Part shown: positions 1-64,000 of the stretch, piece by piece
Layout: the number at the start of each line of letters is the position of its first letter
Position numbering within the stretch: the first letter of the stretch is position 1
Assembly (NCBI GenBank): GCA_905479015.1
Contig: CAJQKV010000042.1
Location: 1-64,000 of the forward strand
Length of the DNA stretch: 64,000 bases
Reading direction: 5' to 3'
Source of the DNA: an uncultured Cyclobacteriaceae bacterium
GTDB lineage: Bacteria > Bacteroidota > Bacteroidia > Cytophagales > Cyclobacteriaceae
Notes under the pieces: generated by a model
The model's database searches: none
The model's input: only the letters and a program-made list of their open reading frames with translations
Told to the model about the DNA's origin: nothing
Made by a program: the position numbers and the translations under genes

Positions 1-359
1 GGGACAAAATGATGTTCGCAATGTGAATAGAAAGTGATGTCTTTCTCGACCAACATTTGATCATAATTGTATTTGTTGTCGAACAATTTACTGGTGGGCT
101 TACTAGATGGATTTAAACCCGAAAAAACCTCCTTAACATACATTTTTGCAACTCTATGGGGGGTTCCTTTGAGACTGTCATCACTTAAGTCCATGCCCAA
201 GACATGCATGATTTCTCTAAAATGCTTTTCTATTAGCTCTATTTTTAGATCATCATCTTTTTCAAAAGCATCTGGCCTTAAGGGCGTTTCATAAGAAAAC
301 ACGCCATGGACATCCTCGTCAGTCAGCGGGGTATTCGACAAAATTTCTTTCGGTTTCAT
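1..359 (-). CDS. folE: GTP cyclohydrolase I, N-terminal part (runs off left edge)
   Basis: Converts GTP to 7,8-dihydroneopterin triphosphate, the first step of folate and tetrahydropterin synthesis, in the cytoplasm. About 119 residues are visible on the minus strand, starting at the ATG at 359. They include the family stretch with LKGTPHRVAKMY and, just before the window edge, SHCEHHFVP, which carries the Cys and His zinc ligands of the active site. The C-terminal catalytic region lies outside the window. Its first 41 bases overlap the end of the upstream PTPS gene, so the two are probably translated together. This pairing feeds dihydroneopterin triphosphate directly to the next enzyme. Identity is secure despite truncation. 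Confidence 0.92.
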   Translation of the reverse strand, partial: MKPKEILSNTPLTDEDVHGVFSYETPLRPDAFEKDDDLKIELIEKHFREIMHVLGMDLSDDSLKGTPHRVAKMYVKEVFSGLNPSSKPTSKLFDNKYNYDQMLVEKDITFYSHCEHHFV

Positions 360-732
360 ACAATAATATTTTTATTTCGTAACGATTTTCAATTTTAGAT
401 TTTAATATCTCATAAATGGTAATGGCAATATTTTCTGCAGTAGGATTAAGAACCTCAAACTCCTTTACATCTAGGTTTAAATTTTTGTGGTCAAATCGGT
501 CGAGGATATTTTCCTTAATGATATCACTTAACAATTTCATATCATATACATATCCGGTTGTGGCATCCACTTCGCCCGTTAATTTTACGGTCAAGTCATA
601 ATTGTGGCCGTGGTAGTTAGCGTTGTTACACTTACCAAATATTCTCGCATTCTCTGTATCTGACAAACTGGGATTATGAAGTCTGTGAGCTGCATTGAAA
701 TGCTCTTTTCTAAAAACCGAAACTTTTTTCAT
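319..732 (-). CDS. 6-pyruvoyl-tetrahydropterin synthase family (PTPS-II-like motif)
   Basis: A 137-residue member of COG0720, which turns dihydroneopterin triphosphate into 6-pyruvoyl-tetrahydropterin (PTPS) or 6-carboxy-tetrahydropterin (QueD). Visible zinc ligands are His16 (AAHRL) and His41 and His43 (HGH). The catalytic cysteine is Cys35, so the spacing is C-x5-HGH. From family knowledge that spacing marks PTPS-II, whereas QueD uses C-x3-HGH. It sits directly upstream of folE and overlaps it by 41 bases. No other queuosine gene is visible. I infer a tetrahydrobiopterin-type role rather than queuosine synthesis, although automatic pipelines will probably call it queD. A sepiapterin-reductase gene would be expected elsewhere in the genome. 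Confidence 0.85.
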   Translation of the reverse strand: MKKVSVFRKEHFNAAHRLHNPSLSDTENARIFGKCNNANYHGHNYDLTVKLTGEVDATTGYVYDMKLLSDIIKENILDRFDHKNLNLDVKEFEVLNPTAENIAITIYEILKSKIENRYEIKILLYETERNFVEYPAD

Positions 733-830
733 GCTAACCTATTCAGTAATACAAATATTAACCTTGCACGATAGAAATCAAAAAAAAAGAAGATTAGTTC
801 ATTATTTAAAACAATTATATCGTATTCCCT

Positions 831-860
831 TTTGATTCACTTGAATAATTGATTGTTTTG
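831..860 (+). promoter_or_regulatory. Bacteroidota-type promoter for the APS reductase gene
   Basis: TTTG at 831-834 is followed after 18 bases by TTGTTTTG at 853-860, matching the TAnnTTTG minus-7 box at 7 of 8 positions. It lies 15 bases before the ATG at 875, giving a short leader. The call rests on consensus matching only. Confidence 0.45.
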
Positions 861-874
861 CGTTTAAGAAAAAA

Positions 875-1534
875 ATGGAAATCCCAGAAATAAAATCTAA
901 AATAACGGAATATAAGCAAGCAGGAAAACGAATCTTTACCACCTCTTCCTTCCAATCTCATAGTCTGGTTCTCTTACATATCATCAAGGAAATCAGCCCA
1001 AAAATTCCAATATATTTTATCAATACAGGTTATCTATTTCCTGAAACGGTCAGATTTAAGGATGAAATTGCTGATCTCTTCCAGCTAACCGTGATTGACC
1101 TAAAACCCGCGACGCCCAAGTATCTGCAAAAGGATCTTAATGGAAAACTCTTATATACCTCGGATCCTGATCATTGCTGTTCAATTAACAAAACACAACC
1201 ATTGGATACTGTTTTGGCCACCTATGATGTATGGATGAACGGGGTTCGCGCAGATCAAAGTGCCATCCGAAGCGCCATGAAGGTCGAACAAGCAGCCCCT
1301 CACAACACGGTAAGATTTCATCCCATGCTCGATTGGAATCAAAAAAAAATATTTGACTATCTCAAAGAATACAACATCCCTAAGCATCCACTAGAGCAGC
1401 GTGGTTTTACAAGTATTGGCTGCGAACCTTGTACTAGAAAAATAGATTTAGAAATGCAAGTGCGAGAAGCTCGGTGGTTTGGTTTAAATAAAGTAGAATG
1501 TGGCTTGCACACTGAGTTAATTATCAAAGGATGA
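875..1534 (+). CDS. cysH: Assimilatory adenylyl-sulfate / PAPS reductase with Fe-S cluster
   Basis: Reduces activated sulfate (APS or PAPS) to sulfite with thioredoxin or glutaredoxin as donor. The 219 residues show a PP-loop type N-terminus (SSFQSHSLVLLH, 24-35), the family stretch NTGYLFPET (50-58), a Cys-Cys pair at 101-102, a CxxC at 183-186 and the catalytic cysteine in ECGLH at 208-212. The CC plus CxxC set is the signature of enzymes holding a [4Fe-4S] cluster, which in family terms favours APS as substrate. No ATP sulfurylase (cysD/cysN) or sulfite reductase gene is adjacent. Its stop overlaps the next gene's ATG by four bases. Thioredoxin (33.3 kb) is a possible electron donor, but that is inference. 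Confidence 0.9.
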   Translation: MEIPEIKSKITEYKQAGKRIFTTSSFQSHSLVLLHIIKEISPKIPIYFINTGYLFPETVRFKDEIADLFQLTVIDLKPATPKYLQKDLNGKLLYTSDPDHCCSINKTQPLDTVLATYDVWMNGVRADQSAIRSAMKVEQAAPHNTVRFHPMLDWNQKKIFDYLKEYNIPKHPLEQRGFTSIGCEPCTRKIDLEMQVREARWFGLNKVECGLHTELIIKG

Positions 1535-2451
1535 ATGTATTAATTACCGGAGGTGCGGGATATGTAGGAACTGAATTGTTGGCAAAATTGGCGCTCAACA
1601 AGGAAATTAGTAAAATCACTATTTATGATAATTTGAGCAAAGGTCATAGAAGCGTCTTTTTAGGAAAAAAATCGCCTTTTTTATCTAAAATTGAATTTGT
1701 TCATGGAGAAATACTGGATTCCAGGTTATTAAAGAAAAAGTTGATAGATACGGATGTCTTAATACATTTAGCTGCCATGGCAACTACACCCTTTGCAAAT
1801 ACGGATCCCCATTTTTTTGAACAAGTAAATCATTGGGGTACCGCAGAAGTTGTCTATGCCGCAGAGGAAAGTGGCGTCTCTAAATTCATCCATCTCAGCA
1901 GTACAGCAGTTTATGGTACAGGTGCTGATCTGGCAGATGAATCCACACTGCCCCTACCACAAACTTATTATGGGATATCTAAGCTTAGAGGCGAAACACA
2001 TGTCAACCGACTGATGGAAAAAAAGAATTCTATCATACTCAGAGGAGGAAATATCTATGGGTTCAGCAAAAGTATGCGTTTTGATGCGGTCATTAATAAA
2101 TTTATGTTTGATGCCCATTTTACCAACCGAATTCAAATATTCGGAAACGGGAAGCAGACCCGAGCATTTATTCATATTGAGCACCTAGTAAACACCATAG
2201 AACAATGTGTTTTAAAAGAAGTCCCCACCGGGACTTACAACCTCGTGGACAAAAATTTGCAGATTCTAGAGATTTTAGACGTTCTAAAAGAGTTATACCC
2301 TGACTTAGAATTTATTTATGCCAATCAGCACATGAAACTCAGAGAACTCAATGTGAGTCTCGAGAGTAAACTATTTGAATCTGTTACCCGGTTTACATCT
2401 ACCTCCCTATCAGATGAACTGCAAGGATTCAAATCACAATTTGCGTTCTAA
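1531..2451 (+). CDS. NAD-dependent epimerase/dehydratase (extended SDR)
   Basis: A 306-residue extended short-chain dehydrogenase/reductase. The N-terminus shows the Rossmann glycine motif GGAGYVG and an acidic residue (IYDN) for NAD binding. STAVYG is followed by the YGISK catalytic Tyr-x3-Lys. Such proteins epimerise or dehydrate nucleotide sugars, but the substrate cannot be read from the sequence. The start overlaps the stop of the upstream sulfate-reductase gene (ATGA), so it is translationally coupled to it, an unusual partnership. It ends 106 bases before valS. Confidence 0.85.
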   Translation: MNVLITGGAGYVGTELLAKLALNKEISKITIYDNLSKGHRSVFLGKKSPFLSKIEFVHGEILDSRLLKKKLIDTDVLIHLAAMATTPFANTDPHFFEQVNHWGTAEVVYAAEESGVSKFIHLSSTAVYGTGADLADESTLPLPQTYYGISKLRGETHVNRLMEKKNSIILRGGNIYGFSKSMRFDAVINKFMFDAHFTNRIQIFGNGKQTRAFIHIEHLVNTIEQCVLKEVPTGTYNLVDKNLQILEILDVLKELYPDLEFIYANQHMKLRELNVSLESKLFESVTRFTSTSLSDELQGFKSQFAF

Positions 2452-2520
2452 AAAAACGATCTCTCGCTTCTTTCGGTACCGAATTATCTAGAAATAAGTG
2501 TCGTTTATTTGAGTTCTGGT

Positions 2521-2528
2521 TAGTTTTG
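2521..2528 (+). promoter_or_regulatory. Possible minus-7 box of valS
   Basis: TAGTTTTG matches the Bacteroidota TAnnTTTG minus-7 consensus at every defined position, 29 bases before the valS ATG. No TTG at the usual 17-23 base distance upstream was found, so the call is tentative. Confidence 0.35.
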
Positions 2529-2557
2529 CGAAAAATATAAGACTTTAAAAAAAAAGA

Positions 2558-5233
2558 ATGGCCCTATCAACCAAATATGATCCCGCTCAAGTTGAAGACA
2601 AATGGTACCAATATTGGATGGATAAAGGTCATTTCAAAGCCAAAGTAAATCCCAATAAAAAACCTTTTAGTATTGTCATCCCCCCACCTAATGTCACTGG
2701 AGTACTGCACATGGGCCACATGCTCAATAATACCATTCAAGACATTCTGATAAGAAAAGCAAGGATGCAAGGCTTTGAAGCTTGTTGGGTCCCGGGTACA
2801 GATCATGCATCGATTGCAACCGAAGCAAAAGTTGTAAAAATGCTGAGAGCAAAAGGGATTAAAAAAAGCGATCTCAGCAGAGAGGCATTTATGGCGCATG
2901 CTTGGGAATGGAAAGAAAAATATGGGGGCATCATCCTTGAACAATTAAAAAAATTAGGGGCTTCATGTGATTGGGATAGAACAGCCTTTACCATGGATAA
3001 GGATTATTATTCATCCGTTATTAAAGTATTTGTCGACCTTTTTAACAAAGGTTATGTCTATCGAAGTCTTCGTATGGTAAATTGGGATGTAGAGGCCCAA
3101 ACAGCAGTATCGAATGAAGAAGTTCTCTACAAAGAAGGGGGTGAAATATCGAAACTTTATTCAGTTAAATATCAAATTGAAAATAGTAGCGAATACATCA
3201 CCATCGCTACACAAAGGCCTGAAACCATCATGGGAGATACAGGGATTGCCGTTAATCCCGAGGACCGTCGTTATCAACACCTTATTGGAAAGACCGCCAT
3301 CATTCCTTTTGTCAATAGGCGGGTACCCATCATAGCCGATGAATACGTAACGATGGATTTTGGTACGGGTTGTTTGAAAGTAACTCCCGCCCATGATACC
3401 AACGATTATGAGATTGGGCTGCGTCACGGACTTGAAATAATTGATACCATTGGTTTAGATGGCAAGCTGACTTCGGCCTGTGAAGTTGAGAAATATACAG
3501 GTATGGATCGTTTTGAGGTAAGGAAGCAGATCATCAAGGATATGAAAACGATGGAAATCCTCGTAAATGAAGAGGATTTTAATACTAGAATTGGTAGATC
3601 AGAAAGGACAGATACGGTCATTGAGCCCAAGTTGTCGCTGCAATGGTTCATAAAAATGAAATCCATCTCAAAGACCGCTCATGAAGTAGTTATGAATGAC
3701 GAAATTCGGCTTTTTCCACCTAAATTTAAGAATACCTATCATCATTGGATGGAAAATGTCCGTGATTGGTGTATTTCTCGACAGCTTTGGTGGGGTCAAC
3801 GCATCCCTGCCTATTATTTCGGACAAGGGGAAGATGACTTCGTGGTTGCCGTAAATGAACATGAAGCGCTAACATTGGCTCAAAAAAAATCAGGTAACCC
3901 GCACTTGAAGCCATTCGATCTTCATCAAGACGAGGATGTTCTGGATACCTGGGCTTCATCATGGCTTTTTCCTTTAGCCGTTTTTGACGGGTTTAGTGAT
4001 CAAGCATTTGATACTGAAACAGGCAAAATATTACCTAAAAAAAATGAAGAATTAGATTACTTCTATCCTACCGATACCCTGGTCACCGCTCCTGAAATTT
4101 TGTTTTTCTGGGTGGCTCGAATGGTCATCGCAGGCTATGAATACACTGGGGAAAAACCTTTTAAAAATGTCTATCTCACAGGAATTGTTCGCGATAAACA
4201 GAGAAGAAAAATGTCTAAATCATTGGGCAATTCACCCAATCCTTTGGATCTCATAAAAAAGTATGGCGCCGATGGCGTAAGAACCGGTATGTTATTCAGC
4301 TCTCCCGCTGGAAATGACCTCCTTTTCGATGAAAAACTGGTCGAACAAGGTCAGAAATTTTCTAATAAAATCTGGAATGCTTTTCGACTCATTCAAGGTT
4401 GGGATGTTGAAGACATTGAGCAACCTAGCGAAAATCAATTGGCCATTCGTTGGTTTGAGTCCAATTTTCAAAAAGCATTGTTAGAACTAGAAGATCACTT
4501 TTCTAAATTCAGAATATCTGATGCTTTAATGACCGTTTACAAGTTGGTATGGAATGATTTCTGCAGCTGGTACCTCGAGTGGATCAAGCCTAATTATGGG
4601 GCCCCAATAGATACCAAAACCCATCAGCAGACCGTTTCTTTTTTGGAGCAATTGATGAAAGTGCTGCATCCATTTATGCCCTTTATTACCGAAGAAATAT
4701 GGCATAGTTTACAAAAAAGAGGCGCTGATGAAGATTTGATTGTCGCTGAATGGCCAATCTCTCAAAAATTCGATGAACCCATTTTAGCTGATGCCTCTTT
4801 CCTTTTTGAAATTATCACACAAATAAGAAATATTAGAAATAAAAATCAAATATCGCCAAAAATCAAATTAACCCTAAATATCAATAGCGAGGCCTCCCTT
4901 TTTACGACCATCAAAGCTTCCTTGATGAAAATGGCCAATTTGGAAAAAATCTCATTTATCAAAGAAAAACCAGCACAGAGTCATGCCTTCTTAATTCATT
5001 CAAAGGAATTTTCTATTGTGTCGGCCAAAACCATAGATCTAGATTCTGAACGTGAAACGCTTCAAAAGGAATTGGACTATACCCGTGGATTTCTTGAAAA
5101 TGTACTCAAAAAAATGAGTAATGAGCGCTTCATTAATCATGCGCCTCCAAAAGTTTTAGAGATAGAAAAAAAGAAGCAAGCCGACGCAGAAGCTAAAATT
5201 GAAACGCTCATGGAAAGCCTTAGAAAACTTTAA
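2558..5233 (+). CDS. valS: Valyl-tRNA synthetase
   Basis: Charges tRNA-Val with valine in the cytoplasm (class I synthetase). The 891 residues are full length for the family. The HIGH-type motif is HMGH at 51-54 inside PNVTGVLHMGHM, and KMSKS is exact at 551-555. Between them lies the editing (CP1) domain, with family stretches such as ATQRPETIMGDT. The anticodon-binding domain follows, and the C-terminal ~65 residues form the charged coiled-coil arm typical of ValRS. It is a single gene facing the ald operon. Its TAA and the TAA of ald overlap on opposite strands. Confidence 0.98.
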   Translation: MALSTKYDPAQVEDKWYQYWMDKGHFKAKVNPNKKPFSIVIPPPNVTGVLHMGHMLNNTIQDILIRKARMQGFEACWVPGTDHASIATEAKVVKMLRAKGIKKSDLSREAFMAHAWEWKEKYGGIILEQLKKLGASCDWDRTAFTMDKDYYSSVIKVFVDLFNKGYVYRSLRMVNWDVEAQTAVSNEEVLYKEGGEISKLYSVKYQIENSSEYITIATQRPETIMGDTGIAVNPEDRRYQHLIGKTAIIPFVNRRVPIIADEYVTMDFGTGCLKVTPAHDTNDYEIGLRHGLEIIDTIGLDGKLTSACEVEKYTGMDRFEVRKQIIKDMKTMEILVNEEDFNTRIGRSERTDTVIEPKLSLQWFIKMKSISKTAHEVVMNDEIRLFPPKFKNTYHHWMENVRDWCISRQLWWGQRIPAYYFGQGEDDFVVAVNEHEALTLAQKKSGNPHLKPFDLHQDEDVLDTWASSWLFPLAVFDGFSDQAFDTETGKILPKKNEELDYFYPTDTLVTAPEILFFWVARMVIAGYEYTGEKPFKNVYLTGIVRDKQRRKMSKSLGNSPNPLDLIKKYGADGVRTGMLFSSPAGNDLLFDEKLVEQGQKFSNKIWNAFRLIQGWDVEDIEQPSENQLAIRWFESNFQKALLELEDHFSKFRISDALMTVYKLVWNDFCSWYLEWIKPNYGAPIDTKTHQQTVSFLEQLMKVLHPFMPFITEEIWHSLQKRGADEDLIVAEWPISQKFDEPILADASFLFEIITQIRNIRNKNQISPKIKLTLNINSEASLFTTIKASLMKMANLEKISFIKEKPAQSHAFLIHSKEFSIVSAKTIDLDSERETLQKELDYTRGFLENVLKKMSNERFINHAPPKVLEIEKKKQADAEAKIETLMESLRKL

Positions 5234-6456
5234 AATCGAGCGGCCATCAATAACCTGAGATCCTTGAAATTTAAGTTGTATTTCGTGGCTAAATGTTGGT
5301 TAGAAATACTTCCTTTATAGGCATAAACTCCTTTCATGAACCACTGATTTCTTAAAATCATCTCCTCTATTCCTCCAGCTTCACCCATTTGGATCAAAAT
5401 AGGTGTTAGAATATTCGAAATAGCAATAGATGCCGTTCTTGGAACTCTAGAAGCAATATTAGGCACACAATAATGCACCACATCGTATTTTCGAAACGTC
5501 GGTGCATCCAACGTAGTCAAGCGTGAGGTTTCAATGCAGCCTCCTTGATCAATGCTCACATCTATGACCAAAGAATTGGGCTTCATGTTAGCAATCATTT
5601 CTTCGCTAACCACCATCCCATTGACCCCATTTTCTGCACGCATCGCACCAATCAAAACATCAGCGGATTCCAACGCTTTTCCCAATGACGGATGGTCAAA
5701 GGTCGACGTATGAACCTGCCAGCCCACTGCATGCTTTAACCTTCTTAATTTATAAACTCTATTATCAAACACTTGTAAATCAACTCCCAAGCCTAGGGCG
5801 GCTCGTGTTGCATATTCAGCTACCGTTCCCGCTCCAATAATTACCGCCTTAGTCGGAGGTACGCCTGTTACTCCACCTAAAATCACCCCTGATCCACTAT
5901 TGGTTTTACTCAAAAGTTCTGCTGCAATTAACATCACCGAACTCCCTGCAATTTCACTCATTGATCTTACGATCGGTAGCCCTCCTACCTTATCTTCAAT
6001 AAACTCATAGGCCAATCCAATGATTTTCTTTTCCTGAAGTGCTTTTAAATACTCAATAGATTGACTAGCTGGTTGAAGTGCCGATATCAAAGTGGCCCCC
6101 GATGGAATGAGACCTATTTCCTCAATAGTGGGAGGTTCAACCTTAAGTATGACATCGGAAGCGTAAACTGTTTTACGATCATAAACAATCTGTGCCCCCA
6201 CCTCACTATAATCAGTATCTGCGTAATTGGCAGAATTACCAGCAGATGCCTCTACATTTACCTGATGACCATTCTGTACAAGTACTTCTACTGATTCAGG
6301 CTTTAAGGATATTCTATTTTCTTGCTTCCCCATCTCCAACGGTACACCGATGCTCAATGATTTAGCTTTTTTGTCTCTTTTTAATTGTTTTTCTTGTGGG
6401 TAGAGGGCAGCAGCCCTCCCTATTTTCTCAAACCCAGATTTATTTTCTTCTGTCAT
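5230..6456 (-). CDS. ald: Alanine dehydrogenase / PntA-family NAD(P)-binding protein
   Basis: A 408-residue protein of the alanine dehydrogenase / transhydrogenase-alpha family. The N-terminal domain carries the family start (IGVPLEMGKQENR, about 36-48) and Lys105 in LKVEPP. A Rossmann fold begins at VIIGAG (205-210), followed by VIDVSIDQGG. It is about 35 residues longer at the N-terminus than classical Ald. Where classical Ald has YLHLA with a catalytic His, this protein reads SALQP (about 125-129), so alanine as substrate is not certain. It is the last gene of porX-tsaE-ald and overlaps tsaE by 17 bases. Confidence 0.8.
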   Translation of the reverse strand: MTEENKSGFEKIGRAAALYPQEKQLKRDKKAKSLSIGVPLEMGKQENRISLKPESVEVLVQNGHQVNVEASAGNSANYADTDYSEVGAQIVYDRKTVYASDVILKVEPPTIEEIGLIPSGATLISALQPASQSIEYLKALQEKKIIGLAYEFIEDKVGGLPIVRSMSEIAGSSVMLIAAELLSKTNSGSGVILGGVTGVPPTKAVIIGAGTVAEYATRAALGLGVDLQVFDNRVYKLRRLKHAVGWQVHTSTFDHPSLGKALESADVLIGAMRAENGVNGMVVSEEMIANMKPNSLVIDVSIDQGGCIETSRLTTLDAPTFRKYDVVHYCVPNIASRVPRTASIAISNILTPILIQMGEAGGIEEMILRNQWFMKGVYAYKGSISNQHLATKYNLNFKDLRLLMAARF

Positions 6457-6862
6457 ATGATTCGAAACTGATTTCCCTTTGACTCTCGGAGGTTAATTTA
6501 ATATTAATATTAAGGTATTTTTCGGGCAACAAGGTAGTGATATTTTCAGACCATTCGATGAAGCACAAATGATTACTGTAAAAATAATCCTCAATGCCCA
6601 AATTGACCGCTTCTAAAACATTGGTTATTCTGTAAAAATCAAAATGATACATAGGGGTGTCATCAGTGCAGTGGTATTCATTGACGATGGCAAAAGTTGG
6701 CGAATGGATCGCATCACTTACCCCTAAAAACTCGCCTATTTTTTTGATTAAGGTAGTCTTACCTACTCCCATGTCACCATTGACACAAATGACTTTATGT
6801 TCTTCCAAATCATCGATTATTTTACGAGCAACTTTATCAATCTGATCTAAAGAGTAAATCAT
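6440..6862 (-). CDS. tsaE: tRNA threonylcarbamoyladenosine biosynthesis ATPase TsaE
   Basis: The small ATPase that works with TsaB and TsaD to make t6A at position 37 of ANN-decoding tRNAs. The 140 residues contain Walker A GDMGVGKTT at 29-37, the family stretch SPTFAIVNEY, and the LGIEDYF...CFIEWSE block near the C-terminus. Length and motif order are normal. It overlaps porX by 4 bases upstream and ald by 17 bases downstream, so it is a middle gene of a coupled operon. The t6A partner enzyme Sua5/TsaC is encoded at 51.8 kb. Confidence 0.95.
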   Translation of the reverse strand: MIYSLDQIDKVARKIIDDLEEHKVICVNGDMGVGKTTLIKKIGEFLGVSDAIHSPTFAIVNEYHCTDDTPMYHFDFYRITNVLEAVNLGIEDYFYSNHLCFIEWSENITTLLPEKYLNINIKLTSESQREISFESYDRRK

Positions 6863-8406
6863 TTTTTTTGTCGAAGGGTTATAAGAGGAATCATCATCTC
6901 TTCCATACTGATACCCCCATGCTGAAAAGTATCCTCATAGAGATTGGCATAATGATTAAAATTATTTTCATAGGCAAAGAATGATTCTTCCAAAGCAAAA
7001 ATATAGGATGAAGTCAAATTTAATTTAGGTAATTTAAATACTTCAGGTTTATGCATATGAAATACCGATTTGGGATTAAATCCCAAATTCTTCCCTATCT
7101 TAAACCTCAAATTATGGTTGGTATTTCTATCTGCCTTGATTTTCTCAGGTTTTTTGACCCGGATCGTACCATGGTCGGTGGTGATCATTACTTTAACCTT
7201 TTTTGAAGATAGTTTTTTAAGAACTTCGAAAAGTGATGAATGTGCAAACCACGTTTTGGTCAATGCTCTATAAGCCGATTCATCTGGAGCCAATTCGCGG
7301 ATCATTTGCATGTCTGTTCTGGCATGTGAAAGCATATCAACAAAATTGTAGACCAATACATTGAGAGGTGCTTTAAGGAGCTCATCTAATTTCTGTTCTA
7401 TCTGTTTGGCTTCCTGAGTTTTAATTATTTTGTGATAATTGTATTTTACCTCTAATTTATGCCGCCCTAATTGAGCGGCTAACAAGTCCGATTCAAACTT
7501 ATTTTTAGAGCCTTCCTCGCTTTCTTTTGTCCAAAAATCCGGATACTCCTTTTCAATGTCTGCGGGCATTAAACCTGCAAAAAGTGCATTTCTTGCATAA
7601 TTGGTAGTGGTTGGCAAAATAGAAAAATAGGTTTCTTTTTTCTCTATTTCGAATAATTGAGCAATTTCTGGCTCAATTATTTCCCATTGATCCCATCTTA
7701 AATTATCAATAACAATGAGAAAAACACTACTCTGTGCAAGTGCCGGGAAAACTTTTTCTTTAAAAACCTGATGAGAAAGTAATGGCCCTTCGGATGAATT
7801 CATCCAATCTTCATAATCTGATCGAATATAATTCGCGAATCTTTGATTAGCTTCAGCCTTTTGAGTTCGGAGAATTTCTGACATGTCCTTTTCATTGGTT
7901 TCATCAATCAATAATTCCCAACGAACCAATGTTCTATATACTGCAATCCAATCTTCATAATCTGTCGCATCGGCTATTTCATAACCAACATCAGTGAAAT
8001 TTTGCTGATAGTTTAAATTTGTTTTTTCAGATACGATGCGATTTTTATCCAATAACCTTTTTACAGAAAGTAGGATTTGATTTGGATTTAACGGTTTAAT
8101 CAAATAATCTGCGATCTGTGAACCAATGGCATCTTCCATGATATCTTCTTCCTCATTTTTGGTGATCATGACCACGGGAATATTAGGATGTGATAATTTA
8201 ATTGCTCTCAGGGTTTCAATCCCAGATATTCCTGGCATATTCTCATCAAGAAAAATAAGATCAAAGTACTGCTTTTCGACCTCATCTAAGGCATCATTAC
8301 CACTATTTACAGGAATGACCTGATAGCCTTTAGATTCCAAAAATATAATATGAGGCATTAATAGATCAATCTCATCATCGGCCCATAAAATTTTATATTG
8401 CTGCAT
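6859..8406 (-). CDS. porX: PorX-type T9SS response regulator with PglZ domain
   Basis: A 515-residue regulator of the type IX secretion system, known in other Bacteroidota as the partner of the histidine kinase PorY. Residues 1-120 form a receiver domain with acidic pocket Asp10/Asp11, phospho-acceptor Asp54 (FLDENMPG) and conserved Lys in LIKPLNP. After a helical linker, the rest is a PglZ domain of the alkaline phosphatase superfamily. Candidate metal-site motifs are VIDNLRWDQW, ILPTTTNYAR and MITTDHG. A DNA-binding domain is not recognisable. It is the first gene of the porX-tsaE-ald operon and is divergent from the HD gene with only 51 bases between them. Confidence is high. Confidence 0.93.
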   Translation of the reverse strand: MQQYKILWADDEIDLLMPHIIFLESKGYQVIPVNSGNDALDEVEKQYFDLIFLDENMPGISGIETLRAIKLSHPNIPVVMITKNEEEDIMEDAIGSQIADYLIKPLNPNQILLSVKRLLDKNRIVSEKTNLNYQQNFTDVGYEIADATDYEDWIAVYRTLVRWELLIDETNEKDMSEILRTQKAEANQRFANYIRSDYEDWMNSSEGPLLSHQVFKEKVFPALAQSSVFLIVIDNLRWDQWEIIEPEIAQLFEIEKKETYFSILPTTTNYARNALFAGLMPADIEKEYPDFWTKESEEGSKNKFESDLLAAQLGRHKLEVKYNYHKIIKTQEAKQIEQKLDELLKAPLNVLVYNFVDMLSHARTDMQMIRELAPDESAYRALTKTWFAHSSLFEVLKKLSSKKVKVMITTDHGTIRVKKPEKIKADRNTNHNLRFKIGKNLGFNPKSVFHMHKPEVFKLPKLNLTSSYIFALEESFFAYENNFNHYANLYEDTFQHGGISMEEMMIPLITLRQKK

Positions 8407-8457
8407 TTTTACGAAAATCCTTTTGTATGTTCACACTATAATTGACTCGAATATACT

Positions 8458-9699
8458 TTGAATAAAAAGAAAATATTTAATGATCCTGTTTATGGTTTTA
8501 TAAACATACCCAATGCACTCATTTTTGATATCATCGAGCATCCCTATTTTCAAAGATTGCGTAGAATAAAGCAACTGGGGCTCTCTGATTATGTATATCC
8601 TGGTGCCATTCATACGCGATTTAGTCATGCTTTAGGAGCGATGCATTTGATGAGGAAAACATTAGATAGTCTTCGTGAGAAAGGTCAAATGATTTTTGAA
8701 GCTGAATACGAAGGCGCATTAATTGCCATTCTTCTGCACGATATTGGTCATGGTCCTTTTTCGCACACATTGGAATTCAGTCTTTTCAAAAATGTCTCCC
8801 ATGAAAGCATCACCGCTTGGACGCTTGATGCATTGAATAAAGAATTCGCGGGCAAACTAACCTTAGCCATTGAAATATTTAAGGGTACCTATCCTCGTAA
8901 ATTCCTTACTCAATTGGTTTCTAGCCAACTGGATATGGACCGGCTCGATTACCTTAAAAGAGATTGTTTTTTTACTGGCGTTCAAGAAGGTACGGTCGGA
9001 GCTGAACGTATCATCAAAATGCTCAATGTGGTAGATGATGAGCTCGTCGTTGAAGAAAAAGGAATTTATAGTATTGAAAGTTTTATCAGCGCCCGTAGAA
9101 TCATGTATTGGCAGGTTTATTTACATAAAACTTCTATTTGTAGTGAAAAGATGCTCATTGAGCTCATCAAACGGGTAAGCATCTGTTGGGACAAAAACAC
9201 ATCTATGTCCGCTACTCCTGCCCTCAGTCTATTTCTCAGCAATGATCTTTCAGCCCAAGATTTCAATAAAAATCCAAAATTACTCGAAACATTTATGGAA
9301 TTAGATGATACTGATATTTGGGGAAGTATCAAACTTTGGTTAAATCATGAAGATCCCGTTATCAATATATTGAGCAACGCTTTAAAAGATCGGAGGTTAT
9401 TTAAAATTGAGATACTGGAAGAGCCTCTGAAATCAGTTCGACTAACTGATATCAAAAAAGAGGTTGCAAAAAGGTTAAAGCTGCCCCTTGAGATGACTCA
9501 TAGTTTAGTCACCCATGGCAGTGTTACCAATGCCGCTTATACTGCAAAGAATCATACTATAAATATTTTAAGAAAAAATGGCAAAGTAGAAGAAATCACG
9601 GCTGCTGTTGATTTGCCCAACATCAAAGTGATGAGTAAAATTGTGAAAAAAAATTATCTTTGCTATCCCAAAACCCTATATTTACCGAAATATTTATAA
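8458..9699 (+). CDS. HD-domain phosphohydrolase (dNTPase/SAMHD1-like)
   Basis: A 413-residue HD-superfamily protein. HTRFSHALG (52-60) and LLHDIGHGPFSH (from 93) supply the metal-binding His and His-Asp pair, and LDMDRLDYLKRD carries a later conserved Asp. The pattern resembles deoxynucleotide triphosphohydrolases and SAMHD1, but the substrate is unproved. The start is TTG: the frame has a stop at 8443 and no ATG before the conserved NDPVYGFI stretch, so TTG at 8458 is the only good choice. It precedes lpxD by 32 bases in the same direction and may be co-transcribed with the lipid A genes. Confidence 0.85.
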   Translation: MNKKKIFNDPVYGFINIPNALIFDIIEHPYFQRLRRIKQLGLSDYVYPGAIHTRFSHALGAMHLMRKTLDSLREKGQMIFEAEYEGALIAILLHDIGHGPFSHTLEFSLFKNVSHESITAWTLDALNKEFAGKLTLAIEIFKGTYPRKFLTQLVSSQLDMDRLDYLKRDCFFTGVQEGTVGAERIIKMLNVVDDELVVEEKGIYSIESFISARRIMYWQVYLHKTSICSEKMLIELIKRVSICWDKNTSMSATPALSLFLSNDLSAQDFNKNPKLLETFMELDDTDIWGSIKLWLNHEDPVINILSNALKDRRLFKIEILEEPLKSVRLTDIKKEVAKRLKLPLEMTHSLVTHGSVTNAAYTAKNHTINILRKNGKVEEITAAVDLPNIKVMSKIVKKNYLCYPKTLYLPKYL

Positions 9700-9731
9700 T
9701 TGGTCAATCCAATGACAAAATGAAAAGTTAA

Positions 9732-10760
9732 ATGAACTTTACCTTAGAGCAAATTGCTCATCTTATAGGAGGAAAATTAGACGGGTCAAAAGAAACTAAG
9801 GTAAATACTATCAGTTCTATTGAAGATGCTGAAGAAGGAAGTATCACTTTTCTATCCAACCCAAAGTATGAGCCCCTAATTTACGAAACCCAAGCGTCAG
9901 CAGTTATTGTTGATGAAAAGCTTATTCTAAATAAAAAAATAAATACAGCCCTTATCAGAGTTGCAGATCCCTATGCTGCTTTTACCGCTCTATTAGAAGC
10001 ATATGATCAGCTGCTTTCCTTCAACAAGACTGGAATTGAAGAACCTAGTTTCATACATGAAACGGCTACGTATGGATCAGACATTTATGTAGGCGCCTTC
10101 TCTTATATTGGGAGCAATGTTAAAATAGGTGATCAAGTAAAAATTTATCCCAATGCCTATATTGGTGATGATGTCACTATTGGTCATCAAACTATCATTC
10201 ATCCAGGGGTTAGAATTTATGCTAAAAGTGTGATTGGAAGTCATTGTACCCTACAGGCAGGAGCGGTTGTGGGAAGTGACGGTTTCGGATATGCACCTCT
10301 TGAGGATGGCTCTTATAAAAAAATACCTCAATTGGGTAATGTTGTTTTAGAAGATCATGTGGATGTAGGGGCCAATACGGTGATAGATTGTGCCACCTTT
10401 AACACAACGCTGATCAAAAAAGGGGTCAAATTAGATAATTTGATTCAAATTGGTCACAACACCCTGATTGGAGAAAATACCGTAATTGCGGCTCAAACAG
10501 GCATCGCTGGCTCTGTAAAAATAGGCGAAAATTGTAAAATAGGTGGACAAGTTGGGATTGCTGGACATTTAAAAATAGCTGCTGAAACGCAAATACAGGC
10601 TCAATCTGGAGTTTCAAAAAATACCAAAGTAGCTCAAACCATCTATGGAACCCCTGCCATTGACTTCAATAATTATCTTAGATCCTACACTGTGTACAAA
10701 AAATTACCTGAAGTAATGAAGCAGATTGAAAAAATTGAGGAAAAACTTTTAAACTTGTAG
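9732..10760 (+). CDS. lpxD: UDP-3-O-acylglucosamine N-acyltransferase
   Basis: Adds the second acyl chain to UDP-3-O-acylglucosamine in lipid A synthesis, using acyl-ACP. The 342 residues begin with the LpxD N-terminal uridine-binding domain (SITFLSNPKYEP) and continue as a left-handed beta helix of hexapeptide repeats from about residue 105. It contains the family stretch GSDGFGYAP and a His-rich segment (LIQIGHNTLIG) that holds the usual catalytic His region. It is the first of four closely packed genes of lipid A and envelope synthesis, with 11 bases to lpxC-fabZ. Confidence 0.96.
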   Translation: MNFTLEQIAHLIGGKLDGSKETKVNTISSIEDAEEGSITFLSNPKYEPLIYETQASAVIVDEKLILNKKINTALIRVADPYAAFTALLEAYDQLLSFNKTGIEEPSFIHETATYGSDIYVGAFSYIGSNVKIGDQVKIYPNAYIGDDVTIGHQTIIHPGVRIYAKSVIGSHCTLQAGAVVGSDGFGYAPLEDGSYKKIPQLGNVVLEDHVDVGANTVIDCATFNTTLIKKGVKLDNLIQIGHNTLIGENTVIAAQTGIAGSVKIGENCKIGGQVGIAGHLKIAAETQIQAQSGVSKNTKVAQTIYGTPAIDFNNYLRSYTVYKKLPEVMKQIEKIEEKLLNL

Positions 10761-10771
10761 CCCAAAACTCA

Positions 10772-12163
10772 ATGAAATTTAATCAACATACGGTTATCGG
10801 CGAAGCAGTCGTCTCGGGCATAGGCTTGCATACAGGCGTAGTGAGCAATATGACTTTCACCCCTGCCAAAATCAACCATGGAATTAAGTTTCAAAGAATA
10901 GATTTAGATAATCAACCCATTATTGACGCCGATGTAGACAATGTGGTAGATTTGTCTCGAGGCACAAGTATTGAGCAAAATGGGGGAAGAATTAATACGG
11001 TCGAACACGTGTTATCAGCTTTAGTCGCCTTAGAAATAGACAATGTTTTGATAAAAATTGATGGACCTGAGCCCCCCATTATGGATGGTAGTGCGAGACA
11101 ATTTATGGATGCCATTCTTGAAATCGGCTTACAAGAACAAGCTGCTCCTAGAAACTTCTTTGAGTTACCTCACAGCGTCTTTTATGAAGACAAAGTACGA
11201 GATGTTGAAATCATCGCACTTCCCTTAGATGATTACAGAGTCACTGTAATGGTGGACTATAACTCACCTGTTCTTGGAAGTCAGCATGCCTCATTGAATA
11301 AATTAACAGATTTCTATGAGCAAATCAGTGATGCTAGAACTTTTTGCTTTTTACATGAAATCGAAGAGCTGTACAAACAAGACTTGATCAAAGGGGGCGA
11401 TATTTCTAACGCCATTGTAGTGGTTGATCGGATGGTGAAACCAGGTGAACTAGATCATTTGGCCCATTTACTCAATAAACCCAAAGTTGAAGTCGAGAAA
11501 GAGGGTATCCTAAATAACGTAAGTCTTAGATATAAAAATGAACCTGCCAGACACAAGTTATTAGACATCGTAGGGGATTTAGCATTGGTGGGCAGACCTA
11601 TTAAAGCCCAAATAATGGCTGCTCGTCCTGGGCATGCTGCGAATATCGCTTTCGCTCGAAAACTCAAAAAAATAATCCAAAAAACCTCCCATAGTAAAAT
11701 ACCACAATACGATCCTAAAATACCTCCGGTAATGGATATCAATAAAATTGCGAAAATCTTACCCCATAGATATCCGTTTTTACTGATTGATAAAATTTTT
11801 CATCTGGATGATGAATCGGTGGGGGGTATTAAAAATGTTACCTACAATGAGCCTTTTTTTCAGGGCCATTTTCCTGGAAACCCCGTAATGCCGGGTGTCT
11901 TACAAGTTGAAGCAATGGCCCAAATTGGAGGTATCTTAGCACTTAATTCGGTACCAGATCCTGAGAATTATTGGACTTACTTCTTAGGTATCGATAATTT
12001 TAAATTTAAAAAAATGGTTTTTCCAGGAGATACGCTCATATTTAAATGTGAATTATTAGAACCGATCAGGAGAGGCTTCGTAAAAATGTCAGGAGTTGCT
12101 TATATTGGGAACCAATTAGTTTGTGAAGGCAATATGACTGCCGTACTCGTAAAAAAAGAATAA
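10772..12163 (+). CDS. lpxC-fabZ: Bifunctional LpxC deacetylase / FabZ dehydratase fusion
   Basis: One 463-residue chain with two enzymes. Residues 1 to about 305 are LpxC, the zinc deacetylase that commits UDP-3-O-acyl-GlcNAc to lipid A. His79 lies in [10 protein letters not shown], and [11 protein letters not shown] carries the later His-x3-Asp ligand region. Residues about 318-463 are FabZ, the 3-hydroxyacyl-ACP dehydratase of fatty acid elongation, with catalytic His366 in [12 protein letters not shown] and Glu380 in EAMAQIGG. The fusion is well known in Bacteroidota and puts two enzymes that compete for 3-hydroxyacyl-ACP on one polypeptide. Its TAA shares one base with the lpxA ATG. Confidence 0.97.
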
Positions 12164-12939
12164 TGAATAACCCCTCAGCTTTTGTCCATCCCGATGCCAA
12201 AATAGGTCAAAATGTAGTTATTGAGCCTTTTGCTTACGTAGACAAGGATACAGAAATAGGTGATGGCTGTTGGATTGGTCCCAACGCTTGCATTTGGGAA
12301 GGTTCTAGAATAGGTGATAATTGTAAAATTTTTGCGGGGGCACAAATCTCATCGGTTCCGCAAGATTTAAAATTCGCAGGGGAAAGAACCTTGACGATCA
12401 TAGGTAAAAACACCACTATTAGAGAATTTGTAACTATTTCACGAGGGACTAGTCATAGGAAGCAAACCGTTATTGGTGAACATAATTTACTGATGGCCTA
12501 TGTCCATGTTGCGCACGATTGTATTTTAGGAAATCATTGTATTGTATCTAATTCGGTTCAAATAGCAGGTCATGTCTCCTTGGGCGATTATGCCATCATT
12601 GGCGGTACAGCAGCCATAAGACAATTTGTGAAAATTGGAGCTCATGTGATGATTGCAGGAGGTTCTCTTGTTCGCAAAGATGTACCTCCCTATGTCTCAG
12701 CGGCACGTGAACCCCTGAGCTACAGCGGCATCAATGCGATTGGTCTTAGGAGAAGGAAGTTTACCACGCAAGAACTTAATAACATTCAAGAAATGTATCG
12801 GATTATATATCTGAGTGATTTAAACATTAGTAAAGCGGTTGAGAAAATTCAAAGTGATTTTAAATCCTCGACAGAAAAAAATCTCATCATAAAATTCATT
12901 CAAGAATCAGAGCGAGGTATCATGAAAGGTATTGAATGA
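12163..12939 (+). CDS. lpxA: UDP-N-acetylglucosamine acyltransferase
   Basis: The first enzyme of lipid A synthesis, moving a 3-hydroxyacyl chain from ACP to UDP-GlcNAc. The 258 residues consist of hexapeptide repeats forming a left-handed beta helix (IGDGCWIGPNA, IGDNCKIFAGA), the LpxA signature QDLKFAGE, and the segment NLLMAYVHVAHDC, which holds the catalytic His. A C-terminal helical domain (about 190-258) completes the protein. The start overlaps the lpxC-fabZ stop by one base, and the end overlaps the ABC ATPase by four. Confidence 0.97.
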   Translation: MNNPSAFVHPDAKIGQNVVIEPFAYVDKDTEIGDGCWIGPNACIWEGSRIGDNCKIFAGAQISSVPQDLKFAGERTLTIIGKNTTIREFVTISRGTSHRKQTVIGEHNLLMAYVHVAHDCILGNHCIVSNSVQIAGHVSLGDYAIIGGTAAIRQFVKIGAHVMIAGGSLVRKDVPPYVSAAREPLSYSGINAIGLRRRKFTTQELNNIQEMYRIIYLSDLNISKAVEKIQSDFKSSTEKNLIIKFIQESERGIMKGIE

Positions 12940-13568
12940 GGGTTAAACTTAATAAAGTTGGGAAGCGGTTCAATAAAGAATGGATTCTTAAAAACTTAAG
13001 TTTAGATATTCCATCTCAATCTTCTCTAAGTATCACTGGTGCAAATGGCAGTGGGAAAAGTACCTTAATAAAACTGATTGCTACTTACATGGAACCCACA
13101 TCGGGTAATCTCCAATATTTTGAAAATAAAAAAGATTATCCCATTGAAAACATACCTCAAACGATAGGTTTGGCAGCTCCTTATGTCGATTTGATAGAGG
13201 AATTCAGTCTAAAAGAACATGTAGAATTTCATTTCAAATTTAGATCGACTCCTTTCTCCCTAGACGAAATCATAACAAGAACAAATTTTCAATTTTCCAT
13301 TGATAAAAAAGTTAAGGATTTTTCTTCTGGAATGAAGCAACGTCTCAAACTCGCCCTTGCCATCCATGCCGAAAATAAATTGCTCATATTGGACGAACCT
13401 ACATCAAATTTAGATCAGGAAGGTATTGAATGGTATCGTGACCAAATACTTCAAAAAATAGGGACATGCACCATAATCGTAGCCTCAAATCAACGCCATG
13501 AATACGATTTTATCCCTAAAACGATCAACCTAAGTAATAAGCATAAGATGTACATTGAATCTATATGA
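12936..13568 (+). CDS. ABC transporter ATP-binding protein (orphan)
   Basis: A 210-residue ABC ATPase. Walker A GANGSGKST is at 35-43, the signature FSSGMKQRLK and Walker B LLILDEPTSNLD follow, and a switch-type His lies in the C-terminal SNQRHEYD. No membrane subunit is encoded next to it, so the substrate is unknown. It is translationally coupled to lpxA through an ATGA overlap. The link suggests an envelope role, and a lipid or cell-envelope exporter is possible, but that is inference. The following 447 bases contain no partner permease. Confidence 0.88.
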   Translation: MRVKLNKVGKRFNKEWILKNLSLDIPSQSSLSITGANGSGKSTLIKLIATYMEPTSGNLQYFENKKDYPIENIPQTIGLAAPYVDLIEEFSLKEHVEFHFKFRSTPFSLDEIITRTNFQFSIDKKVKDFSSGMKQRLKLALAIHAENKLLILDEPTSNLDQEGIEWYRDQILQKIGTCTIIVASNQRHEYDFIPKTINLSNKHKMYIESI

Positions 13569-13857
13569 AGACCTAGGTATCTTTAGATTGAATGAAATCA
13601 TGAGCCCATAAACTGTTCAGAATCAAGATGAAGGATTCGCAATGCCCTTTAGAACTCCCTCATGATCAAATGAGATTATAGTATCTTGTAAGTATACGCT
13701 AGCATCATTTATAATAGGATAGAAGTCTTAGGTAACGGTATTTGAATTAAAAAATTCTGTAGAAAACCGAGCCCATTAAATGGATGTTCTCTCTTTTAAT
13801 AAAGATTTTTACCAAATAATATGTGTAAAAAATTTGTAATGAATAAGCCTTTAAAAG

Positions 13858-13888
13858 TTGAGAGTTAAACTAATTTTTATTATTTTTG
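13858..13888 (+). promoter_or_regulatory. Distal promoter candidate for the 14.0 kb lipoprotein
   Basis: TTG at 13858-13860, a 20-base spacer, then TATTTTTG at 13881-13888, a full match to TAnnTTTG. It would give a leader of about 120 bases before the ATG at 14016. Confidence 0.45.
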
Positions 13889-13953
13889 AATATGGTAAAT
13901 ATAATTTCTAAACATGAAATTTAATTGTATACAATATATTCAGAGATACACGT

Positions 13954-13983
13954 TTGAGTATTATTAAAAAAATGTTAATTTCG
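13954..13983 (+). promoter_or_regulatory. Proximal promoter candidate for the 14.0 kb lipoprotein
   Basis: TTG at 13954-13956 within TTTG, an exact 19-base spacer, then TAATTTCG at 13976-13983, which differs from TAnnTTTG at one position. The leader would be about 25 bases. Together with the distal element it suggests two start sites. Confidence 0.45.
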
Positions 13984-14015
13984 TATAATAATTACTTACT
14001 TGATAAATTTATAAA

Positions 14016-14498
14016 ATGGAAATCAAAAATATAAAAACCATCAAAGGCCTATTCTTTACATGTGCCTGCGCCACCTTGTTGATTTTCGCCAATTGTGGTG
14101 GTGGTGATGACCCTGTAGCTGAAGAACCTACCCTTACTGCCGCTGCGGCAAACGCCTTGCTTCTAGATAAAGATTGGTCATTGAGTTCCGCTACAAATGC
14201 GGGTACCACGAGAGATGAATGGACAGGGTTCACACTAAAATTTGGCATAGATTCGGATCTTGCAGGGGGTACCTATACAGCCTCAGGTATTCCAGCAGAA
14301 GATACTGATAAATTGGTTTGGTCAACTTCAGGTACATTTACTGCCAGTAGTGATCTTACCACATTAACCAGAAATGATGGTATAGTAATGACACTTGTGG
14401 TTAGTGAAACTGCCCTAAACGTGTCTTTTACGGTTCCAGAATCTGGTGGTCGAGTGGATGGATTCACTGGTGCTTGGGTTTTCAAAATGGTACCCTAA
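14016..14498 (+). CDS. Putative lipoprotein of unknown function
   Basis: A 160-residue protein with a lipoprotein signal: positive residues at the start, a hydrophobic stretch at about 11-25, then Cys27 followed by GGGDD. The acidic pair near the lipidated Cys resembles export tags described for Bacteroidota surface lipoproteins, though the three glycines are a departure. The mature part is rich in Thr, Ser, Gly and Asp and looks like a small beta-sandwich (WTGFTLKFG, GTFTASSDL, GAWVFKM). No family is recognised. It is preceded by two promoter-like elements and followed by a gene of unknown function in the same direction. Confidence 0.75.
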   Translation: MEIKNIKTIKGLFFTCACATLLIFANCGGGDDPVAEEPTLTAAAANALLLDKDWSLSSATNAGTTRDEWTGFTLKFGIDSDLAGGTYTASGIPAEDTDKLVWSTSGTFTASSDLTTLTRNDGIVMTLVVSETALNVSFTVPESGGRVDGFTGAWVFKMVP

Positions 14499-14551
14499 AT
14501 AATTATGTAATTAAAATTAGAGGGGCGATTAATCAATTGCCCTTTTCTATT

Positions 14552-15043
14552 ATGTGGCATAAATCATTCGAGTCCGATAAAAATGAGATATTAAGAACCG
14601 TTCAATACCAACAAAGGGGTCTTTTGATGCGTTTGACAATATCTAGTGCTATTCGTAATTTCCTCAAAATAGAAAACCCTCTGGCCATTGAAGACGACTT
14701 TATTCGTGAATTAAAAAATAAAAGGCCCGTTGACATCTCCTTTTTAAATGAATTCTATAGACATGCCGCCGATAGCTATCGCTACAGCAGAAGTGACAAT
14801 CAACTTGAATTTATATGGGACGGCACTCCACACACAGAAATTTACAGAATAGCATGGTATAAGCATTACCAGAAGCTCATAAATGATTTAGCATATCACC
14901 CCTTTTTCAATAGACTGATCATTAAAAGCACGGTAATCAATACTAATGAAAATCGAGCCCTGCTTAAAACTGCTCTCATTAAAATAATAAAATCTCATTC
15001 TAAAGTTAAAGAAACAGCATTCAAAATCAAAAAAACAGCCTAA
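14552..15043 (+). CDS. Conserved-looking protein of unknown function
   Basis: A 163-residue protein whose best start is the ATG at 14552. The frame opens further upstream at 14474 inside the lipoprotein gene, but the added residues look non-coding. There is no signal peptide or membrane segment. It is rich in charged and aromatic residues (HAADSYRYSRSDNQ, IYRIAWYKHYQKLINDLAYH) and predicted mostly helical, with a basic C-terminus (IKIIKSHSKVKETAFKIKKTA with 5 Lys in its last 12 residues). No family or catalytic motif is recognised. It could be nucleic-acid binding because of the basic tail, but that is a guess. It ends tail to tail with the small secreted protein at 15.1-15.4 kb. Confidence 0.6.
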   Translation: MWHKSFESDKNEILRTVQYQQRGLLMRLTISSAIRNFLKIENPLAIEDDFIRELKNKRPVDISFLNEFYRHAADSYRYSRSDNQLEFIWDGTPHTEIYRIAWYKHYQKLINDLAYHPFFNRLIIKSTVINTNENRALLKTALIKIIKSHSKVKETAFKIKKTA

Positions 15044-15059
15044 TCAATTCGATTTATTA

Positions 15060-15404
15060 TTAATGCACAATACCACATGCTTTGCATAATTTTCTTTTAG
15101 ATAAAGGCCTTTTTTTAGGAGGTCTTTTATGACCAAAATAGCTCTTATCTGAATATTGTGGTTTTTTCAATATTTTAACACTCTTTTTTTTGTCTTTCGC
15201 TACCTGCTTCATGCGATCTTCATACTCCTCTTTACCTTCTTTTTGCGTTTTGAAAAAACTATTTTTTCCAGATTTAAAAACCTTGACGCTTTTTTTGTTT
15301 TGAGATGAAGTCTTGGCTGAATTATCTACATCACGAGAGTTTTGCGCAAAGATCGAACTCAGAGTAGCTATCATCAATAGAATAAAAAAGAATGCTTTTG
15401 CCAT
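15060..15404 (-). CDS. Small secreted basic protein with C-terminal CxxCGIVH
   Basis: A 114-residue protein with a clear signal peptide (MAKAFFFILLMIATLSSIFAQ, cleavage after about residue 20). The mature part is very basic and disordered-looking, rich in Lys, with KKSVKVFKSGK and KKSVKILKKPQ as a loose repeat, then YFGHKRPPKKRP and a final KLCKACGIVH. The C-terminal CxxCxxxH could bind a metal or heme-like ligand. The function is unknown, and I know of no named family with certainty. It stands alone between two plus-strand genes. Confidence 0.7.
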   Translation of the reverse strand: MAKAFFFILLMIATLSSIFAQNSRDVDNSAKTSSQNKKSVKVFKSGKNSFFKTQKEGKEEYEDRMKQVAKDKKKSVKILKKPQYSDKSYFGHKRPPKKRPLSKRKLCKACGIVH

Positions 15405-15535
15405 TAAAAAAAATATTTTTAATATAACGCAAATCTATAGCTCATTATTTCAAATACTTCTTTTTGAAATAAAGTATTATTTTTAAGAATTTATATTTCA
15501 TCATCCATTAGCCATATTTACTTTATTTTAGCTTC

Positions 15536-16120
15536 ATGAAATTTTTAATAAGTTCTTTTTTATTGTTTTCTCTCTTCTGTTCATATGGACAGATTCCTTC
15601 AGAAAGTGAATATTATCGTAGAATGGATTTGGGACAACAGCTCATGATTGCTGGCGACTACCAAGCTGCGCAAACAGAATTTTTGTTCGTACTTGAAAAT
15701 ATGGAAGTTATCCCAACGGATCTCGCGTATCTCTTTGGAAGAAATAGTTTTCATCTCGCCTCTTACAAACAAAGCGTTAATTGGCTCAATAAATACCTGC
15801 AATTAAAGGGGACTAAAGGTCAATATTACCAAGAAGCTATTCAATATCTGCAATTTTCTGAAGATAAGTATATGGAGCTTCAACGATCCCTAAAACAAGA
15901 TCAAAGTAATGCCCTTATCGCCTCAAAATATGATTGTGGTGGTCTGAGCAAGATGATTTGTCCCGTATGTAAAGGTTCAGGAGTTATTTTTAAGCAAGGA
16001 ATTTTTGACATTCATTATCAAACATGCCCTTACTCCGAAGGAGAAGGTTATTTAAGTTGTAAAGACTACAATCTTTTCATGATGGGTGTCTTGACCCTTC
16101 AGGATAGCTTATCTCGATAA
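15536..16120 (+). CDS. Secreted TPR-like protein with zinc-finger-like cysteines
   Basis: A 194-residue protein with a signal peptide (about 1-18, ending FCSYGQ). Residues 20-120 form a helical, TPR-like region (LGQQLMIAGDYQAAQTEFLF, SYKQSVNWLNKYLQ). The C-terminal part carries CPVCKGSG, a classical DnaJ-type CxxCxGxG motif, followed by CPYSEGEGYLSC, in which the second motif has lost its inner Cys. The cysteines could still form a zinc site. The function is unknown. Its end overlaps the end of nspC on the other strand by 22 bases. Confidence 0.7.
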   Translation: MKFLISSFLLFSLFCSYGQIPSESEYYRRMDLGQQLMIAGDYQAAQTEFLFVLENMEVIPTDLAYLFGRNSFHLASYKQSVNWLNKYLQLKGTKGQYYQEAIQYLQFSEDKYMELQRSLKQDQSNALIASKYDCGGLSKMICPVCKGSGVIFKQGIFDIHYQTCPYSEGEGYLSCKDYNLFMMGVLTLQDSLSR

Positions 16121-17247
16121 TCTTGATAGGTAAAGGTCTTTAAAAGCTCAAATCTATGGTCCGCTCCAATGACTCCAATAGAGGGATGATCAATGCCATT
16201 AAACATGGTTGTTTTCACCATTGTATAATGCATCATATCCTGAAAGGTTAGGGTGTCTCCAATTTTTAAAGGTTTGGAAAAACTGTAATCAGCTAAAAAA
16301 TCTCCCGCCAAACAACTGACACCTCCTATATTGTAGCGAAATGGATATTTTTTAGCATGATGAGATCCTTCCATAATTTCAGGCCGATAAGGCATTTCTA
16401 GGCAGTCTGGCATATGACAGGTGAATGAAGCATCCATGATGGCCGTTGGACTGCCTTGGTTCTCCACAATGTCAATTATTGTTGTCTTTAAAAATCCTGT
16501 CTGCCAAGCGATCGCCCCACCGGGTTCGAGAATAACTTCGACTTGATATTTCTTTTTGAAGTACTTTAAGGTATTCACTAGTAGTTCAACATCATAACCT
16601 TCTTTGGTGATTAAGTGCCCGCCTCCCATGTTGAGCCATTTAATATTTGGAAGATATTTTTTAAATTTCTTTTCAAAATTCTCCAATACCTGAACCAAAG
16701 CAGCAGCGGATGACTCACAGAGCACATGAAAATGTAGGCCTTCTATATTTGGAGGAAGTGTCTCAGGGAGACTGGAACTTATCAAACCTAATCTCGAATG
16801 AGCATGCGCCGGATTATATAGATCCGCAACAACATCTGACCATTCTGGATTTACCCTTAAACCCATAGAAATACGTGGTGGGACTCGATCCTGAAATTTA
16901 TAAAATTGATTGAGGGAATTAAAAGTAACATGTGAGGAAAGCTTCATCAATTCATCAAACTCTTCATCTCTATATCCAACGGCATAAGTATGAGCCAATG
17001 CACTGAATTTCTCTGCGCACAATTTGGCCTCATTCATGGAGCTGGCTGTAGCGCTCTTTAAGAACGATTTGATTAATGGGAAGCTTGACCACATCGCGAA
17101 GCCTTTCAAAGCCAAAATAATACTAATTTGGGCGTTTTTCTGAACTGAATCTAGTCGTTCCAGATTACGCCTTAACTTTTCTTCTTCCAAAACGAAACAA
17201 GGTGATGGAATGGCCTCAAATGTATCTTGACTCAATAATATTGACAT
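16099..17247 (-). CDS. nspC: Carboxynorspermidine/carboxyspermidine decarboxylase
   Basis: A PLP enzyme of the alanine-racemase-fold decarboxylases that removes CO2 from carboxyspermidine or carboxynorspermidine to give the triamine. The 382 residues include the PLP lysine Lys48 in LALKGFAMW, the PLP-phosphate loop NMGGGHL, and the C-terminal region CHMPDCLEMPYRPE with the substrate-contacting Cys and Asp. It is the last gene of the operon dehydrogenase-dinB-nspC and overlaps dinB by 32 bases. Together with the dehydrogenase it makes spermidine without S-adenosylmethionine decarboxylase. Which triamine is formed cannot be read here. Confidence 0.93.
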   Translation of the reverse strand: MSILLSQDTFEAIPSPCFVLEEEKLRRNLERLDSVQKNAQISIILALKGFAMWSSFPLIKSFLKSATASSMNEAKLCAEKFSALAHTYAVGYRDEEFDELMKLSSHVTFNSLNQFYKFQDRVPPRISMGLRVNPEWSDVVADLYNPAHAHSRLGLISSSLPETLPPNIEGLHFHVLCESSAAALVQVLENFEKKFKKYLPNIKWLNMGGGHLITKEGYDVELLVNTLKYFKKKYQVEVILEPGGAIAWQTGFLKTTIIDIVENQGSPTAIMDASFTCHMPDCLEMPYRPEIMEGSHHAKKYPFRYNIGGVSCLAGDFLADYSFSKPLKIGDTLTFQDMMHYTMVKTTMFNGIDHPSIGVIGADHRFELLKTFTYQDYRDKLS

Positions 17248-17722
17248 GATGATTTAGATGACCCACAATTATATAGCCTAACATACTTACTGTAAATTCA
17301 AACGGCCCGACCCACCCTTTCGATTGCCATTGCCCCTCTGAAAAAGAAGAAAACATTAAAATAGTACTTTCTCGTACCGAAAGAAACTCTCTTTTTAATG
17401 ATTCAATCTTCCTTGAAGACGCCTCACTCCGCATCACGTATTCATCTTGATCCATACTCGGAAGGTTTTGTCTTTCGCCTCTAGAGATACACAGGGCGCG
17501 ATATGAAAAAACACGTTCGGCATCTATGATATGTAAGAATAGTTCTTTTAATGACCATTTTCCCTCTAGATAGCTATAATCAGCGGTTTCCTCATTTAAC
17601 CCATCCATTATGAGCGATAATTGATGGGTTGATTGGTTGAACTGTTCCATCAGGGGCGTTTGATTGGTGCATTCGACATAACCACGATAAAATTCCGGAA
17701 CGGTATTCAACTCTGGTTTCAT
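17216..17722 (-). CDS. DinB family metal-dependent protein
   Basis: A 168-residue four-helix-bundle protein of the DinB/YfiT group. The three metal-ligand histidines are visible in LFLHIIDAERVF (one) and GHLNHHVNII (His-x3-His pattern). The length fits. DinB proteins often act as thiol-dependent transferases with bacillithiol or related thiols, but many are uncharacterised. It lies between the two carboxyspermidine-pathway genes, three bases after the dehydrogenase and overlapping nspC by 32 bases, so it is almost certainly co-expressed with polyamine synthesis. Its job there is unknown. Confidence 0.85.
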   Translation of the reverse strand: MKPELNTVPEFYRGYVECTNQTPLMEQFNQSTHQLSLIMDGLNEETADYSYLEGKWSLKELFLHIIDAERVFSYRALCISRGERQNLPSMDQDEYVMRSEASSRKIESLKREFLSVRESTILMFSSFSEGQWQSKGWVGPFEFTVSMLGYIIVGHLNHHVNIIESRYI

Positions 17723-17725
17723 AAA

Positions 17726-18934
17726 TTAATCCATCTCAAGATTTACTTCTTTAATCTCATGCCAAATGAGCCCATTTTTACCCAGATCTTCCAAAAAAGG
17801 ATCAGGATCAAAGGCTTCGACATTAAATACGCCAGCTCCCTTCCACTTACCAGTAATCATCATCTTGGCACCCAATGCGGCTGGGACACCTGTGGTATAG
17901 GAGACGCCCTGAGCGCCTGTCTCCAAATAAGCAGCCCTATGATCACAATTATTGTAAATATAGTAAGTTTGATGACGTCCGTTTTTCAGACCACTTATGC
18001 GACAGCCAATAGAAGTTTCTCCTTCATAGTTTTCTGCTAGCGAGCCTGGATCAGGTAATACCGCTTTTAAAAATTGCAAAGGTATGATTTGATTGCCTTG
18101 GAAGTCTATGGGCTCAATTGCAGCCATACCAATATTCTGTATGACTCTTAAATGTGTGAGATATTCATCACCAAAAGTCATCCAGAATCTAGCTCTGCGA
18201 AGTGTAGGAAAATTTTTAACCAAGGATTCTAGTTCTTCATGATTAATTAAATATGATTTTCTAGGCCCAATATTTGGGTAATTGATCATGCGACTGATTT
18301 CATGAGGCGCAGTTTCTTTCCAGCTACCTTCCTCGTAAAACTTACCCTTTTGTGTGACTTCTCTGATATTAATTTCAGGATTAAAATTGGTTGCAAAAGC
18401 TTTGCCATGATCTCCCCCATTACAATCTACAATATCTAAGTAGTGTAACTCGTCAAAATGATGTTTCGCAGCATAAGCGGTGAAAATGCTGGTCACACCC
18501 GGATCGAAACCACATCCTAAAACAGCCATAAGTCCTGCCTTTTTAAACCTTTCCTGATAAGCCCACTGCCAGCTATATCCATATTTAGCTTCCTCTAAAG
18601 GCTCATAATTAGCTGTATCCAGATAATGTACACCTGTCTTGAGGCATGCCTCCATGATAGTCAAATCCTGATACGGCAAGGCTACGTTGATCACCAAAAA
18701 AGGGCGATTCGCCTCAAATAAATGAATGAGTTGGTCCTCTTCATCGGCATCCACTTGAGTCGTTGAGATTTTAACCTCTTTGTATTTTGCTCTTACGCTT
18801 ATCGCAATATCATCACATTTTTTCAACGTCCTACTGGCCAATATGATTTCCGTAAAAATAGTGCTTAATTGAGCACATTTATGAGTGACTACTCGTCCAA
18901 CCCCACCTGCACCTATGATAACAATTTTTGACAT
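17726..18934 (-). CDS. Carboxynorspermidine/carboxyspermidine dehydrogenase
   Basis: A 402-residue member of the saccharopine dehydrogenase-like family that condenses aspartate semialdehyde with a diamine to form the carboxylated triamine, using NADPH. The N-terminal Rossmann motif is IIGAGGVGRV (6-15), and a cofactor-binding segment SRTLKKC follows. Later stretches GCGFDPGVTSIF and DCNGGDHG match carboxynorspermidine synthases. It is the first gene of the three-gene polyamine operon, and the decarboxylase partner is the third gene. Putrescine as the diamine is the likeliest case in this phylum, but that is inference. Confidence 0.92.
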   Translation of the reverse strand: MSKIVIIGAGGVGRVVTHKCAQLSTIFTEIILASRTLKKCDDIAISVRAKYKEVKISTTQVDADEEDQLIHLFEANRPFLVINVALPYQDLTIMEACLKTGVHYLDTANYEPLEEAKYGYSWQWAYQERFKKAGLMAVLGCGFDPGVTSIFTAYAAKHHFDELHYLDIVDCNGGDHGKAFATNFNPEINIREVTQKGKFYEEGSWKETAPHEISRMINYPNIGPRKSYLINHEELESLVKNFPTLRRARFWMTFGDEYLTHLRVIQNIGMAAIEPIDFQGNQIIPLQFLKAVLPDPGSLAENYEGETSIGCRISGLKNGRHQTYYIYNNCDHRAAYLETGAQGVSYTTGVPAALGAKMMITGKWKGAGVFNVEAFDPDPFLEDLGKNGLIWHEIKEVNLEMD

Positions 18935-19016
18935 CTTTCCATTTTAAAAATGCAAGTATAACTTTTAAATCTAAAATAAAAAGATGACTACCTAAAAAAA
19001 TAAGTTTTTGAGAGTA

Positions 19017-20321
19017 TTAGTTGAAGTTGTATCTCACGCCCGCCATTACCCCAAAGCCATTAGGTACGGATGAAAAACCCATATAGCTTCTGGTGATGGA
19101 TTGGAATGATTGTGTGTAGTTAGGCTCAAAAGTAACATCGATATTTTGAAGAAGTCTGTAACCTAAACTCACCCCTGTCTGTCCTGAAAACGAGATGTTT
19201 CTATATAAAGAATTATCACTGGTTGTAAATTCAGCTAGGGGTGTTGGATCATCCAAGGATCGATGAATGTTTCCTAGGTAAAAATTGGTCACCAAACCAG
19301 CGTTCACACGGAGTGACAAGCGTTGATCTAAAAATATAAAACCTGCCCGTAAAGGCACAGAGGCAAAATCTATCCTATTCTCCAATTCAGTCTCTGTATT
19401 TGTGTAAGCTATTTCTTGTGTTTTTTGAACTCCCTTGTTTGTATTTTCTGCAACTGCAGATGGATTCTGAGCAGGCATTGACATGGGATAAGAAATAGTT
19501 TCAACCATAAAATTAGACTGTTGAACTAATTCCGTTTGGACATATTGAAGACCTCCCTCAAGAACAAACCGCTCTTTGATAGTCATACCTAGATTAACTT
19601 CTATTTTCCTATTAATTCCCACCAACATATTTTCATTCAGTGAGGTCACAGTACCCCCTTGATCTCTCAAAAATCCTGGATTTAACCCCCCTGCGGAGAG
19701 CATATCTCCTGCATTTATCATTTCATAATTGGGGTTAAATGAAGATCTACCAATATTAATTCCCGCCCACGAATGGTCCTTGTCTGTTATTGAATTTGTC
19801 TTGAGAAAAAACACAGGATAAGAAGCAAGAATGGGAGCTATGGTTCTCTTGTCAATCGAATTTTTATTCAATAACTGATATTCTTTCTTATCAGGACTTA
19901 ATATTTTCCTATCCATTGCCAGTGAAGAACTCTTTTTCCCCGGTTTGCGATGCTCTGAATTTGAATATACTTCATTTAAATCTAAAAAATAAAGCTTATT
20001 TGAAGCCATACGAGGCCCTATTAGCGGTGAAGTATCGTTTGGTGGATTTTGATCCCCATTTTGGCTCAAATAAATATTTTCCGGGTAAGGGTCAATACCT
20101 AGCCATTGTGATTGAATGGAAACACTGATCGCTATTAAAACAGCAATAGCTGCCACCAAGCCATAGATTTGGGCACGATGTCTGTACTTCAATACATCCA
20201 AGCTTTTAGCGATCATGCTCCACACACTATCAGAAGGAGTTATTTCCGCCTCTTCCATAGCTTTTCGCCAGTGGTTCGCAAATGGCTCTCGATCGCTGCT
20301 GTGGCTATCCATATTTGACAT
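19017..20321 (-). CDS. Membrane-anchored protein with C-terminal outer-membrane-barrel-like region
   Basis: A 434-residue protein with an unusual layout. Residues 1-50 are hydrophilic and contain FANHWRKAMEEAEITPSDSVW, a motif common at the front of Bacteroidota proteins encoded next to ECF sigma factors. One membrane helix (about 53-70, IYGLVAAIAVLIAISVS) follows, then a low-complexity linker. The last ~230 residues have alternating strands ending in a terminal aromatic/Asn (GVRYNFN), as in porin-like beta barrels. The 17-base overlap with the sigma gene suggests an anti-sigma-like role for the N-terminus. Whether the C-terminus really inserts in the outer membrane is uncertain. Confidence 0.75.
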   Translation of the reverse strand: MSNMDSHSSDREPFANHWRKAMEEAEITPSDSVWSMIAKSLDVLKYRHRAQIYGLVAAIAVLIAISVSIQSQWLGIDPYPENIYLSQNGDQNPPNDTSPLIGPRMASNKLYFLDLNEVYSNSEHRKPGKKSSSLAMDRKILSPDKKEYQLLNKNSIDKRTIAPILASYPVFFLKTNSITDKDHSWAGINIGRSSFNPNYEMINAGDMLSAGGLNPGFLRDQGGTVTSLNENMLVGINRKIEVNLGMTIKERFVLEGGLQYVQTELVQQSNFMVETISYPMSMPAQNPSAVAENTNKGVQKTQEIAYTNTETELENRIDFASVPLRAGFIFLDQRLSLRVNAGLVTNFYLGNIHRSLDDPTPLAEFTTSDNSLYRNISFSGQTGVSLGYRLLQNIDVTFEPNYTQSFQSITRSYMGFSSVPNGFGVMAGVRYNFN

Positions 20322-20850
20322 GATCTTTTGACTCCAACATTTTGATCAATAGCTTCTTAGCCCTCGAGTATTGAGATTTAGATGTCCCCTCACTGATCTT
20401 TAATCTCGCTGCAATCTCATGATGTTTGTACCCCTCTATGGCGTACATGTTAAATATTATTCGGCATCCATCGGGCAGCGACATAATCATCTTAATTAAT
20501 TCTTGGTGACTAAATTCGGAGAAGACATCTTCATTTACCACACGATCGTCTAAATTGACTATATCTACCATTGGATATAAAAAAAGCTTACTTCTCTGAT
20601 GATTTAAAGCCGTATTTACCACGATCCGCTTGATCCAATAAGGTAAGGAGGAATCTCCTCTAAATTTTTCTATATTTTCAAAAACTTTAATAAAAGATTC
20701 TTGTAAAATATCCTCGGCCTCTTGAATTCCCTTAACATAACGTAATGCAACCGCGTACATGGCTTTCGAATATTTAGCATAAAGGGCTTCTTGAGCCTTT
20801 GGTGTACCTTTCTTACACCCTTTTATTAAAAATTTATCGGAATCAAACAT
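20305..20850 (-). CDS. ECF-type RNA polymerase sigma factor
   Basis: A 181-residue sigma-70 family factor. Region 2 is seen as EALYAKYSKAMYAVALRYVKGIQEAEDILQESF-like sequence at about 16-50 (the key Asp-Ile-Leu-Gln-Glu-Ser is present). Region 4 at about 125-175 shows LPDGCRIIFNMYAIEGYKHHEIAARLKISEGTSKSQ-type helix-turn-helix. Region 1 and a full region 3 are absent, as expected for ECF factors. It is translated together with the downstream anchored barrel protein. The region before its start is shared with the divergent T9SS plug gene (64 bases). Autoregulation is likely but not shown. Confidence 0.93.
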   Translation of the reverse strand: MFDSDKFLIKGCKKGTPKAQEALYAKYSKAMYAVALRYVKGIQEAEDILQESFIKVFENIEKFRGDSSLPYWIKRIVVNTALNHQRSKLFLYPMVDIVNLDDRVVNEDVFSEFSHQELIKMIMSLPDGCRIIFNMYAIEGYKHHEIAARLKISEGTSKSQYSRAKKLLIKMLESKDHVKYG

Positions 20851-20914
20851 CCTATTATATTAAAGACAACTTTAATTGAAATTTCGTTGTAAACTTGTTG
20901 ATAAAAAAAATCTC

Positions 20915-22189
20915 ATGAAAAGACTCAGCTTTTGCTTTTTACTGATCTTTTTTGTTCAATCTAAATGCACATTTGTAAGCTCATCTTCGAGTTTGGACGC
21001 ATTTAATGTACAATATACAGATAAAGAATATACCAGCCAAGTAGGTACTGTAAGCATTGCCCCCCTTGAGGCTTTGAATGTAACTCAATTAAATGCAGTA
21101 CCCCTCGCTCAAAGACAAACCTATGAACTCATTTTTGACCTGCTCAATTCAGATTATCAATACCTCAAAATGAAGATTTTTCATTGTGATTGGAACTGGA
21201 TTCCTTCAAAATTGAATGATTTGGAATTTCTAAGCAACTACAATGAATTTACGATTGCTGATTATGCGTTTTCTCAGAGTAATTTTTCAGAATATGTGAC
21301 CTATAAGACGGTTATTCCTAAATTAAAAATATCTGGCAATTATATCATCTGCATTTATCAAGATGATCAATCAGCTATTCCGTTATTTACAAGAAAATTT
21401 ATCGTCTATGAAAATTTAACCTATATCGACGCAAATATTTCCACTCCTAAACAACCTAAAAATAGCCGAACGCATCAAAAAGTAAACTTAAAGATCAACT
21501 ATGGGGATCTTGAAACCTCAAATTCACAAGAAGATTTTAAAGTGGTTTTAATTCAAAATAGAGATTGGAAGCATGCCCTCATGCCTTTGCTCCCTACACA
21601 ACTAATCCCCAATGAAAAAACATTGATTTTCAACTACTTCAATGATGAGATGCTCTTTCCAGGCTTAAATAATTTCAGATTTTTTGATGCCCGATCCATA
21701 AGCTATCGGGGTCAAAATGTAATGGCGCTTCAACCCACCAGCCGAGGCATAGAATTAATATTGGAGATAGAATCTCCAAAAAAAGGTTTGGCCTTTAGTC
21801 AAACATTAAATACAGATTTAAACGGTGCCTACTACACCCAAACTTTGGATCCCAATGCCCAAAATTTTAATTCAGAATATGTTTGGGTAAATTTCAGAAT
21901 GGAAATGGCGAAAATCAATGGTGACATTTTCATTCATGGAGGTTTTAATAATTGGCAGTTGAACTCACAAAATAAAATGTCTTATGATGAGAATATGCAG
22001 GCTTACACGGGTAGTATTCGAGTAAAGCAAGGATTTTATAATTATAACTATTATGTATCAAGCGACCAGTATCCTTTTTATTGGATAGATGGCAATCATG
22101 GCGAACATCGTAATAATTATGAAATACTCGTCTATCACCGAGCTCCGGGATCTCTTAATGACAGACTCGTAGGCTATAAAAAGCTCTAA
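20915..22189 (+). CDS. Type IX secretion plug-domain protein (DUF5103)
   Basis: About 424 residues from the ATG at 20915, chosen because MKRLSFCFLLIFFVQS is a good signal peptide; an ATG 13 codons upstream adds only basic residues. The protein matches the DUF5103 pattern, with a beta-rich N-terminal half (LIFDLLNSDYQYLKMKIFHCDWNW) and a C-terminal half with INGDIFIHGGFNNWQ and YPFYWIDGNHGEHRNNYE. In structural work on the SprA translocon of Flavobacterium, a protein of this type plugs the periplasmic side of the outer-membrane channel. That function is carried over by family. It is divergent from the sigma gene and not in an operon with other T9SS parts. Confidence 0.85.
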   Translation: MKRLSFCFLLIFFVQSKCTFVSSSSSLDAFNVQYTDKEYTSQVGTVSIAPLEALNVTQLNAVPLAQRQTYELIFDLLNSDYQYLKMKIFHCDWNWIPSKLNDLEFLSNYNEFTIADYAFSQSNFSEYVTYKTVIPKLKISGNYIICIYQDDQSAIPLFTRKFIVYENLTYIDANISTPKQPKNSRTHQKVNLKINYGDLETSNSQEDFKVVLIQNRDWKHALMPLLPTQLIPNEKTLIFNYFNDEMLFPGLNNFRFFDARSISYRGQNVMALQPTSRGIELILEIESPKKGLAFSQTLNTDLNGAYYTQTLDPNAQNFNSEYVWVNFRMEMAKINGDIFIHGGFNNWQLNSQNKMSYDENMQAYTGSIRVKQGFYNYNYYVSSDQYPFYWIDGNHGEHRNNYEILVYHRAPGSLNDRLVGYKKL

Positions 22190-22251
22190 ATAAAAAGAAG
22201 CACTTGCTTAGATCATTGAATGTGGTGATCTGGAGTTATTCCCCCCCTAAC

Positions 22252-23349
22252 CTATACATTGAATCGAAAGTGCATTATATCACCGTCCTTCACAATATAT
22301 TCTTTTCCTTCAATGGCCAACTTTCCAGCCTCCTTGCATCCTTGTTCGGTTTGATAACGTTCATAATCCGTCAATTTAATCACCTCGGCTTTGATAAAAC
22401 CCTTTTCAAAATCGGTATGTATGACCCCTGCCGCTTGAGGTGCTTTCCAGCCCTCTTGAATCGTCCAAGCACGTACCTCTTGAACACCCGCCGTAAAATA
22501 GGTAATGAGTCTTAAAATGCGATAAGAGGTCTTAATTAATCGATTCAATCCAGATTCAGTTAACCCATATTCTTCAAGAAATAAATTTTTGTCTTCTTCT
22601 TCTTCAAATTCAGCTATTTGCGCCTCGAGGGAAGCACAAACCAATATTACCTCAGCATTTTCCTTATGTACAAATTCTACCAATTGCTTGCTCCATTTAT
22701 TCCCATTGATCACGTGCTCCTCTTCCACATTAGCGACATAAATAACCGGCTTATCGGTCAGCAAATTAAGGGAATTTATGAAGGTCATGGCCTCATCATC
22801 TCTCTCCAGTGATCTCACATTTTGTCCTGATTCCAAATGGTTTTTGAATGCATTCAAAACATCATATTCCTTACGGGCCATTTGATCTCCTGATTTAGCC
22901 AATTTTTCGACTCTTGCACATCTTTTATCAACAGAATCTAAATCTTTTAGTTGTAGTTCTGTATCAATGACCTCTTTATCCGATATGGGATTGACCACTC
23001 CTTCTACATGTATGATGTTGTCATTATCAAAGCAACGCACCACATGAATGATGGCATCTACCTCACGTATATTAGCCAAAAATTGATTGCCTAATCCCTC
23101 TCCCTTACTTGCCCCTTTGACAAGTCCTGCAATGTCCACAAATTCCATGGCGGTTGGGATCACTTTCTCAGGATGAACCAGTTCTTTCAGAATTTTTAAT
23201 CTTTCATCAGGTACCGTGATTACCCCTATATTAGGCTCTATGGTACAAAAAGGGAAATTAGCCGCCTCCGCTTTCGCATTGGATAACGCATTAAACAAAG
23301 TAGATTTACCCACATTAGGCAATCCTACGATTCCACATTGTAATCCCAT
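22252..23349 (-). CDS. ychF: Ribosome-associated ATPase YchF/Ola1
   Basis: A 365-residue Obg-family P-loop protein that prefers ATP. G1 is GLPNVGKS at 9-16, followed by [16 protein letters not shown] (G3) and the NVEE region that replaces the usual NKxD, a trait of YchF. The C-terminal TGS domain is seen in [15 protein letters not shown] and [10 protein letters not shown]. Length and motifs are normal. It lies alone between the plug gene and the PUR gene. Confidence is very high. Confidence 0.97.
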
Positions 23350-23502
23350 TTTTTTTATCCTTGGTTTTGAAACTAAATATTTGTTAAGATTTTTTAATCC
23401 AGCGTCCCATGTTTCAACGCATCAAGGAGCATCCACTGATCATTGAACTCCCAGTAATACTCATCTAGTACTTAAATTAAAAAATATAATTCACTGAAGG
23501 TA

Positions 23503-23817
23503 TTATTGACGCTCCTGACGGTTTTCGTCTTCTCGCTCTATTTCATCAAAATCAACTTCAGGCATCAACTCCTCTTTGATGTGATCAACGGTACTGTTGA
23601 GCGCATTCACAAACTTATGGAAATCCTCTTTATATAAAAATAGCTTATGCTTTTCATATACAAATTCGTCATCCTTAAATCGGCGTTTACTCTCCGTTAT
23701 GGTGAGATAATAATCATTAGATCTTGTTGCTTTGACATCAAAAAAGTAAGTTCTTTTTCCCGCCTGCACTTTCTCTGAATATATTTCTTCCCTTCTATTA
23801 TCATTGTTATCATCCAC
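23503..23817 (-). CDS. PUR-family nucleic-acid-binding protein (DUF3276)
   Basis: A 104-residue member of the bacterial PUR-alpha-like family, found across Bacteroidota and as BpuR in Borrelia. One PUR repeat is visible at about 9-85 (IYSEKVQAGKRTYFFDVKATRSNDYYLTI, with the DVK and YLTITESKR strands). An acidic, arginine-dotted tail (DFDEIEREDENRQERQ) follows. Proteins of this family bind single-stranded DNA and RNA and probably act as dimers. The transcript is likely monocistronic, and no regulator site was seen. Confidence 0.88.
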   Translation of the reverse strand: MDDNNDNRREEIYSEKVQAGKRTYFFDVKATRSNDYYLTITESKRRFKDDEFVYEKHKLFLYKEDFHKFVNALNSTVDHIKEELMPEVDFDEIEREDENRQERQ

Positions 23818-23959
23818 GGCTATACTATTTTGGATTGCTGTTCAAATTGCATAGCAAGTTTATGCAAAAAATTGAACAATTTATACAAAAATAATGCAGT
23901 ATTGCTCGAACTGACTTAATATAGCCCCTAAATTAATATTTTAGCAAAAAAATATTGCT

Positions 23960-24868
23960 ATGGGTTTAGATTTATCATCGATTAAAAAATTTGACAATTT
24001 AGAATTGCTTGCCAAAGAGTTGGTTGAAGGATTCATCACAGGTTTACATCGATCCCCTTATCATGGCTTTTCTGTTGAATTTGCCGAACACAAGCATTAT
24101 AATTTTGGCGAAAGTACAAAAAACATAGATTGGAAAGTCTTTGCCAAAACGGATCAACTTTTCGTCAAGCAATATGAAGAAGAAACCAACCTTAGATGCA
24201 CGATCTTAATGGATATTTCTCAAAGCATGTACTATCCTAAACCAAAATATGACAAAATAAGGTTTAGCATCTACTGTGCTGCTGCCCTTTCTCACTTAAT
24301 GATTTCTCAACGAGATGCCGTAGGCTTAATAGGCTTCTCAGACGGTGTGAAATTAACGACGGCACAGAAATCTAGTAAATCACACCTCCACCAATTACTC
24401 CTCCAATTGAGTCATTGGATGGAGACGGAAAGCACCCAATCGTCTTCCTCTCAAATCGCTGAAAGTATTCATGCCGTTGCCGACAAAATCAGTCGACGGT
24501 CATTGGTGATCCTTTTTACAGATATGTTTCAAAACTCCTCATCGTCTACCGATCTCTACGAGTCTCTTCAACATCTTAAACATAAACATCATGAAGTTTT
24601 AATTTTTCATGTTTCGGATCAAAATACGGAGAAAGCCTTTAATTTCGAAGATCGGCCCTATCTTTTCATAGATTCAGAAAATGGACGAAAAATAAAAATC
24701 ACTCCTTCTCTACTCAAAGAGCGATACCGAATAAAGACGGAAAAATTTTATCATGATATTCAACAAATGTGTGGTCAACTTAAAATCGACTTTGTCGAGG
24801 TAGATACAAAAGACGCTTTCGATAAAATATTAGGGGCCTATCTTGTTAAAAGAAAAAAAATGAGATAG
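23960..24868 (+). CDS. DUF58 domain protein (von Willebrand A-like)
   Basis: A 302-residue DUF58 protein. The DUF58 block is clear (GLHRSPYHGFSVEFAEHKHY, NIDWKVFAKTDQLFVKQYEEE), followed by a VWA-like fold with a MIDAS-type DISQS (LMDISQSMYY). Usually a MoxR ATPase is encoded next to DUF58 proteins and the pair acts as chaperones for cell-surface or enzyme assembly. No MoxR gene lies in this window. The function is unknown. It converges on the ferredoxin gene with 16 bases between stops. Confidence 0.88.
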   Translation: MGLDLSSIKKFDNLELLAKELVEGFITGLHRSPYHGFSVEFAEHKHYNFGESTKNIDWKVFAKTDQLFVKQYEEETNLRCTILMDISQSMYYPKPKYDKIRFSIYCAAALSHLMISQRDAVGLIGFSDGVKLTTAQKSSKSHLHQLLLQLSHWMETESTQSSSSQIAESIHAVADKISRRSLVILFTDMFQNSSSSTDLYESLQHLKHKHHEVLIFHVSDQNTEKAFNFEDRPYLFIDSENGRKIKITPSLLKERYRIKTEKFYHDIQQMCGQLKIDFVEVDTKDAFDKILGAYLVKRKKMR

Positions 24869-24884
24869 TTTTTGATTGATGAAT

Positions 24885-25232
24885 TTAATCAAGATGCAAC
24901 CATTCTTTTTTGGTCATCAATTCATCTTTCGTCTCAACATAGTCAGGATCATCGACACAGCAATCCACAGGACATACCGCCGCACATTGTGGTTCTTCAT
25001 GAAAACCTGTACATTCGGTACATTTACCTGGTACAATATAATAGAACTCTTCAGATACCGGCTCCTGATCGGTCTGCGCATCCAAGGTAATCCCCCCTTC
25101 TAACGTCACTTCCTTTAATCCCGTGCCGTCGGACCATTTCCATTGCTCACCCCCTTCGTAGATAGCAGTATTGGGGCACTCGGGTTCGCAGGCGCCACAA
25201 TTGATACATTCGTCGGTTATAATGATTGCCAT
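24885..25232 (-). CDS. 2[4Fe-4S] ferredoxin
   Basis: A 115-residue electron carrier. The first cluster motif is C9-x2-C12-x2-C15-x3-C19 with Pro20. The second half has CTEC, a short insertion, then CAAVCPVDC, so the C-x2-C spacing is broken by GFHEEPQ before the last cysteines. That is the pattern of the Alvin/long-loop ferredoxins, with an insertion between the second and third ligands. The Tyr/Trp-rich linker (QWKWSDGTG) lengthens the protein compared with clostridial forms (about 60). The neighbours are a DUF58 gene and a ThuA gene. In related genomes a ferredoxin of this type is commonly found near the LuxC-type acyl-CoA reductase, which is 1.5 kb away here. Confidence 0.92.
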
Positions 25233-25374
25233 TCTAATAAATAGTTAACTTTTCCACAAAACTAGTAACAAAGTAATTAGCGAAGTTGTTTCAATAGAAT
25301 AAAAAAATATTTATGATCCAGAAAGTATTTTAAATAATCGTAATCAAAGTAGCGCTGAGAGGCAGCCTAGCCCG

Positions 25375-26526
25375 TCAATCTATCAGTTTGTAAAGTTCTG
25401 AAATTTTTAAAGCACGATCCTTCCAATAGGCATCATCAAAAAATCCATATTGAGAAGGTTGGTAATTACCGATCAAATCAACCTTAGATTTTTCTGGAAC
25501 CTTCAGGCCCAAACACCAATAAGCTGCGTTAACCAACATTCTTCGCGTACCCTCAGCAACTAAATCTGTTGAGGCCCCCATCGTTGTGGCAAAGACCCTT
25601 CCCTCTTTACCCTTCGGGATCTGATAGTTTTTGATCCATGCTATGGGCATCATCGGCGCATTGAGATCAATGGACACGGTATCCCCTCGCCCATTTTTTC
25701 TTTTCACAATAGCCCCTAGTTCGCTATCGCTAGGCCTCATTCCAAAAAACAGATCTGACTTATCATAGGGACCGTCTCGCTCAGTAACTTGTCCAAGCAA
25801 TAACGGAACTGCATCGTCAGCCATGGGCAATCTAATGGCATAAACATCGGTTGACCCCCAAATCTCACCAGGAAATATGCCCTTAAAAACAGGATGATCC
25901 CGAGATGCCTTAGGAACGATACCCAGGGTGCTTTGCTGGCCATGAGCGCCGTGGTGAGCGATCCATTTTTCACCTAAGATCAATTTTCCAAAGCCTCCCT
26001 GCCAGATATCATGCTCTTTATAATAATTACCATAATGCGCATAGCTACTCTGGATAGGACCCGTATCAAATTTAAAAGCATGGGTCGCCGTACGCATGCC
26101 TAAAATAGGCTTTCCGCTTTTTAAATAATCATCGATATAGCGCATTTGTGCATCAGGCAAGGCTCTGAAACGTGTTAGAATAATCATTAAATCCGCATCG
26201 GCCAATGCCACTAAACCTGGGATGTTATTTTGATAATTCGGATTTACAATGCCTGGATAATTGGGATTTTGGGCAAATAAAACCGTACAATTAAATCCAT
26301 GATTGACATTTAAAATTTTGGCCAGTTGAACCAAGGCCTCTTCAGATCTATATTCTTCATCTCCAGAAATCAACACAATTTTTGCCTTGTCAGGGCTTCC
26401 CTTCCATTGAAGCCATTTTATTGTTGAATCCTTCTCAGTAGGCATCCCAATCATCAATTGTGATCCTTGGATATCCAACTGATGGATGAGAAATAGAGCT
26501 AATATTAGATATTTGAACCATTTCAT
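25375..26526 (-). CDS. Exported ThuA-like (glutamine-amidotransferase fold) protein
   Basis: A 383-residue protein with an N-terminal signal peptide (KYLILALFLIHQLDIQGSQ). The main domain is ThuA-like: KIVLISGDEEYRSEEAL, LMIILTRFRALP and GMRTATHAF follow the order of this class-I glutamine-amidotransferase-related fold, without a recognisable nucleophile Cys in the usual place. ThuA-like proteins are linked to trehalose and other glycoside metabolism, often in exported form in Bacteroidota. The exact substrate is unknown. It is a single gene, minus strand, between the ferredoxin gene and the acyl-CoA reductase gene. Confidence 0.8.
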   Translation of the reverse strand: MKWFKYLILALFLIHQLDIQGSQLMIGMPTEKDSTIKWLQWKGSPDKAKIVLISGDEEYRSEEALVQLAKILNVNHGFNCTVLFAQNPNYPGIVNPNYQNNIPGLVALADADLMIILTRFRALPDAQMRYIDDYLKSGKPILGMRTATHAFKFDTGPIQSSYAHYGNYYKEHDIWQGGFGKLILGEKWIAHHGAHGQQSTLGIVPKASRDHPVFKGIFPGEIWGSTDVYAIRLPMADDAVPLLLGQVTERDGPYDKSDLFFGMRPSDSELGAIVKRKNGRGDTVSIDLNAPMMPIAWIKNYQIPKGKEGRVFATTMGASTDLVAEGTRRMLVNAAYWCLGLKVPEKSKVDLIGNYQPSQYGFFDDAYWKDRALKISELYKLID

Positions 26527-26744
26527 GGGCTAATTTTCGATCCCTCCAAAACTTGAGGAAAATGAATTTTATTTAAAGATATTCAAAAAATAATTCAAGA
26601 AAGTCTTTCAATCACAAAATGATGGGACCAAAAAACTTATCATTGGAGATCCGCTGTTATTTAAAACCTCTATTGAAAAAAACATTTTTGTAACAAATAA
26701 GATTGGTAATAAAAATAACTAGGTCTGATCAACTATTCAATTCT

Positions 26745-26752
26745 TACCTTTG
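26745..26752 (+). promoter_or_regulatory. Minus-7 box before the acyl-CoA reductase gene
   Basis: TACCTTTG matches TAnnTTTG exactly and lies 21 bases before the ATG at 26774. No clear TTG minus-33 element stands at the right distance. Confidence 0.4.
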
Positions 26753-26773
26753 TAACGAAAATGCAATGGATCT

Positions 26774-27781
26774 ATGAAATTGGAAGAACGCCTTAATGCT
26801 TTTGTCAAATTAAATCAAGTCCTAAGTGAACTATCGGCCTTCGAACAGGATGAAATTATAACGCAAGCCGCAAATAACAATCGTTGGTTTGATACATCCA
26901 ACGTAGAACAAGCCCTTGCGGGACTCATCCATTTAACTGAGCCCGTCAAAATGGAAGCTTGGTTGGCTGGTTACAACATTCAGTCAGCAAAACAGAAAAT
27001 CATTGGCTTGATTATGGCTGGAAACATACCTTTGGTGGGGTTTCATGACTTGATGTGCGTGCTCTTGTCGGGTCATAAAGCAGCCATAAAGTTGAGCAGT
27101 CAAGATTTGTTTTTAATGCAATGGATCATCCGTAAACTCTGTGAAATTGAACCTGCCTTCATTGACCAGATCGATGTTTGTGAGCAGCTCAAAGTTATGG
27201 ATGCTGTGATTGCAACGGGTAGCAATAATACCGCCAGGTATTTTGATTATTATTTCGGAAAATATCCACATATTATTAGAAAAAACAGAACCTCTCTAGC
27301 TATTCTAAATGGTAAAGAAACAGATACTGAACTCATGGAACTAGGAAAAGACGTCTTTACTTATTTTGGGTTAGGTTGTCGAAATGTCTCCAAAATATGG
27401 GTTCCTCAAGATTATGATTTTTTACCTCTTCTAGATCTATGGGCATCCTTTAAAAAAGTTGCTGACAACTTTAAATACCATAATAATTATGAATATAATA
27501 AATCCATATATCTAGTCAATGGGGTTACTCATTTGGATACGGGTTTTTTGCTGCTCACTGAATCCGAAGCCCTCACTTCACCGATTTCTGTGTTATACTA
27601 CCAAAAATATCAAAATCTAACTGAGGTTGATCAATATCTCACTGAAAATCAGGACAAAATTCAATGTACTGTATCGAGTCAGCTGTCAAAGAAGTTCATT
27701 CCTTTTGGACAAACGCAAGTCCCTGAAGTTTCAGACTACGCTGATGGCATGGATGTGATGCGATTTTTGAATACGCTTTAA
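26774..27781 (+). CDS. LuxC-type acyl-CoA reductase
   Basis: A 335-residue protein of the LuxC acyl-CoA/acyl-protein reductase family (aldehyde dehydrogenase fold). The family shape is seen in IIGLIMAGNIPLVGFHDLMC (nucleotide-binding region), IRKNRTSLAIL, and FGLGCRNVSK, whose Cys202 is the candidate catalytic residue. In Bacteroidota these genes are common and not tied to light production. The fatty substrate and product are unknown. The gene is alone, with a TAnnTTTG box upstream. It is 112 residues shorter than a typical LuxC, mainly at the termini, but the catalytic core looks complete. Confidence 0.88.
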   Translation: MKLEERLNAFVKLNQVLSELSAFEQDEIITQAANNNRWFDTSNVEQALAGLIHLTEPVKMEAWLAGYNIQSAKQKIIGLIMAGNIPLVGFHDLMCVLLSGHKAAIKLSSQDLFLMQWIIRKLCEIEPAFIDQIDVCEQLKVMDAVIATGSNNTARYFDYYFGKYPHIIRKNRTSLAILNGKETDTELMELGKDVFTYFGLGCRNVSKIWVPQDYDFLPLLDLWASFKKVADNFKYHNNYEYNKSIYLVNGVTHLDTGFLLLTESEALTSPISVLYYQKYQNLTEVDQYLTENQDKIQCTVSSQLSKKFIPFGQTQVPEVSDYADGMDVMRFLNTL

Positions 27782-28015
27782 ATACAAAGTTTAACCTTTA
27801 AAAGTTGAGCGAAAACTAAATCATATCAGATAACCTCTATTTAAAAAAATGGTTGTCAAGGTTTAGATTATATCATCACACGATCCTTTCCCATTCTTAA
27901 TTTTAATGAATTCATTTAGTGGTGCGACAAGAATCCAGAAGCTTTTCAATTACCACTGAAAATGTGTATTTTTGATCACTAAATGATCTTCAGATATTTC
28001 AAAACAAAATTCTTC

Positions 28016-28798
28016 ATGAAAAATATATTATTAGGCACTTTTATCATCTTCTCTGTTACCCTTTGTAAACCAAAAAAAGAGTCTGAAAAGACTGAAAATA
28101 CAGTATCAAAGCCCCAGATACAATTGGTCAAAGCACCCTCTTCTCCAGCTTATCTGGATTCGGAATTGAATTTATCAGACATAAACCTAACCGCCACTGA
28201 CACGAGTTATTTGGTCGATTTTGATTTTGATGTAAAAAATTATGAGCTGGGTACTCTCACCTCAGATGCCAATGACCGAGGCATTGCCAATTCAGCAAAA
28301 GGACAACATATTCATCTTATTTTAGATAATGAGCCTTATTCTGCACATTATGACCCAATCGCGCAAAAAAACTTACCTAAAGGTCAATACGTAGCCCTAG
28401 CTTTTCTCTCACGTTCCTACCATGAAAGTGTCAAAAATGAAAATTCCTTCGTACTTACCACTTTTGATGCTGAAAGTTCTAAAGCATTCCCTTATAAATT
28501 TGACGAAAAGGGACAGCATATGTTTTATAGCCGTCCGAAGGGGACTTACAAAGGAAGTGACATCAACAACCTCTTACTTGATTTCTTTCTCATCAATGTT
28601 ACTCTTGGCCCCGACGGAAATAAGGTACGTGCCACGATAAATGGTGAGATCTTTATGATCGATGAGTGGGTGCCTTACTATATCAAAGGATTAACGCCCG
28701 GGATACTCACAGTAAAGCTTGAACTTTTAAATGCTGATGGCATACTGATCGAAGGTCCTTTCAACGAAGTGACACGAACCGTGACCCTCTCAGAATAA
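28016..28798 (+). CDS. Putative lipoprotein of unknown function
   Basis: About 260 residues from the ATG at 28016. An in-frame ATG 11 codons earlier adds a short lead, but the shorter form gives a standard signal: MKNILLGTFIIFSVTLC, with Cys17 as the likely lipidated residue. The Leu at position -1 is not usual for a lipobox, so a plain cleaved signal is also possible. The mature protein is Ser/Asp/Lys-rich and beta-like, with GQHIHLILDNEPYSAHYDP as the most conserved-looking stretch. No family is recognised. It lies between luxC-like and dnaE, same direction. Confidence 0.7.
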   Translation: MKNILLGTFIIFSVTLCKPKKESEKTENTVSKPQIQLVKAPSSPAYLDSELNLSDINLTATDTSYLVDFDFDVKNYELGTLTSDANDRGIANSAKGQHIHLILDNEPYSAHYDPIAQKNLPKGQYVALAFLSRSYHESVKNENSFVLTTFDAESSKAFPYKFDEKGQHMFYSRPKGTYKGSDINNLLLDFFLINVTLGPDGNKVRATINGEIFMIDEWVPYYIKGLTPGILTVKLELLNADGILIEGPFNEVTRTVTLSE

Positions 28799-28934
28799 GA
28801 GGAGCCGTCAATAGTTAAGATAAAATTATCAATTAAGCTATTAAAACAGGACCTTAACGCCTTTGTTTCAAAGGATTCTAAATAATCATTCTAATATGGT
28901 AGACAGCCGGGAATTTATACTTTAAAAACCATCC

Positions 28935-31900
28935 ATGTATTTAATCTTTGATACTGAAACTACCGGACTTCCTCTGCGTAGGAATGCGCCTATAGAAGAA
29001 GTGGATAACTGGCCTAGATTGGTTCAAATTGCATGGCAAGTGCATGATGCCTTTGGTAACTTAAAATCTCAAGGGAATAAGATCATCAAACCAGAGGGTT
29101 ACACCATTCCCTTCAATGCACAAAAAATTCATGGGATAAGTACTGAGCGGGCTTTACTTGAAGGAGATTCACTCAAATCGGTACTTGATACGTTTGCCGG
29201 AGAACTCAAAAACATACAAGTCCTGGTGGGTCACAATATTGACTTTGACAATAAAATTGTGGGTGCTGAGTTTTTTCGATGTAATTCCCAAAATTTACTT
29301 GCCGATTTCCCAAGTATAGATACCTGTTTTCAAACCAAGGAGTTCACGCAACTCAGAGGAGGCATAGGAGGTCGATTAAAAGCACCTAAATTAATTGAAC
29401 TTTATGAAAAACTTTTTGGAACGTCTTTTGGAGATGCTCATGATGCCGCTTATGATGTAGACGCTACTGCGAAATCCTTTTTTGAATGTCTCCGCAGGGG
29501 AATCCTTGAGCCGTTTGAACCCATCCCAAAAGAGGATATAAAATATCAGGCTCCAGAACTCGAAAAAGCAAATTTCTCCGTCATCGAGGAAAAAGAAATC
29601 GTTGTTAAAAAGCAAGATACTCAAGCGCTCAGTAAAGGTGAATTTACGCACCTTCACCTCCATTCTCAATTCTCTGTACTTCAAGCAACACCCGAACTCG
29701 ATGGGATCTTTGAAAAAGCAACTGCTCTCAAGATGGGTGCGGTTGCGATTACTGATTTAGGCAACTTATTCGGCGCTTTTAAATTTGTTCGCTTGGCCAA
29801 AAAGTACGGTATAAAACCTATTATAGGCTGTGAGTTTTATGTGGCCGAAGAACGAAAAAAGACAAAATTCACCAAAGACAGTCCTGACAAAAGGTTTCAA
29901 CAAGTGCTCTTAGCTAAAAATAAAAAGGGTTATCAAAATTTAGTCAAGCTGAGCTCTCTTGCTTACATCGAAGGTAATTATGGTCTTTATCCCCGAATAG
30001 ATAAAGACCTGATTATTGAATACAGCGAAGGCTTAATCGCCCTAAGTGGTGGTTTGAGAGGAGAGATTCCAAATTTAGTACTTAATGTGGGTGAGACCCA
30101 GGCAGAAGAAGCCCTGAAGTGGTGGAAGGATGCTTTTGGTGATGACTTTTATCTCGAATTGAATCGGCACGGTATTCCTGAAGAAGACCATCTGAATCAA
30201 ATATTAAATCGATTTTCATCATCCTATGGTATCAAAACCATCGCTGCTAATGAATTATTCTATTTGAATCAAGAAGATGCAAAGGCCCATGATGTGTTGA
30301 TCTGCATTAAAGAAAATGAAAAACAAAGTACACCCATAGGTAGAGGACGAGGATTTAGACACGGAATGGTCAACGATCAATATTTCTTTAAGAGTCAAGA
30401 AGAGATGAAAGTCCTATTTGATGATCTTCCTGAGGCCATAGAAAATATTAGTGCGCTGGTTTCCAAAATAGAACATTTTGAATTGGAGCGCGAGGTGCTT
30501 TTACCCGACTTTGATATCCCTGAATCTTTTTTAAATCTACAAGATCAATCGGACGGTGGAAAGCGTGGAGAAAATGCCTATTTAAGAGACCTCACCTACA
30601 AAGGTGCGGAAAAAAGATATGAGCAGATCGACGATGCATTAACAGAGCGTATTGATTTTGAGTTAGAAACCATACAAAATACAGGCTATCCTGGCTATTT
30701 TTTGATCGTCCAAGATTTCACCTCAAAAGCACGTGAAATGGATGTTGCAGTTGGACCTGGTCGCGGTTCTGCCGCAGGTAGTGTCGTCGCTTATTGTATT
30801 GGTATTACCAATGTAGATCCCATTGCTTATAATTTACTTTTCGAGCGTTTTTTAAACCCAGATAGGGTCTCCCTTCCCGATATCGATATTGATTTTGACA
30901 ATGAAGGTAGAGAGAAAGTAATCAATTACGTAGTCAATAAATATGGATTCAATCAAGTAGCCCAAATCATTACTTATGGTACAATGGCCCCAAAATCTGC
31001 TATCAGAGATGCGGGTCGTGTCATGGAATTGCCCCTATCAGAGACGGACAAAATTGCCAAATTAATTCCTGAAAGACCTGGAACTAATTTTATTCAAGCA
31101 CTGAAAGAAGTTCCTAGCCTCAAGACCATCCAAAAGGGAAATGATTTACCCTCACAGGTATTAAATCAAGCCGTGATTTTAGAGGGATCCCTAAGAAATA
31201 CGGGGATTCATGCATGTGGAGTGATCATCACGCCTAAAGACATGTCCAATTATATTCCCATGGCCCGGGCAAAAGATTCTGAATTGCTCATCACCCAATT
31301 CGATAACAGTGTCGTAGAATCAGCAGGTATGCTGAAAATGGATTTTCTAGGATTAAGGACGCTTTCTATCATTAAAACAGCGATAGAAAACATAGATAAG
31401 ATACATGGTATTCAGATTGATATTGATCTCATACCCTTAGATGATAAAGCTACCTATGAATTATATCAAAAGGGAGCAACCAACGGAACTTTTCAGTTTG
31501 AATCGCCGGGTATGCAAAAACATCTTCAGGCTTTAAAACCTGATAAATTTGAAGATCTAATTGCCATGAATGCGCTCTATCGCCCCGGGCCGATGGAATA
31601 CATCCCTAACTTCATCAGTCGTAAGCATGGTACAGAAAAAATCCATTATGATTTACCAGATATGGAAGAATATCTGGCAGAGACCTATGGTATCACTGTT
31701 TACCAAGAGCAAGTCATGCTGCTCTCTCAAAAAATAGCGGGCTTTACCAAAGGAGAAGCCGATGTTTTAAGGAAAGCAATGGGCAAGAAAATATTCAAAC
31801 TACTTGAAGAACTCAAACCCAAGTTCATTAATCAAGCCAAAGCGAAAGGTCATGACCAAGCTAGTCTAGAGAAAATATGGAAGGATTGGGAAGCTTTTGC

Positions 31901-33152
31901 TGCCTATGCTTTCAATAAATCTCATAGTACCTGCTACTCTGTGGTGGCCTATCAAACAGGGTATCTTAAGGCCAATTACCCCGCTGAATATATGGCGGCC
32001 GTGTTGACTCACAATCAAAACAATATTGATAAGGTCACTTTTTTCATGGAAGAATGCCGAAATCAAAATATCGTGGTTTTGGGTCCTGATGTCAATGAAT
32101 CTGATCAGCATTTCACAGTGAATTCAGCCGGTGAAATTAGATTTGGCCTCGGAGCCATTAAAGGTACCGGTGAAGCGGCAGTACAAGCTATCGTGGCTGA
32201 ACGAAAAGATGAACCTTTCGAGGATCTCTTTGATTTCGCAGTTAGGGTCAATTTGCGAGCAGTGAACAAAAAATCATTTGAAGCCTTGGCAAAAGCTGGT
32301 GGTTTTGATTGCTTCCCCGCCTATCACCGAAGGCAATATGTGGAGCCTGATATGGAAGGGAGTTCATTGATAGAAAGAGCCATTTCCTATGCAAATAAAG
32401 TTCAGCAGGAGGCTTTAAGTGCGCAAGGATCATTGTTTGGTGGCGGGGAAAGTAAGGGACTATCAAAACCAAAAGCAGGTGAAGTGGCTCCGTATGGAGA
32501 GATAGAAAAACTAAATATTGAAAAAGATTTGGTTGGCCTTTACATCTCTGGACACCCTTTAGACCAGTATAAATTTGAAATGCGTTTCCTTACTAAAGGA
32601 AAAATCAGTGATCTAAAAGATCTCACATTAGTCAACGGTCGTATATTCAAAATAGGAGGAATTATTAGTCAAGTGCAACATAGAATGACTAAAAAAGGTA
32701 GCCCGTTTGGTCAATTTACCTTTGAAGATTATAGTGACAGTCACACCTTTTTCCTATTTTCAGATACCTATTTAAAGTTTAAAAGTTATTTAGAAGTGGG
32801 TTGGTTTTTATCCTTAAGTGGATCCGTTCAAAACAGATGGAAAAGTGAAGAACTAGAATTTAAAATCTCCAATATGGAATACTTAGGAGATATTAGAGAA
32901 AAGGCCATCAAGGGACTCGAAATTCAAGTAAACCTTCAAGATATTAATGAGAACCTCATTGATGAACTCCAAAAATTGGGAGAGGAGTTCCCTGGAAATT
33001 GTGTGATCAAATTAAATATTTATAATAGGTATGAAGACCGCATGATCAATGTGGAAATGCTCAGTCGAAGCGTAACCATTGACCCTAACTATGCACTTAT
33101 AAAAAAAATAGAATCAATGGTTGACCTTCGCTATAAAGTACTGCTACACTAA
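28935..33152 (+). CDS. dnaE: DNA polymerase III alpha subunit with fused DEDDh exonuclease
   Basis: The replicative polymerase, 1405 residues. Residues 1-190 are a DnaQ-like 3'-5' exonuclease: Asp6-x-Glu8 in FDTETTG, His100/Asp103 in GHNIDFD, and His169-x4-Asp174 in AHDAAYDVD. A linker with many Lys and Glu follows, then a PHP domain from about 237 (HLHLHSQFS). The PHP metal-site stretch that usually reads TDHGN reads TDLGN at 273-277, so one His ligand is lost. The catalytic palm motif PDIDIDF is at 648-654, and fingers and HhH follow. The C-terminal OB fold is seen in FKIGGIISQVQHRM. The exonuclease is intact, so proofreading may be carried within this chain. Confidence 0.95.
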   Translation: MYLIFDTETTGLPLRRNAPIEEVDNWPRLVQIAWQVHDAFGNLKSQGNKIIKPEGYTIPFNAQKIHGISTERALLEGDSLKSVLDTFAGELKNIQVLVGHNIDFDNKIVGAEFFRCNSQNLLADFPSIDTCFQTKEFTQLRGGIGGRLKAPKLIELYEKLFGTSFGDAHDAAYDVDATAKSFFECLRRGILEPFEPIPKEDIKYQAPELEKANFSVIEEKEIVVKKQDTQALSKGEFTHLHLHSQFSVLQATPELDGIFEKATALKMGAVAITDLGNLFGAFKFVRLAKKYGIKPIIGCEFYVAEERKKTKFTKDSPDKRFQQVLLAKNKKGYQNLVKLSSLAYIEGNYGLYPRIDKDLIIEYSEGLIALSGGLRGEIPNLVLNVGETQAEEALKWWKDAFGDDFYLELNRHGIPEEDHLNQILNRFSSSYGIKTIAANELFYLNQEDAKAHDVLICIKENEKQSTPIGRGRGFRHGMVNDQYFFKSQEEMKVLFDDLPEAIENISALVSKIEHFELEREVLLPDFDIPESFLNLQDQSDGGKRGENAYLRDLTYKGAEKRYEQIDDALTERIDFELETIQNTGYPGYFLIVQDFTSKAREMDVAVGPGRGSAAGSVVAYCIGITNVDPIAYNLLFERFLNPDRVSLPDIDIDFDNEGREKVINYVVNKYGFNQVAQIITYGTMAPKSAIRDAGRVMELPLSETDKIAKLIPERPGTNFIQALKEVPSLKTIQKGNDLPSQVLNQAVILEGSLRNTGIHACGVIITPKDMSNYIPMARAKDSELLITQFDNSVVESAGMLKMDFLGLRTLSIIKTAIENIDKIHGIQIDIDLIPLDDKATYELYQKGATNGTFQFESPGMQKHLQALKPDKFEDLIAMNALYRPGPMEYIPNFISRKHGTEKIHYDLPDMEEYLAETYGITVYQEQVMLLSQKIAGFTKGEADVLRKAMGKKIFKLLEELKPKFINQAKAKGHDQASLEKIWKDWEAFAAYAFNKSHSTCYSVVAYQTGYLKANYPAEYMAAVLTHNQNNIDKVTFFMEECRNQNIVVLGPDVNESDQHFTVNSAGEIRFGLGAIKGTGEAAVQAIVAERKDEPFEDLFDFAVRVNLRAVNKKSFEALAKAGGFDCFPAYHRRQYVEPDMEGSSLIERAISYANKVQQEALSAQGSLFGGGESKGLSKPKAGEVAPYGEIEKLNIEKDLVGLYISGHPLDQYKFEMRFLTKGKISDLKDLTLVNGRIFKIGGIISQVQHRMTKKGSPFGQFTFEDYSDSHTFFLFSDTYLKFKSYLEVGWFLSLSGSVQNRWKSEELEFKISNMEYLGDIREKAIKGLEIQVNLQDINENLIDELQKLGEEFPGNCVIKLNIYNRYEDRMINVEMLSRSVTIDPNYALIKKIESMVDLRYKVLLH

Positions 33153-33180
33153 AAAAATTTATGTTAAAGTAGTAGTCATA

Positions 33181-33213
33181 TTGTTAATTGAGGTTACAAA
33201 TTGTTTAAGTTTG
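33181..33213 (+). promoter_or_regulatory. Promoter candidate for trxA
   Basis: TTG at 33181-33183, a 22-base spacer, and TAAGTTTG at 33206-33213, a full match to TAnnTTTG. The leader to the ATG at 33260 is about 40 bases. Confidence 0.5.
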
Positions 33214-33259
33214 CAACTTAAAAAAAAAATTAATAAACAATAAGTTAAAGAAAAATTTT

Positions 33260-33583
33260 ATGTCAAAGCCAGTAGAAATAACAGATAGTAATTTCGAGGA
33301 GATCATCAACTCAGACAAACCTGTATTGGTTGATTTTTGGGCAGAATGGTGTGGCCCTTGTAAAATGATCGGCCCCTTGGTTGAAGAGTTAGCAAATGAA
33401 TTTGAAGGTAAAGCCATCATTGGAAAAGTAGATGTTGACACCAACCCTGAAGTTTCTGCCAAATTTGGCATCCGATCGATACCTACCCTACTTGTCTTCA
33501 AAGGTGGAGAAATCGTCGACAAACAAGTGGGAGCAGTCCCCAAGTCGGTATTGAGCGAAAAAATAGAAGCCCAATTGGCTTAA
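33260..33583 (+). CDS. trxA: Thioredoxin
   Basis: A 107-residue thioredoxin, normal length, cytoplasmic (no signal peptide). The active site is WCGPC with Cys31 and Cys34. The cis-Pro loop is IRSIPTLL, and VDFWAEW precedes the active site. It reduces disulfides of many proteins and can serve the sulfate reductase at 0.9 kb, although that link is only metabolic. It has its own promoter-like element and an AT-rich perfect hairpin just after its stop. Confidence 0.97.
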   Translation: MSKPVEITDSNFEEIINSDKPVLVDFWAEWCGPCKMIGPLVEELANEFEGKAIIGKVDVDTNPEVSAKFGIRSIPTLLVFKGGEIVDKQVGAVPKSVLSEKIEAQLA

Positions 33584-33589
33584 AGTCTT

Positions 33590-33630
33590 AAATTAAATAG
33601 ATCTTATTTAATTTAAGATCTATTTAATTG
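33590..33630 (+). terminator. AT-rich hairpin after trxA
   Basis: AATTAAATAGATCTT at 33591-33605 pairs perfectly with AAGATCTATTTAATT at 33615-33629, a 15-base stem with a 9-base loop. There is no long T-run after it, and it may also serve the minus-strand thioesterase gene, whose stop is at 33677. Confidence 0.6.
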
Positions 33631-33676
33631 GCTTTCAATGATCAAGTGTTAATAAATGGGGCCGCTTATACAAATC

Positions 33677-34222
33677 CTAAATAAAGCCTATCACACAGCG
33701 TTCCTCACTCAAAAGATCCATATCTTTTCTTGAAAAAGCCGATTTAATGTCTTGCATTCTATCCCTGAATGCAGCACTGAACTCCTTACGTTTTAAAGCC
33801 TCAAGAAATCTTCTAACCTCAATTTCCTCTTCCAATACCAATTCAGGAACCATTGCTGTCTTGTTGTCATCACCTTTGGCCACCATCGTAAAATAAGATG
33901 AATTGGTATGTCGGGCCGTGCCCATCTTAACGTTTTCAGCTACTACCTTCATTCCCACAACCAAAGATGATTTACCTACATAATTCACTGAAGCATAAAA
34001 CGAAACCAAATCTCCTACTTCAACAGGTTGAAGAAACTCAACATTTTCGATCGATACCGTCACACAATAGTTACCCGCATGCTTACTTGCGCAAGCATAG
34101 GCCGTCTTATCCATTATGGACAATAAGATACCCCCATGTATTTTTCCGCCAAAATTTGCGTAGGAGGGGATCATTAATTCAGTAATGGTAGTTTGGGAAT
34201 TTTTAACTGTTTTGGCTTCCAT
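33677..34222 (-). CDS. Acyl-CoA thioesterase (hot-dog fold)
   Basis: A 181-residue hot-dog protein of the acyl-CoA hydrolase (YciA/BACH) group. The signature FGGKIHGGILLSIMDKTAYACAS holds the acidic catalytic residue Asp38. The segment YCVTVSIENVEFLQPVEVGDLV matches the substrate groove strand. It hydrolyses acyl-CoA to free acid, but the chain length preferred is not readable. Residues about 135-181 form a charged extension (RRFLEALKRKEF). It is a single gene, divergent from rhlE with a 252-base gap. Confidence 0.88.
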   Translation of the reverse strand: MEAKTVKNSQTTITELMIPSYANFGGKIHGGILLSIMDKTAYACASKHAGNYCVTVSIENVEFLQPVEVGDLVSFYASVNYVGKSSLVVGMKVVAENVKMGTARHTNSSYFTMVAKGDDNKTAMVPELVLEEEIEVRRFLEALKRKEFSAAFRDRMQDIKSAFSRKDMDLLSEERCVIGFI

Positions 34223-34474
34223 GAGTTTGATTATTTAATTGCCTAAAGTTAGTGGAACTAGAATTGTTCAAAACATTTTTACAACTTAATTAGATTTCTT
34301 TTTAAAGAAATTATCAACATGTTTATAAACATCCTGAAAAGATATCAAGTACTTTATCCACATAACAACTACATAATATTAACGATTTTTTGAGAATCTC
34401 AAAGAATGAAAGTTCCCTGTTGATGTAATGCCAAACATATTGTCTAAATTGTGGCAATATAATTTGAGAAAGCA

Positions 34475-35674
34475 TTGAAATTTAGTGAACTAGGATTCCA
34501 TCCAGACTTATTGCAGGGCATTGATGCAATAGGTTTTGAATCCGCAACGCCCATCCAAGAGCAAGCAATTCCCGTCATTTTAGCTGGTAAAGATCTTATA
34601 GGATCTGCACAAACAGGTACCGGAAAGACCGCGGCCTTTTTGCTCCCCATTATCAATGATATTTTAACTAAAAATGAACCTGAAGCAACTAAATGCTTAA
34701 TCGTTGTTCCCACTAGGGAATTGGCCATTCAGATAGATCAACAAATGCAGGGGTTATCCTATTTTACACGGGTAAACTCCATCGCAGTTTATGGTGGTGG
34801 AGACGGAGATCTGTTTGCTCAAGAAAAAAAAGCACTTTCAGAGGGCGCATCAGTCATTACGGCTACACCTGGAAGGTTGATCGCTCACCTCAAAATGGGC
34901 TATGTAAATATGAAAAGCTTACGCTTTCTTGTGCTTGACGAAGCTGATCGCATGCTAGACATGGGTTTTCATCAAGACATTCAGAAAATCATTTCATTTC
35001 TTCCCGCAAAACGTCAAAATTTGATGTTTTCAGCTACTATGCCCCCTAAGATGAGAACAATGGCTAAGGAAGTCCTAAATAATCCTGAAGAGATTAATGT
35101 CGCCGTTTCTGTACCTGCAGACAAAATCATCCAAGTAGGATTTGTCGTACACGATACTCAAAAAATTCCCATGATAGAACATGTGCTCAGTGCAGGGAAT
35201 TTTTTAAGTGTTATTGTATTTTGTTCAACTAAGGAAAATACCAAAAATTTAACCAAATCCCTAAAAAAATTAAAATTCTCGGTCGCCGAAATACACTCAG
35301 ACCTTGATCAAAAAGAACGGGGTGAAGTACTTAATCTATTTAAAGCAAAAAAATTAAGTATTTTGGTGGCTACAGACATATTGTCGCGAGGGATTGATAT
35401 TGAAGACATTGAATTGATCATCAATTATGATGTTCCCAATGACGTAGAAGATTATATCCATAGAATTGGACGAACCGCCAGAGCAGCTGCCAAGGGCGTT
35501 GCCTTTACCTTTATCAATGAAAAAGAACAAAGACAATTTGGGGATATTGAGAAATTCATTGGAAGAACCATAGCCAAAGCTGAAATCCCTACGAGTTTAG
35601 GTGACGCTCCAGCTTATAACCCTGATCAGAAAAGGGCGCATCACAAGCCCTTCCATGCAAAAAAACGCAGGTGA
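34475..35674 (+). CDS. rhlE: DEAD-box RNA helicase, RhlE-like
   Basis: A 399-residue ATP-dependent RNA helicase. Q motif (GFESATPIQEQAIP), motif I AQTGTGKT, motif II DEAD within VLDEADRMLDMG, motif III SAT, motif V TDILSRGIDI and motif VI HRIGRTARA are all present. The C-terminal tail is basic (KRAHHKPFHAKKRR). The start is TTG at 34475, preceded by GAGAAAG. No ATG lies between it and the Q motif. It acts on structured RNA, probably in ribosome biogenesis or mRNA turnover at low temperature. No partners are adjacent. Confidence 0.93.
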   Translation: MKFSELGFHPDLLQGIDAIGFESATPIQEQAIPVILAGKDLIGSAQTGTGKTAAFLLPIINDILTKNEPEATKCLIVVPTRELAIQIDQQMQGLSYFTRVNSIAVYGGGDGDLFAQEKKALSEGASVITATPGRLIAHLKMGYVNMKSLRFLVLDEADRMLDMGFHQDIQKIISFLPAKRQNLMFSATMPPKMRTMAKEVLNNPEEINVAVSVPADKIIQVGFVVHDTQKIPMIEHVLSAGNFLSVIVFCSTKENTKNLTKSLKKLKFSVAEIHSDLDQKERGEVLNLFKAKKLSILVATDILSRGIDIEDIELIINYDVPNDVEDYIHRIGRTARAAAKGVAFTFINEKEQRQFGDIEKFIGRTIAKAEIPTSLGDAPAYNPDQKRAHHKPFHAKKRR

Positions 35675-35739
35675 CCTTTGGGGATAAAACGAGCTAAAAT
35701 TCGTTAGATCCAAGTATATTATCTATTTTAGTACCGTCC

Positions 35740-35766
35740 TTGAATCGGCATTTTTTTTTAATTTTG
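35740..35766 (+). promoter_or_regulatory. Promoter candidate for msrA
   Basis: TTG at 35740-35742 and TAATTTTG at 35759-35766 (full minus-7 match), with a slightly short 16-base spacer. The ATG at 35791 lies 24 bases beyond. Confidence 0.4.
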
Positions 35767-35790
35767 TATCTCAATATTTTAGTTTTTCAC

Positions 35791-36453
35791 ATGCGATCAT
35801 TTAAACTTGCTTCCCTCATCTTATTATTTGGCCTCTTGATCTCTTCATCATGTGTCTCCAATGCATCTGAATCTCGGAATCGCCATACAAACATTACTAA
35901 AGAATTTCCTAGCGACATAAAACTAGATACGGCTACATTTGCAGGCGGTTGTTTTTGGTGCATTGAAGCCTCATTTGAACAAATTGAAGGCGTCTTTGAA
36001 GCGGTTTCTGGATATGCTGGGGGTACAGAGAATAATGCCCGATATGATCTTGTTTCATCAGGCAAGACTACGCACGCAGAAGCAGTACAAATCTATTTTG
36101 ACCCCAATAAGATCACATATGAAACCTTGTTAGATATCTTGTTTACGGCACATGACCCTACTCAGTTGAACCGACAAGGGCCTGATGTTGGAAAACAATA
36201 TCGATCAGTGGTTTTTTATCATAATGGGGCTCAAAAAGAAATAGTGTCTCAGAAAATAAGAGATATAAGTCCTGTTTTTGACCGTCCTATCGTCACGCTC
36301 ATCGAACCTTTGGTCGCTTTTTTCCCCGCTGAGGACTATCATCAGGATTATGAAAAAAATAATCCATATCAGCCCTATGTTTTGAGTGTTTCAAAACCAA
36401 AAATAGATTTAGTCGCCAAAAAATTTAAAGCCCTTTTAAAAGTACCCAAATAA
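35791..36453 (+). CDS. msrA: Exported peptide methionine sulfoxide reductase A
   Basis: A 220-residue MsrA that repairs methionine-S-sulfoxide in proteins. The start at 35791 gives a signal peptide (SLILLFGLLISSSC) and a possible lipobox Cys21, so the enzyme probably sits in the periplasm or on the envelope. A TTG 17 codons earlier is a worse start. The catalytic motif AGGCFWC places the nucleophile Cys54 and Cys57 after it, and YAGG and DPTQ stretches follow. No MsrB gene is adjacent. Confidence 0.93.
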   Translation: MRSFKLASLILLFGLLISSSCVSNASESRNRHTNITKEFPSDIKLDTATFAGGCFWCIEASFEQIEGVFEAVSGYAGGTENNARYDLVSSGKTTHAEAVQIYFDPNKITYETLLDILFTAHDPTQLNRQGPDVGKQYRSVVFYHNGAQKEIVSQKIRDISPVFDRPIVTLIEPLVAFFPAEDYHQDYEKNNPYQPYVLSVSKPKIDLVAKKFKALLKVPK

Positions 36454-36492
36454 TTTCAAAAGCAGACTTAGACGCCTACGGAATCAAGCCCT

Positions 36493-36500
36493 TATATTTG
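36493..36500 (+). promoter_or_regulatory. Minus-7 box before the Dabb gene
   Basis: TATATTTG matches TAnnTTTG fully, 20 bases before the ATG at 36521. No TTG minus-33 element was seen at the usual distance. Confidence 0.35.
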
Positions 36501-36520
36501 AACGTTAAAAGCTCATAATA

Positions 36521-36850
36521 ATGAACACTCAGACAAAAGAAAGTCAAAATAATTTTATCCATATGGTCTTCTTTTGGTTAAAAGATACCTCGCATAAGCA
36601 GGTAGATGCTTTCAAAAACCGTACGATTTCTTTCCTTGATCAGGTCAAAAGCATTGCCTCCTATCATGTTGGGATTCCCGCAACGACAGATAGGCCGATC
36701 ATTGAACGAAGTTATACCGTTGCTTTAGTGGTCACCTTTAAAGATAAAAAGGAACATGATATTTATCAGGAACATGAAGCGCACAAGCACTTCATAGATG
36801 ACTGTCAACACTTATGGGATAGCGTGAAGGTTTTTGATACCAATAAATGA
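36521..36850 (+). CDS. Dabb (dimeric alpha-beta barrel) domain protein
   Basis: A 109-residue small protein of the stress-responsive dimeric A/B barrel group. It begins with IHMVFFWLKD, the family opening strand, and ends with YQEHEAHKHFIDDCQHLWDSVKVFD, which carries the His-rich helix and last strand. The function of most members is unknown, and some act as cyclases or heme enzymes. It converges on the AddB-like gene with only 7 bases between stops. Confidence 0.82.
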   Translation: MNTQTKESQNNFIHMVFFWLKDTSHKQVDAFKNRTISFLDQVKSIASYHVGIPATTDRPIIERSYTVALVVTFKDKKEHDIYQEHEAHKHFIDDCQHLWDSVKVFDTNK

Positions 36851-36857
36851 AAATCTA

Positions 36858-39734
36858 TTAAACTCGCTTACAAATCCCATTGTATGGGCAATATTCACAT
36901 TTTTTGAGATCATGGGTCTGATCGAAGGGAATTTCAGGATCCCAAATTTCGGTAAGTAATTCATTCAAAACTTGCTCAAAACCATCACTGTACTGTCCAA
37001 ATGATTGTACTTGAGTTTCTGCTTGACCCTTCTCTTTGTGAGTCAATTTCCAATCAAATTTATCATCAAAAAGATGCTTACTATTAAATATACTGGGTTC
37101 AATGCGATCGTACGAATCTTTGTATCCACTTTGTACTAAATAGCTATAGAAAAATATTTGAAAAGCGGTTTTATTTCGTTTAGTGTTTTCAGAATCAATG
37201 AGTGAAGCAAGGGTCTCGAAGATTTTCTCATCCTTACCCGTTTTATAATCTACCACCCTCAACACACCCGCTTTTAAATCAATTCTGTCAATTTTACCCT
37301 TGAGACCGATCACCTGCTTTCTACCATTTACCTGAATCGGAAGGTCAACAGAGAAACCGTCTTTAGTACCTGACTCTAAGCCTATTATTTTAAATGGAGC
37401 ATACTCTTCATCTATATCCAATATTTTATTGATCATCTTTTTTATTATTTCAGCAGCGATGATATTTCTGCCTTCAATCATTATTTTTTTCTTGTCTCCC
37501 TTAATTTGATAATGCTTACGAAACGCTTCATTAATGGCTCCATCCACTCCTTCTCTCAACCAAAAGAAATGCGGAGCACTCACGATAGCTGTCTTTTGTA
37601 CAATCATGAATTGGCGATATAAAATTTCCATGGCATCGTGAAGAATATTACCAAAAATCATGGCGTCTAGTTCTTCTTGAATTTGATCCTCTTCGTACAA
37701 TTCCGTGATGTATTTATAATAAAACCTGAGTTTACAATAGAGATAAGTATCCAACGCTGATGGGGTCAATCTACTCATATAGGGCGTCTTAAAATCCGTA
37801 GTGAACCTTGCTAGCTTTTTCATAACCGAATAATCCTTATTCACTGAGATTTCTTTTTTGACAGGGAGTGCAATGGGATTCGCTAATATTTTCTTTTCGA
37901 TCGAATGAACCGATTCAAGCTCCAGTTGTTTTACCAAACGACTCAATTCTCCATTCACATTGAATTCCGAGATGCTATTATAATAAAAAACTACTTCCCG
38001 AGAACGTTGTAACAATCGGTAAAACAAATAAGCATATATCGCATCTTGATGTTCATGGGTAGGTAAGTCAAACGCTCTTCTGATATTGTAGGGGATAAAA
38101 GATCCACTTCTTGGGGGTGCGGGCCAGGCATTTTCATTCATGCTCAAGACAAAAACATGTTCAAAATCTAGATTCCTAGTTTCTAATATACCCATGATCT
38201 GGATCCCTCTTAAGGGCTCACCTGAAAAGGGTATTTTCAAACTTCTAGAAATTTTCTGGAACAATTGGATCAAAAATTCATAGGATAGGAGATCAACTTG
38301 CACTCCTAGCACTTCTCTCAATTGAAAAATGTGTTGATAATATTTATGAATAAAGGCCCTATCGAGGCCGTCTTTTTCTATCTCTGATTGATCTTCAAAT
38401 GTTTTAAGGATTTCTAAGAGATAATCTAATGGATTTTCTGGCTTCGAAAATATTAATTTTAATAAGGGTGAGTTCAGAGGAATCTGACTGCCCCCTACAA
38501 AAACCAGATTATACTTTTTAATTTTAGCATTAAACTCTTTGAAACGAGTGACGTCCAACCCATAAATCAAGGGATGCTCCAAGATAGCGACGACGGGTTT
38601 ATGATAGAAAATATCACCATGGGCCGCAGGCCTTCGCATATTTTGAAGCATCAATATACTTTCCAATAAGGCATATATAGGCGTATCTTTGAGGGGAAAG
38701 CCCATCGTTATGTTGATCTCATTCAACGCCTTGGGCAATGCATGCAAAACAGGAAATAGCATGTATTCATTGGGTAGGACAATGACTACATTTTCTGCTT
38801 TGAAATGAGGTGCTGACATTAAAATTGATAATTTTTCACCCAAAGCTTTGGCTTGACCCACTTCCAAGGAAACGCCAACAGCGGTCATTGATTTGGGTTC
38901 ATCAATGTGGTTAGGGGTCTTTGATTTAAAAGTGTTACCTAGAATGCCATCTTTCTGATACATACGGTGAAAATAGCCTGCCTCCTGGGACGTATCTTGT
39001 AGGTAATAAGCATCTGTATCCCAAAGCACCTCCGCTCCTTTATGCTCGACATAATATTTTACAATCCCCTCTTCAACGGCTGTTAATGCATTAAATCCAA
39101 CAAAAATCAACTGCCCTTTATCAGGATAATCATCCGCTAATAAATGTGCTAAAAAATCCGCATAAATCATCCCAATGTATGCTTTCCCTTTTGCCGTCAA
39201 TAGAGACTTATATTCAACATATATGGATTTAAGTATTTTCCATGTCTCCAAAAATATATCTTGGTTTTTGCTACTTTTAGGTAAAAAAGTAGCCCAAAAA
39301 GAAGTGATTATTTTTTTATCTTCTTCTGAAAGAAAATAAAATTCTTGATCCAGCTCCTTTTGAGATTTTATGCTGGTAAATAGTTGATGGGCGTCCACCC
39401 CATATTGATCTATTTCTTCAAAATCTTTTATGATCATCTCCCCCCAAAAGAAAAATTTATCGAGGGCCTCTCCTTTTTCCTGATGATTTAAGTAAACCTC
39501 ATGTAACCATAGGACTGACTCAAAACTTTCTATTTTTTCAAATTGAGAATGGGCCAAAATAAAATCCTCAAGACTCGAAATATGAGGCAGCCAAATAGGT
39601 TGTTTAATCCTTTTTCCAAGTTCTTGCTGTAAGAAAAGTCCTGCTCTCCTATTGGGAAAAATCACCGTCAGATTTCTTGGATCCTGGTACTTTGTAAGCA
39701 ACCGCTCCGCAAGGTCTCCAATAAAACTTTTCAT
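36858..39734 (-). CDS. AddB-like inactive helicase / PD-(D/E)XK nuclease
   Basis: A 958-residue protein. The N-terminal part (LTVIFPNRRAGLFLQQEL) is the AddB-type start, in a helicase-like fold with no intact Walker A, as in AddB. The C-terminal quarter has a RecB-like nuclease with GNILHDAMEILY and the motif DRIDLKAGVLRVVDYKTGK. The last residues, KKCEYCPYNGIC, with an earlier Cys in YCKLRFYYKY, can form the [4Fe-4S] ring seen in AddB. By analogy it would process double-strand breaks with an AddA-type helicase, but no AddA gene is in this window. A polyprenyl synthetase gene lies 36 bases upstream on the same strand. Confidence 0.82.
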   Translation of the reverse strand: MKSFIGDLAERLLTKYQDPRNLTVIFPNRRAGLFLQQELGKRIKQPIWLPHISSLEDFILAHSQFEKIESFESVLWLHEVYLNHQEKGEALDKFFFWGEMIIKDFEEIDQYGVDAHQLFTSIKSQKELDQEFYFLSEEDKKIITSFWATFLPKSSKNQDIFLETWKILKSIYVEYKSLLTAKGKAYIGMIYADFLAHLLADDYPDKGQLIFVGFNALTAVEEGIVKYYVEHKGAEVLWDTDAYYLQDTSQEAGYFHRMYQKDGILGNTFKSKTPNHIDEPKSMTAVGVSLEVGQAKALGEKLSILMSAPHFKAENVVIVLPNEYMLFPVLHALPKALNEINITMGFPLKDTPIYALLESILMLQNMRRPAAHGDIFYHKPVVAILEHPLIYGLDVTRFKEFNAKIKKYNLVFVGGSQIPLNSPLLKLIFSKPENPLDYLLEILKTFEDQSEIEKDGLDRAFIHKYYQHIFQLREVLGVQVDLLSYEFLIQLFQKISRSLKIPFSGEPLRGIQIMGILETRNLDFEHVFVLSMNENAWPAPPRSGSFIPYNIRRAFDLPTHEHQDAIYAYLFYRLLQRSREVVFYYNSISEFNVNGELSRLVKQLELESVHSIEKKILANPIALPVKKEISVNKDYSVMKKLARFTTDFKTPYMSRLTPSALDTYLYCKLRFYYKYITELYEEDQIQEELDAMIFGNILHDAMEILYRQFMIVQKTAIVSAPHFFWLREGVDGAINEAFRKHYQIKGDKKKIMIEGRNIIAAEIIKKMINKILDIDEEYAPFKIIGLESGTKDGFSVDLPIQVNGRKQVIGLKGKIDRIDLKAGVLRVVDYKTGKDEKIFETLASLIDSENTKRNKTAFQIFFYSYLVQSGYKDSYDRIEPSIFNSKHLFDDKFDWKLTHKEKGQAETQVQSFGQYSDGFEQVLNELLTEIWDPEIPFDQTHDLKKCEYCPYNGICKRV

Positions 39735-39770
39735 GATGGATGAGGCGCCATTTAAGTCAAAAAAATAAAT

Positions 39771-40742
39771 CTAGGTTTTTCTAGCGATCGTAAAGGCAAG
39801 AAGCTGCTCAAGCGAATTTCTATAAACTGAATCGGGATAGCTTTTAAGGATGGCAATAGCTTCTGATAGAAAATCATTCATTCTTTTTGTTGCATAATCA
39901 ATGCCTCCTTTTGCTACCACGAACTCGATTATTTTTTTCACATTAGCTGATTTTTTTTCACTATCCGTAATCATTTTTTTAATGGTTGAAACCTCTGATG
40001 AACTGCTGTGTTTAAGTGCGTAAATGACTGGTAAAGTCATTTTCCTTTCTCGTATATCAATACCTGTGGGCTTTCCAATCGCTGCATTTTCATAGTCAAA
40101 CAAATCGTCTTTTATCTGAAATGCCATACCCACGTTAGTGCCAAATGTTCCCATTTTTGCAATATCTTCTGCAGTTCCTCCACCCGAGCTTGCACCTACT
40201 TGACAACAAGAGGTAATCAAGCTGGCCGTTTTTTGCCTGATCACTTCATAATAAAGCTCCTCTGTGATATCTAATTTCCTTGCCTTCTCCATCTGAAGCA
40301 GTTCTCCCTCACTCATTTGCTGCACGGCATTAGAGACAATCCGAAGCAGTTCAAAATCATCATTTTTCAAGGAAAGCAATAGACCTTTTGACAACAGAAA
40401 ATCTCCCACCAATACAGCTATCTTATTCTTCCAAAGGGCATTAATTGAAAAAAATCCCCGACGATAATGTGCGTTATCTACCACATCATCGTGCACCAAG
40501 CTGGCCGTATGCAATAGCTCTATCAATGCAGCTCCTCGATGGGTGGCTTCGTTGATGTTACCCGTTATAGCAGCAGTAAGGAAAACAAATAAAGGCCGCA
40601 TTTGCTTCCCTTTTCTCTTGATGATGTAATCCATGATTTTATCAAGCAACATCACCTTGCTTTTCATAGACTGACGGAATTTTAATTCAAATTCATTCAT
40701 TTCCTCTTTGACAGGAGCTTGTATGTCTTTGAGTGTGCTCAT
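39771..40742 (-). CDS. Polyprenyl diphosphate synthase
   Basis: A 323-residue trans-prenyltransferase that builds the isoprenoid side chain of menaquinone from farnesyl or geranyl diphosphate and isopentenyl diphosphate. The conserved GKQMRP start is at 45-50, the first Asp-rich motif is HDDVVD with Asp85-Asp86, and the second is QIKDDLFD. Chain length is not readable, but in this phylum heptaprenyl or octaprenyl is usual. It starts 85 bases from the divergent PhzF gene and may be co-transcribed with the AddB-like gene downstream. Confidence 0.92.
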   Translation of the reverse strand: MSTLKDIQAPVKEEMNEFELKFRQSMKSKVMLLDKIMDYIIKRKGKQMRPLFVFLTAAITGNINEATHRGAALIELLHTASLVHDDVVDNAHYRRGFFSINALWKNKIAVLVGDFLLSKGLLLSLKNDDFELLRIVSNAVQQMSEGELLQMEKARKLDITEELYYEVIRQKTASLITSCCQVGASSGGGTAEDIAKMGTFGTNVGMAFQIKDDLFDYENAAIGKPTGIDIRERKMTLPVIYALKHSSSSEVSTIKKMITDSEKKSANVKKIIEFVVAKGGIDYATKRMNDFLSEAIAILKSYPDSVYRNSLEQLLAFTIARKT

Positions 40743-40827
40743 ATAAATACAATATTAAACTACTTGACTGGCATAAAAAATAGGCACTTATAAACAACCT
40801 CATTAGATTTACACATATCCTTCATAA

Positions 40828-41721
40828 ATGAATATGAAAAAAGCTGCGTATCATCTACTCGATGTCTTCACAAATAGGAAATTTGGAGGAAATCAATTGG
40901 CCATCTTCGAAGATGCAACAGAAATTCCTCCTGAAATGTTTCAAAATATTGCGAGAGAGCTAAATTTATCAGAAACCGTCTTCCTATTTCCAATAAATAA
41001 GGCAGGACAATATCCAATGCGTATTTTTACACCCATCAAAGAACTCCCTACTGCGGGCCATCCCAGTATTGGAACCGCCTATTTCTTGGCACAAAAGTTT
41101 CCAAAAGAAGACGGAGAAAGAGTTCTTACATTGGCCCAAACCATTGGTCCTATTGAGGTTAAAATCAAAATGTCCAAAAAAGGGATACTTATGGCTACCA
41201 TGTATCAGATACCTCCTTATTTTGGAACCATCTTTGAAAATAGAAATGACATCGCACAATTATTTAACTTATCAGAATCCGATTTAATGGATTATCCTGT
41301 ACAAGAAGTTTCTTGTGGCGTTCCTTATATTATCGTTCCAGTAAAATCAGTTGAAAACATCCAAAAATTGACTTTCAACACCCAAATTTGGGAACAGCTG
41401 AAAACTATATTAAAAGATCATAGTGTTTATGTGTTCACACCGCAGGGCTTATTACCCGACGGCGATTTACATGGCCGCATGTTTGCTCCAGAAATTGGCA
41501 TCACCGAAGATCCCGCAACTGGTTCGGCCAACGGACCCTTAGCCTGTTATTTGTATAAATATGGTATAAAAAAAGGTCCCCTCATCAGTGAACAAGGTTT
41601 CGAGATAAATAGACCTAGTTTGATTCACATAGAAATTGAAAGCGAAAATGAAGCCATAAAAAATGTGAAGGTAGGTGGACAAGCCGTCTTTGTCGGACAG
41701 GGACAATTTATCATTGATTAA
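40828..41721 (+). CDS. PhzF-family isomerase/epimerase
   Basis: A 297-residue protein of the PhzF/DapF-like fold. LLDVFTNRKFGGNQLAIF opens the family, Glu49 in LSETVFLF is the probable catalytic acid, AGHPSIGTAYFL is the conserved loop, and EDPATGSANGPL is the later signature. Phenazine genes are absent, so a trans-2,3-dihydro-3-hydroxyanthranilate role is unlikely, and the substrate is unknown. It is divergent from the polyprenyl synthase gene and 39 bases from the acyltransferase gene. Confidence 0.88.
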   Translation: MNMKKAAYHLLDVFTNRKFGGNQLAIFEDATEIPPEMFQNIARELNLSETVFLFPINKAGQYPMRIFTPIKELPTAGHPSIGTAYFLAQKFPKEDGERVLTLAQTIGPIEVKIKMSKKGILMATMYQIPPYFGTIFENRNDIAQLFNLSESDLMDYPVQEVSCGVPYIIVPVKSVENIQKLTFNTQIWEQLKTILKDHSVYVFTPQGLLPDGDLHGRMFAPEIGITEDPATGSANGPLACYLYKYGIKKGPLISEQGFEINRPSLIHIEIESENEAIKNVKVGGQAVFVGQGQFIID

Positions 41722-41760
41722 ATAGTCAAATGTTTATATTTACGGACTTAAAAACATTAA

Positions 41761-43425
41761 ATGAGTCAGAGTAGGCCTCGATATAAAGATATTCTCAAGA
41801 GAAAAAAAGATTGGCCCATTGTCAATCTTTCACAAAATAAAAAAACATTTCTAGATGAAGTGAGTCAAAATGTTTTTACTAATCTGATTCAAGGCGATGG
41901 TCGTAAAACCCTTCATGAAGAACTCGAAACGACCATCTACAGAGAGAAACAGCGTGTCATTAACAACCCATGGCGCGTAGATCCAAAAGATGATTTGACT
42001 TTTTGGAAACGTATCCAGAAAAAACAATTAGCTATTAAAAAAAGTAAGGATAAGATAACGATTGAGAAAGAAATATTAAAGGAAATCATTGATCGCTATT
42101 GTAAAGAAATCGTTGGCAGTTTCAATAAGTCATCTTATCGATTTGCAAAAAGGATTACCACTTTTGGGTTTGCCCGATTGCTCAATGCCGCCCGGGTCAA
42201 AGGGTTTAAATCAATATTCAGTCGACAACTAGATTTACAAGATCAAATTCATGTAGTGGGTGAGCCCGAACAATTGAGAAAATTGGCAAAAATAGGAACC
42301 ATTGTACTGGTGCCTACTCATTTTAGCAATCTAGATTCCATTCTCATAGGGTGGGTCATACAATTTTTGGGGCTCCCTCCCTTCATCTATGGTGCTGGAC
42401 TTAACCTATTCAATATAAAAATATTGGCCTATTTCATGAACAGCTTGGGGGCCTATAAACTAGATCGAAGAAAGAAAAACCCCATTTATTTAGAGACCTT
42501 AAAAGAATATTCAAAAAGAGCTTTGGAATGGGGATGTCACAGCCTTTTTTTTCCGGGAGGCACGAGAAGTCGATCCGGCCAAATCGAAAATTCATTGAAA
42601 TTAGGCTTATTAGGTACCGCCATTGAAGCCCAACGATCCTTGATCAGTGACCACGGCAAGCAAGCCAAACCTATTTTTATTGTACCTGTGGTCATTAATT
42701 ACCAGTTTACGCTCGAAGCACCTTCCTTAATAAATGAGCATCTCAAACGAACCGGCAGAGAAAGGTATTACAGAGAGTCGGATGCCTTTAGTAATTCTAA
42801 AAAAATCACCACCTTTCTAATGAAATTTTTTACCAAAAAATCTGACATCTCTGTCAGTATTGGTCGTGGTCTTGATGTTTTGGGTAATTATGTAAATGAT
42901 CAGGGTCAAAGCTTAGACCAGCATGGACAAGTGATCGATATCAAAGATTATTTCCTTTCCAATGGAAAAGTTAACGTGGATAAGCAACGAGAAAATACCT
43001 ATGTGCAGATTCTTTCTAAAAAAATCATTGAAGAATACTATAAGAATAATCGTGTTTACTCTAGCCATTTGGTTGCCTATACTGCCTTTAAAATGCTCGA
43101 AAGAAAAAATACTAAGCTAGATCTTTACAGTATTTTAAGACTATCTGAAGAGGACCTCACCTTAGATTATGAAGCTTTCAAGAAAAATTTTAAAAAGTTG
43201 CGAAAGGTCATTCTAGAGCTCAATGAACAAGATAAGGTAGATGTAAACGATAAATTTAAAAATAAAGCAGATGAATCCATCATTTATGGACTGAACAACG
43301 TAGGGATGTATCACGCTAAAAGACCCTTGATAAAAGCAAAGGACCAAATTTTAATACTCAATGCAAGCACACTCTATTATTACCACAACCGACTAGAGGG
43401 ATATGGCCTTGAAAAATACATATAG
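41761..43425 (+). CDS. Glycerol-3-phosphate acyltransferase-like (PlsB/PlsC family)
   Basis: A 554-residue protein of the glycerolipid acyltransferase superfamily. The HX4D motif is HFSNLD in PTHFSNLDSILIGWV, block II is AYKLDRRKKN, block III is FFPGGTRSRSG, and block IV is VPVVINY. The long N-terminal part (about 1-170, Lys-rich) and C-terminal helical part recall PlsB more than the short PlsC. It probably acylates glycerol 3-phosphate or its 1-acyl form at the inner face of the membrane. No transmembrane segment is convincing. Its last 23 bases overlap gpsA, whose product supplies glycerol 3-phosphate. Confidence 0.82.
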   Translation: MSQSRPRYKDILKRKKDWPIVNLSQNKKTFLDEVSQNVFTNLIQGDGRKTLHEELETTIYREKQRVINNPWRVDPKDDLTFWKRIQKKQLAIKKSKDKITIEKEILKEIIDRYCKEIVGSFNKSSYRFAKRITTFGFARLLNAARVKGFKSIFSRQLDLQDQIHVVGEPEQLRKLAKIGTIVLVPTHFSNLDSILIGWVIQFLGLPPFIYGAGLNLFNIKILAYFMNSLGAYKLDRRKKNPIYLETLKEYSKRALEWGCHSLFFPGGTRSRSGQIENSLKLGLLGTAIEAQRSLISDHGKQAKPIFIVPVVINYQFTLEAPSLINEHLKRTGRERYYRESDAFSNSKKITTFLMKFFTKKSDISVSIGRGLDVLGNYVNDQGQSLDQHGQVIDIKDYFLSNGKVNVDKQRENTYVQILSKKIIEEYYKNNRVYSSHLVAYTAFKMLERKNTKLDLYSILRLSEEDLTLDYEAFKKNFKKLRKVILELNEQDKVDVNDKFKNKADESIIYGLNNVGMYHAKRPLIKAKDQILILNASTLYYYHNRLEGYGLEKYI

Positions 43426-44458
43426 CGCAACCGTCGGCGTCATTGGTACGGGTAATTTCGGTACCGCATTGGCCAATCTACTTGCTCATAAATGCAAACG
43501 CGTCCTACTTTATGCCCGAAATGAGCAAAAAGCAACGCAACTGATCAAAACTAGAAAAAATGGCTCCCACCAAATCGCTGATAACGTAGAAATCATCACT
43601 GATATCTCTTTACTTGCCGAGAAATGCAACGTCATTTTCCCAATAGTTCCTTCTATAAATTTCAGGGAGATGATGAAAAAACTATCTCCCTATCTAAAAC
43701 CTTATCATGTCTTAATTCATGGTACAAAAGGATTTGATTTTAATGAAATAAATAATAAAAATAACGCCCTTAAAGAATCGAAAAATCAAATTTTCACTAT
43801 GAGTGAGGTCATAAGACAAGAATCATCAGTGGTAAGAATCGGTTGTATTGCAGGCCCCAATTTGTCTAAAGAAATTGCCTTAAAGATGCCCGCAGCATCT
43901 GTCATTGCCAGCGACTTCGATGAAGTCATTCACCTAGGTCAAAAATATCTTAAAAGTGATCGGTTTTTAGTTTTTGGAAGTAATGATTTAATGAGTACTG
44001 AGCTTTGTGGGATTTTAAAAAATATCATTGCAGTAGGGGCCGGAACCATTGACGGTATGAAATTAGGTGAAAACGCCAAATCTTTATTTATCACCAGAGG
44101 CATGGTCGAAATGGTCGAAATAGGTAAAGCCATGGGAGGCCAAGTCGAACCCTTTTTAGGACTTGCAGGTATTGGTGATTTGATTGCAACGTGCTCAAGC
44201 AATCTGAGTAGAAACTACAATGTCGGGCTGAGGTTAGCTACTGGAGAAAAACTAAGTGAAATTACCCATTCCATGCGTGAAGTGGCCGAAGGAATCAAGA
44301 CCATTGACATCATCCATGAATGGTCAAAAAATAATCCCATACGCATTCCAATTACCGAAACGCTCTACAAAATTATTCATGAAGAAATTACCGTTGAAGA
44401 AGCGCATGCTTACATGATGAAATTTCCTTTCACTTCTGAAATTAAATTTTTAAACTAA
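43403..44458 (+). CDS. gpsA: NAD(P)-dependent glycerol-3-phosphate dehydrogenase
   Basis: A 351-residue enzyme that reduces dihydroxyacetone phosphate to sn-glycerol 3-phosphate, the phospholipid backbone. The dinucleotide motif VGVIGTGNFGTALA (10-24) is followed by HGTKGF, IAGPNLSKEI, and the catalytic-lysine stretch GILKNIIAVGAGTIDGM, where ILKNI holds the Lys. The C-terminal domain carries GLAGIGDLIATC and NYNVGLRL. The start lies inside the acyltransferase gene, so the two are translated together and form a two-step phospholipid unit. Confidence 0.95.
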   Translation: MALKNTYSATVGVIGTGNFGTALANLLAHKCKRVLLYARNEQKATQLIKTRKNGSHQIADNVEIITDISLLAEKCNVIFPIVPSINFREMMKKLSPYLKPYHVLIHGTKGFDFNEINNKNNALKESKNQIFTMSEVIRQESSVVRIGCIAGPNLSKEIALKMPAASVIASDFDEVIHLGQKYLKSDRFLVFGSNDLMSTELCGILKNIIAVGAGTIDGMKLGENAKSLFITRGMVEMVEIGKAMGGQVEPFLGLAGIGDLIATCSSNLSRNYNVGLRLATGEKLSEITHSMREVAEGIKTIDIIHEWSKNNPIRIPITETLYKIIHEEITVEEAHAYMMKFPFTSEIKFLN

Positions 44459-44462
44459 TCTT

Positions 44463-45701
44463 TTATTTCAATAAATTCATCGCCCTGATTCTCTGTAATA
44501 CGGTGGGATGTGAATAGTTAATAAAGACATTGGCCGGATGAGGCGTTAGATTAGATAAATGATCTCCACTCATTTTTTTCAACCCATCGATCAAAGGTTG
44601 CGCGGCAAAATGCGTTGCGGCATAAGCGTCCGCCTCATATTCATGTTTACGGCTGATCAAATTCATGATGATCCCTAATATTCTAGATACTGGGCTATAT
44701 AAAATACCAAAAGCAAGCATATTGAGATGAATAGCCGTTACTTCACCCCCCATGGCAAAACTAACTTGCGTATTTAAAATCATTTTTGAGAGTAAAAAGA
44801 GCATCAATCCGGTCTGAACAATAGACATAAAGGTACCTATGTAGATATGATTCTTTTTGTAGTGACCCACCTCGTGGGCAAAGACTGCCGTAAGTTCATC
44901 AACACTGTGCTTGGCAATTAAAGTATCATAGAGGACTACTTTTTTCTTTTTTCCCAATCCTGAGAAAAAAGCATTGCCTTTGCTGGATCGTTTAGATCCG
45001 TCAATTACGAATACTTGCGTGAGAGGGAAGGATACTTTTTCTGCAAAGTCAGCTATCGATTTTTTTAAGACGCCTTCTTCTAAAGGCACTAATTTATTGA
45101 ACAACGGTAGCAACAAAGAAGTGTAAAGCATATTTAAGGCCAATAAAAAAACCGTGATTACAATCCAAAAATACCACCAAAAATCAGCCCCAATTACCTC
45201 AACCATCAAAACAAAAATAACGAGCAAACCGCCTCCCAATAAAGCCGTCAAAAGATAGCCCTTAACTTTATCTGTGAAAAAAGTTTTGAAAGTCATTTTA
45301 TTAAATCCAAAGCGCGCTTCAATTACAAAGTTCTGATAGAGTGAAAAGGGAATACCCATCACATCCGAGATCACAAACAATACTCCAAAAAAAATCAAAG
45401 GGGTGACCGGTGCCAAAGGACTGAAACTTCGTGCCCAATCATCCAAAAGCCCAAACCATCCCAACCCAATCGCAACTACCATTACGATCAAAGAGAACGC
45501 CCCTGAAATTTTACCAAAGCGCCCTGTAGTATTTTGATAATCTTGAGATTTTTGATATTTCTCATCATCATAGACCCCTTTCAATTCCTCTGGAATAGGT
45601 TTCTTTGAACTTTTTTCATTTAAAAAGTTTAATAATAAATCCAAAAGAAAATCAAAGATTAAAACTCCTAAAACTAGGATAACTATTGTTTTTTCACTCA
45701 T
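44463..45701 (-). CDS. M48-family membrane zinc metallopeptidase (Ste24/CAAX-type)
   Basis: A 412-residue membrane protease. Several hydrophobic segments are visible (about 6-24, 65-88, 105-122, 148-170, 175-200, 290-312). The zinc motif is HEVGH in AVFAHEVGHYKKNH, and the third ligand is the Glu in RKHEYEADAYAA. It resembles yeast Ste24 and archaeal homologues. As bacteria have no prenylated CAAX proteins, the role is probably quality control of membrane or lipoprotein substrates, but that is inference. It ends 4 bases from the gpsA stop on the opposite strand. Confidence 0.9.
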   Translation of the reverse strand: MSEKTIVILVLGVLIFDFLLDLLLNFLNEKSSKKPIPEELKGVYDDEKYQKSQDYQNTTGRFGKISGAFSLIVMVVAIGLGWFGLLDDWARSFSPLAPVTPLIFFGVLFVISDVMGIPFSLYQNFVIEARFGFNKMTFKTFFTDKVKGYLLTALLGGGLLVIFVLMVEVIGADFWWYFWIVITVFLLALNMLYTSLLLPLFNKLVPLEEGVLKKSIADFAEKVSFPLTQVFVIDGSKRSSKGNAFFSGLGKKKKVVLYDTLIAKHSVDELTAVFAHEVGHYKKNHIYIGTFMSIVQTGLMLFLLSKMILNTQVSFAMGGEVTAIHLNMLAFGILYSPVSRILGIIMNLISRKHEYEADAYAATHFAAQPLIDGLKKMSGDHLSNLTPHPANVFINYSHPTVLQRIRAMNLLK

Positions 45702-45762
45702 AAAAATACATTTCTAAAAAAAAATCAAATCAATAAATGGCTTTCATTTTTTCGTCCATGGC

Positions 45763-46809
45763 CTAAAAAATAAACGGCACAGGACATTTTACATCACGCG
45801 AACCTCGAGGAGGTTTTTTAACATCTCTTAAATCAAATGAATAACTCATAGAGAGCTCATGTGCCCCTCCACTGCTAAATCCTAAGTCTGACAATGTAAA
45901 ATCATAACTGTATCCTACCAGGGTAGGCCCTATTTTAACACCAAATAACAGCACGATATCACTTGGTCCGATTCCAGAAAAATCTTCGCTAGGAAAACCA
46001 CGATACCACAGACCCAACATGAGCGGCTCTAACATAAGACTCATACCCACATCGAGTTGAGTAAAGTCTTGCTGATCTTTGAAATTAAAAGAAGGGGTGA
46101 AACTTCTTTCTTTGCCCTCTTTTGAAGCCCATCTGGCGTTGATTTGACTGAAGTTTATTTTATAACCCCCATGCAATGAAAACTTGATCCTTAAAGGACT
46201 CTCATCTCCTGAGATAGATTGATTAGGCTCTGTGATATGATGAAAAGAGGTACCCAACCAAGCTTGTTTATTAAAAATAATACCTCCAAAAGCCAAATCC
46301 ATAAATTCAACGCTTAATCCTGTATTAAAAGATTCAATGGTTTGCGCAGAAATCAAACCCGTATCATCAAATTGATCTCCAAAAGTCAATCGATCAAAGT
46401 TTATATCTTTCCAGACGTAGCCCACTTCTACCCCTGGCCTGAAGGTCCAGTTATAATTTAATCGAACTTGATAAGCATATTGAACCGCCGCACTTCGAGC
46501 ATAGAGTCCTGCTAGACCTTCTCTATCTGAATTTAAAATCAAGCCCAAACTACTGCTGACATCATCAAAATTATAATAGGAGTAAAAGGAATAGCTTTCA
46601 AAGTTAGCATTGATCGAAGGCCATTGATTGCGATAATTTATCCCTGCACTACCCTGTTGATTGATCCCAACCAACGCCGGATTCAAAAACATAGGATTTG
46701 AATAATATTGTGAGAACTGCGTATCCTGAGCCATCAAAACATGCAGATGCAGTAAAAACAAGAAAAGAAATAAACCTCTTAGCCTCATTAAAGGATTAAA
46801 ATAGATCAA
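45763..46809 (-). CDS. PorP/SprF-family T9SS outer membrane protein
   Basis: A 348-residue protein with a signal peptide (MRLRGLFLFLFLLHLHVLMAQ region). Directly after it comes the family opening TQFSQYYSNPMFLNPALVG. The rest is alternating beta strands with GYSYDFTLSDL and HELSMSYSFDL, as expected for an outer membrane barrel. In Bacteroidota, members partner with a particular secreted protein: SprF with the SprB adhesin. It is divergent from the 1436-residue secreted protein with 101 bases between starts, which suggests that protein as the partner. A second, canonical PorP would be expected elsewhere. Confidence 0.9.
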   Translation of the reverse strand: MIYFNPLMRLRGLFLFLFLLHLHVLMAQDTQFSQYYSNPMFLNPALVGINQQGSAGINYRNQWPSINANFESYSFYSYYNFDDVSSSLGLILNSDREGLAGLYARSAAVQYAYQVRLNYNWTFRPGVEVGYVWKDINFDRLTFGDQFDDTGLISAQTIESFNTGLSVEFMDLAFGGIIFNKQAWLGTSFHHITEPNQSISGDESPLRIKFSLHGGYKINFSQINARWASKEGKERSFTPSFNFKDQQDFTQLDVGMSLMLEPLMLGLWYRGFPSEDFSGIGPSDIVLLFGVKIGPTLVGYSYDFTLSDLGFSSGGAHELSMSYSFDLRDVKKPPRGSRDVKCPVPFIF

Positions 46810-46910
46810 AAGTTAAAAAAACAATTACTAAAGCATAAATTTGGCATTATACTTTCGCCCACTGATACAACGTTAAATAAACCATAGTATTTTGCGGTAA
46901 ATTTAAAGAT

Positions 46911-49900
46911 TTGAATCCACAGTTGAACCACTTAATTATTAAATCCTTCGCAAACCTCATCACCATTTATCGGAAAGGTTTCATTTATACCTTTCTTCTG
47001 GTGATTTCGGTGGCTTCAAATGCGCAATTATTAAATGAGACACAATGGTTTTTTGGCAGTTCTACTGCCAACTTGCAATTTGACAAAAATGGGCTTCTCG
47101 TATACGAAGAGGATCGTATGAATGCAAATTTTGGATTGGGGGGGCCGGCAGTAATTAATCATTCTCTAACGGGAAACTTAATGCTATACACCGATGGCGT
47201 CCGGATTTATGATGGCTCTGGAGAAATCATGTCGGGTGCTGTTGATCTAAACGGTGATGCATCCGTCAATCAAACCGCCTTGGCCTGCCCCTCACCTGAG
47301 GATTCGGATCGATATCTTATTTTTACCAATGCCAGTGAGCTTTCTGCTGAAGATGAATTGCAATACAGTCTCGTAGATCTAAGTGCTCCCGGCAATGGGA
47401 GCCTTAGTGCTCCCCTTGGAGAGGTCCTATCAAACAATAATTCAGTAGGTCTTTTCAGTCCTGCAGAGGGTATGACCATAGTGCAAAGCACCTCTGATGC
47501 GAGTATCAGTTGGTTGATTGCCCAAAATAGAGGTACTTATACTTTTTATGTGTTTAGAATCACCAATGACGGTGTTGATCCGGAGCCTGCAAGTATTCTT
47601 TATCCTTTTACTACTGACATTAGGGAATTTGAAGCTGCCAATATGTCAATGAATCCTGATTCTTCTATTCTTGCTGTAGCACCCAAAACAGCCTTAAGAA
47701 ACGTAATGCTGATGAACTTTAATGATACTTCTGGAGTGTTGAGCTTCAATAGTCAAATTTTAAATACGGGTTTTCCAGATGATGCAAATCAAGGTATTTA
47801 TGATGTTGAATGGTCAAATGATGGTCGCAAATTATATCTTTCACGTTATGGTGCGTTGGATGAAATCTCAGGCGATCTTTATCTGTTTGATTTGTCCGAT
47901 AGTTTAAGTCTGATTCAATCGATTCTACCCGAACCCATTTACCGAAGTTATGGTCTTAAAAGAGCCATTGATGGCCATCTCTACCACCTCGTGCAAGAAG
48001 AGGAAGCAGGTCCTTATTTGGTGAAACAAATTAAAAATATTGATCTTAGTTATGATTTAATTGTATACGAAAATGATTTTTTAACGACCGATTTTCAAAG
48101 CACCCAGTTCCCCGCATTTGCACCCGCTACTTTTGAGGAATTTACCTCTTTAGATTTTACCTATTTAGACAGTTGTCAAGATCTATCTACTAAGTTTTTC
48201 CCTTTGGTTGATCCTCCCGCCAATCAATATTTATGGGATTTCGGTGATGGAAGCGGAATTAACAGTATCGCTCCCATACATGCTTACGAATCTGCGAGCA
48301 GCTATAATGTCACCCTTTATGTAGAGCTTAACGGTAAAATACAAAGTATCACTAAGTCCATTAACATCATTGCAGAAGAAATGGAAGTCAATCTGATCGC
48401 TGATACTACCATCTGTGTTAATGAAATTCTTACCCTTGATCCAGAGGCGGAAGATGGTATTTCATATCAGTGGAATACGGGTGAAACCACCAGCACCATC
48501 GATATTGATACCGCAGGTATTTATTGGGTAGAAATAACCGGTGCCTCAGGTTGTACTAAATATGCAGAATCCTCAGTCACGGAATACGGTGCCCAACGTC
48601 AAATTCAAAATAAATGGTATTTCGGAGAGACCGCAGGCATTGAATTCACCGAAGGTCCCCTACCAATCGATGATGAAAATCAAATGAACTCCTTGGAGGG
48701 TTGTGCGACCATAGATGATGCGGATGGAAATTTGATGTTTTATACCAATGGGAGAACCATTTGGAATAGCGCGCACCAAGTCATGCCCTTCCTATCTGAC
48801 AGCATCCAAAGTCTCTCGGGAGATAGTACAAGTAGCCAAGGTGCTTTGATTATTCCTTTTATGGATGATATTACCATGTTCTATGTATTCACAGCTGGAG
48901 AAGTCGATGCGGATGGAACCCATTTTCCCATGACTTATGCTATTGTGGATATGAAAAAAGATTCGGCCCGCGGTGCCGTTGTACTCAGTAATTTATCACT
49001 GTTTGACCAAAGTATTGAAAAAATCACTTCTTCGGGTTTTTCATTAAATGCATGGTTGATCACGCATGAATTCGGTAATAATTCTTTTCGAGCCAATCTC
49101 ATCGATGATGCAGGCATCGGGGCTACCGTATACACTCCAATCGGCAGCGTCTTAAAAGCGCAAACGCCTGAACAAGCCTCTGGGTATATGGCTTTTGGCA
49201 GTGGGACTCAATTGTTTGCTAATACCATTCCAGGTCCCAATACCCTTGAAATATTTGATTTTGATAACCAAACAGGGAATTTTGAAAATTTCAGACAAAT
49301 CGAAACTGAAGCAACAGAAGACCTCTATGGAGTGGCTTTTTCTAGTGATGGTTCTAAGATTTATACCACCTCAGTAAGTGAATTGATTCAGTTTAATCTT
49401 GATAGTTTAGATACGGAAGATGAAATAACTTACATCACATCAAGTAAATATGATGATTATAGTTCGGAAGGTGTCTACGGTGCGCTACAGCGTGGACCTA
49501 ACGGCATCATTTATTTGGCCATTGATCAAGGGCTCGCGGTGGGTACCATTTCTAATCCTTCACTGGAAGGTGCGGCAGCCAATTTCAATGCTACAGGTTT
49601 TGATTTGTTGGGGCATACCAGCAGAAAGGGTCTACCTAGTTTTGTCCAAAATTCAGGATCATCCCTTCAGAACCCCGCTGCTTCCTATGTCAATGCCTGT
49701 TTTGGGCTTGCTACTCAGTTTTATGCATCGGGTAGTTCTATTTTAGATGAATATTTTTGGGTTTTTTATGATTCATTATCTCAAACTGATACTTTGTATG
49801 CTACGAACGAGCAAACTACAGAATATGAATATGGTGCTGCTGGTTTTCAATATTTCACTTTGAATATTACCAATCGATGTGGCTATGACAGCCTGATCAC

Positions 49901-51221
49901 AGATACCTTGGAGGTTTATAGTCTTCCGGTGAACCCAGACATTATCGAAAGTGCCTCCATATGTGAAGAGTTTTTGGAACTTGCCGCATGGAATGAGGAT
50001 CGCAGTGATTATAATTATTATTGGTCAACCGGAGATACTTCCAGAATCATTGAAATTTTCGATCCCACTACCCTCTACTTAGCCATTATAACTGATGATG
50101 GTTGTTCCTCGGATACGCTAGAAATATTTGTAGGGGATGGGCGTCCAGACCTTGACTTAGGTATCGATCAACAGTATTGTCAATTTGATTCGGCATCCGA
50201 TTTAAACAGCTATATAAGTGACTTAAATACCCAACAATGGACCATTGATGGCGCAGTCCTTGATACGACCAGTACGCAGTCTATATCTACAGAAATCTCA
50301 GGTGTTTTTGAATATATCATTTATGCCAAAGAGGACGATGCTTTTGGTGGTTGTAGTAATACAGATACCGTTTTAATATCTGTAAAAGCAGCCCCAGAGC
50401 TCAATCCAACCTATACACCACCCTCTAATTGCGGTGCAGATGATGCACTACTCTCTTTTTACATTTCATCTGAAGGAAGTTACAGATACGATTTTAGTGG
50501 TATAGATATCAGCACTTTTGGATCTATTGATGGGCCCGATACCTTATCAGTCTCTGGTGGACTGTCTGCTGGAGTTTATAATTATAAAATCACAGACTTA
50601 GTCTCTAGCTGTATTTTGGAAAATCCAGTTATTATTGAAGATGACGCTCCCTTCTCATTATCAGCAAATAATCTGCCTGATTGTGATATCGATGCGAACT
50701 TGAGTTTGACGGTTTCGGGAGTAGCCCTTCCTTCAGCGGTAAATATATATATCAGTGACCTTAACTATGATACGGTATATGCCGAAAATAATCTTTATGT
50801 TCCGCTCAGTATTACACCAGAACTGGACTCAGGATTTTATTATGTAACCGTCGAAGAAATTGGTGATAGCGGACCCTGTGTTCAGTCCGATACCGTTCTA
50901 ATTACCCCACTGATTGCAGGAATAAATGACTGTCAACCTGAAATATTTGCACCAAATGCATTCAGTCCGAATGGTAACAGCCAGAATGAAAACTTTTTTG
51001 TATACCCCAATTTATTTATCGATCAATTTGAAATATTTATCTATACCCGATGGGGAGAGCAAATCTATTACTCAAATGATAAAAATTTCAGTTGGGACGG
51101 TACCTATAATGACCAAATCATGGGTCCAGCAACCTATGCCTATGTGATTAAATACACCCATATAGAAAAACCAGATTTAGGAGTTCAAACCCAATATGGA
51201 TCCATCTCTTTGATTAAATGA
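46911..51221 (+). CDS. Large secreted protein with tandem propeller-like modules, PKD domain and gliding-type C-terminus
   Basis: A 1436-residue exported protein. The start is TTG at 46911, the only start before the signal peptide (GFIYTFLLVISVASNAQ). Residues from about 46 (QWFFGSST) and again from about 569 (KWYFGETAG) begin similar modules, each with a W-[FY]-FG opening and GNLM-[LF]-YT-[DN]-G shortly after, so the N-terminal half is duplicated. A PKD domain with WDFGDG lies at about 440. The C-terminus (NAFSPNGNSQNENF, YTRWGEQIYYS, FSWDGTYND) is the type B T9SS sorting domain of gliding-associated proteins. It is probably surface-bound or released, and an adhesin role is inferred. Confidence 0.88.
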   Translation: MNPQLNHLIIKSFANLITIYRKGFIYTFLLVISVASNAQLLNETQWFFGSSTANLQFDKNGLLVYEEDRMNANFGLGGPAVINHSLTGNLMLYTDGVRIYDGSGEIMSGAVDLNGDASVNQTALACPSPEDSDRYLIFTNASELSAEDELQYSLVDLSAPGNGSLSAPLGEVLSNNNSVGLFSPAEGMTIVQSTSDASISWLIAQNRGTYTFYVFRITNDGVDPEPASILYPFTTDIREFEAANMSMNPDSSILAVAPKTALRNVMLMNFNDTSGVLSFNSQILNTGFPDDANQGIYDVEWSNDGRKLYLSRYGALDEISGDLYLFDLSDSLSLIQSILPEPIYRSYGLKRAIDGHLYHLVQEEEAGPYLVKQIKNIDLSYDLIVYENDFLTTDFQSTQFPAFAPATFEEFTSLDFTYLDSCQDLSTKFFPLVDPPANQYLWDFGDGSGINSIAPIHAYESASSYNVTLYVELNGKIQSITKSINIIAEEMEVNLIADTTICVNEILTLDPEAEDGISYQWNTGETTSTIDIDTAGIYWVEITGASGCTKYAESSVTEYGAQRQIQNKWYFGETAGIEFTEGPLPIDDENQMNSLEGCATIDDADGNLMFYTNGRTIWNSAHQVMPFLSDSIQSLSGDSTSSQGALIIPFMDDITMFYVFTAGEVDADGTHFPMTYAIVDMKKDSARGAVVLSNLSLFDQSIEKITSSGFSLNAWLITHEFGNNSFRANLIDDAGIGATVYTPIGSVLKAQTPEQASGYMAFGSGTQLFANTIPGPNTLEIFDFDNQTGNFENFRQIETEATEDLYGVAFSSDGSKIYTTSVSELIQFNLDSLDTEDEITYITSSKYDDYSSEGVYGALQRGPNGIIYLAIDQGLAVGTISNPSLEGAAANFNATGFDLLGHTSRKGLPSFVQNSGSSLQNPAASYVNACFGLATQFYASGSSILDEYFWVFYDSLSQTDTLYATNEQTTEYEYGAAGFQYFTLNITNRCGYDSLITDTLEVYSLPVNPDIIESASICEEFLELAAWNEDRSDYNYYWSTGDTSRIIEIFDPTTLYLAIITDDGCSSDTLEIFVGDGRPDLDLGIDQQYCQFDSASDLNSYISDLNTQQWTIDGAVLDTTSTQSISTEISGVFEYIIYAKEDDAFGGCSNTDTVLISVKAAPELNPTYTPPSNCGADDALLSFYISSEGSYRYDFSGIDISTFGSIDGPDTLSVSGGLSAGVYNYKITDLVSSCILENPVIIEDDAPFSLSANNLPDCDIDANLSLTVSGVALPSAVNIYISDLNYDTVYAENNLYVPLSITPELDSGFYYVTVEEIGDSGPCVQSDTVLITPLIAGINDCQPEIFAPNAFSPNGNSQNENFFVYPNLFIDQFEIFIYTRWGEQIYYSNDKNFSWDGTYNDQIMGPATYAYVIKYTHIEKPDLGVQTQYGSISLIK

Positions 51222-51253
51222 AAAAATGTGTTAAATAACCAAAATAAAAAAAT

Positions 51254-51610
51254 ATGAACCTATCGAAAATAAGCTACTTTCTGATGATCAGCTTTTTGAT
51301 CAGCCATACCTCTTGGACCAAAACACAGCTGCCTACTGCATTAAAAATACAAGTGATGGATGCCTCCGAACATCCTGTTGCTGGTGCTGAAGTGGTTCTT
51401 TACACCACAGAAGAAAACTATCGATTTCAAAAAAATGCATTTGCAAAAGGGGAAACTGACAAAAAGGGCAGGGTTACTTTTCGAAGATTACAACCTATCC
51501 CTTATTTCATAGATGCCCGGAATGAGTTGAAAAAAAATGACGGGCTCGCAGCTGTGACCGATTCACTTCACAAAAATAAAATAAACAAAGTCGTAGTATT
51601 GATTGAGTAA
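51254..51610 (+). CDS. Small exported Ig-like/carboxypeptidase-regulatory-domain protein
   Basis: A 118-residue protein with a signal peptide (SKISYFLMISFLISHTSWTKT). The mature part is a single beta-sandwich of the carboxypeptidase-regulatory-like type: LKIQVMDASEHPVAGAEVVLY, then TDKKGRVTFRRLQP. Such domains occur in adhesins and outer-membrane proteins. It lies 32 bases after the large secreted protein and on the same strand, so it may be co-transcribed and act with it. The precise function is unknown. Confidence 0.75.
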   Translation: MNLSKISYFLMISFLISHTSWTKTQLPTALKIQVMDASEHPVAGAEVVLYTTEENYRFQKNAFAKGETDKKGRVTFRRLQPIPYFIDARNELKKNDGLAAVTDSLHKNKINKVVVLIE

Positions 51611-51611
51611 A

Positions 51612-51779
51612 CTATTTCTTTAAGGTAATGACCACCATCGCGTATGCGGCAATCAAGACCCAAAAAGCACCATTATTAGAAAAAATATCTAAGTGAATGA
51701 CCTCCAATTTTTCCAAAACAACTACCAAAACCAACAATATTGAGGTCAGTCTGATTAAATTTTTCTTCCTTTGATCCAT
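51612..51779 (-). CDS. Small membrane protein, two helices
   Basis: A 55-residue protein from the ATG at 51779. The open frame continues upstream to 51938, but that part overlaps the Sua5 start and looks non-coding. Two hydrophobic segments are seen (about 10-24, LTSILLVLVVVLEKL; about 35-52, AFWVLIAAYAMVVITL), with basic residues at both ends. The function is unknown. It sits 1 base from the stop of the exported beta protein and 53 bases from the Sua5 start. Confidence 0.55.
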   Translation of the reverse strand: MDQRKKNLIRLTSILLVLVVVLEKLEVIHLDIFSNNGAFWVLIAAYAMVVITLKK

Positions 51780-51832
51780 GTTTCCTTTTCTCAATGTAAA
51801 TATATCAGAAAAATTATATTCTACTAAAATCA

Positions 51833-52780
51833 ATGGCTGAAATTGGTACTCAAATTTCGAAAGCATCCCGGCTACTAGAAAACAACGAACTGGTAGCCAT
51901 TCCAACAGAAACGGTATATGGCTTGGCTGGTAATGCACTGGAGCCCCTCGTTATAGCAAAAATATATACAGCAAAAGATCGCCCGAGTTTTGATCCGCTG
52001 ATCACCCATGTAACCAATATCGCTGATGCCTCCGCGCTGGTCCATACATTTCCCGCACTCGCCCAGAAGTTAGCAGAACAATTTTGGCCAGGTCCTTTGA
52101 CTTTGCTATTACCCAAACGAGAACACGTTCCTGATGTCCTTACCTCGGGTTTAGATAAAATGGCCATCAGAGTTCCTAATCATCCTATGACGCTCAATTT
52201 ATTGAAACAAATCAGCTTCCCGTTGGCCGCACCAAGTGCTAATCCATTTGGCTATGTTTCGCCTACTACTGCCGCGCATGTAGACCAACAGTTAGGGGCT
52301 AAAATTCCCTATATCCTTGATGGGGGACCGGCCCATATCGGTTTGGAGTCCACCATTGTATCGATTGAAGAAGAGGTCATTTACGTACATCGACTGGGAG
52401 GAATAGATATAGAAATGCTCAGAACGTTTGGCGAAGTAAACGTGCTGCCCCATACAAAAAGCAATCCCGATGCGCCCGGACAGCTCGACAGCCATTATGC
52501 ACCCAGAAAAAAGGTCGTTATAGGTGATCTAGAACTACTTCTTTTAAAATATTCAGATATGAAAACCGGTATTCTCTCTTTTTCCAAAACCTATCTGCAT
52601 CCCAATAAAAGCATCGTTTTATCTCCCGATGGAGATATAAATGAAGCTGCGGAACATCTTTTCAGTGCCTTGAGAACCTTAGATGCTGAAGATATCGACC
52701 TGATTTTAGGTGAATATGTGCCTCAAAAGGGCATTGGAAGGGCCATAAATGATCGTTTAAAGCGTGCTTCCTTTATTTAG
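51833..52780 (+). CDS. L-threonylcarbamoyladenylate synthase (Sua5/TsaC)
   Basis: A 315-residue enzyme that makes threonylcarbamoyl-AMP from threonine, bicarbonate and ATP, the first step of tRNA t6A. The YrdC domain (1-195) shows IPTETVYGLAGNAL, KDRPSFDPLITH and PLAAPSANPFGYVSPT. The C-terminal Sua5 domain (about 215-315) begins after SHYAPRKKVV. The two-domain form is Sua5 rather than the short TsaC. Its partner TsaE is encoded at 6.4-6.9 kb. It is followed by pgk after 64 bases. Confidence 0.95.
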   Translation: MAEIGTQISKASRLLENNELVAIPTETVYGLAGNALEPLVIAKIYTAKDRPSFDPLITHVTNIADASALVHTFPALAQKLAEQFWPGPLTLLLPKREHVPDVLTSGLDKMAIRVPNHPMTLNLLKQISFPLAAPSANPFGYVSPTTAAHVDQQLGAKIPYILDGGPAHIGLESTIVSIEEEVIYVHRLGGIDIEMLRTFGEVNVLPHTKSNPDAPGQLDSHYAPRKKVVIGDLELLLLKYSDMKTGILSFSKTYLHPNKSIVLSPDGDINEAAEHLFSALRTLDAEDIDLILGEYVPQKGIGRAINDRLKRASFI

Positions 52781-52844
52781 TAATAATTAATTTTAATTTG
52801 AAGAAATTAGATACAATTTTGTGGTCGAAAAATATTCAGTGGAT

Positions 52845-54032
52845 ATGAAAAATATAGATGATTTTAATTTCAGAAACCGAAAAGCCTTATTAAGAGTTGA
52901 TTTTAATGTACCGTTGAATAACGAACTAATAGTCACTGATGAAACTCGGATTATTGCTGCTATCCCCACCATTAAAAAAATCATAAACGAAGGAGGTTCT
53001 GTCATCCTAATGAGCCATTTGGGTCGACCAAAAAAAGGTCCAGAGGACAAATATTCTCTAAAGCACATTATCCCTAATCTTCAAGAAAAACTGGGTACTG
53101 AGGTAAAGTTTGCCAGCGACTGCATTGGAGCATCAGCCTTAGAGCTATCACAAACACTGGGAACAGGAGAAGTAATGCTCCTTGAAAATGTCAGATTCTA
53201 CCCAGAAGAGACCAAAGGTGATGAAGATTTTGCCTCCAAACTGGCAAAACTAGGTGACATTTATGTGAATGACGCTTTTGGGACAGCGCATCGCGCACAT
53301 GCCTCTACAACCATTGTCGCCCAATTTTTTGAAGATAAGTGTGCTGGATATATCATGGGCAGCGAATTGGCCAATGCCAAGAAGGTGCTCGAAGATCCCA
53401 ATCGCCCTTTTACGGCCATCATGGGTGGGGCTAAAATTTCAGATAAGATCATGATCATTGAAAAGCTTCTGGATAAAGTAGATCATCTCATCATTGGGGG
53501 TGGCATGTCATATACCTTTTCAAAAGCACAAGGGGGAGCCATTGGTAAATCTCTATGTGAAGACAACCGTATGGCATTGACTCTTGAACTGATTGAGAAA
53601 GCTAAAGCCAAAGGCGTAAAAATCTACCTTCCTCTTGACAATGTCATTGCTGATGATTTCAGGAATGAAGCCCATCGTCAGATCGTCAACTCTGGAGACA
53701 TTCCTGACGATTGGGAGGGGCTGGATATCGGCCCTCAAAGTATTGATGCGTTTGCAAATGTAATTAAAAACTCAAAAACAATTCTTTGGAATGGTCCTAT
53801 GGGAGTTTTTGAATTTCCGAATTTTGCTGTGGGTACCGAAGCCATCGCAGAGGCTGTGGTGACCGCCACTCAAAATGGTGGTTTTTCCCTCATCGGAGGA
53901 GGAGATTCTGCAGCCGCCATTAATAATCTAGGCTATGGTGATAAAGTATCCTATGTCTCAACAGGTGGAGGGGCTTTATTGGAATATATGGAAGGGAAAA
54001 CTTTACCTGGTGTGGCTATTTTAGAGGATTGA
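52845..54032 (+). CDS. pgk: Phosphoglycerate kinase
   Basis: The glycolytic kinase that moves phosphate between 1,3-bisphosphoglycerate and ATP. From the ATG at 52845 it is 395 residues, the usual size; a GTG 8 codons earlier is a weaker start. RVDFNVPLN opens the N-domain, MSHLGRPK and NDAFGTAHRAHAS contain the substrate-binding Arg and His residues, and the C-domain has GGAKISDKI and IGGGDSAAAI. It stands alone between Sua5 and recQ. Confidence 0.97.
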   Translation: MKNIDDFNFRNRKALLRVDFNVPLNNELIVTDETRIIAAIPTIKKIINEGGSVILMSHLGRPKKGPEDKYSLKHIIPNLQEKLGTEVKFASDCIGASALELSQTLGTGEVMLLENVRFYPEETKGDEDFASKLAKLGDIYVNDAFGTAHRAHASTTIVAQFFEDKCAGYIMGSELANAKKVLEDPNRPFTAIMGGAKISDKIMIIEKLLDKVDHLIIGGGMSYTFSKAQGGAIGKSLCEDNRMALTLELIEKAKAKGVKIYLPLDNVIADDFRNEAHRQIVNSGDIPDDWEGLDIGPQSIDAFANVIKNSKTILWNGPMGVFEFPNFAVGTEAIAEAVVTATQNGGFSLIGGGDSAAAINNLGYGDKVSYVSTGGGALLEYMEGKTLPGVAILED

Positions 54033-54058
54033 TACAACACTATAATTTTAGCTAAAAT

Positions 54059-55951
54059 TCATCGTTTTTTTATAGTTGCATCCCCTTCAAAATAAATCTT
54101 ATTTTCATCAACTAACTTGCGCAAGACAGTGATGAGATCCTCTTGGTCATAAAGTTTAAAAAGAACGGATAACGCATCCATATCTATTCCTTGAGGAGGT
54201 ATGGATCGAATGATTTCAAGAGGATTCAAATCTATTGAGACTTTTTTTTTGGAAAGACAATAATCACAGATGCCACAGCCCAAATCGGTATGCTCACCAA
54301 AATAATCTTGTAGCATTCTGGTTCTACAGATATGATTTGTATTCACATAATGAAGCACCCGATGAAATTTATTCTCAGTCTGCTGATTTCTTTTCTGTAA
54401 ATCAACCGATTGGATAGGCAAGGATCCTAGATCCAATCTTCCCTCTACAAATTCAATTTGTGGCTTGAAAGTCGTCATTCGATAGTCTATGACTTGATAA
54501 TCATGCAGCAGGTGCAACTGCTCTTTTACTTTTTTTAAGTTGATTTTTAAAACACCTGCGATATCTGCCTCATTGACCATCATATAACTCGTATAAAGCT
54601 CACCCCCATGCAACCTAAAAAGTACTTTGATCAAAGGATCAAGCGAGGCATGAGCTACCTGAAACTGATAAAGCGCTTCTCGTTGCATCAGCATGGAAAC
54701 CTTGGACTTTTGAAAAATATTTTCTGTCAGCTGAATAAGGCCCGCATTTTCTAGCTTCTTAAGAGCAAAAACTGTTGGATAAGCGGGTAAATCAAAGTCA
54801 TTGATAAAGTCAAGATAAATAAAATCAAAACTTAAGCCTGCCCCACTTCCAATCGCCAACTTATATCTATTTGAAAGCGCTTGATAGACGCGCTTGATAA
54901 ATTTAATATCTACTGCTGCCCGAGAGATACGCTTCTCCGTCTCAACGATATCTTGATCATGGAAAAGAAGCACTGCATAAGCCTTCAAGCCATCACGACC
55001 CGCTCTTCCTGCCTCTTGATAATAGGCCTCCAATGTTTGAGGTAAATCCAAATGCAATACCGTGCGTACATCGGGTTTATTTATGCCCATACCAAACGCA
55101 TTGGTCGCTACCATGACTCTTAATTTAGATTGTATCCATGCGGCTTGTCTTTGATTTCGTTCATCAAAGGATAAGCCTGCATGATAAAATTGAGCAGAAA
55201 TACCCTTTTGATTTAAGTCTCTGGAAACCTGCTCAGCTCTCTTTCGACTTCCCACATATACGATAGAAGATCCAGCTACTTTATTGAGAATATCATACAC
55301 CTTTTGAAATTTATTTTCTCCTTTAAATACAACATAGGAAAGATTGGCGCGTGCGTAACTGTTCTGAAAGACTTTAGGATCCGCTAAGTCTAGCTGCTTG
55401 ATGATGTCTTTTTTTACCTCTTCAGTAGCAGAAGCCGTCAAAGCGATCAGCTTCTTCATTGGAAACAATTCTGTAAAATCCTTGATTTTTAGATAATAAG
55501 GTCTGAAATCATGGCCCCATTGAGAGATACAATGGGCCTCATCGATGACGAACAAAGCAATGACCATTTTTTCTAATCTGGCTAAAAAAAGCTCTGAAGC
55601 CAATCTTTCAGGAGAGAGATAAAGAAATTTAATACCTCCATAAATACAGTTATCTAAAAGAATATCAATTTCTCTTGAAGACAAGCCCCCATGGATGGCC
55701 ACTGCCTTTATGTTTCTCTTTTTCAATTCATTCACCTGATCAATCATCAAAGCAATCAAGGGAGTGACGACTAGGGTAACGCCTTCAAGTAACAACCCAG
55801 GAATTTGAAAGCAAATTGACTTTCCTCCTCCAGTAGGCAATAACGCAAGGGTGTTTTGACCTTTTAGGACGGACTCGATGATTTCTAGTTGAGATTCTCT
55901 AAAATGCTCAAACCCCCAATAATTATGCAATATCTCTTTCGGATCAGTCAA
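54059..55951 (-). CDS. recQ: ATP-dependent DNA helicase RecQ
   Basis: A 630-residue 3'-5' DNA helicase for repair and recombination. Walker A LLPTGGGKS, the DEAH box in VIDEAHCISQWGHDFRP, SATATEEVKK-like motif III, and the motif VI region QEAGRAGRDG are present. The RecQ zinc site is CRTRM...CGICDYC near 555-575, followed by a short winged-helix remnant. The C-terminal HRDC domain of E. coli RecQ is absent, a common variation. It ends 27 bases from pgk, tail to tail, and starts 74 bases from comEC on the same strand. Confidence 0.94.
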   Translation of the reverse strand: MTDPKEILHNYWGFEHFRESQLEIIESVLKGQNTLALLPTGGGKSICFQIPGLLLEGVTLVVTPLIALMIDQVNELKKRNIKAVAIHGGLSSREIDILLDNCIYGGIKFLYLSPERLASELFLARLEKMVIALFVIDEAHCISQWGHDFRPYYLKIKDFTELFPMKKLIALTASATEEVKKDIIKQLDLADPKVFQNSYARANLSYVVFKGENKFQKVYDILNKVAGSSIVYVGSRKRAEQVSRDLNQKGISAQFYHAGLSFDERNQRQAAWIQSKLRVMVATNAFGMGINKPDVRTVLHLDLPQTLEAYYQEAGRAGRDGLKAYAVLLFHDQDIVETEKRISRAAVDIKFIKRVYQALSNRYKLAIGSGAGLSFDFIYLDFINDFDLPAYPTVFALKKLENAGLIQLTENIFQKSKVSMLMQREALYQFQVAHASLDPLIKVLFRLHGGELYTSYMMVNEADIAGVLKINLKKVKEQLHLLHDYQVIDYRMTTFKPQIEFVEGRLDLGSLPIQSVDLQKRNQQTENKFHRVLHYVNTNHICRTRMLQDYFGEHTDLGCGICDYCLSKKKVSIDLNPLEIIRSIPPQGIDMDALSVLFKLYDQEDLITVLRKLVDENKIYFEGDATIKKR

Positions 55952-56025
55952 TCTTATTTACATTAAAAGCATTCATCTTAGCAGTGCTTGGTGAAAATAT
56001 TGAACAATAATATCAGCCCCTGTGA

Positions 56026-58125
56026 CTACAAATCTAACATCCAATAACCATCTTCTTTTATATTATGTACAGGTACGTTTATTTCATGAGCCCAAATACT
56101 GATTTTATCAGCATAATAGGGAGAACAATTCGAACCAATGACCAAGGCCCCAATCTTTAAATGCCTCAATAAATACTCAAAATCTAAGGTTAACTCCTCA
56201 GTAATGACGACATAATCTGCAGTTAACGTTTCCTCAAACTCCCACTGCTGATTATTATTATTATTTATAAATATTATTTTATGCCCTTGCCATAAGAACA
56301 GATGAAAGGGACCGAAGTGTTTCAGTTCTTCAGTCTTAAATAATTCAGTCAGATCAGTGGAGGCACTCGGAAGCCCTAAAAACCCACGAAACGGATTTAT
56401 ACTCCATTTCAAGCGCTCAAAAGATCTGGGGTTGTACCGATCAATCATTAAACGAGCAGAATAACCTTCAATCACATCTACACTCATTTGGTATTGCATA
56501 TCATAGATCACAAGCATTTTTCGTTCATTTGCATTAATATGGATAAACAAATTAATGATTTGCCAAAAAATAATGAGTAGCAGTCCAAATACTAACCGAA
56601 CAAATGATCTCTTCCTAAAAGCCACTAGGAGCACTATCTGTATCAAATAAATCACTAAAACTTCACTCGAATAGAGATACAAGCCCGATATCTTACTATA
56701 AGGTAGCTGCTCAATCCAAATAACATAGGCATTCATAATACCTATCAAATTTTCAAGTACCCATCCCATATATAAGTGGCTTGGATCAAAAAATAAGGAG
56801 ATTACCAACAATACAACTGCCAAAATAAGAATGATAAAAGTAGCGGGCACTACCCATAAATTGGATAATAAAAAATACGTTGGAAGCTGATGAAAATAAT
56901 ACATCGCAATAGGAAGGGTAGCTATTTGCGCTGCCAAAGAAGTACACATAAGTGACCAAAAATAATCCCCTACTGGATTTTTTATCTCCCAGCAGCTATA
57001 GAACAGAGGAAAAAAAATAACAATCCCTGTCACAGCAATAAATGAAAGTTGAAAACTAACAGCATAAATCATATTTGGATCAATCAAAAGCAATACAAAT
57101 GCGGTCAGTGCGATCGAATTATAAATATTAGAAGTTCGATGATTCATTTTGCTCAAACTCACAATAGAAAACATCGTAGCTGCACGCATTACGGAGGGAA
57201 CGAGACCAGTTATAAAAGCATAAAGCCAGAGCCCCAAGATGATCCCTATACCATAGTAATAGCGCCCTAAATATATATTTCTTAAGGGTTTTAAAAAAAA
57301 ACCTAAAATAAGAAAAATAATACCCATGTGTAATCCTGATACAGCTAAAACGTGCATAGTCCCTGAAGTAGCATAAGCTGACTTTAGCTCTTGGTCTAAA
57401 TAATCCTTAACCCCAAGTACTAAGGCAACTACTACAGCCCTTGACTGAGCATCCCTAATTTGATTTTGAAATAAGTCTTTTGCCTTGTGCCTCATTTCAA
57501 ATGCCAAAGCACGGATACTAAAACGCGAAGAGGTGCCGATACCCATAATATCATCATCTCTCACATAAGCCTGATGGTAAATATGTTGGCGGCTTAAGTA
57601 TTCAGCATAATCAAAAACCATCGGGTTTTTAGAAGATTTGACGGATAATAGACTTCCAGATACATACAGATAAGAATCATAAGACCTAACTTTATTCTGT
57701 ACTTCTTTCCGTACATGAAGTTGAATTTTTCCCTCCCTCTTAATAGACCGATCGCCAAGGAGTACCGAATCTATTCGAAAGGTATATCTGACATATTTCT
57801 CTTGGTCAATAGGATCCTCTACAATCCACCCTGAAAAGGCGCTTATTTGTTGAATATCTACATGACTCAAATGGTCCGCATCTTTACGCTCATCGGTGTA
57901 ATAGGCCATGGCATATCCAACCAAACTGATCATTAACAAACCCGCAATCCCGCTGAGAAATAAGGAATACTTCCTCACCACGAGAAACAAGTAAAGAATC
58001 GCTAGCCCACAAAATATGAAAAGGATATCATAAGGAGCAATTTCAAAATGGGAACCATAGAGCCATATGCCGAGGATCAAACTTGATAAATAGCGCAAAA
58101 AAGGATAGTTATTCCATTGAGACAT
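56026..58125 (-). CDS. ComEC/Rec2-family DNA uptake channel
   Basis: A 699-residue inner membrane protein of the ComEC/Rec2 group, needed for DNA entry in competent bacteria. The N-terminus has a pair of membrane helices and a DUF4131-type soluble domain, then the competence-domain signature TSGTMHVLAVSGLHMGI near 255 followed by many membrane helices (about 225-530). The C-terminal ~160 residues take the place of the metallo-beta-lactamase-like domain but lack its HxHxDH. That is usual in Bacteroidota. It is co-directional with recQ downstream. DNA uptake in this species is not proved. Confidence 0.88.
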   Translation of the reverse strand: MSQWNNYPFLRYLSSLILGIWLYGSHFEIAPYDILFIFCGLAILYLFLVVRKYSLFLSGIAGLLMISLVGYAMAYYTDERKDADHLSHVDIQQISAFSGWIVEDPIDQEKYVRYTFRIDSVLLGDRSIKREGKIQLHVRKEVQNKVRSYDSYLYVSGSLLSVKSSKNPMVFDYAEYLSRQHIYHQAYVRDDDIMGIGTSSRFSIRALAFEMRHKAKDLFQNQIRDAQSRAVVVALVLGVKDYLDQELKSAYATSGTMHVLAVSGLHMGIIFLILGFFLKPLRNIYLGRYYYGIGIILGLWLYAFITGLVPSVMRAATMFSIVSLSKMNHRTSNIYNSIALTAFVLLLIDPNMIYAVSFQLSFIAVTGIVIFFPLFYSCWEIKNPVGDYFWSLMCTSLAAQIATLPIAMYYFHQLPTYFLLSNLWVVPATFIILILAVVLLVISLFFDPSHLYMGWVLENLIGIMNAYVIWIEQLPYSKISGLYLYSSEVLVIYLIQIVLLVAFRKRSFVRLVFGLLLIIFWQIINLFIHINANERKMLVIYDMQYQMSVDVIEGYSARLMIDRYNPRSFERLKWSINPFRGFLGLPSASTDLTELFKTEELKHFGPFHLFLWQGHKIIFINNNNNQQWEFEETLTADYVVITEELTLDFEYLLRHLKIGALVIGSNCSPYYADKISIWAHEINVPVHNIKEDGYWMLDL

Positions 58126-58215
58126 TCAGTTATACCGTTTTATACAATATAACTCACCAATGAAAAAATCACGTTATTTTAATTAAGGAATGTAATGAAG
58201 TGATACTTATAGCGC

Positions 58216-58653
58216 TTAAGTTGTTTGAGACATCCGTTGATGGGTAATATCTGCTTCTATAAATGTCTGCCCTACCGGTAAAAACCCTTGATCGGCATAA
58301 AGGGTTATGGCTTCCAATTGCGCGTTTAAATACACAAGTACGCCCGATCCAAATTTACTTTTAATATCTACCAAAATAGATCTTAACAAATCTGCACCTA
58401 AACCTTTATTTCTATGGGCTGGCAATACTGCGAACCTTTCGAGCTTCACGCCTTGAGCAGTTTTCCTCCAACGTGCGGTACCCAAGGCATTGCCCTCTTC
58501 ATCTATTGCAACAAAATAATAAGCGGATCTTTCCGCATCTTCATGTACAATAGCCTCGGGAACACCTTGTTCATTTACGAAAACACGTTGTCTAATTTCA
58601 TAAGATTTATATAATAATACAGCAGAATCTGCTGCTACAATCTTATGATTCAT
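58216..58653 (-). CDS. GNAT-family N-acetyltransferase
   Basis: A 145-residue acetyltransferase from the ATG at 58653. The open frame extends upstream into phoH but without coding logic. It shows the GNAT core: VFVNEQGVPEAIVHEDAE, GTARWRK, and the acetyl-CoA loop LPAHRNKGLGADLL (R/Q-x2-G-x-G type). The opening resembles ElaA and related acyltransferases. The substrate is unknown. It overlaps the end of phoH by 11 bases and so is translationally coupled to it. Confidence 0.87.
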   Translation of the reverse strand: MNHKIVAADSAVLLYKSYEIRQRVFVNEQGVPEAIVHEDAERSAYYFVAIDEEGNALGTARWRKTAQGVKLERFAVLPAHRNKGLGADLLRSILVDIKSKFGSGVLVYLNAQLEAITLYADQGFLPVGQTFIEADITHQRMSQTT

Positions 58654-59629
58654 AATATTTATGGTAGGCCTTGATAATGCTTTTGACCAGACGGTGTCTA
58701 AGTACATCTCGCTCGTCAAGATGTACAAATCCAATATTTTTGGTCTCCTTAAGTACTTCTAAAACTTCTAACAATCCTGATTTTTGCCTTTGCGGTAAAT
58801 CAATTTGAGACTTATCGCCCGTCACAATTACCTTTGAACTAGGGCCCATACGTGTGAGAAACATTTTGATTTGACTTTGTGTCGCATTTTGGGCTTCATC
58901 CAGCAAAATAAAGGCATTATTGAGCGTTCTGCCCCTCATATAAGCCAATGGGGCTATCTCAATAATATTATTTTCCTGATAAAATTTTAACTTCTCTGGC
59001 GGAACCATATCACTTAACGCATCGTAAATAGGTCTTAAATAAGGATCTATTTTATCCTTCAAATCTCCTGGAAGAAATCCCAAACTTTCTCCTGCCTCTA
59101 CCGCTGGTCGGGTAATGATTATTTTTGCTACGTCTTTATTTTTTAACGCCTTCACAGCCAAAGCCACCGATATATAAGTTTTCCCGGTTCCTGCTGGTCC
59201 TAAGGCGAAGACCAAATCATTTTTCTGCACGGCCGTTACCAATTTTTTTTGATTTGGGGTCTTTGCACTTATTTTAATCCCTTTGGTGCCATAAACCAAG
59301 ATTTCTGCCAAATCAGTACCCTCATTCAGATGATTTTCATCTGCCAAATATGAAATCACATGATCCCGCGTGAGGTTTCCATATTTGTGATAATGAAGAA
59401 TCAATGAATTCAAAATTTCATTGATCTTGACCAATTGAGGAGCAGCACCTTGAATAGTGATCTCATTGCCTCTTGAGATGATTTTGGTGTCCGGAAAGGC
59501 CGACATAATCTCATTTATATTGGCATTTTCTGTTCCAAGAAAATCAACCAAGGGTATGTTTTCTAGTGTAAATATTTTTTCGAGCAAGTGAAGTGTCTTT
59601 TTAAAATTGTCTTTGCCTATTTTTACCAT
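58643..59629 (-). CDS. PhoH-like ATPase
   Basis: A 328-residue PhoH-family protein from the ATG at 59629. A start 13 codons earlier (59668) would run almost to the divergent gene and adds an unlikely lead. An N-terminal KH-like region (ENANINEIMSAFPDTKI, ITIQGAAPQLVKI) precedes the P-loop ALGPAGTGKTYISVALA and the Walker B-like FILLDEAQNATQSQIKM. PhoH proteins have RNA helicase-like or RNase-linked roles in RNA metabolism, and the exact role is open. It is divergent from the SAM hydrolase with 41 bases between starts. Confidence 0.9.
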   Translation of the reverse strand: MVKIGKDNFKKTLHLLEKIFTLENIPLVDFLGTENANINEIMSAFPDTKIISRGNEITIQGAAPQLVKINEILNSLILHYHKYGNLTRDHVISYLADENHLNEGTDLAEILVYGTKGIKISAKTPNQKKLVTAVQKNDLVFALGPAGTGKTYISVALAVKALKNKDVAKIIITRPAVEAGESLGFLPGDLKDKIDPYLRPIYDALSDMVPPEKLKFYQENNIIEIAPLAYMRGRTLNNAFILLDEAQNATQSQIKMFLTRMGPSSKVIVTGDKSQIDLPQRQKSGLLEVLEVLKETKNIGFVHLDERDVLRHRLVKSIIKAYHKYYES

Positions 59630-59670
59630 TGTATATTTAATAACAAATAAAACAAATATTCTTTTCAAAC

Positions 59671-60447
59671 ATGGCTCTAATCACTTTTATGTCTGATTAT
59701 GGATTAGAAGACCATTATGTAGCTGCCACCAAAGGAACCCTACTAAGCCTCAACCCCCAGTTAACCATCGTTGATATCAGTCATGAAATTAAATTATCAG
59801 ATATCGCTCATGGAGGTTACGTATTGCGCAATGCTTTCAAAAAATTTCCCGAGGGTACCGTTCATTTCATTACTATGGACTCTTCCAGAAGCCTGAAAAA
59901 TAGATGGATTGGACTCACTTTGGAAGGCCATCACTTCATCGGTACAGATTCTGGTATTTTCAGTATTATAAGCAATGAAAACCCTTCCTTAGTTGTTGAG
60001 ATTTGCCCTATTAATATAGAAACTACTTATCTAAAAATAGTTGGTCAAGCGGTCAACGATCTGGCCATGGGGCGTGGTCTTGAGCACATTGGTAGGATCA
60101 TAACCGATCACCTACAACTGATCGATCGAACCGCTAAAATTACAAAAAAAGGTATGGTTGGCCATGTCATTCATATAGATCACTATGGTAATTTAATTAC
60201 CAATATTAAGCATACTGATTATCTTGAAATCCAGAAAATTAACGGACAGGTGACCTTCCAAATACAAATAGGTAGAGAGATTTTTGATCGATTGCATGAA
60301 GGCTATGATGCGGTCGATCCTGGTGAGTGTTTTGTATTTTTTAATTCAGAAAAAGTCTTACAAATTGGTATAAATATGGGTCGAGCCTCAGAACTATTAG
60401 GTATCCGAATGGATGCTTCTGTTTATATAAATTTCAATATTCAATGA
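59671..60447 (+). CDS. SAM hydrolase (S-adenosyl-L-methionine hydroxide adenosyltransferase, DUF62)
   Basis: A 258-residue member of the fluorinase/chlorinase-like family. By family it hydrolyses SAM to adenosine and methionine. Asp9 in FMSDYG, the VDISHEI and TMDSS stretches, and the IDHYGNLITN motif mark the SAM-binding fold. No chlorinase-type insertion is apparent, so plain hydrolysis is likeliest. It is followed by a small partner gene with an ATGA overlap. The cellular purpose is unclear: perhaps SAM level control. Confidence 0.9.
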   Translation: MALITFMSDYGLEDHYVAATKGTLLSLNPQLTIVDISHEIKLSDIAHGGYVLRNAFKKFPEGTVHFITMDSSRSLKNRWIGLTLEGHHFIGTDSGIFSIISNENPSLVVEICPINIETTYLKIVGQAVNDLAMGRGLEHIGRIITDHLQLIDRTAKITKKGMVGHVIHIDHYGNLITNIKHTDYLEIQKINGQVTFQIQIGREIFDRLHEGYDAVDPGECFVFFNSEKVLQIGINMGRASELLGIRMDASVYINFNIQ

Positions 60448-60734
60448 TGCTATTGAGAATTGTCCGTATGGAATTTCAAGAAGAAAAAGTCTCAGAATTT
60501 CAAGAATTGTTTCAAAATATCAAAGGTAAAATTTCTGATTTTAAAGGTTGTGAAGCTATTCATTTATACAGAGATCAAGATCAATTCAATGTTTTCTATA
60601 CGCACAGCCATTGGCTATCTGTAGACCATTTAAATAAATACAGAGCGTCTATTTTTTTTAAAACGACTTGGGCAGAGGTGAAAGTTTTATTTGCAGACAA
60701 ACCTCGAGCGTATTCTTTAATAGAAAAATACTAG
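60444..60734 (+). CDS. Small antibiotic-biosynthesis-monooxygenase-like protein
   Basis: A 96-residue protein with the dimeric ferredoxin-like fold of the ABM group: MLLRIVRMEFQEE, FKGCEAIHLYRDQD and FYTHSHWLSVDHLNKYRAS follow the strand and helix order. Members include heme-degrading and quinol monooxygenases and many with no known reaction. No catalytic residue can be singled out. The ATGA overlap with the SAM hydrolase gene suggests shared expression and maybe a shared task. Confidence 0.78.
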   Translation: MMLLRIVRMEFQEEKVSEFQELFQNIKGKISDFKGCEAIHLYRDQDQFNVFYTHSHWLSVDHLNKYRASIFFKTTWAEVKVLFADKPRAYSLIEKY

Positions 60735-60896
60735 GAACAGGTAAGTGATCAGCTGAAGCGTTGAAGCTACAAAATTGATCCATATTGCATTTCCCATAAA
60801 GCCTACATAGTTGGTTCAAACTGTTCTGAAAAAAAAACAAAAGGTTGTTGCTGATATAATGAGAATTTATCTGAGGTAAAATCAAATAAATTTAAG

Positions 60897-60978
60897 TACC
60901 AAAGGAGGGAATCGAACCCTCACTCTCGAAAGAACACGATTTTGAGTCGTGCGCGTCTACCAATTCCGCCACTTTGGC
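60897..60978 (-). tRNA. tRNA-Leu (anticodon CAA)
   Basis: The minus strand folds as a leucine tRNA of 82 bases without encoded CCA. The acceptor stem is GCCAAAG/CTTTGGT with a G-U at 1-72, the anticodon loop is CTCAAAA, giving CAA for UUG codons, and the T arm carries GGTTCGATTCC. A long variable arm (TGTTCTTTCGAGAGTG region) is present, as in all leucine tRNAs. Confidence 0.95.
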
Positions 60979-61216
60979 ATTAAGTGGTTACAAAAATATC
61001 TAAATCTCACATCAACGCAAACTATTGATCCTTTTAAGTTGGCTTATTTTTTTATTTGTATAAACGATGACAAACGAAATACCCCTACCAAAATTTAGTA
61101 AAATACTCTTTTCAAAATGATCCTCATTATTCCTGCTCATTAATGTGCTCAACTGAAATCATTAAAAAAATAATTTGTCTATCTTTCCAGATATTTTTAG
61201 TGCATCATTTGTATTT

Positions 61217-61843
61217 ATGTCAAAGAAATTAGAAAACTTATTTGAAGGCTTTATGTTTTGGAGCCGTTGGGTGCAGGCCCCTATGTACGGCGGATTGATT
61301 TTTGGTTCCTTCATTTATCTCTATGTCTTTTTTCATGAACTCTTCAATATGTTTACAAGGCTCCTCAATCAACCGGTTGGTTCAAAGTCGGGTCCGTGGC
61401 AAGAAACTGAGATGATGTTGAGTGTTTTGAACCTTGTGGATATTTCAATGGTAATGAACCTTTTGGTCATTGTAACCATTGGTGGATATTCGATATTTAC
61501 AAGCCGGATGGATGTCGATTTACATGAAGATAAACCCTTGTGGCTAAATAATTTGGATGCAGGTCAGTTGAAAATAAAGTTAGCTACTTCACTCGCCTCT
61601 ATCACGGGCGTTCAGCTCTTAAAAACTTTTGTTGATTACAGAGAGGCGGCAATCAAAGTGAGCAGTGAAGGAATCATTATTGAAATCATCATTCATATCG
61701 TCTTTATTTTGTCCGCATTGTTATTAGCCCAAACAGAAAAAATAACCCATAGCTATCAACATGAAAAGAATTTGATGAAGTCGAAAATGATCAAAAAAAA
61801 TAAAGAAGATGAAAATCTGCTTAAATATGATTTTGATTCGTAA
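61217..61843 (+). CDS. UPF0114/YqhA-family membrane protein
   Basis: About 208 residues from the ATG at 61217. The TTG 14 codons earlier is a poorer start, as the family begins with KLENLFEGFMFWSRW. Membrane segments lie at about 20-45 (PMYGGLIFGSFIYLYVFFHELF), 75-95 (LVDISMVMNLLVIVTIGGYSIF), 125-145 (KLATSLASITGVQLLKTF) and 155-178 (IIIEIIIHIVFILSALLLA). The role is unknown; E. coli YqhA is uncharacterised. The C-terminus is charged and cytosolic-looking. It is a single gene. Confidence 0.88.
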   Translation: MSKKLENLFEGFMFWSRWVQAPMYGGLIFGSFIYLYVFFHELFNMFTRLLNQPVGSKSGPWQETEMMLSVLNLVDISMVMNLLVIVTIGGYSIFTSRMDVDLHEDKPLWLNNLDAGQLKIKLATSLASITGVQLLKTFVDYREAAIKVSSEGIIIEIIIHIVFILSALLLAQTEKITHSYQHEKNLMKSKMIKKNKEDENLLKYDFDS

Positions 61844-61877
61844 TACAATCTCTATCTGAATCAAAAAGAGTTATTAT

Positions 61878-62930
61878 TTATCTCTTCCAGTCAAAAGTTG
61901 TTATTTTTTCAATAAATTGATTGATTAACAGAATGGCATTTAGAACATCCTCCTGATGTACCATTTCAATAACTTGATGCAAATGACGTGTAGGAATAGA
62001 AACGGCACCTGCAATGGCTCCGTGTTTACCGGTTCTTTGTAATCCCGCAGTGTCAGTTCCTCCTGCCGTAAGTACCTCTGGTTGCCATTTTATTTCAGCA
62101 GCTGTAGCTGTTTGTTTCAAATACTTTACCATTCTAGGGTCACATATGGTGGAAGCATCCATGATTTTAATAGCAGGTCCACTCCCCAGTGATGTTATTT
62201 GCTCATGGGCTTGTGCCCCGGGTAAATCAAATGCAATAGTCGTATCTATGGCCAATCCATAATCTGGATCAATGTGATGCGATGCCACTTGGGCACCCCT
62301 CAAACCTACCTCTTCTTGAACCGTAAATACGGCATAAACATCTATTTGAGGCTTTTTTAATTGCTTAAGTACCTCGATCAATACATAAACTGATATCCTG
62401 TTGTCTAGGGATTTACAATTGATACAATTGCCCATTTCAATCAACTCTCTTTCTCTGGTGATCGGATCACCTACAGCTATGATTTTTTTTACTTCTGTTC
62501 CAGACATCCCTGTATCAATAAAGAAATCTTCTATTTGTACCCCCTTGTTTCGTTCTTCTGGCTTCATTAAATGAATCGGCTTTGAACCCATAACTCCAAT
62601 GATTGCCTTCTGACCGTGGATCACCACGCGTTGAGCCGTAAGGGTTTTTGGATCAAATCCTCCCAATGTATGAAATCGAATAAAGCCATTGTCATCAATG
62701 TGCGTTACCATAAAGCCAATCTCATCCATATGGGCCGCCAGCATGATCTTCTGCGGGGAGACCACTTTTTTAGCTCTTACCAATGCAATCAAGTTACCCA
62801 TATTGTCTATGGAAATCTCATCGCAATAAGGTTGAATCTCCTTTTCTATGGCGTCCCTTATTTGAGACTCAAAACCAGAGGTTCCTGGGGTCTCACATAG
62901 GTTTTTTAAAAGGGGTATATTCATTTTCAT
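61878..62930 (-). CDS. M42-family aminopeptidase (FrvX/glutamyl aminopeptidase type)
   Basis: A 350-residue two-metal aminopeptidase or cellulase-type M42 member, cytoplasmic. His67 and Asp69 are in AAHMDEIGFMV, the bridging Asp lies in LDNRISVYVLIEVL, the catalytic Glu pair is in TVQEEVGLRG, and later ligands are in DTTIAFDLPG and SIPTRHLHQ. These enzymes form dodecameric tetrahedra and trim peptides released by the proteasome-like proteases. A terminator hairpin from the upstream tRNA-Leu lies 15 bases before its ATG. Confidence 0.92.
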   Translation of the reverse strand: MKMNIPLLKNLCETPGTSGFESQIRDAIEKEIQPYCDEISIDNMGNLIALVRAKKVVSPQKIMLAAHMDEIGFMVTHIDDNGFIRFHTLGGFDPKTLTAQRVVIHGQKAIIGVMGSKPIHLMKPEERNKGVQIEDFFIDTGMSGTEVKKIIAVGDPITRERELIEMGNCINCKSLDNRISVYVLIEVLKQLKKPQIDVYAVFTVQEEVGLRGAQVASHHIDPDYGLAIDTTIAFDLPGAQAHEQITSLGSGPAIKIMDASTICDPRMVKYLKQTATAAEIKWQPEVLTAGGTDTAGLQRTGKHGAIAGAVSIPTRHLHQVIEMVHQEDVLNAILLINQFIEKITTFDWKR

Positions 62931-62940
62931 ATTCTGAAAT

Positions 62941-62980
62941 TTAAAAAGGCTTTGGAAAATCAGCTGTTTTCCAAAGCCTT
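62941..62980 (-). terminator. Terminator of tRNA-Leu(GAG)
   Basis: On the minus strand a perfect 14-base stem (62967-62980 with 62946-62959), a 7-base loop, and a short run of T after it (62947-62943). It lies 6 bases beyond the 3' end of the tRNA and before the peptidase gene on the same strand. Confidence 0.8.
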
Positions 62981-62985
62981 GGATG

Positions 62986-63071
62986 TGCGCACGAGAGGAA
63001 TCGAACCTCCACGGCCATAATTAGCCACTAGGCCCTCAACCTAGCACGTCTACCAGTTCCGCCACGTGCGC
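62986..63071 (-). tRNA. tRNA-Leu (anticodon GAG)
   Basis: A second leucine tRNA of 86 bases on the minus strand. The acceptor stem GCGCACG/CGTGCGC is perfect, the anticodon loop is TTGAGGG with anticodon GAG for CUC/CUU codons, and the variable arm TGGCTAATTATGGCCG is long. The T arm carries GGTTCGATTCC. It does not encode CCA. Confidence 0.95.
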
Positions 63072-63231
63072 AAAACAGAATGTAAAAATAAGTTGATTAT
63101 GCTAATAACAAAGAAACCCTAAGACAAAATAAAAAGTATTTCCAACTCAGCTCCAATTACTATGACATCGTAGATTTCTTGATCAACGTGTTTTTCAATA
63201 TCTATCGCTTTGTCGGTTAATGATTAATTAT

Positions 63232-63263
63232 AAAAAAAGGGATGTCAATAAAACATCCCTTTT
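63232..63263 (-). terminator. Terminator after the TerB-like gene
   Basis: On the minus strand, AAAAGGGATGT (63263-63253) pairs with ACATCCCTTTT (63245-63235), an 11-base perfect stem with a 7-base loop. A run of T (to 63232) follows. It lies 44 bases beyond the stop of the gene at 63307. Confidence 0.85.
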
Positions 63264-63306
63264 CTCAATTATAATTCAAAAAATAAATATTCTTATGACC
63301 AAAATA

Positions 63307-63789
63307 TCAATAAGGAGAACCATTTGGATACGTAATCTGCAAACGTGTAGCCTTAATGGCTTCCTCTGCATGATATATCGAAATGATATCATCTACTTCT
63401 GACGCACTTATATTGAGCATTTTGGCAATATTCTTGATCACTTCGACTTCTCCAACAGCAAGGTCTCCGTCAGCATTACTCGCCCTCACCGCATCCCAAA
63501 TTGCAGCCTTGCTGTTCATCTGAAGTTGGGGAGAAGAACTTAAGATTGCCTTAAGATCACCAGTTCCATCATAGGTAGCTAATGTATCTAAAACATCGTC
63601 TGGGCAACCAAAAGCTGCGAAATAACCAATTACAAAAGCGCGTTCTGCTGCGGCAATGTTACCATCCCCTTTACAACAAATCAACAACGCTTTTCCATAA
63701 TTTAGGTAATCACCCGCAGGAGGAATGCTATTGAAATTAACCATATATTTCAATAAGCAAAGTAGGCTATCATTTCTATATTTTGACAT
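63307..63789 (-). CDS. TerB-like helical protein with two repeated halves
   Basis: A 160-residue protein without signal peptide or membrane segment. Two matching halves can be aligned by eye: KGDGNIAAAERAFVIGYFAAFG (40-61) and NADGDLAVGEVEVIKNIAKML, each with DG-[ND]-[IL]-A-x2-E and a helix ending in a hydrophobic pair. That DGxI/L-x3-E pattern is the hallmark of TerB-type tellurite-resistance domains, which bind metal ions, but here two units sit in one chain. No ter genes are adjacent. A strong terminator follows the gene, so it is its own transcript. The function is unknown; tellurium resistance should not be assumed. Confidence 0.7.
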   Translation of the reverse strand: MSKYRNDSLLCLLKYMVNFNSIPPAGDYLNYGKALLICCKGDGNIAAAERAFVIGYFAAFGCPDDVLDTLATYDGTGDLKAILSSSPQLQMNSKAAIWDAVRASNADGDLAVGEVEVIKNIAKMLNISASEVDDIISIYHAEEAIKATRLQITYPNGSPY

Positions 63790-64000
63790 ATTTTTTTTTT
63801 AAAAGTTTTGAATTTGTGCTAAACCATAATAAAAAATTTCTTTTTTGAGATCTTTTTTAAAAAAAATTAAATGACTGCAATAAAAATTACCTACCTACAT
63901 TAGTTTAATTAATCTGAGACAATATTTTATTAATAATAGACAACTTTTTCTTATAAATTCATCCATCCCAATTTACTGGATAATTAGCACCCAGCATCTG

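Follow-up and report, generated by a model that had tools for sequence, protein, structure and literature searches.

A predicted type IX secretion substrate with two propeller-like modules and its divergently encoded PorP/SprF-family carrier in the Cyclobacteriaceae

How surface proteins are held and moved in gliding-type bacteria outside Flavobacterium is poorly known. The window analyzed here (the whole 64,000-nucleotide stretch from an uncultured marine Cyclobacteriaceae bacterium with a genome of 2.93 Mb, assigned to this family by its closeness to marine MAGs named Flammeovirgaceae/Cyclobacteriaceae) raises this question in a specific form, as it pairs a long gene for a putative surface protein with a divergent PorP/SprF-family gene. 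We asked what the long protein is built from, how its internal repeat arose, and how its neighbor might hold—or even move—it at the cell surface.

Anatomy of the two-propeller protein

The open reading frame lies at the coordinates and on the strand that an earlier note on this DNA had given (Table 1), and its TTG start is common to 7 of 7 close relatives compared. At the protein N-terminus, a hydrophobic stretch ending in SNAQ (seen by eye in the sequence) is consistent with a signal peptide, and Q39, the likely mature end, is retained in 91% of 36 orthologous A modules. The opposite end carries the gliding-type sorting C-terminus proposed earlier, a type B domain at residues 1347–1433 (Pfam covers 1347–1419 and NCBIfam reaches 1433) that scores 46 bits for TIGR04131 (cut-off 35) and 47.9 bits for PF13585 (cut-off 27). 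By this C-terminal domain the protein is classed as a type B substrate of the type IX secretion system (T9SS), and T9SS-dependent secretion is predicted. The description of the protein as “giant” fits its 1436 aa only in part, since this length is modest beside most orthologues (mostly about 1730–1870 aa), and the stalk region is shorter here than in most of them.

Table 1. Features of the two-propeller locus, with positions in the window unless a locus is named.
Feature	Position	Strand	Basis
PorP/SprF-family outer-membrane carrier, divergent from the two-propeller gene	45763..46809	-	PF11751 3.6e-60, TIGR03519 1.9e-70
Codon of the invariant C-tail cysteine of the carrier, Cys342 of 348 (...KCPVPFIF)	45784..45786	-	42/42 orthologous carriers
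Two-propeller T9SS type B surface protein (predicted)	46911..51221	+	ORF, 1436 aa, TTG start
Putative signal peptide, mature end likely Gln39 (...SNA/QLLNE)	46911..47024	+	Read from sequence
Module A, likely beta-propeller, residues 44–410	47040..48140	+	Module comparison, tree, profile
PKD1 and Ig-like segment between the propellers, residues 417–549	48159..48557	+	PKD_4 8.6e-11 at 437–484
Module B, likely beta-propeller, residues 567–925	48609..49685	+	Comparison, tree, profile/Foldseek PDB matches
PKD2-like and Ig-like segment, residues 925–1067	49683..50111	+	Similarity to residues 411–566
C-terminal stalk region without Pfam match	50112..50930	+	Pfam search
Type B T9SS C-terminal sorting domain (CHU_C / TIGR04131)	50949..51209	+	PF13585 1.5e-12, TIGR04131 4.4e-12
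Small secreted prealbumin/CarboxypepD_reg-like protein (predicted)	51254..51610	+	ORF and Pfam
Gene of ~195 aa downstream of the two-propeller gene in relatives	L083:11168-11758, L084:10853-11443, L085:5926-6519, L087:10751-11338, L091:11034-11627		

Between these ends lie two long modules, which open with WFFG at residue 46 and WYFG at residue 569, where the earlier note had placed them. Direct comparison shows extended similarity between the two. A BLASTP alignment of module A with module B covers residues 43–363 and 566–873 (26% identity, 339 columns, E=9e-20), their Smith–Waterman score is 203 as against 40.8 ± 6.4 in 500 shuffles (maximum 80), and a profile–profile comparison built from 36 sequences per module aligned 357 columns (probability 100, E=9e-46). 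The PKD–Ig segments that follow each module are also alike (residues 925–1067 compared with residues 411–566; score 104 vs. 33 ± 6 in shuffled sequences, with 0 of 500 shuffles reaching it), and because this similarity continues beyond the modules, we delimit a repeated unit of ~505 aa (residues ~44–549 and ~567–1067). The PKD domain expected between the modules was found at residues 437–484. Whole-protein self-BLAST returned the trivial match alone, with no module repeat listed, so the repeat signal needs direct module-to-module comparison.

The modules match no Pfam family of their own. When a profile of 18 modules was compared with PDB, its matches were mostly beta-propellers. An AlphaFold model of both modules together (922 residues) was too poor for use (pLDDT 47.9), and module B was therefore modeled singly, with both module types used as alignment rows (pTM 0.71, mean pLDDT 63.5). 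With this model, the PDB matches of Foldseek were overwhelmingly 7-bladed and WD40 propellers, though at a TM of about 0.4. From the profile and Foldseek matches we take modules A and B as likely beta-propellers.

The surroundings of the gene hold two small neighbors across relatives. The prealbumin/CarboxypepD_reg-like gene of the window is often found downstream of the two-propeller gene in relatives, and several genera carry a conserved gene of ~195 aa directly downstream, which is absent in the window (Table 1). A second large open reading frame in the window (28935–33152, 1405 aa) was considered as a possible relative and set aside, as it reads, by eye and from sequence only, as a DNA polymerase III alpha subunit that has an exonuclease part at its N-terminus.

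Origin and distribution of the twin modules

The similarity of the two modules invites the reading that one was copied from the other, which is what the earlier note had proposed as an internal duplication. In an unrooted tree of 90 modules, the first modules form one clade (98/84) and the second modules another (100/99). The second modules are sister to single modules that other families carry at comparable loci (99/99), whereas the first modules fall outside this group and outside nearly all solo modules, adjoining an A-like module from another family (L145). When A and B are forced into one clade, the likelihood falls by 49.9 log units and the AU test gives p=0.0007, a result, like the tree itself, that is affected by long branches (L099, L109). 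A recent tandem duplication, which would make A and B closest relatives, is rejected by the tree and the AU test. The homology that the earlier note had seen stands, while its claim that a module was copied inside this gene is not supported.

On this phylogeny the repeat is ancient or acquired by fusion, and no recent tandem copy. Because tree and AU test separate A from B, module A would have been gained by fusion or would be an ancient duplicate that was lost elsewhere. The broader proposal that both modules came from tandem duplication within the gene—which bears on origin and says nothing of function—gains something from the fact that the modules and the PKD–Ig segments behind them are repeated in the same order, and an ancient duplication with later loss of A elsewhere is still compatible with the data; given the separate clades, the ties of B to the single modules of other families and the AU result, however, we consider it improbable.

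Whatever its origin, the two-propeller protein is near-universal in the Cyclobacteriaceae. A match (E<=1e-10) occurs in 94 of 98 genomes, and in 76 of the 98 the open frame reaches 1,390 aa or more (a count of listed rows), the remaining matches being mostly fragments at contig ends. Two modules were present in each of the 34 Cyclobacteriaceae loci parsed (L042, L043, L072, L074, L077, L079, L082–L100, and L102–L110), and one locus from another Cytophagales family (L101) has two as well. Other Cytophagales families carry a one-propeller version of 949–1500 aa, in the order PKD–Ig, propeller, PKD, sorting domain, and here too a PorP gene usually adjoins. Module A finds matches in 147 of 295 sampled Bacteroidia genomes, and a widespread, unnamed propeller module of this class thereby gains a clear anatomical context. 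The same module also occurs with an OmpA-type C-terminus in proteins of ~500 aa (L126, L133, L134, L135, and L143), a tail that Pfam confirmed for L126 and L133.

The divergent carrier and its tail cysteine

The divergent neighbor was correctly named in the earlier note as a member of the PorP/SprF family (TIGR03519, 237.6 bits, cut-off 90.55; PF11751, 204.3 bits, cut-off 22.3), and the partnership suggested there gains further support from gene order. A divergent pair of this carrier with a two-propeller or one-propeller gene is retained in 38 of 41 loci (i.e., the window and 37 of the 40 others), which span the Cyclobacteriaceae and those other Cytophagales families that have the one-propeller version; the exceptions to the arrangement are L101, L111, and L117. 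In one genome (G041) the two genes stand ~10 kb apart, both kept and still divergent, so that loss of the carrier is ruled out there; the intervening ~10 kb (L081:11900-18741) consists of mostly small open reading frames. For L043, the stretch examined did not include the carrier. As type B C-terminal domains outnumber PorP genes in this genome (7 vs. 4), this carrier or others may serve more than one substrate. A motif search near the pair, a weak test, detected no OmpA-tailed (PorE-like) gene.

The C-tail of the carrier holds a cysteine in a CP motif (CPxF/CPVPFIF) in 42 of 42 orthologous carriers, 34 of them from Cyclobacteriaceae, and this is the sole cysteine common to all 42. Most PorP paralogues lack it: of 20 from related genomes whose tails could be read, 5 have a tail cysteine, a rough fraction drawn from the best match of most genomes (a truncated frame, L171, was set aside). 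Within this genome, the PorP beside gldK contains no cysteine at all, and a third PorP ends in CPVYF. The twin Cys-X-Cys of the SprF type is absent from the C-tail of the carrier, and because it has a single cysteine we do not class it as SprF type and propose only that it works alike. Adjacency and cysteine, both conserved, can be co-inherited and are not proof of interaction.

A candidate partner for this cysteine is encoded in the same genome, which contains GldK, GldJ, and GldL (GldJ is found in 59 of 60 Cyclobacteriaceae genomes). Cys249 of GldK aligns with a PorK cysteine and lies 56 residues from Cys193, nearly the same distance as the 58 residues that separate Cys285 from Cys343 in Flavobacterium johnsoniae GldK; it is from the PorK alignment and this spacing, rather than from direct alignment with F. 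johnsoniae GldK, that we assign it as the track cysteine. By that assignment, the genome keeps both the invariant GldK track cysteine and GldJ.

Candidate functions and known systems

Taken as a whole, the explanation we favor, with modest confidence, is that of a dedicated carrier and a moving, propeller-headed adhesin. The carrier would take the two-propeller protein from the translocon and stay bound to it as its outer-membrane anchor, its single C-tail cysteine would be disulfide-linked to the conserved GldK track cysteine, in the manner of F. johnsoniae SprF, and the propeller heads would then travel along the cell, serving as a gliding or surface-scanning adhesin. That the carrier secretes and anchors the protein is predicted by analogy with characterized relatives, as PorP-like proteins anchor type B proteins (PMC9143113) and type B secretion requires cognate carriers (PMC12618676). 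We infer the disulfide, the movement along the cell and a role in binding from the sequence alone, and with them the label “adhesin,” ligand binding by the propellers being putative. The invariance of the carrier cysteine suggests, as a possibility, that the gliding machinery tows the protein along the cell. For mobile type B carriers, Gorasia et al. postulate the lack of a PorE-like neighbor. In F. johnsoniae, SprF bonds via its C-tail Cys-X-Cys to GldK Cys343 by a disulfide and moves the adhesin SprB, and both tail cysteines are required for gliding (PMC12635249); the single-cysteine precedent is PorG of Porphyromonas gingivalis, which is a different protein. The bolder statement that the Cytophagales have in this pair their main track-borne surface adhesin, with a carrier–GldK bond via one cysteine as a one-cysteine variant of the SprF mechanism, is tentative, and we think it rather unlikely to hold in full.

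The same pair could, on the contrary, display a static surface protein, secreted and anchored by the carrier and uncoupled from the track, with propellers that bind a polymer or another cell and a tail cysteine that has another role. We take this possibility seriously while leaning against it: some type B substrates of F. johnsoniae show static foci only (PMC12618676), and against the two tail cysteines of SprF the carrier has a single one, yet that cysteine is invariant across the 42 carriers and lies within the very tail that SprF uses, and the PorE-like neighbor postulated for non-mobile anchoring was not detected by motif. Near-universal presence in the family would also fit a housekeeping role, i.e., a part in the secretion machinery, as an accessory or cap protein and not an adhesin, for which PG1035 of P. 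gingivalis, a type B protein that binds PorP (PMC9143113), would be the model. That role seems to us very unlikely, as gldK and gldL have a separate, cysteine-free paralogue as their PorP neighbor, and as the protein bears two large propeller heads and differs in length between genera. To read the propellers as surface-presented enzymes of the lactonase or lyase type is less probable still; some homologues have weak profile similarity to Lactonase and SGL propellers and lactonases do appear among the Foldseek matches, but those matches are mostly WD40-type scaffold propellers at about 10% identity, and no catalytic motif was identified on cursory inspection.

For the preferred explanation, an adhesin anchored by its carrier and moved along the GldK track, the invariant cysteine of the carrier tail is the new and testable clue. 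A literature search for Cyclobacteriaceae together with gliding adhesins found nothing. With this cysteine, the near-universal pair makes it possible to test directly whether track-coupling by disulfide, as described for SprF in 2025, also operates in another order, and with a single cysteine in place of two.

The pair belongs to a known kind of system, type B substrate plus carrier, of which it is a conserved case with an uncommon twin-propeller architecture. It resembles SprB/SprF of F. johnsoniae (PMC12635249, PMC9143113) in combining a type B surface protein with a neighboring PorP/SprF carrier that has a tail cysteine, in a genome that encodes GldJ and a GldK with the invariant cysteine. 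However, SprB is a highly repetitive protein of 669 kDa for which no twin-propeller design is described, SprF has Cys-X-Cys where the carrier here has one cysteine in CPVPFIF, and sprF lies directly downstream of sprB, whereas the genes here are divergent. PorP/PG1035 of P. gingivalis (PMC9143113) likewise involves a type B protein anchored via a PorP-family barrel; there, PorP binds PorE as well and has no paralogue in the species, whereas here the gldK-linked PorP is a separate paralogue and no PorE-like neighbor was detected. In F. johnsoniae, type B substrates are likewise encoded in pairs with cognate PorP/SprF-like carriers on which their secretion depends, e.g., Fjoh_3952/Fjoh_3951 (PMC12618676), a likeness drawn from the description of the gene pair. 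The single-module proteins of Bacteroidia share a homologous propeller (mostly 29–37% identity to module B) and include OmpA-tailed proteins of ~500 aa (L126 and L133), standalone proteins of ~370–400 aa, and one-propeller type B proteins; unlike the two-propeller protein, they have one module, and many have other tails or lack a type B C-terminal domain.
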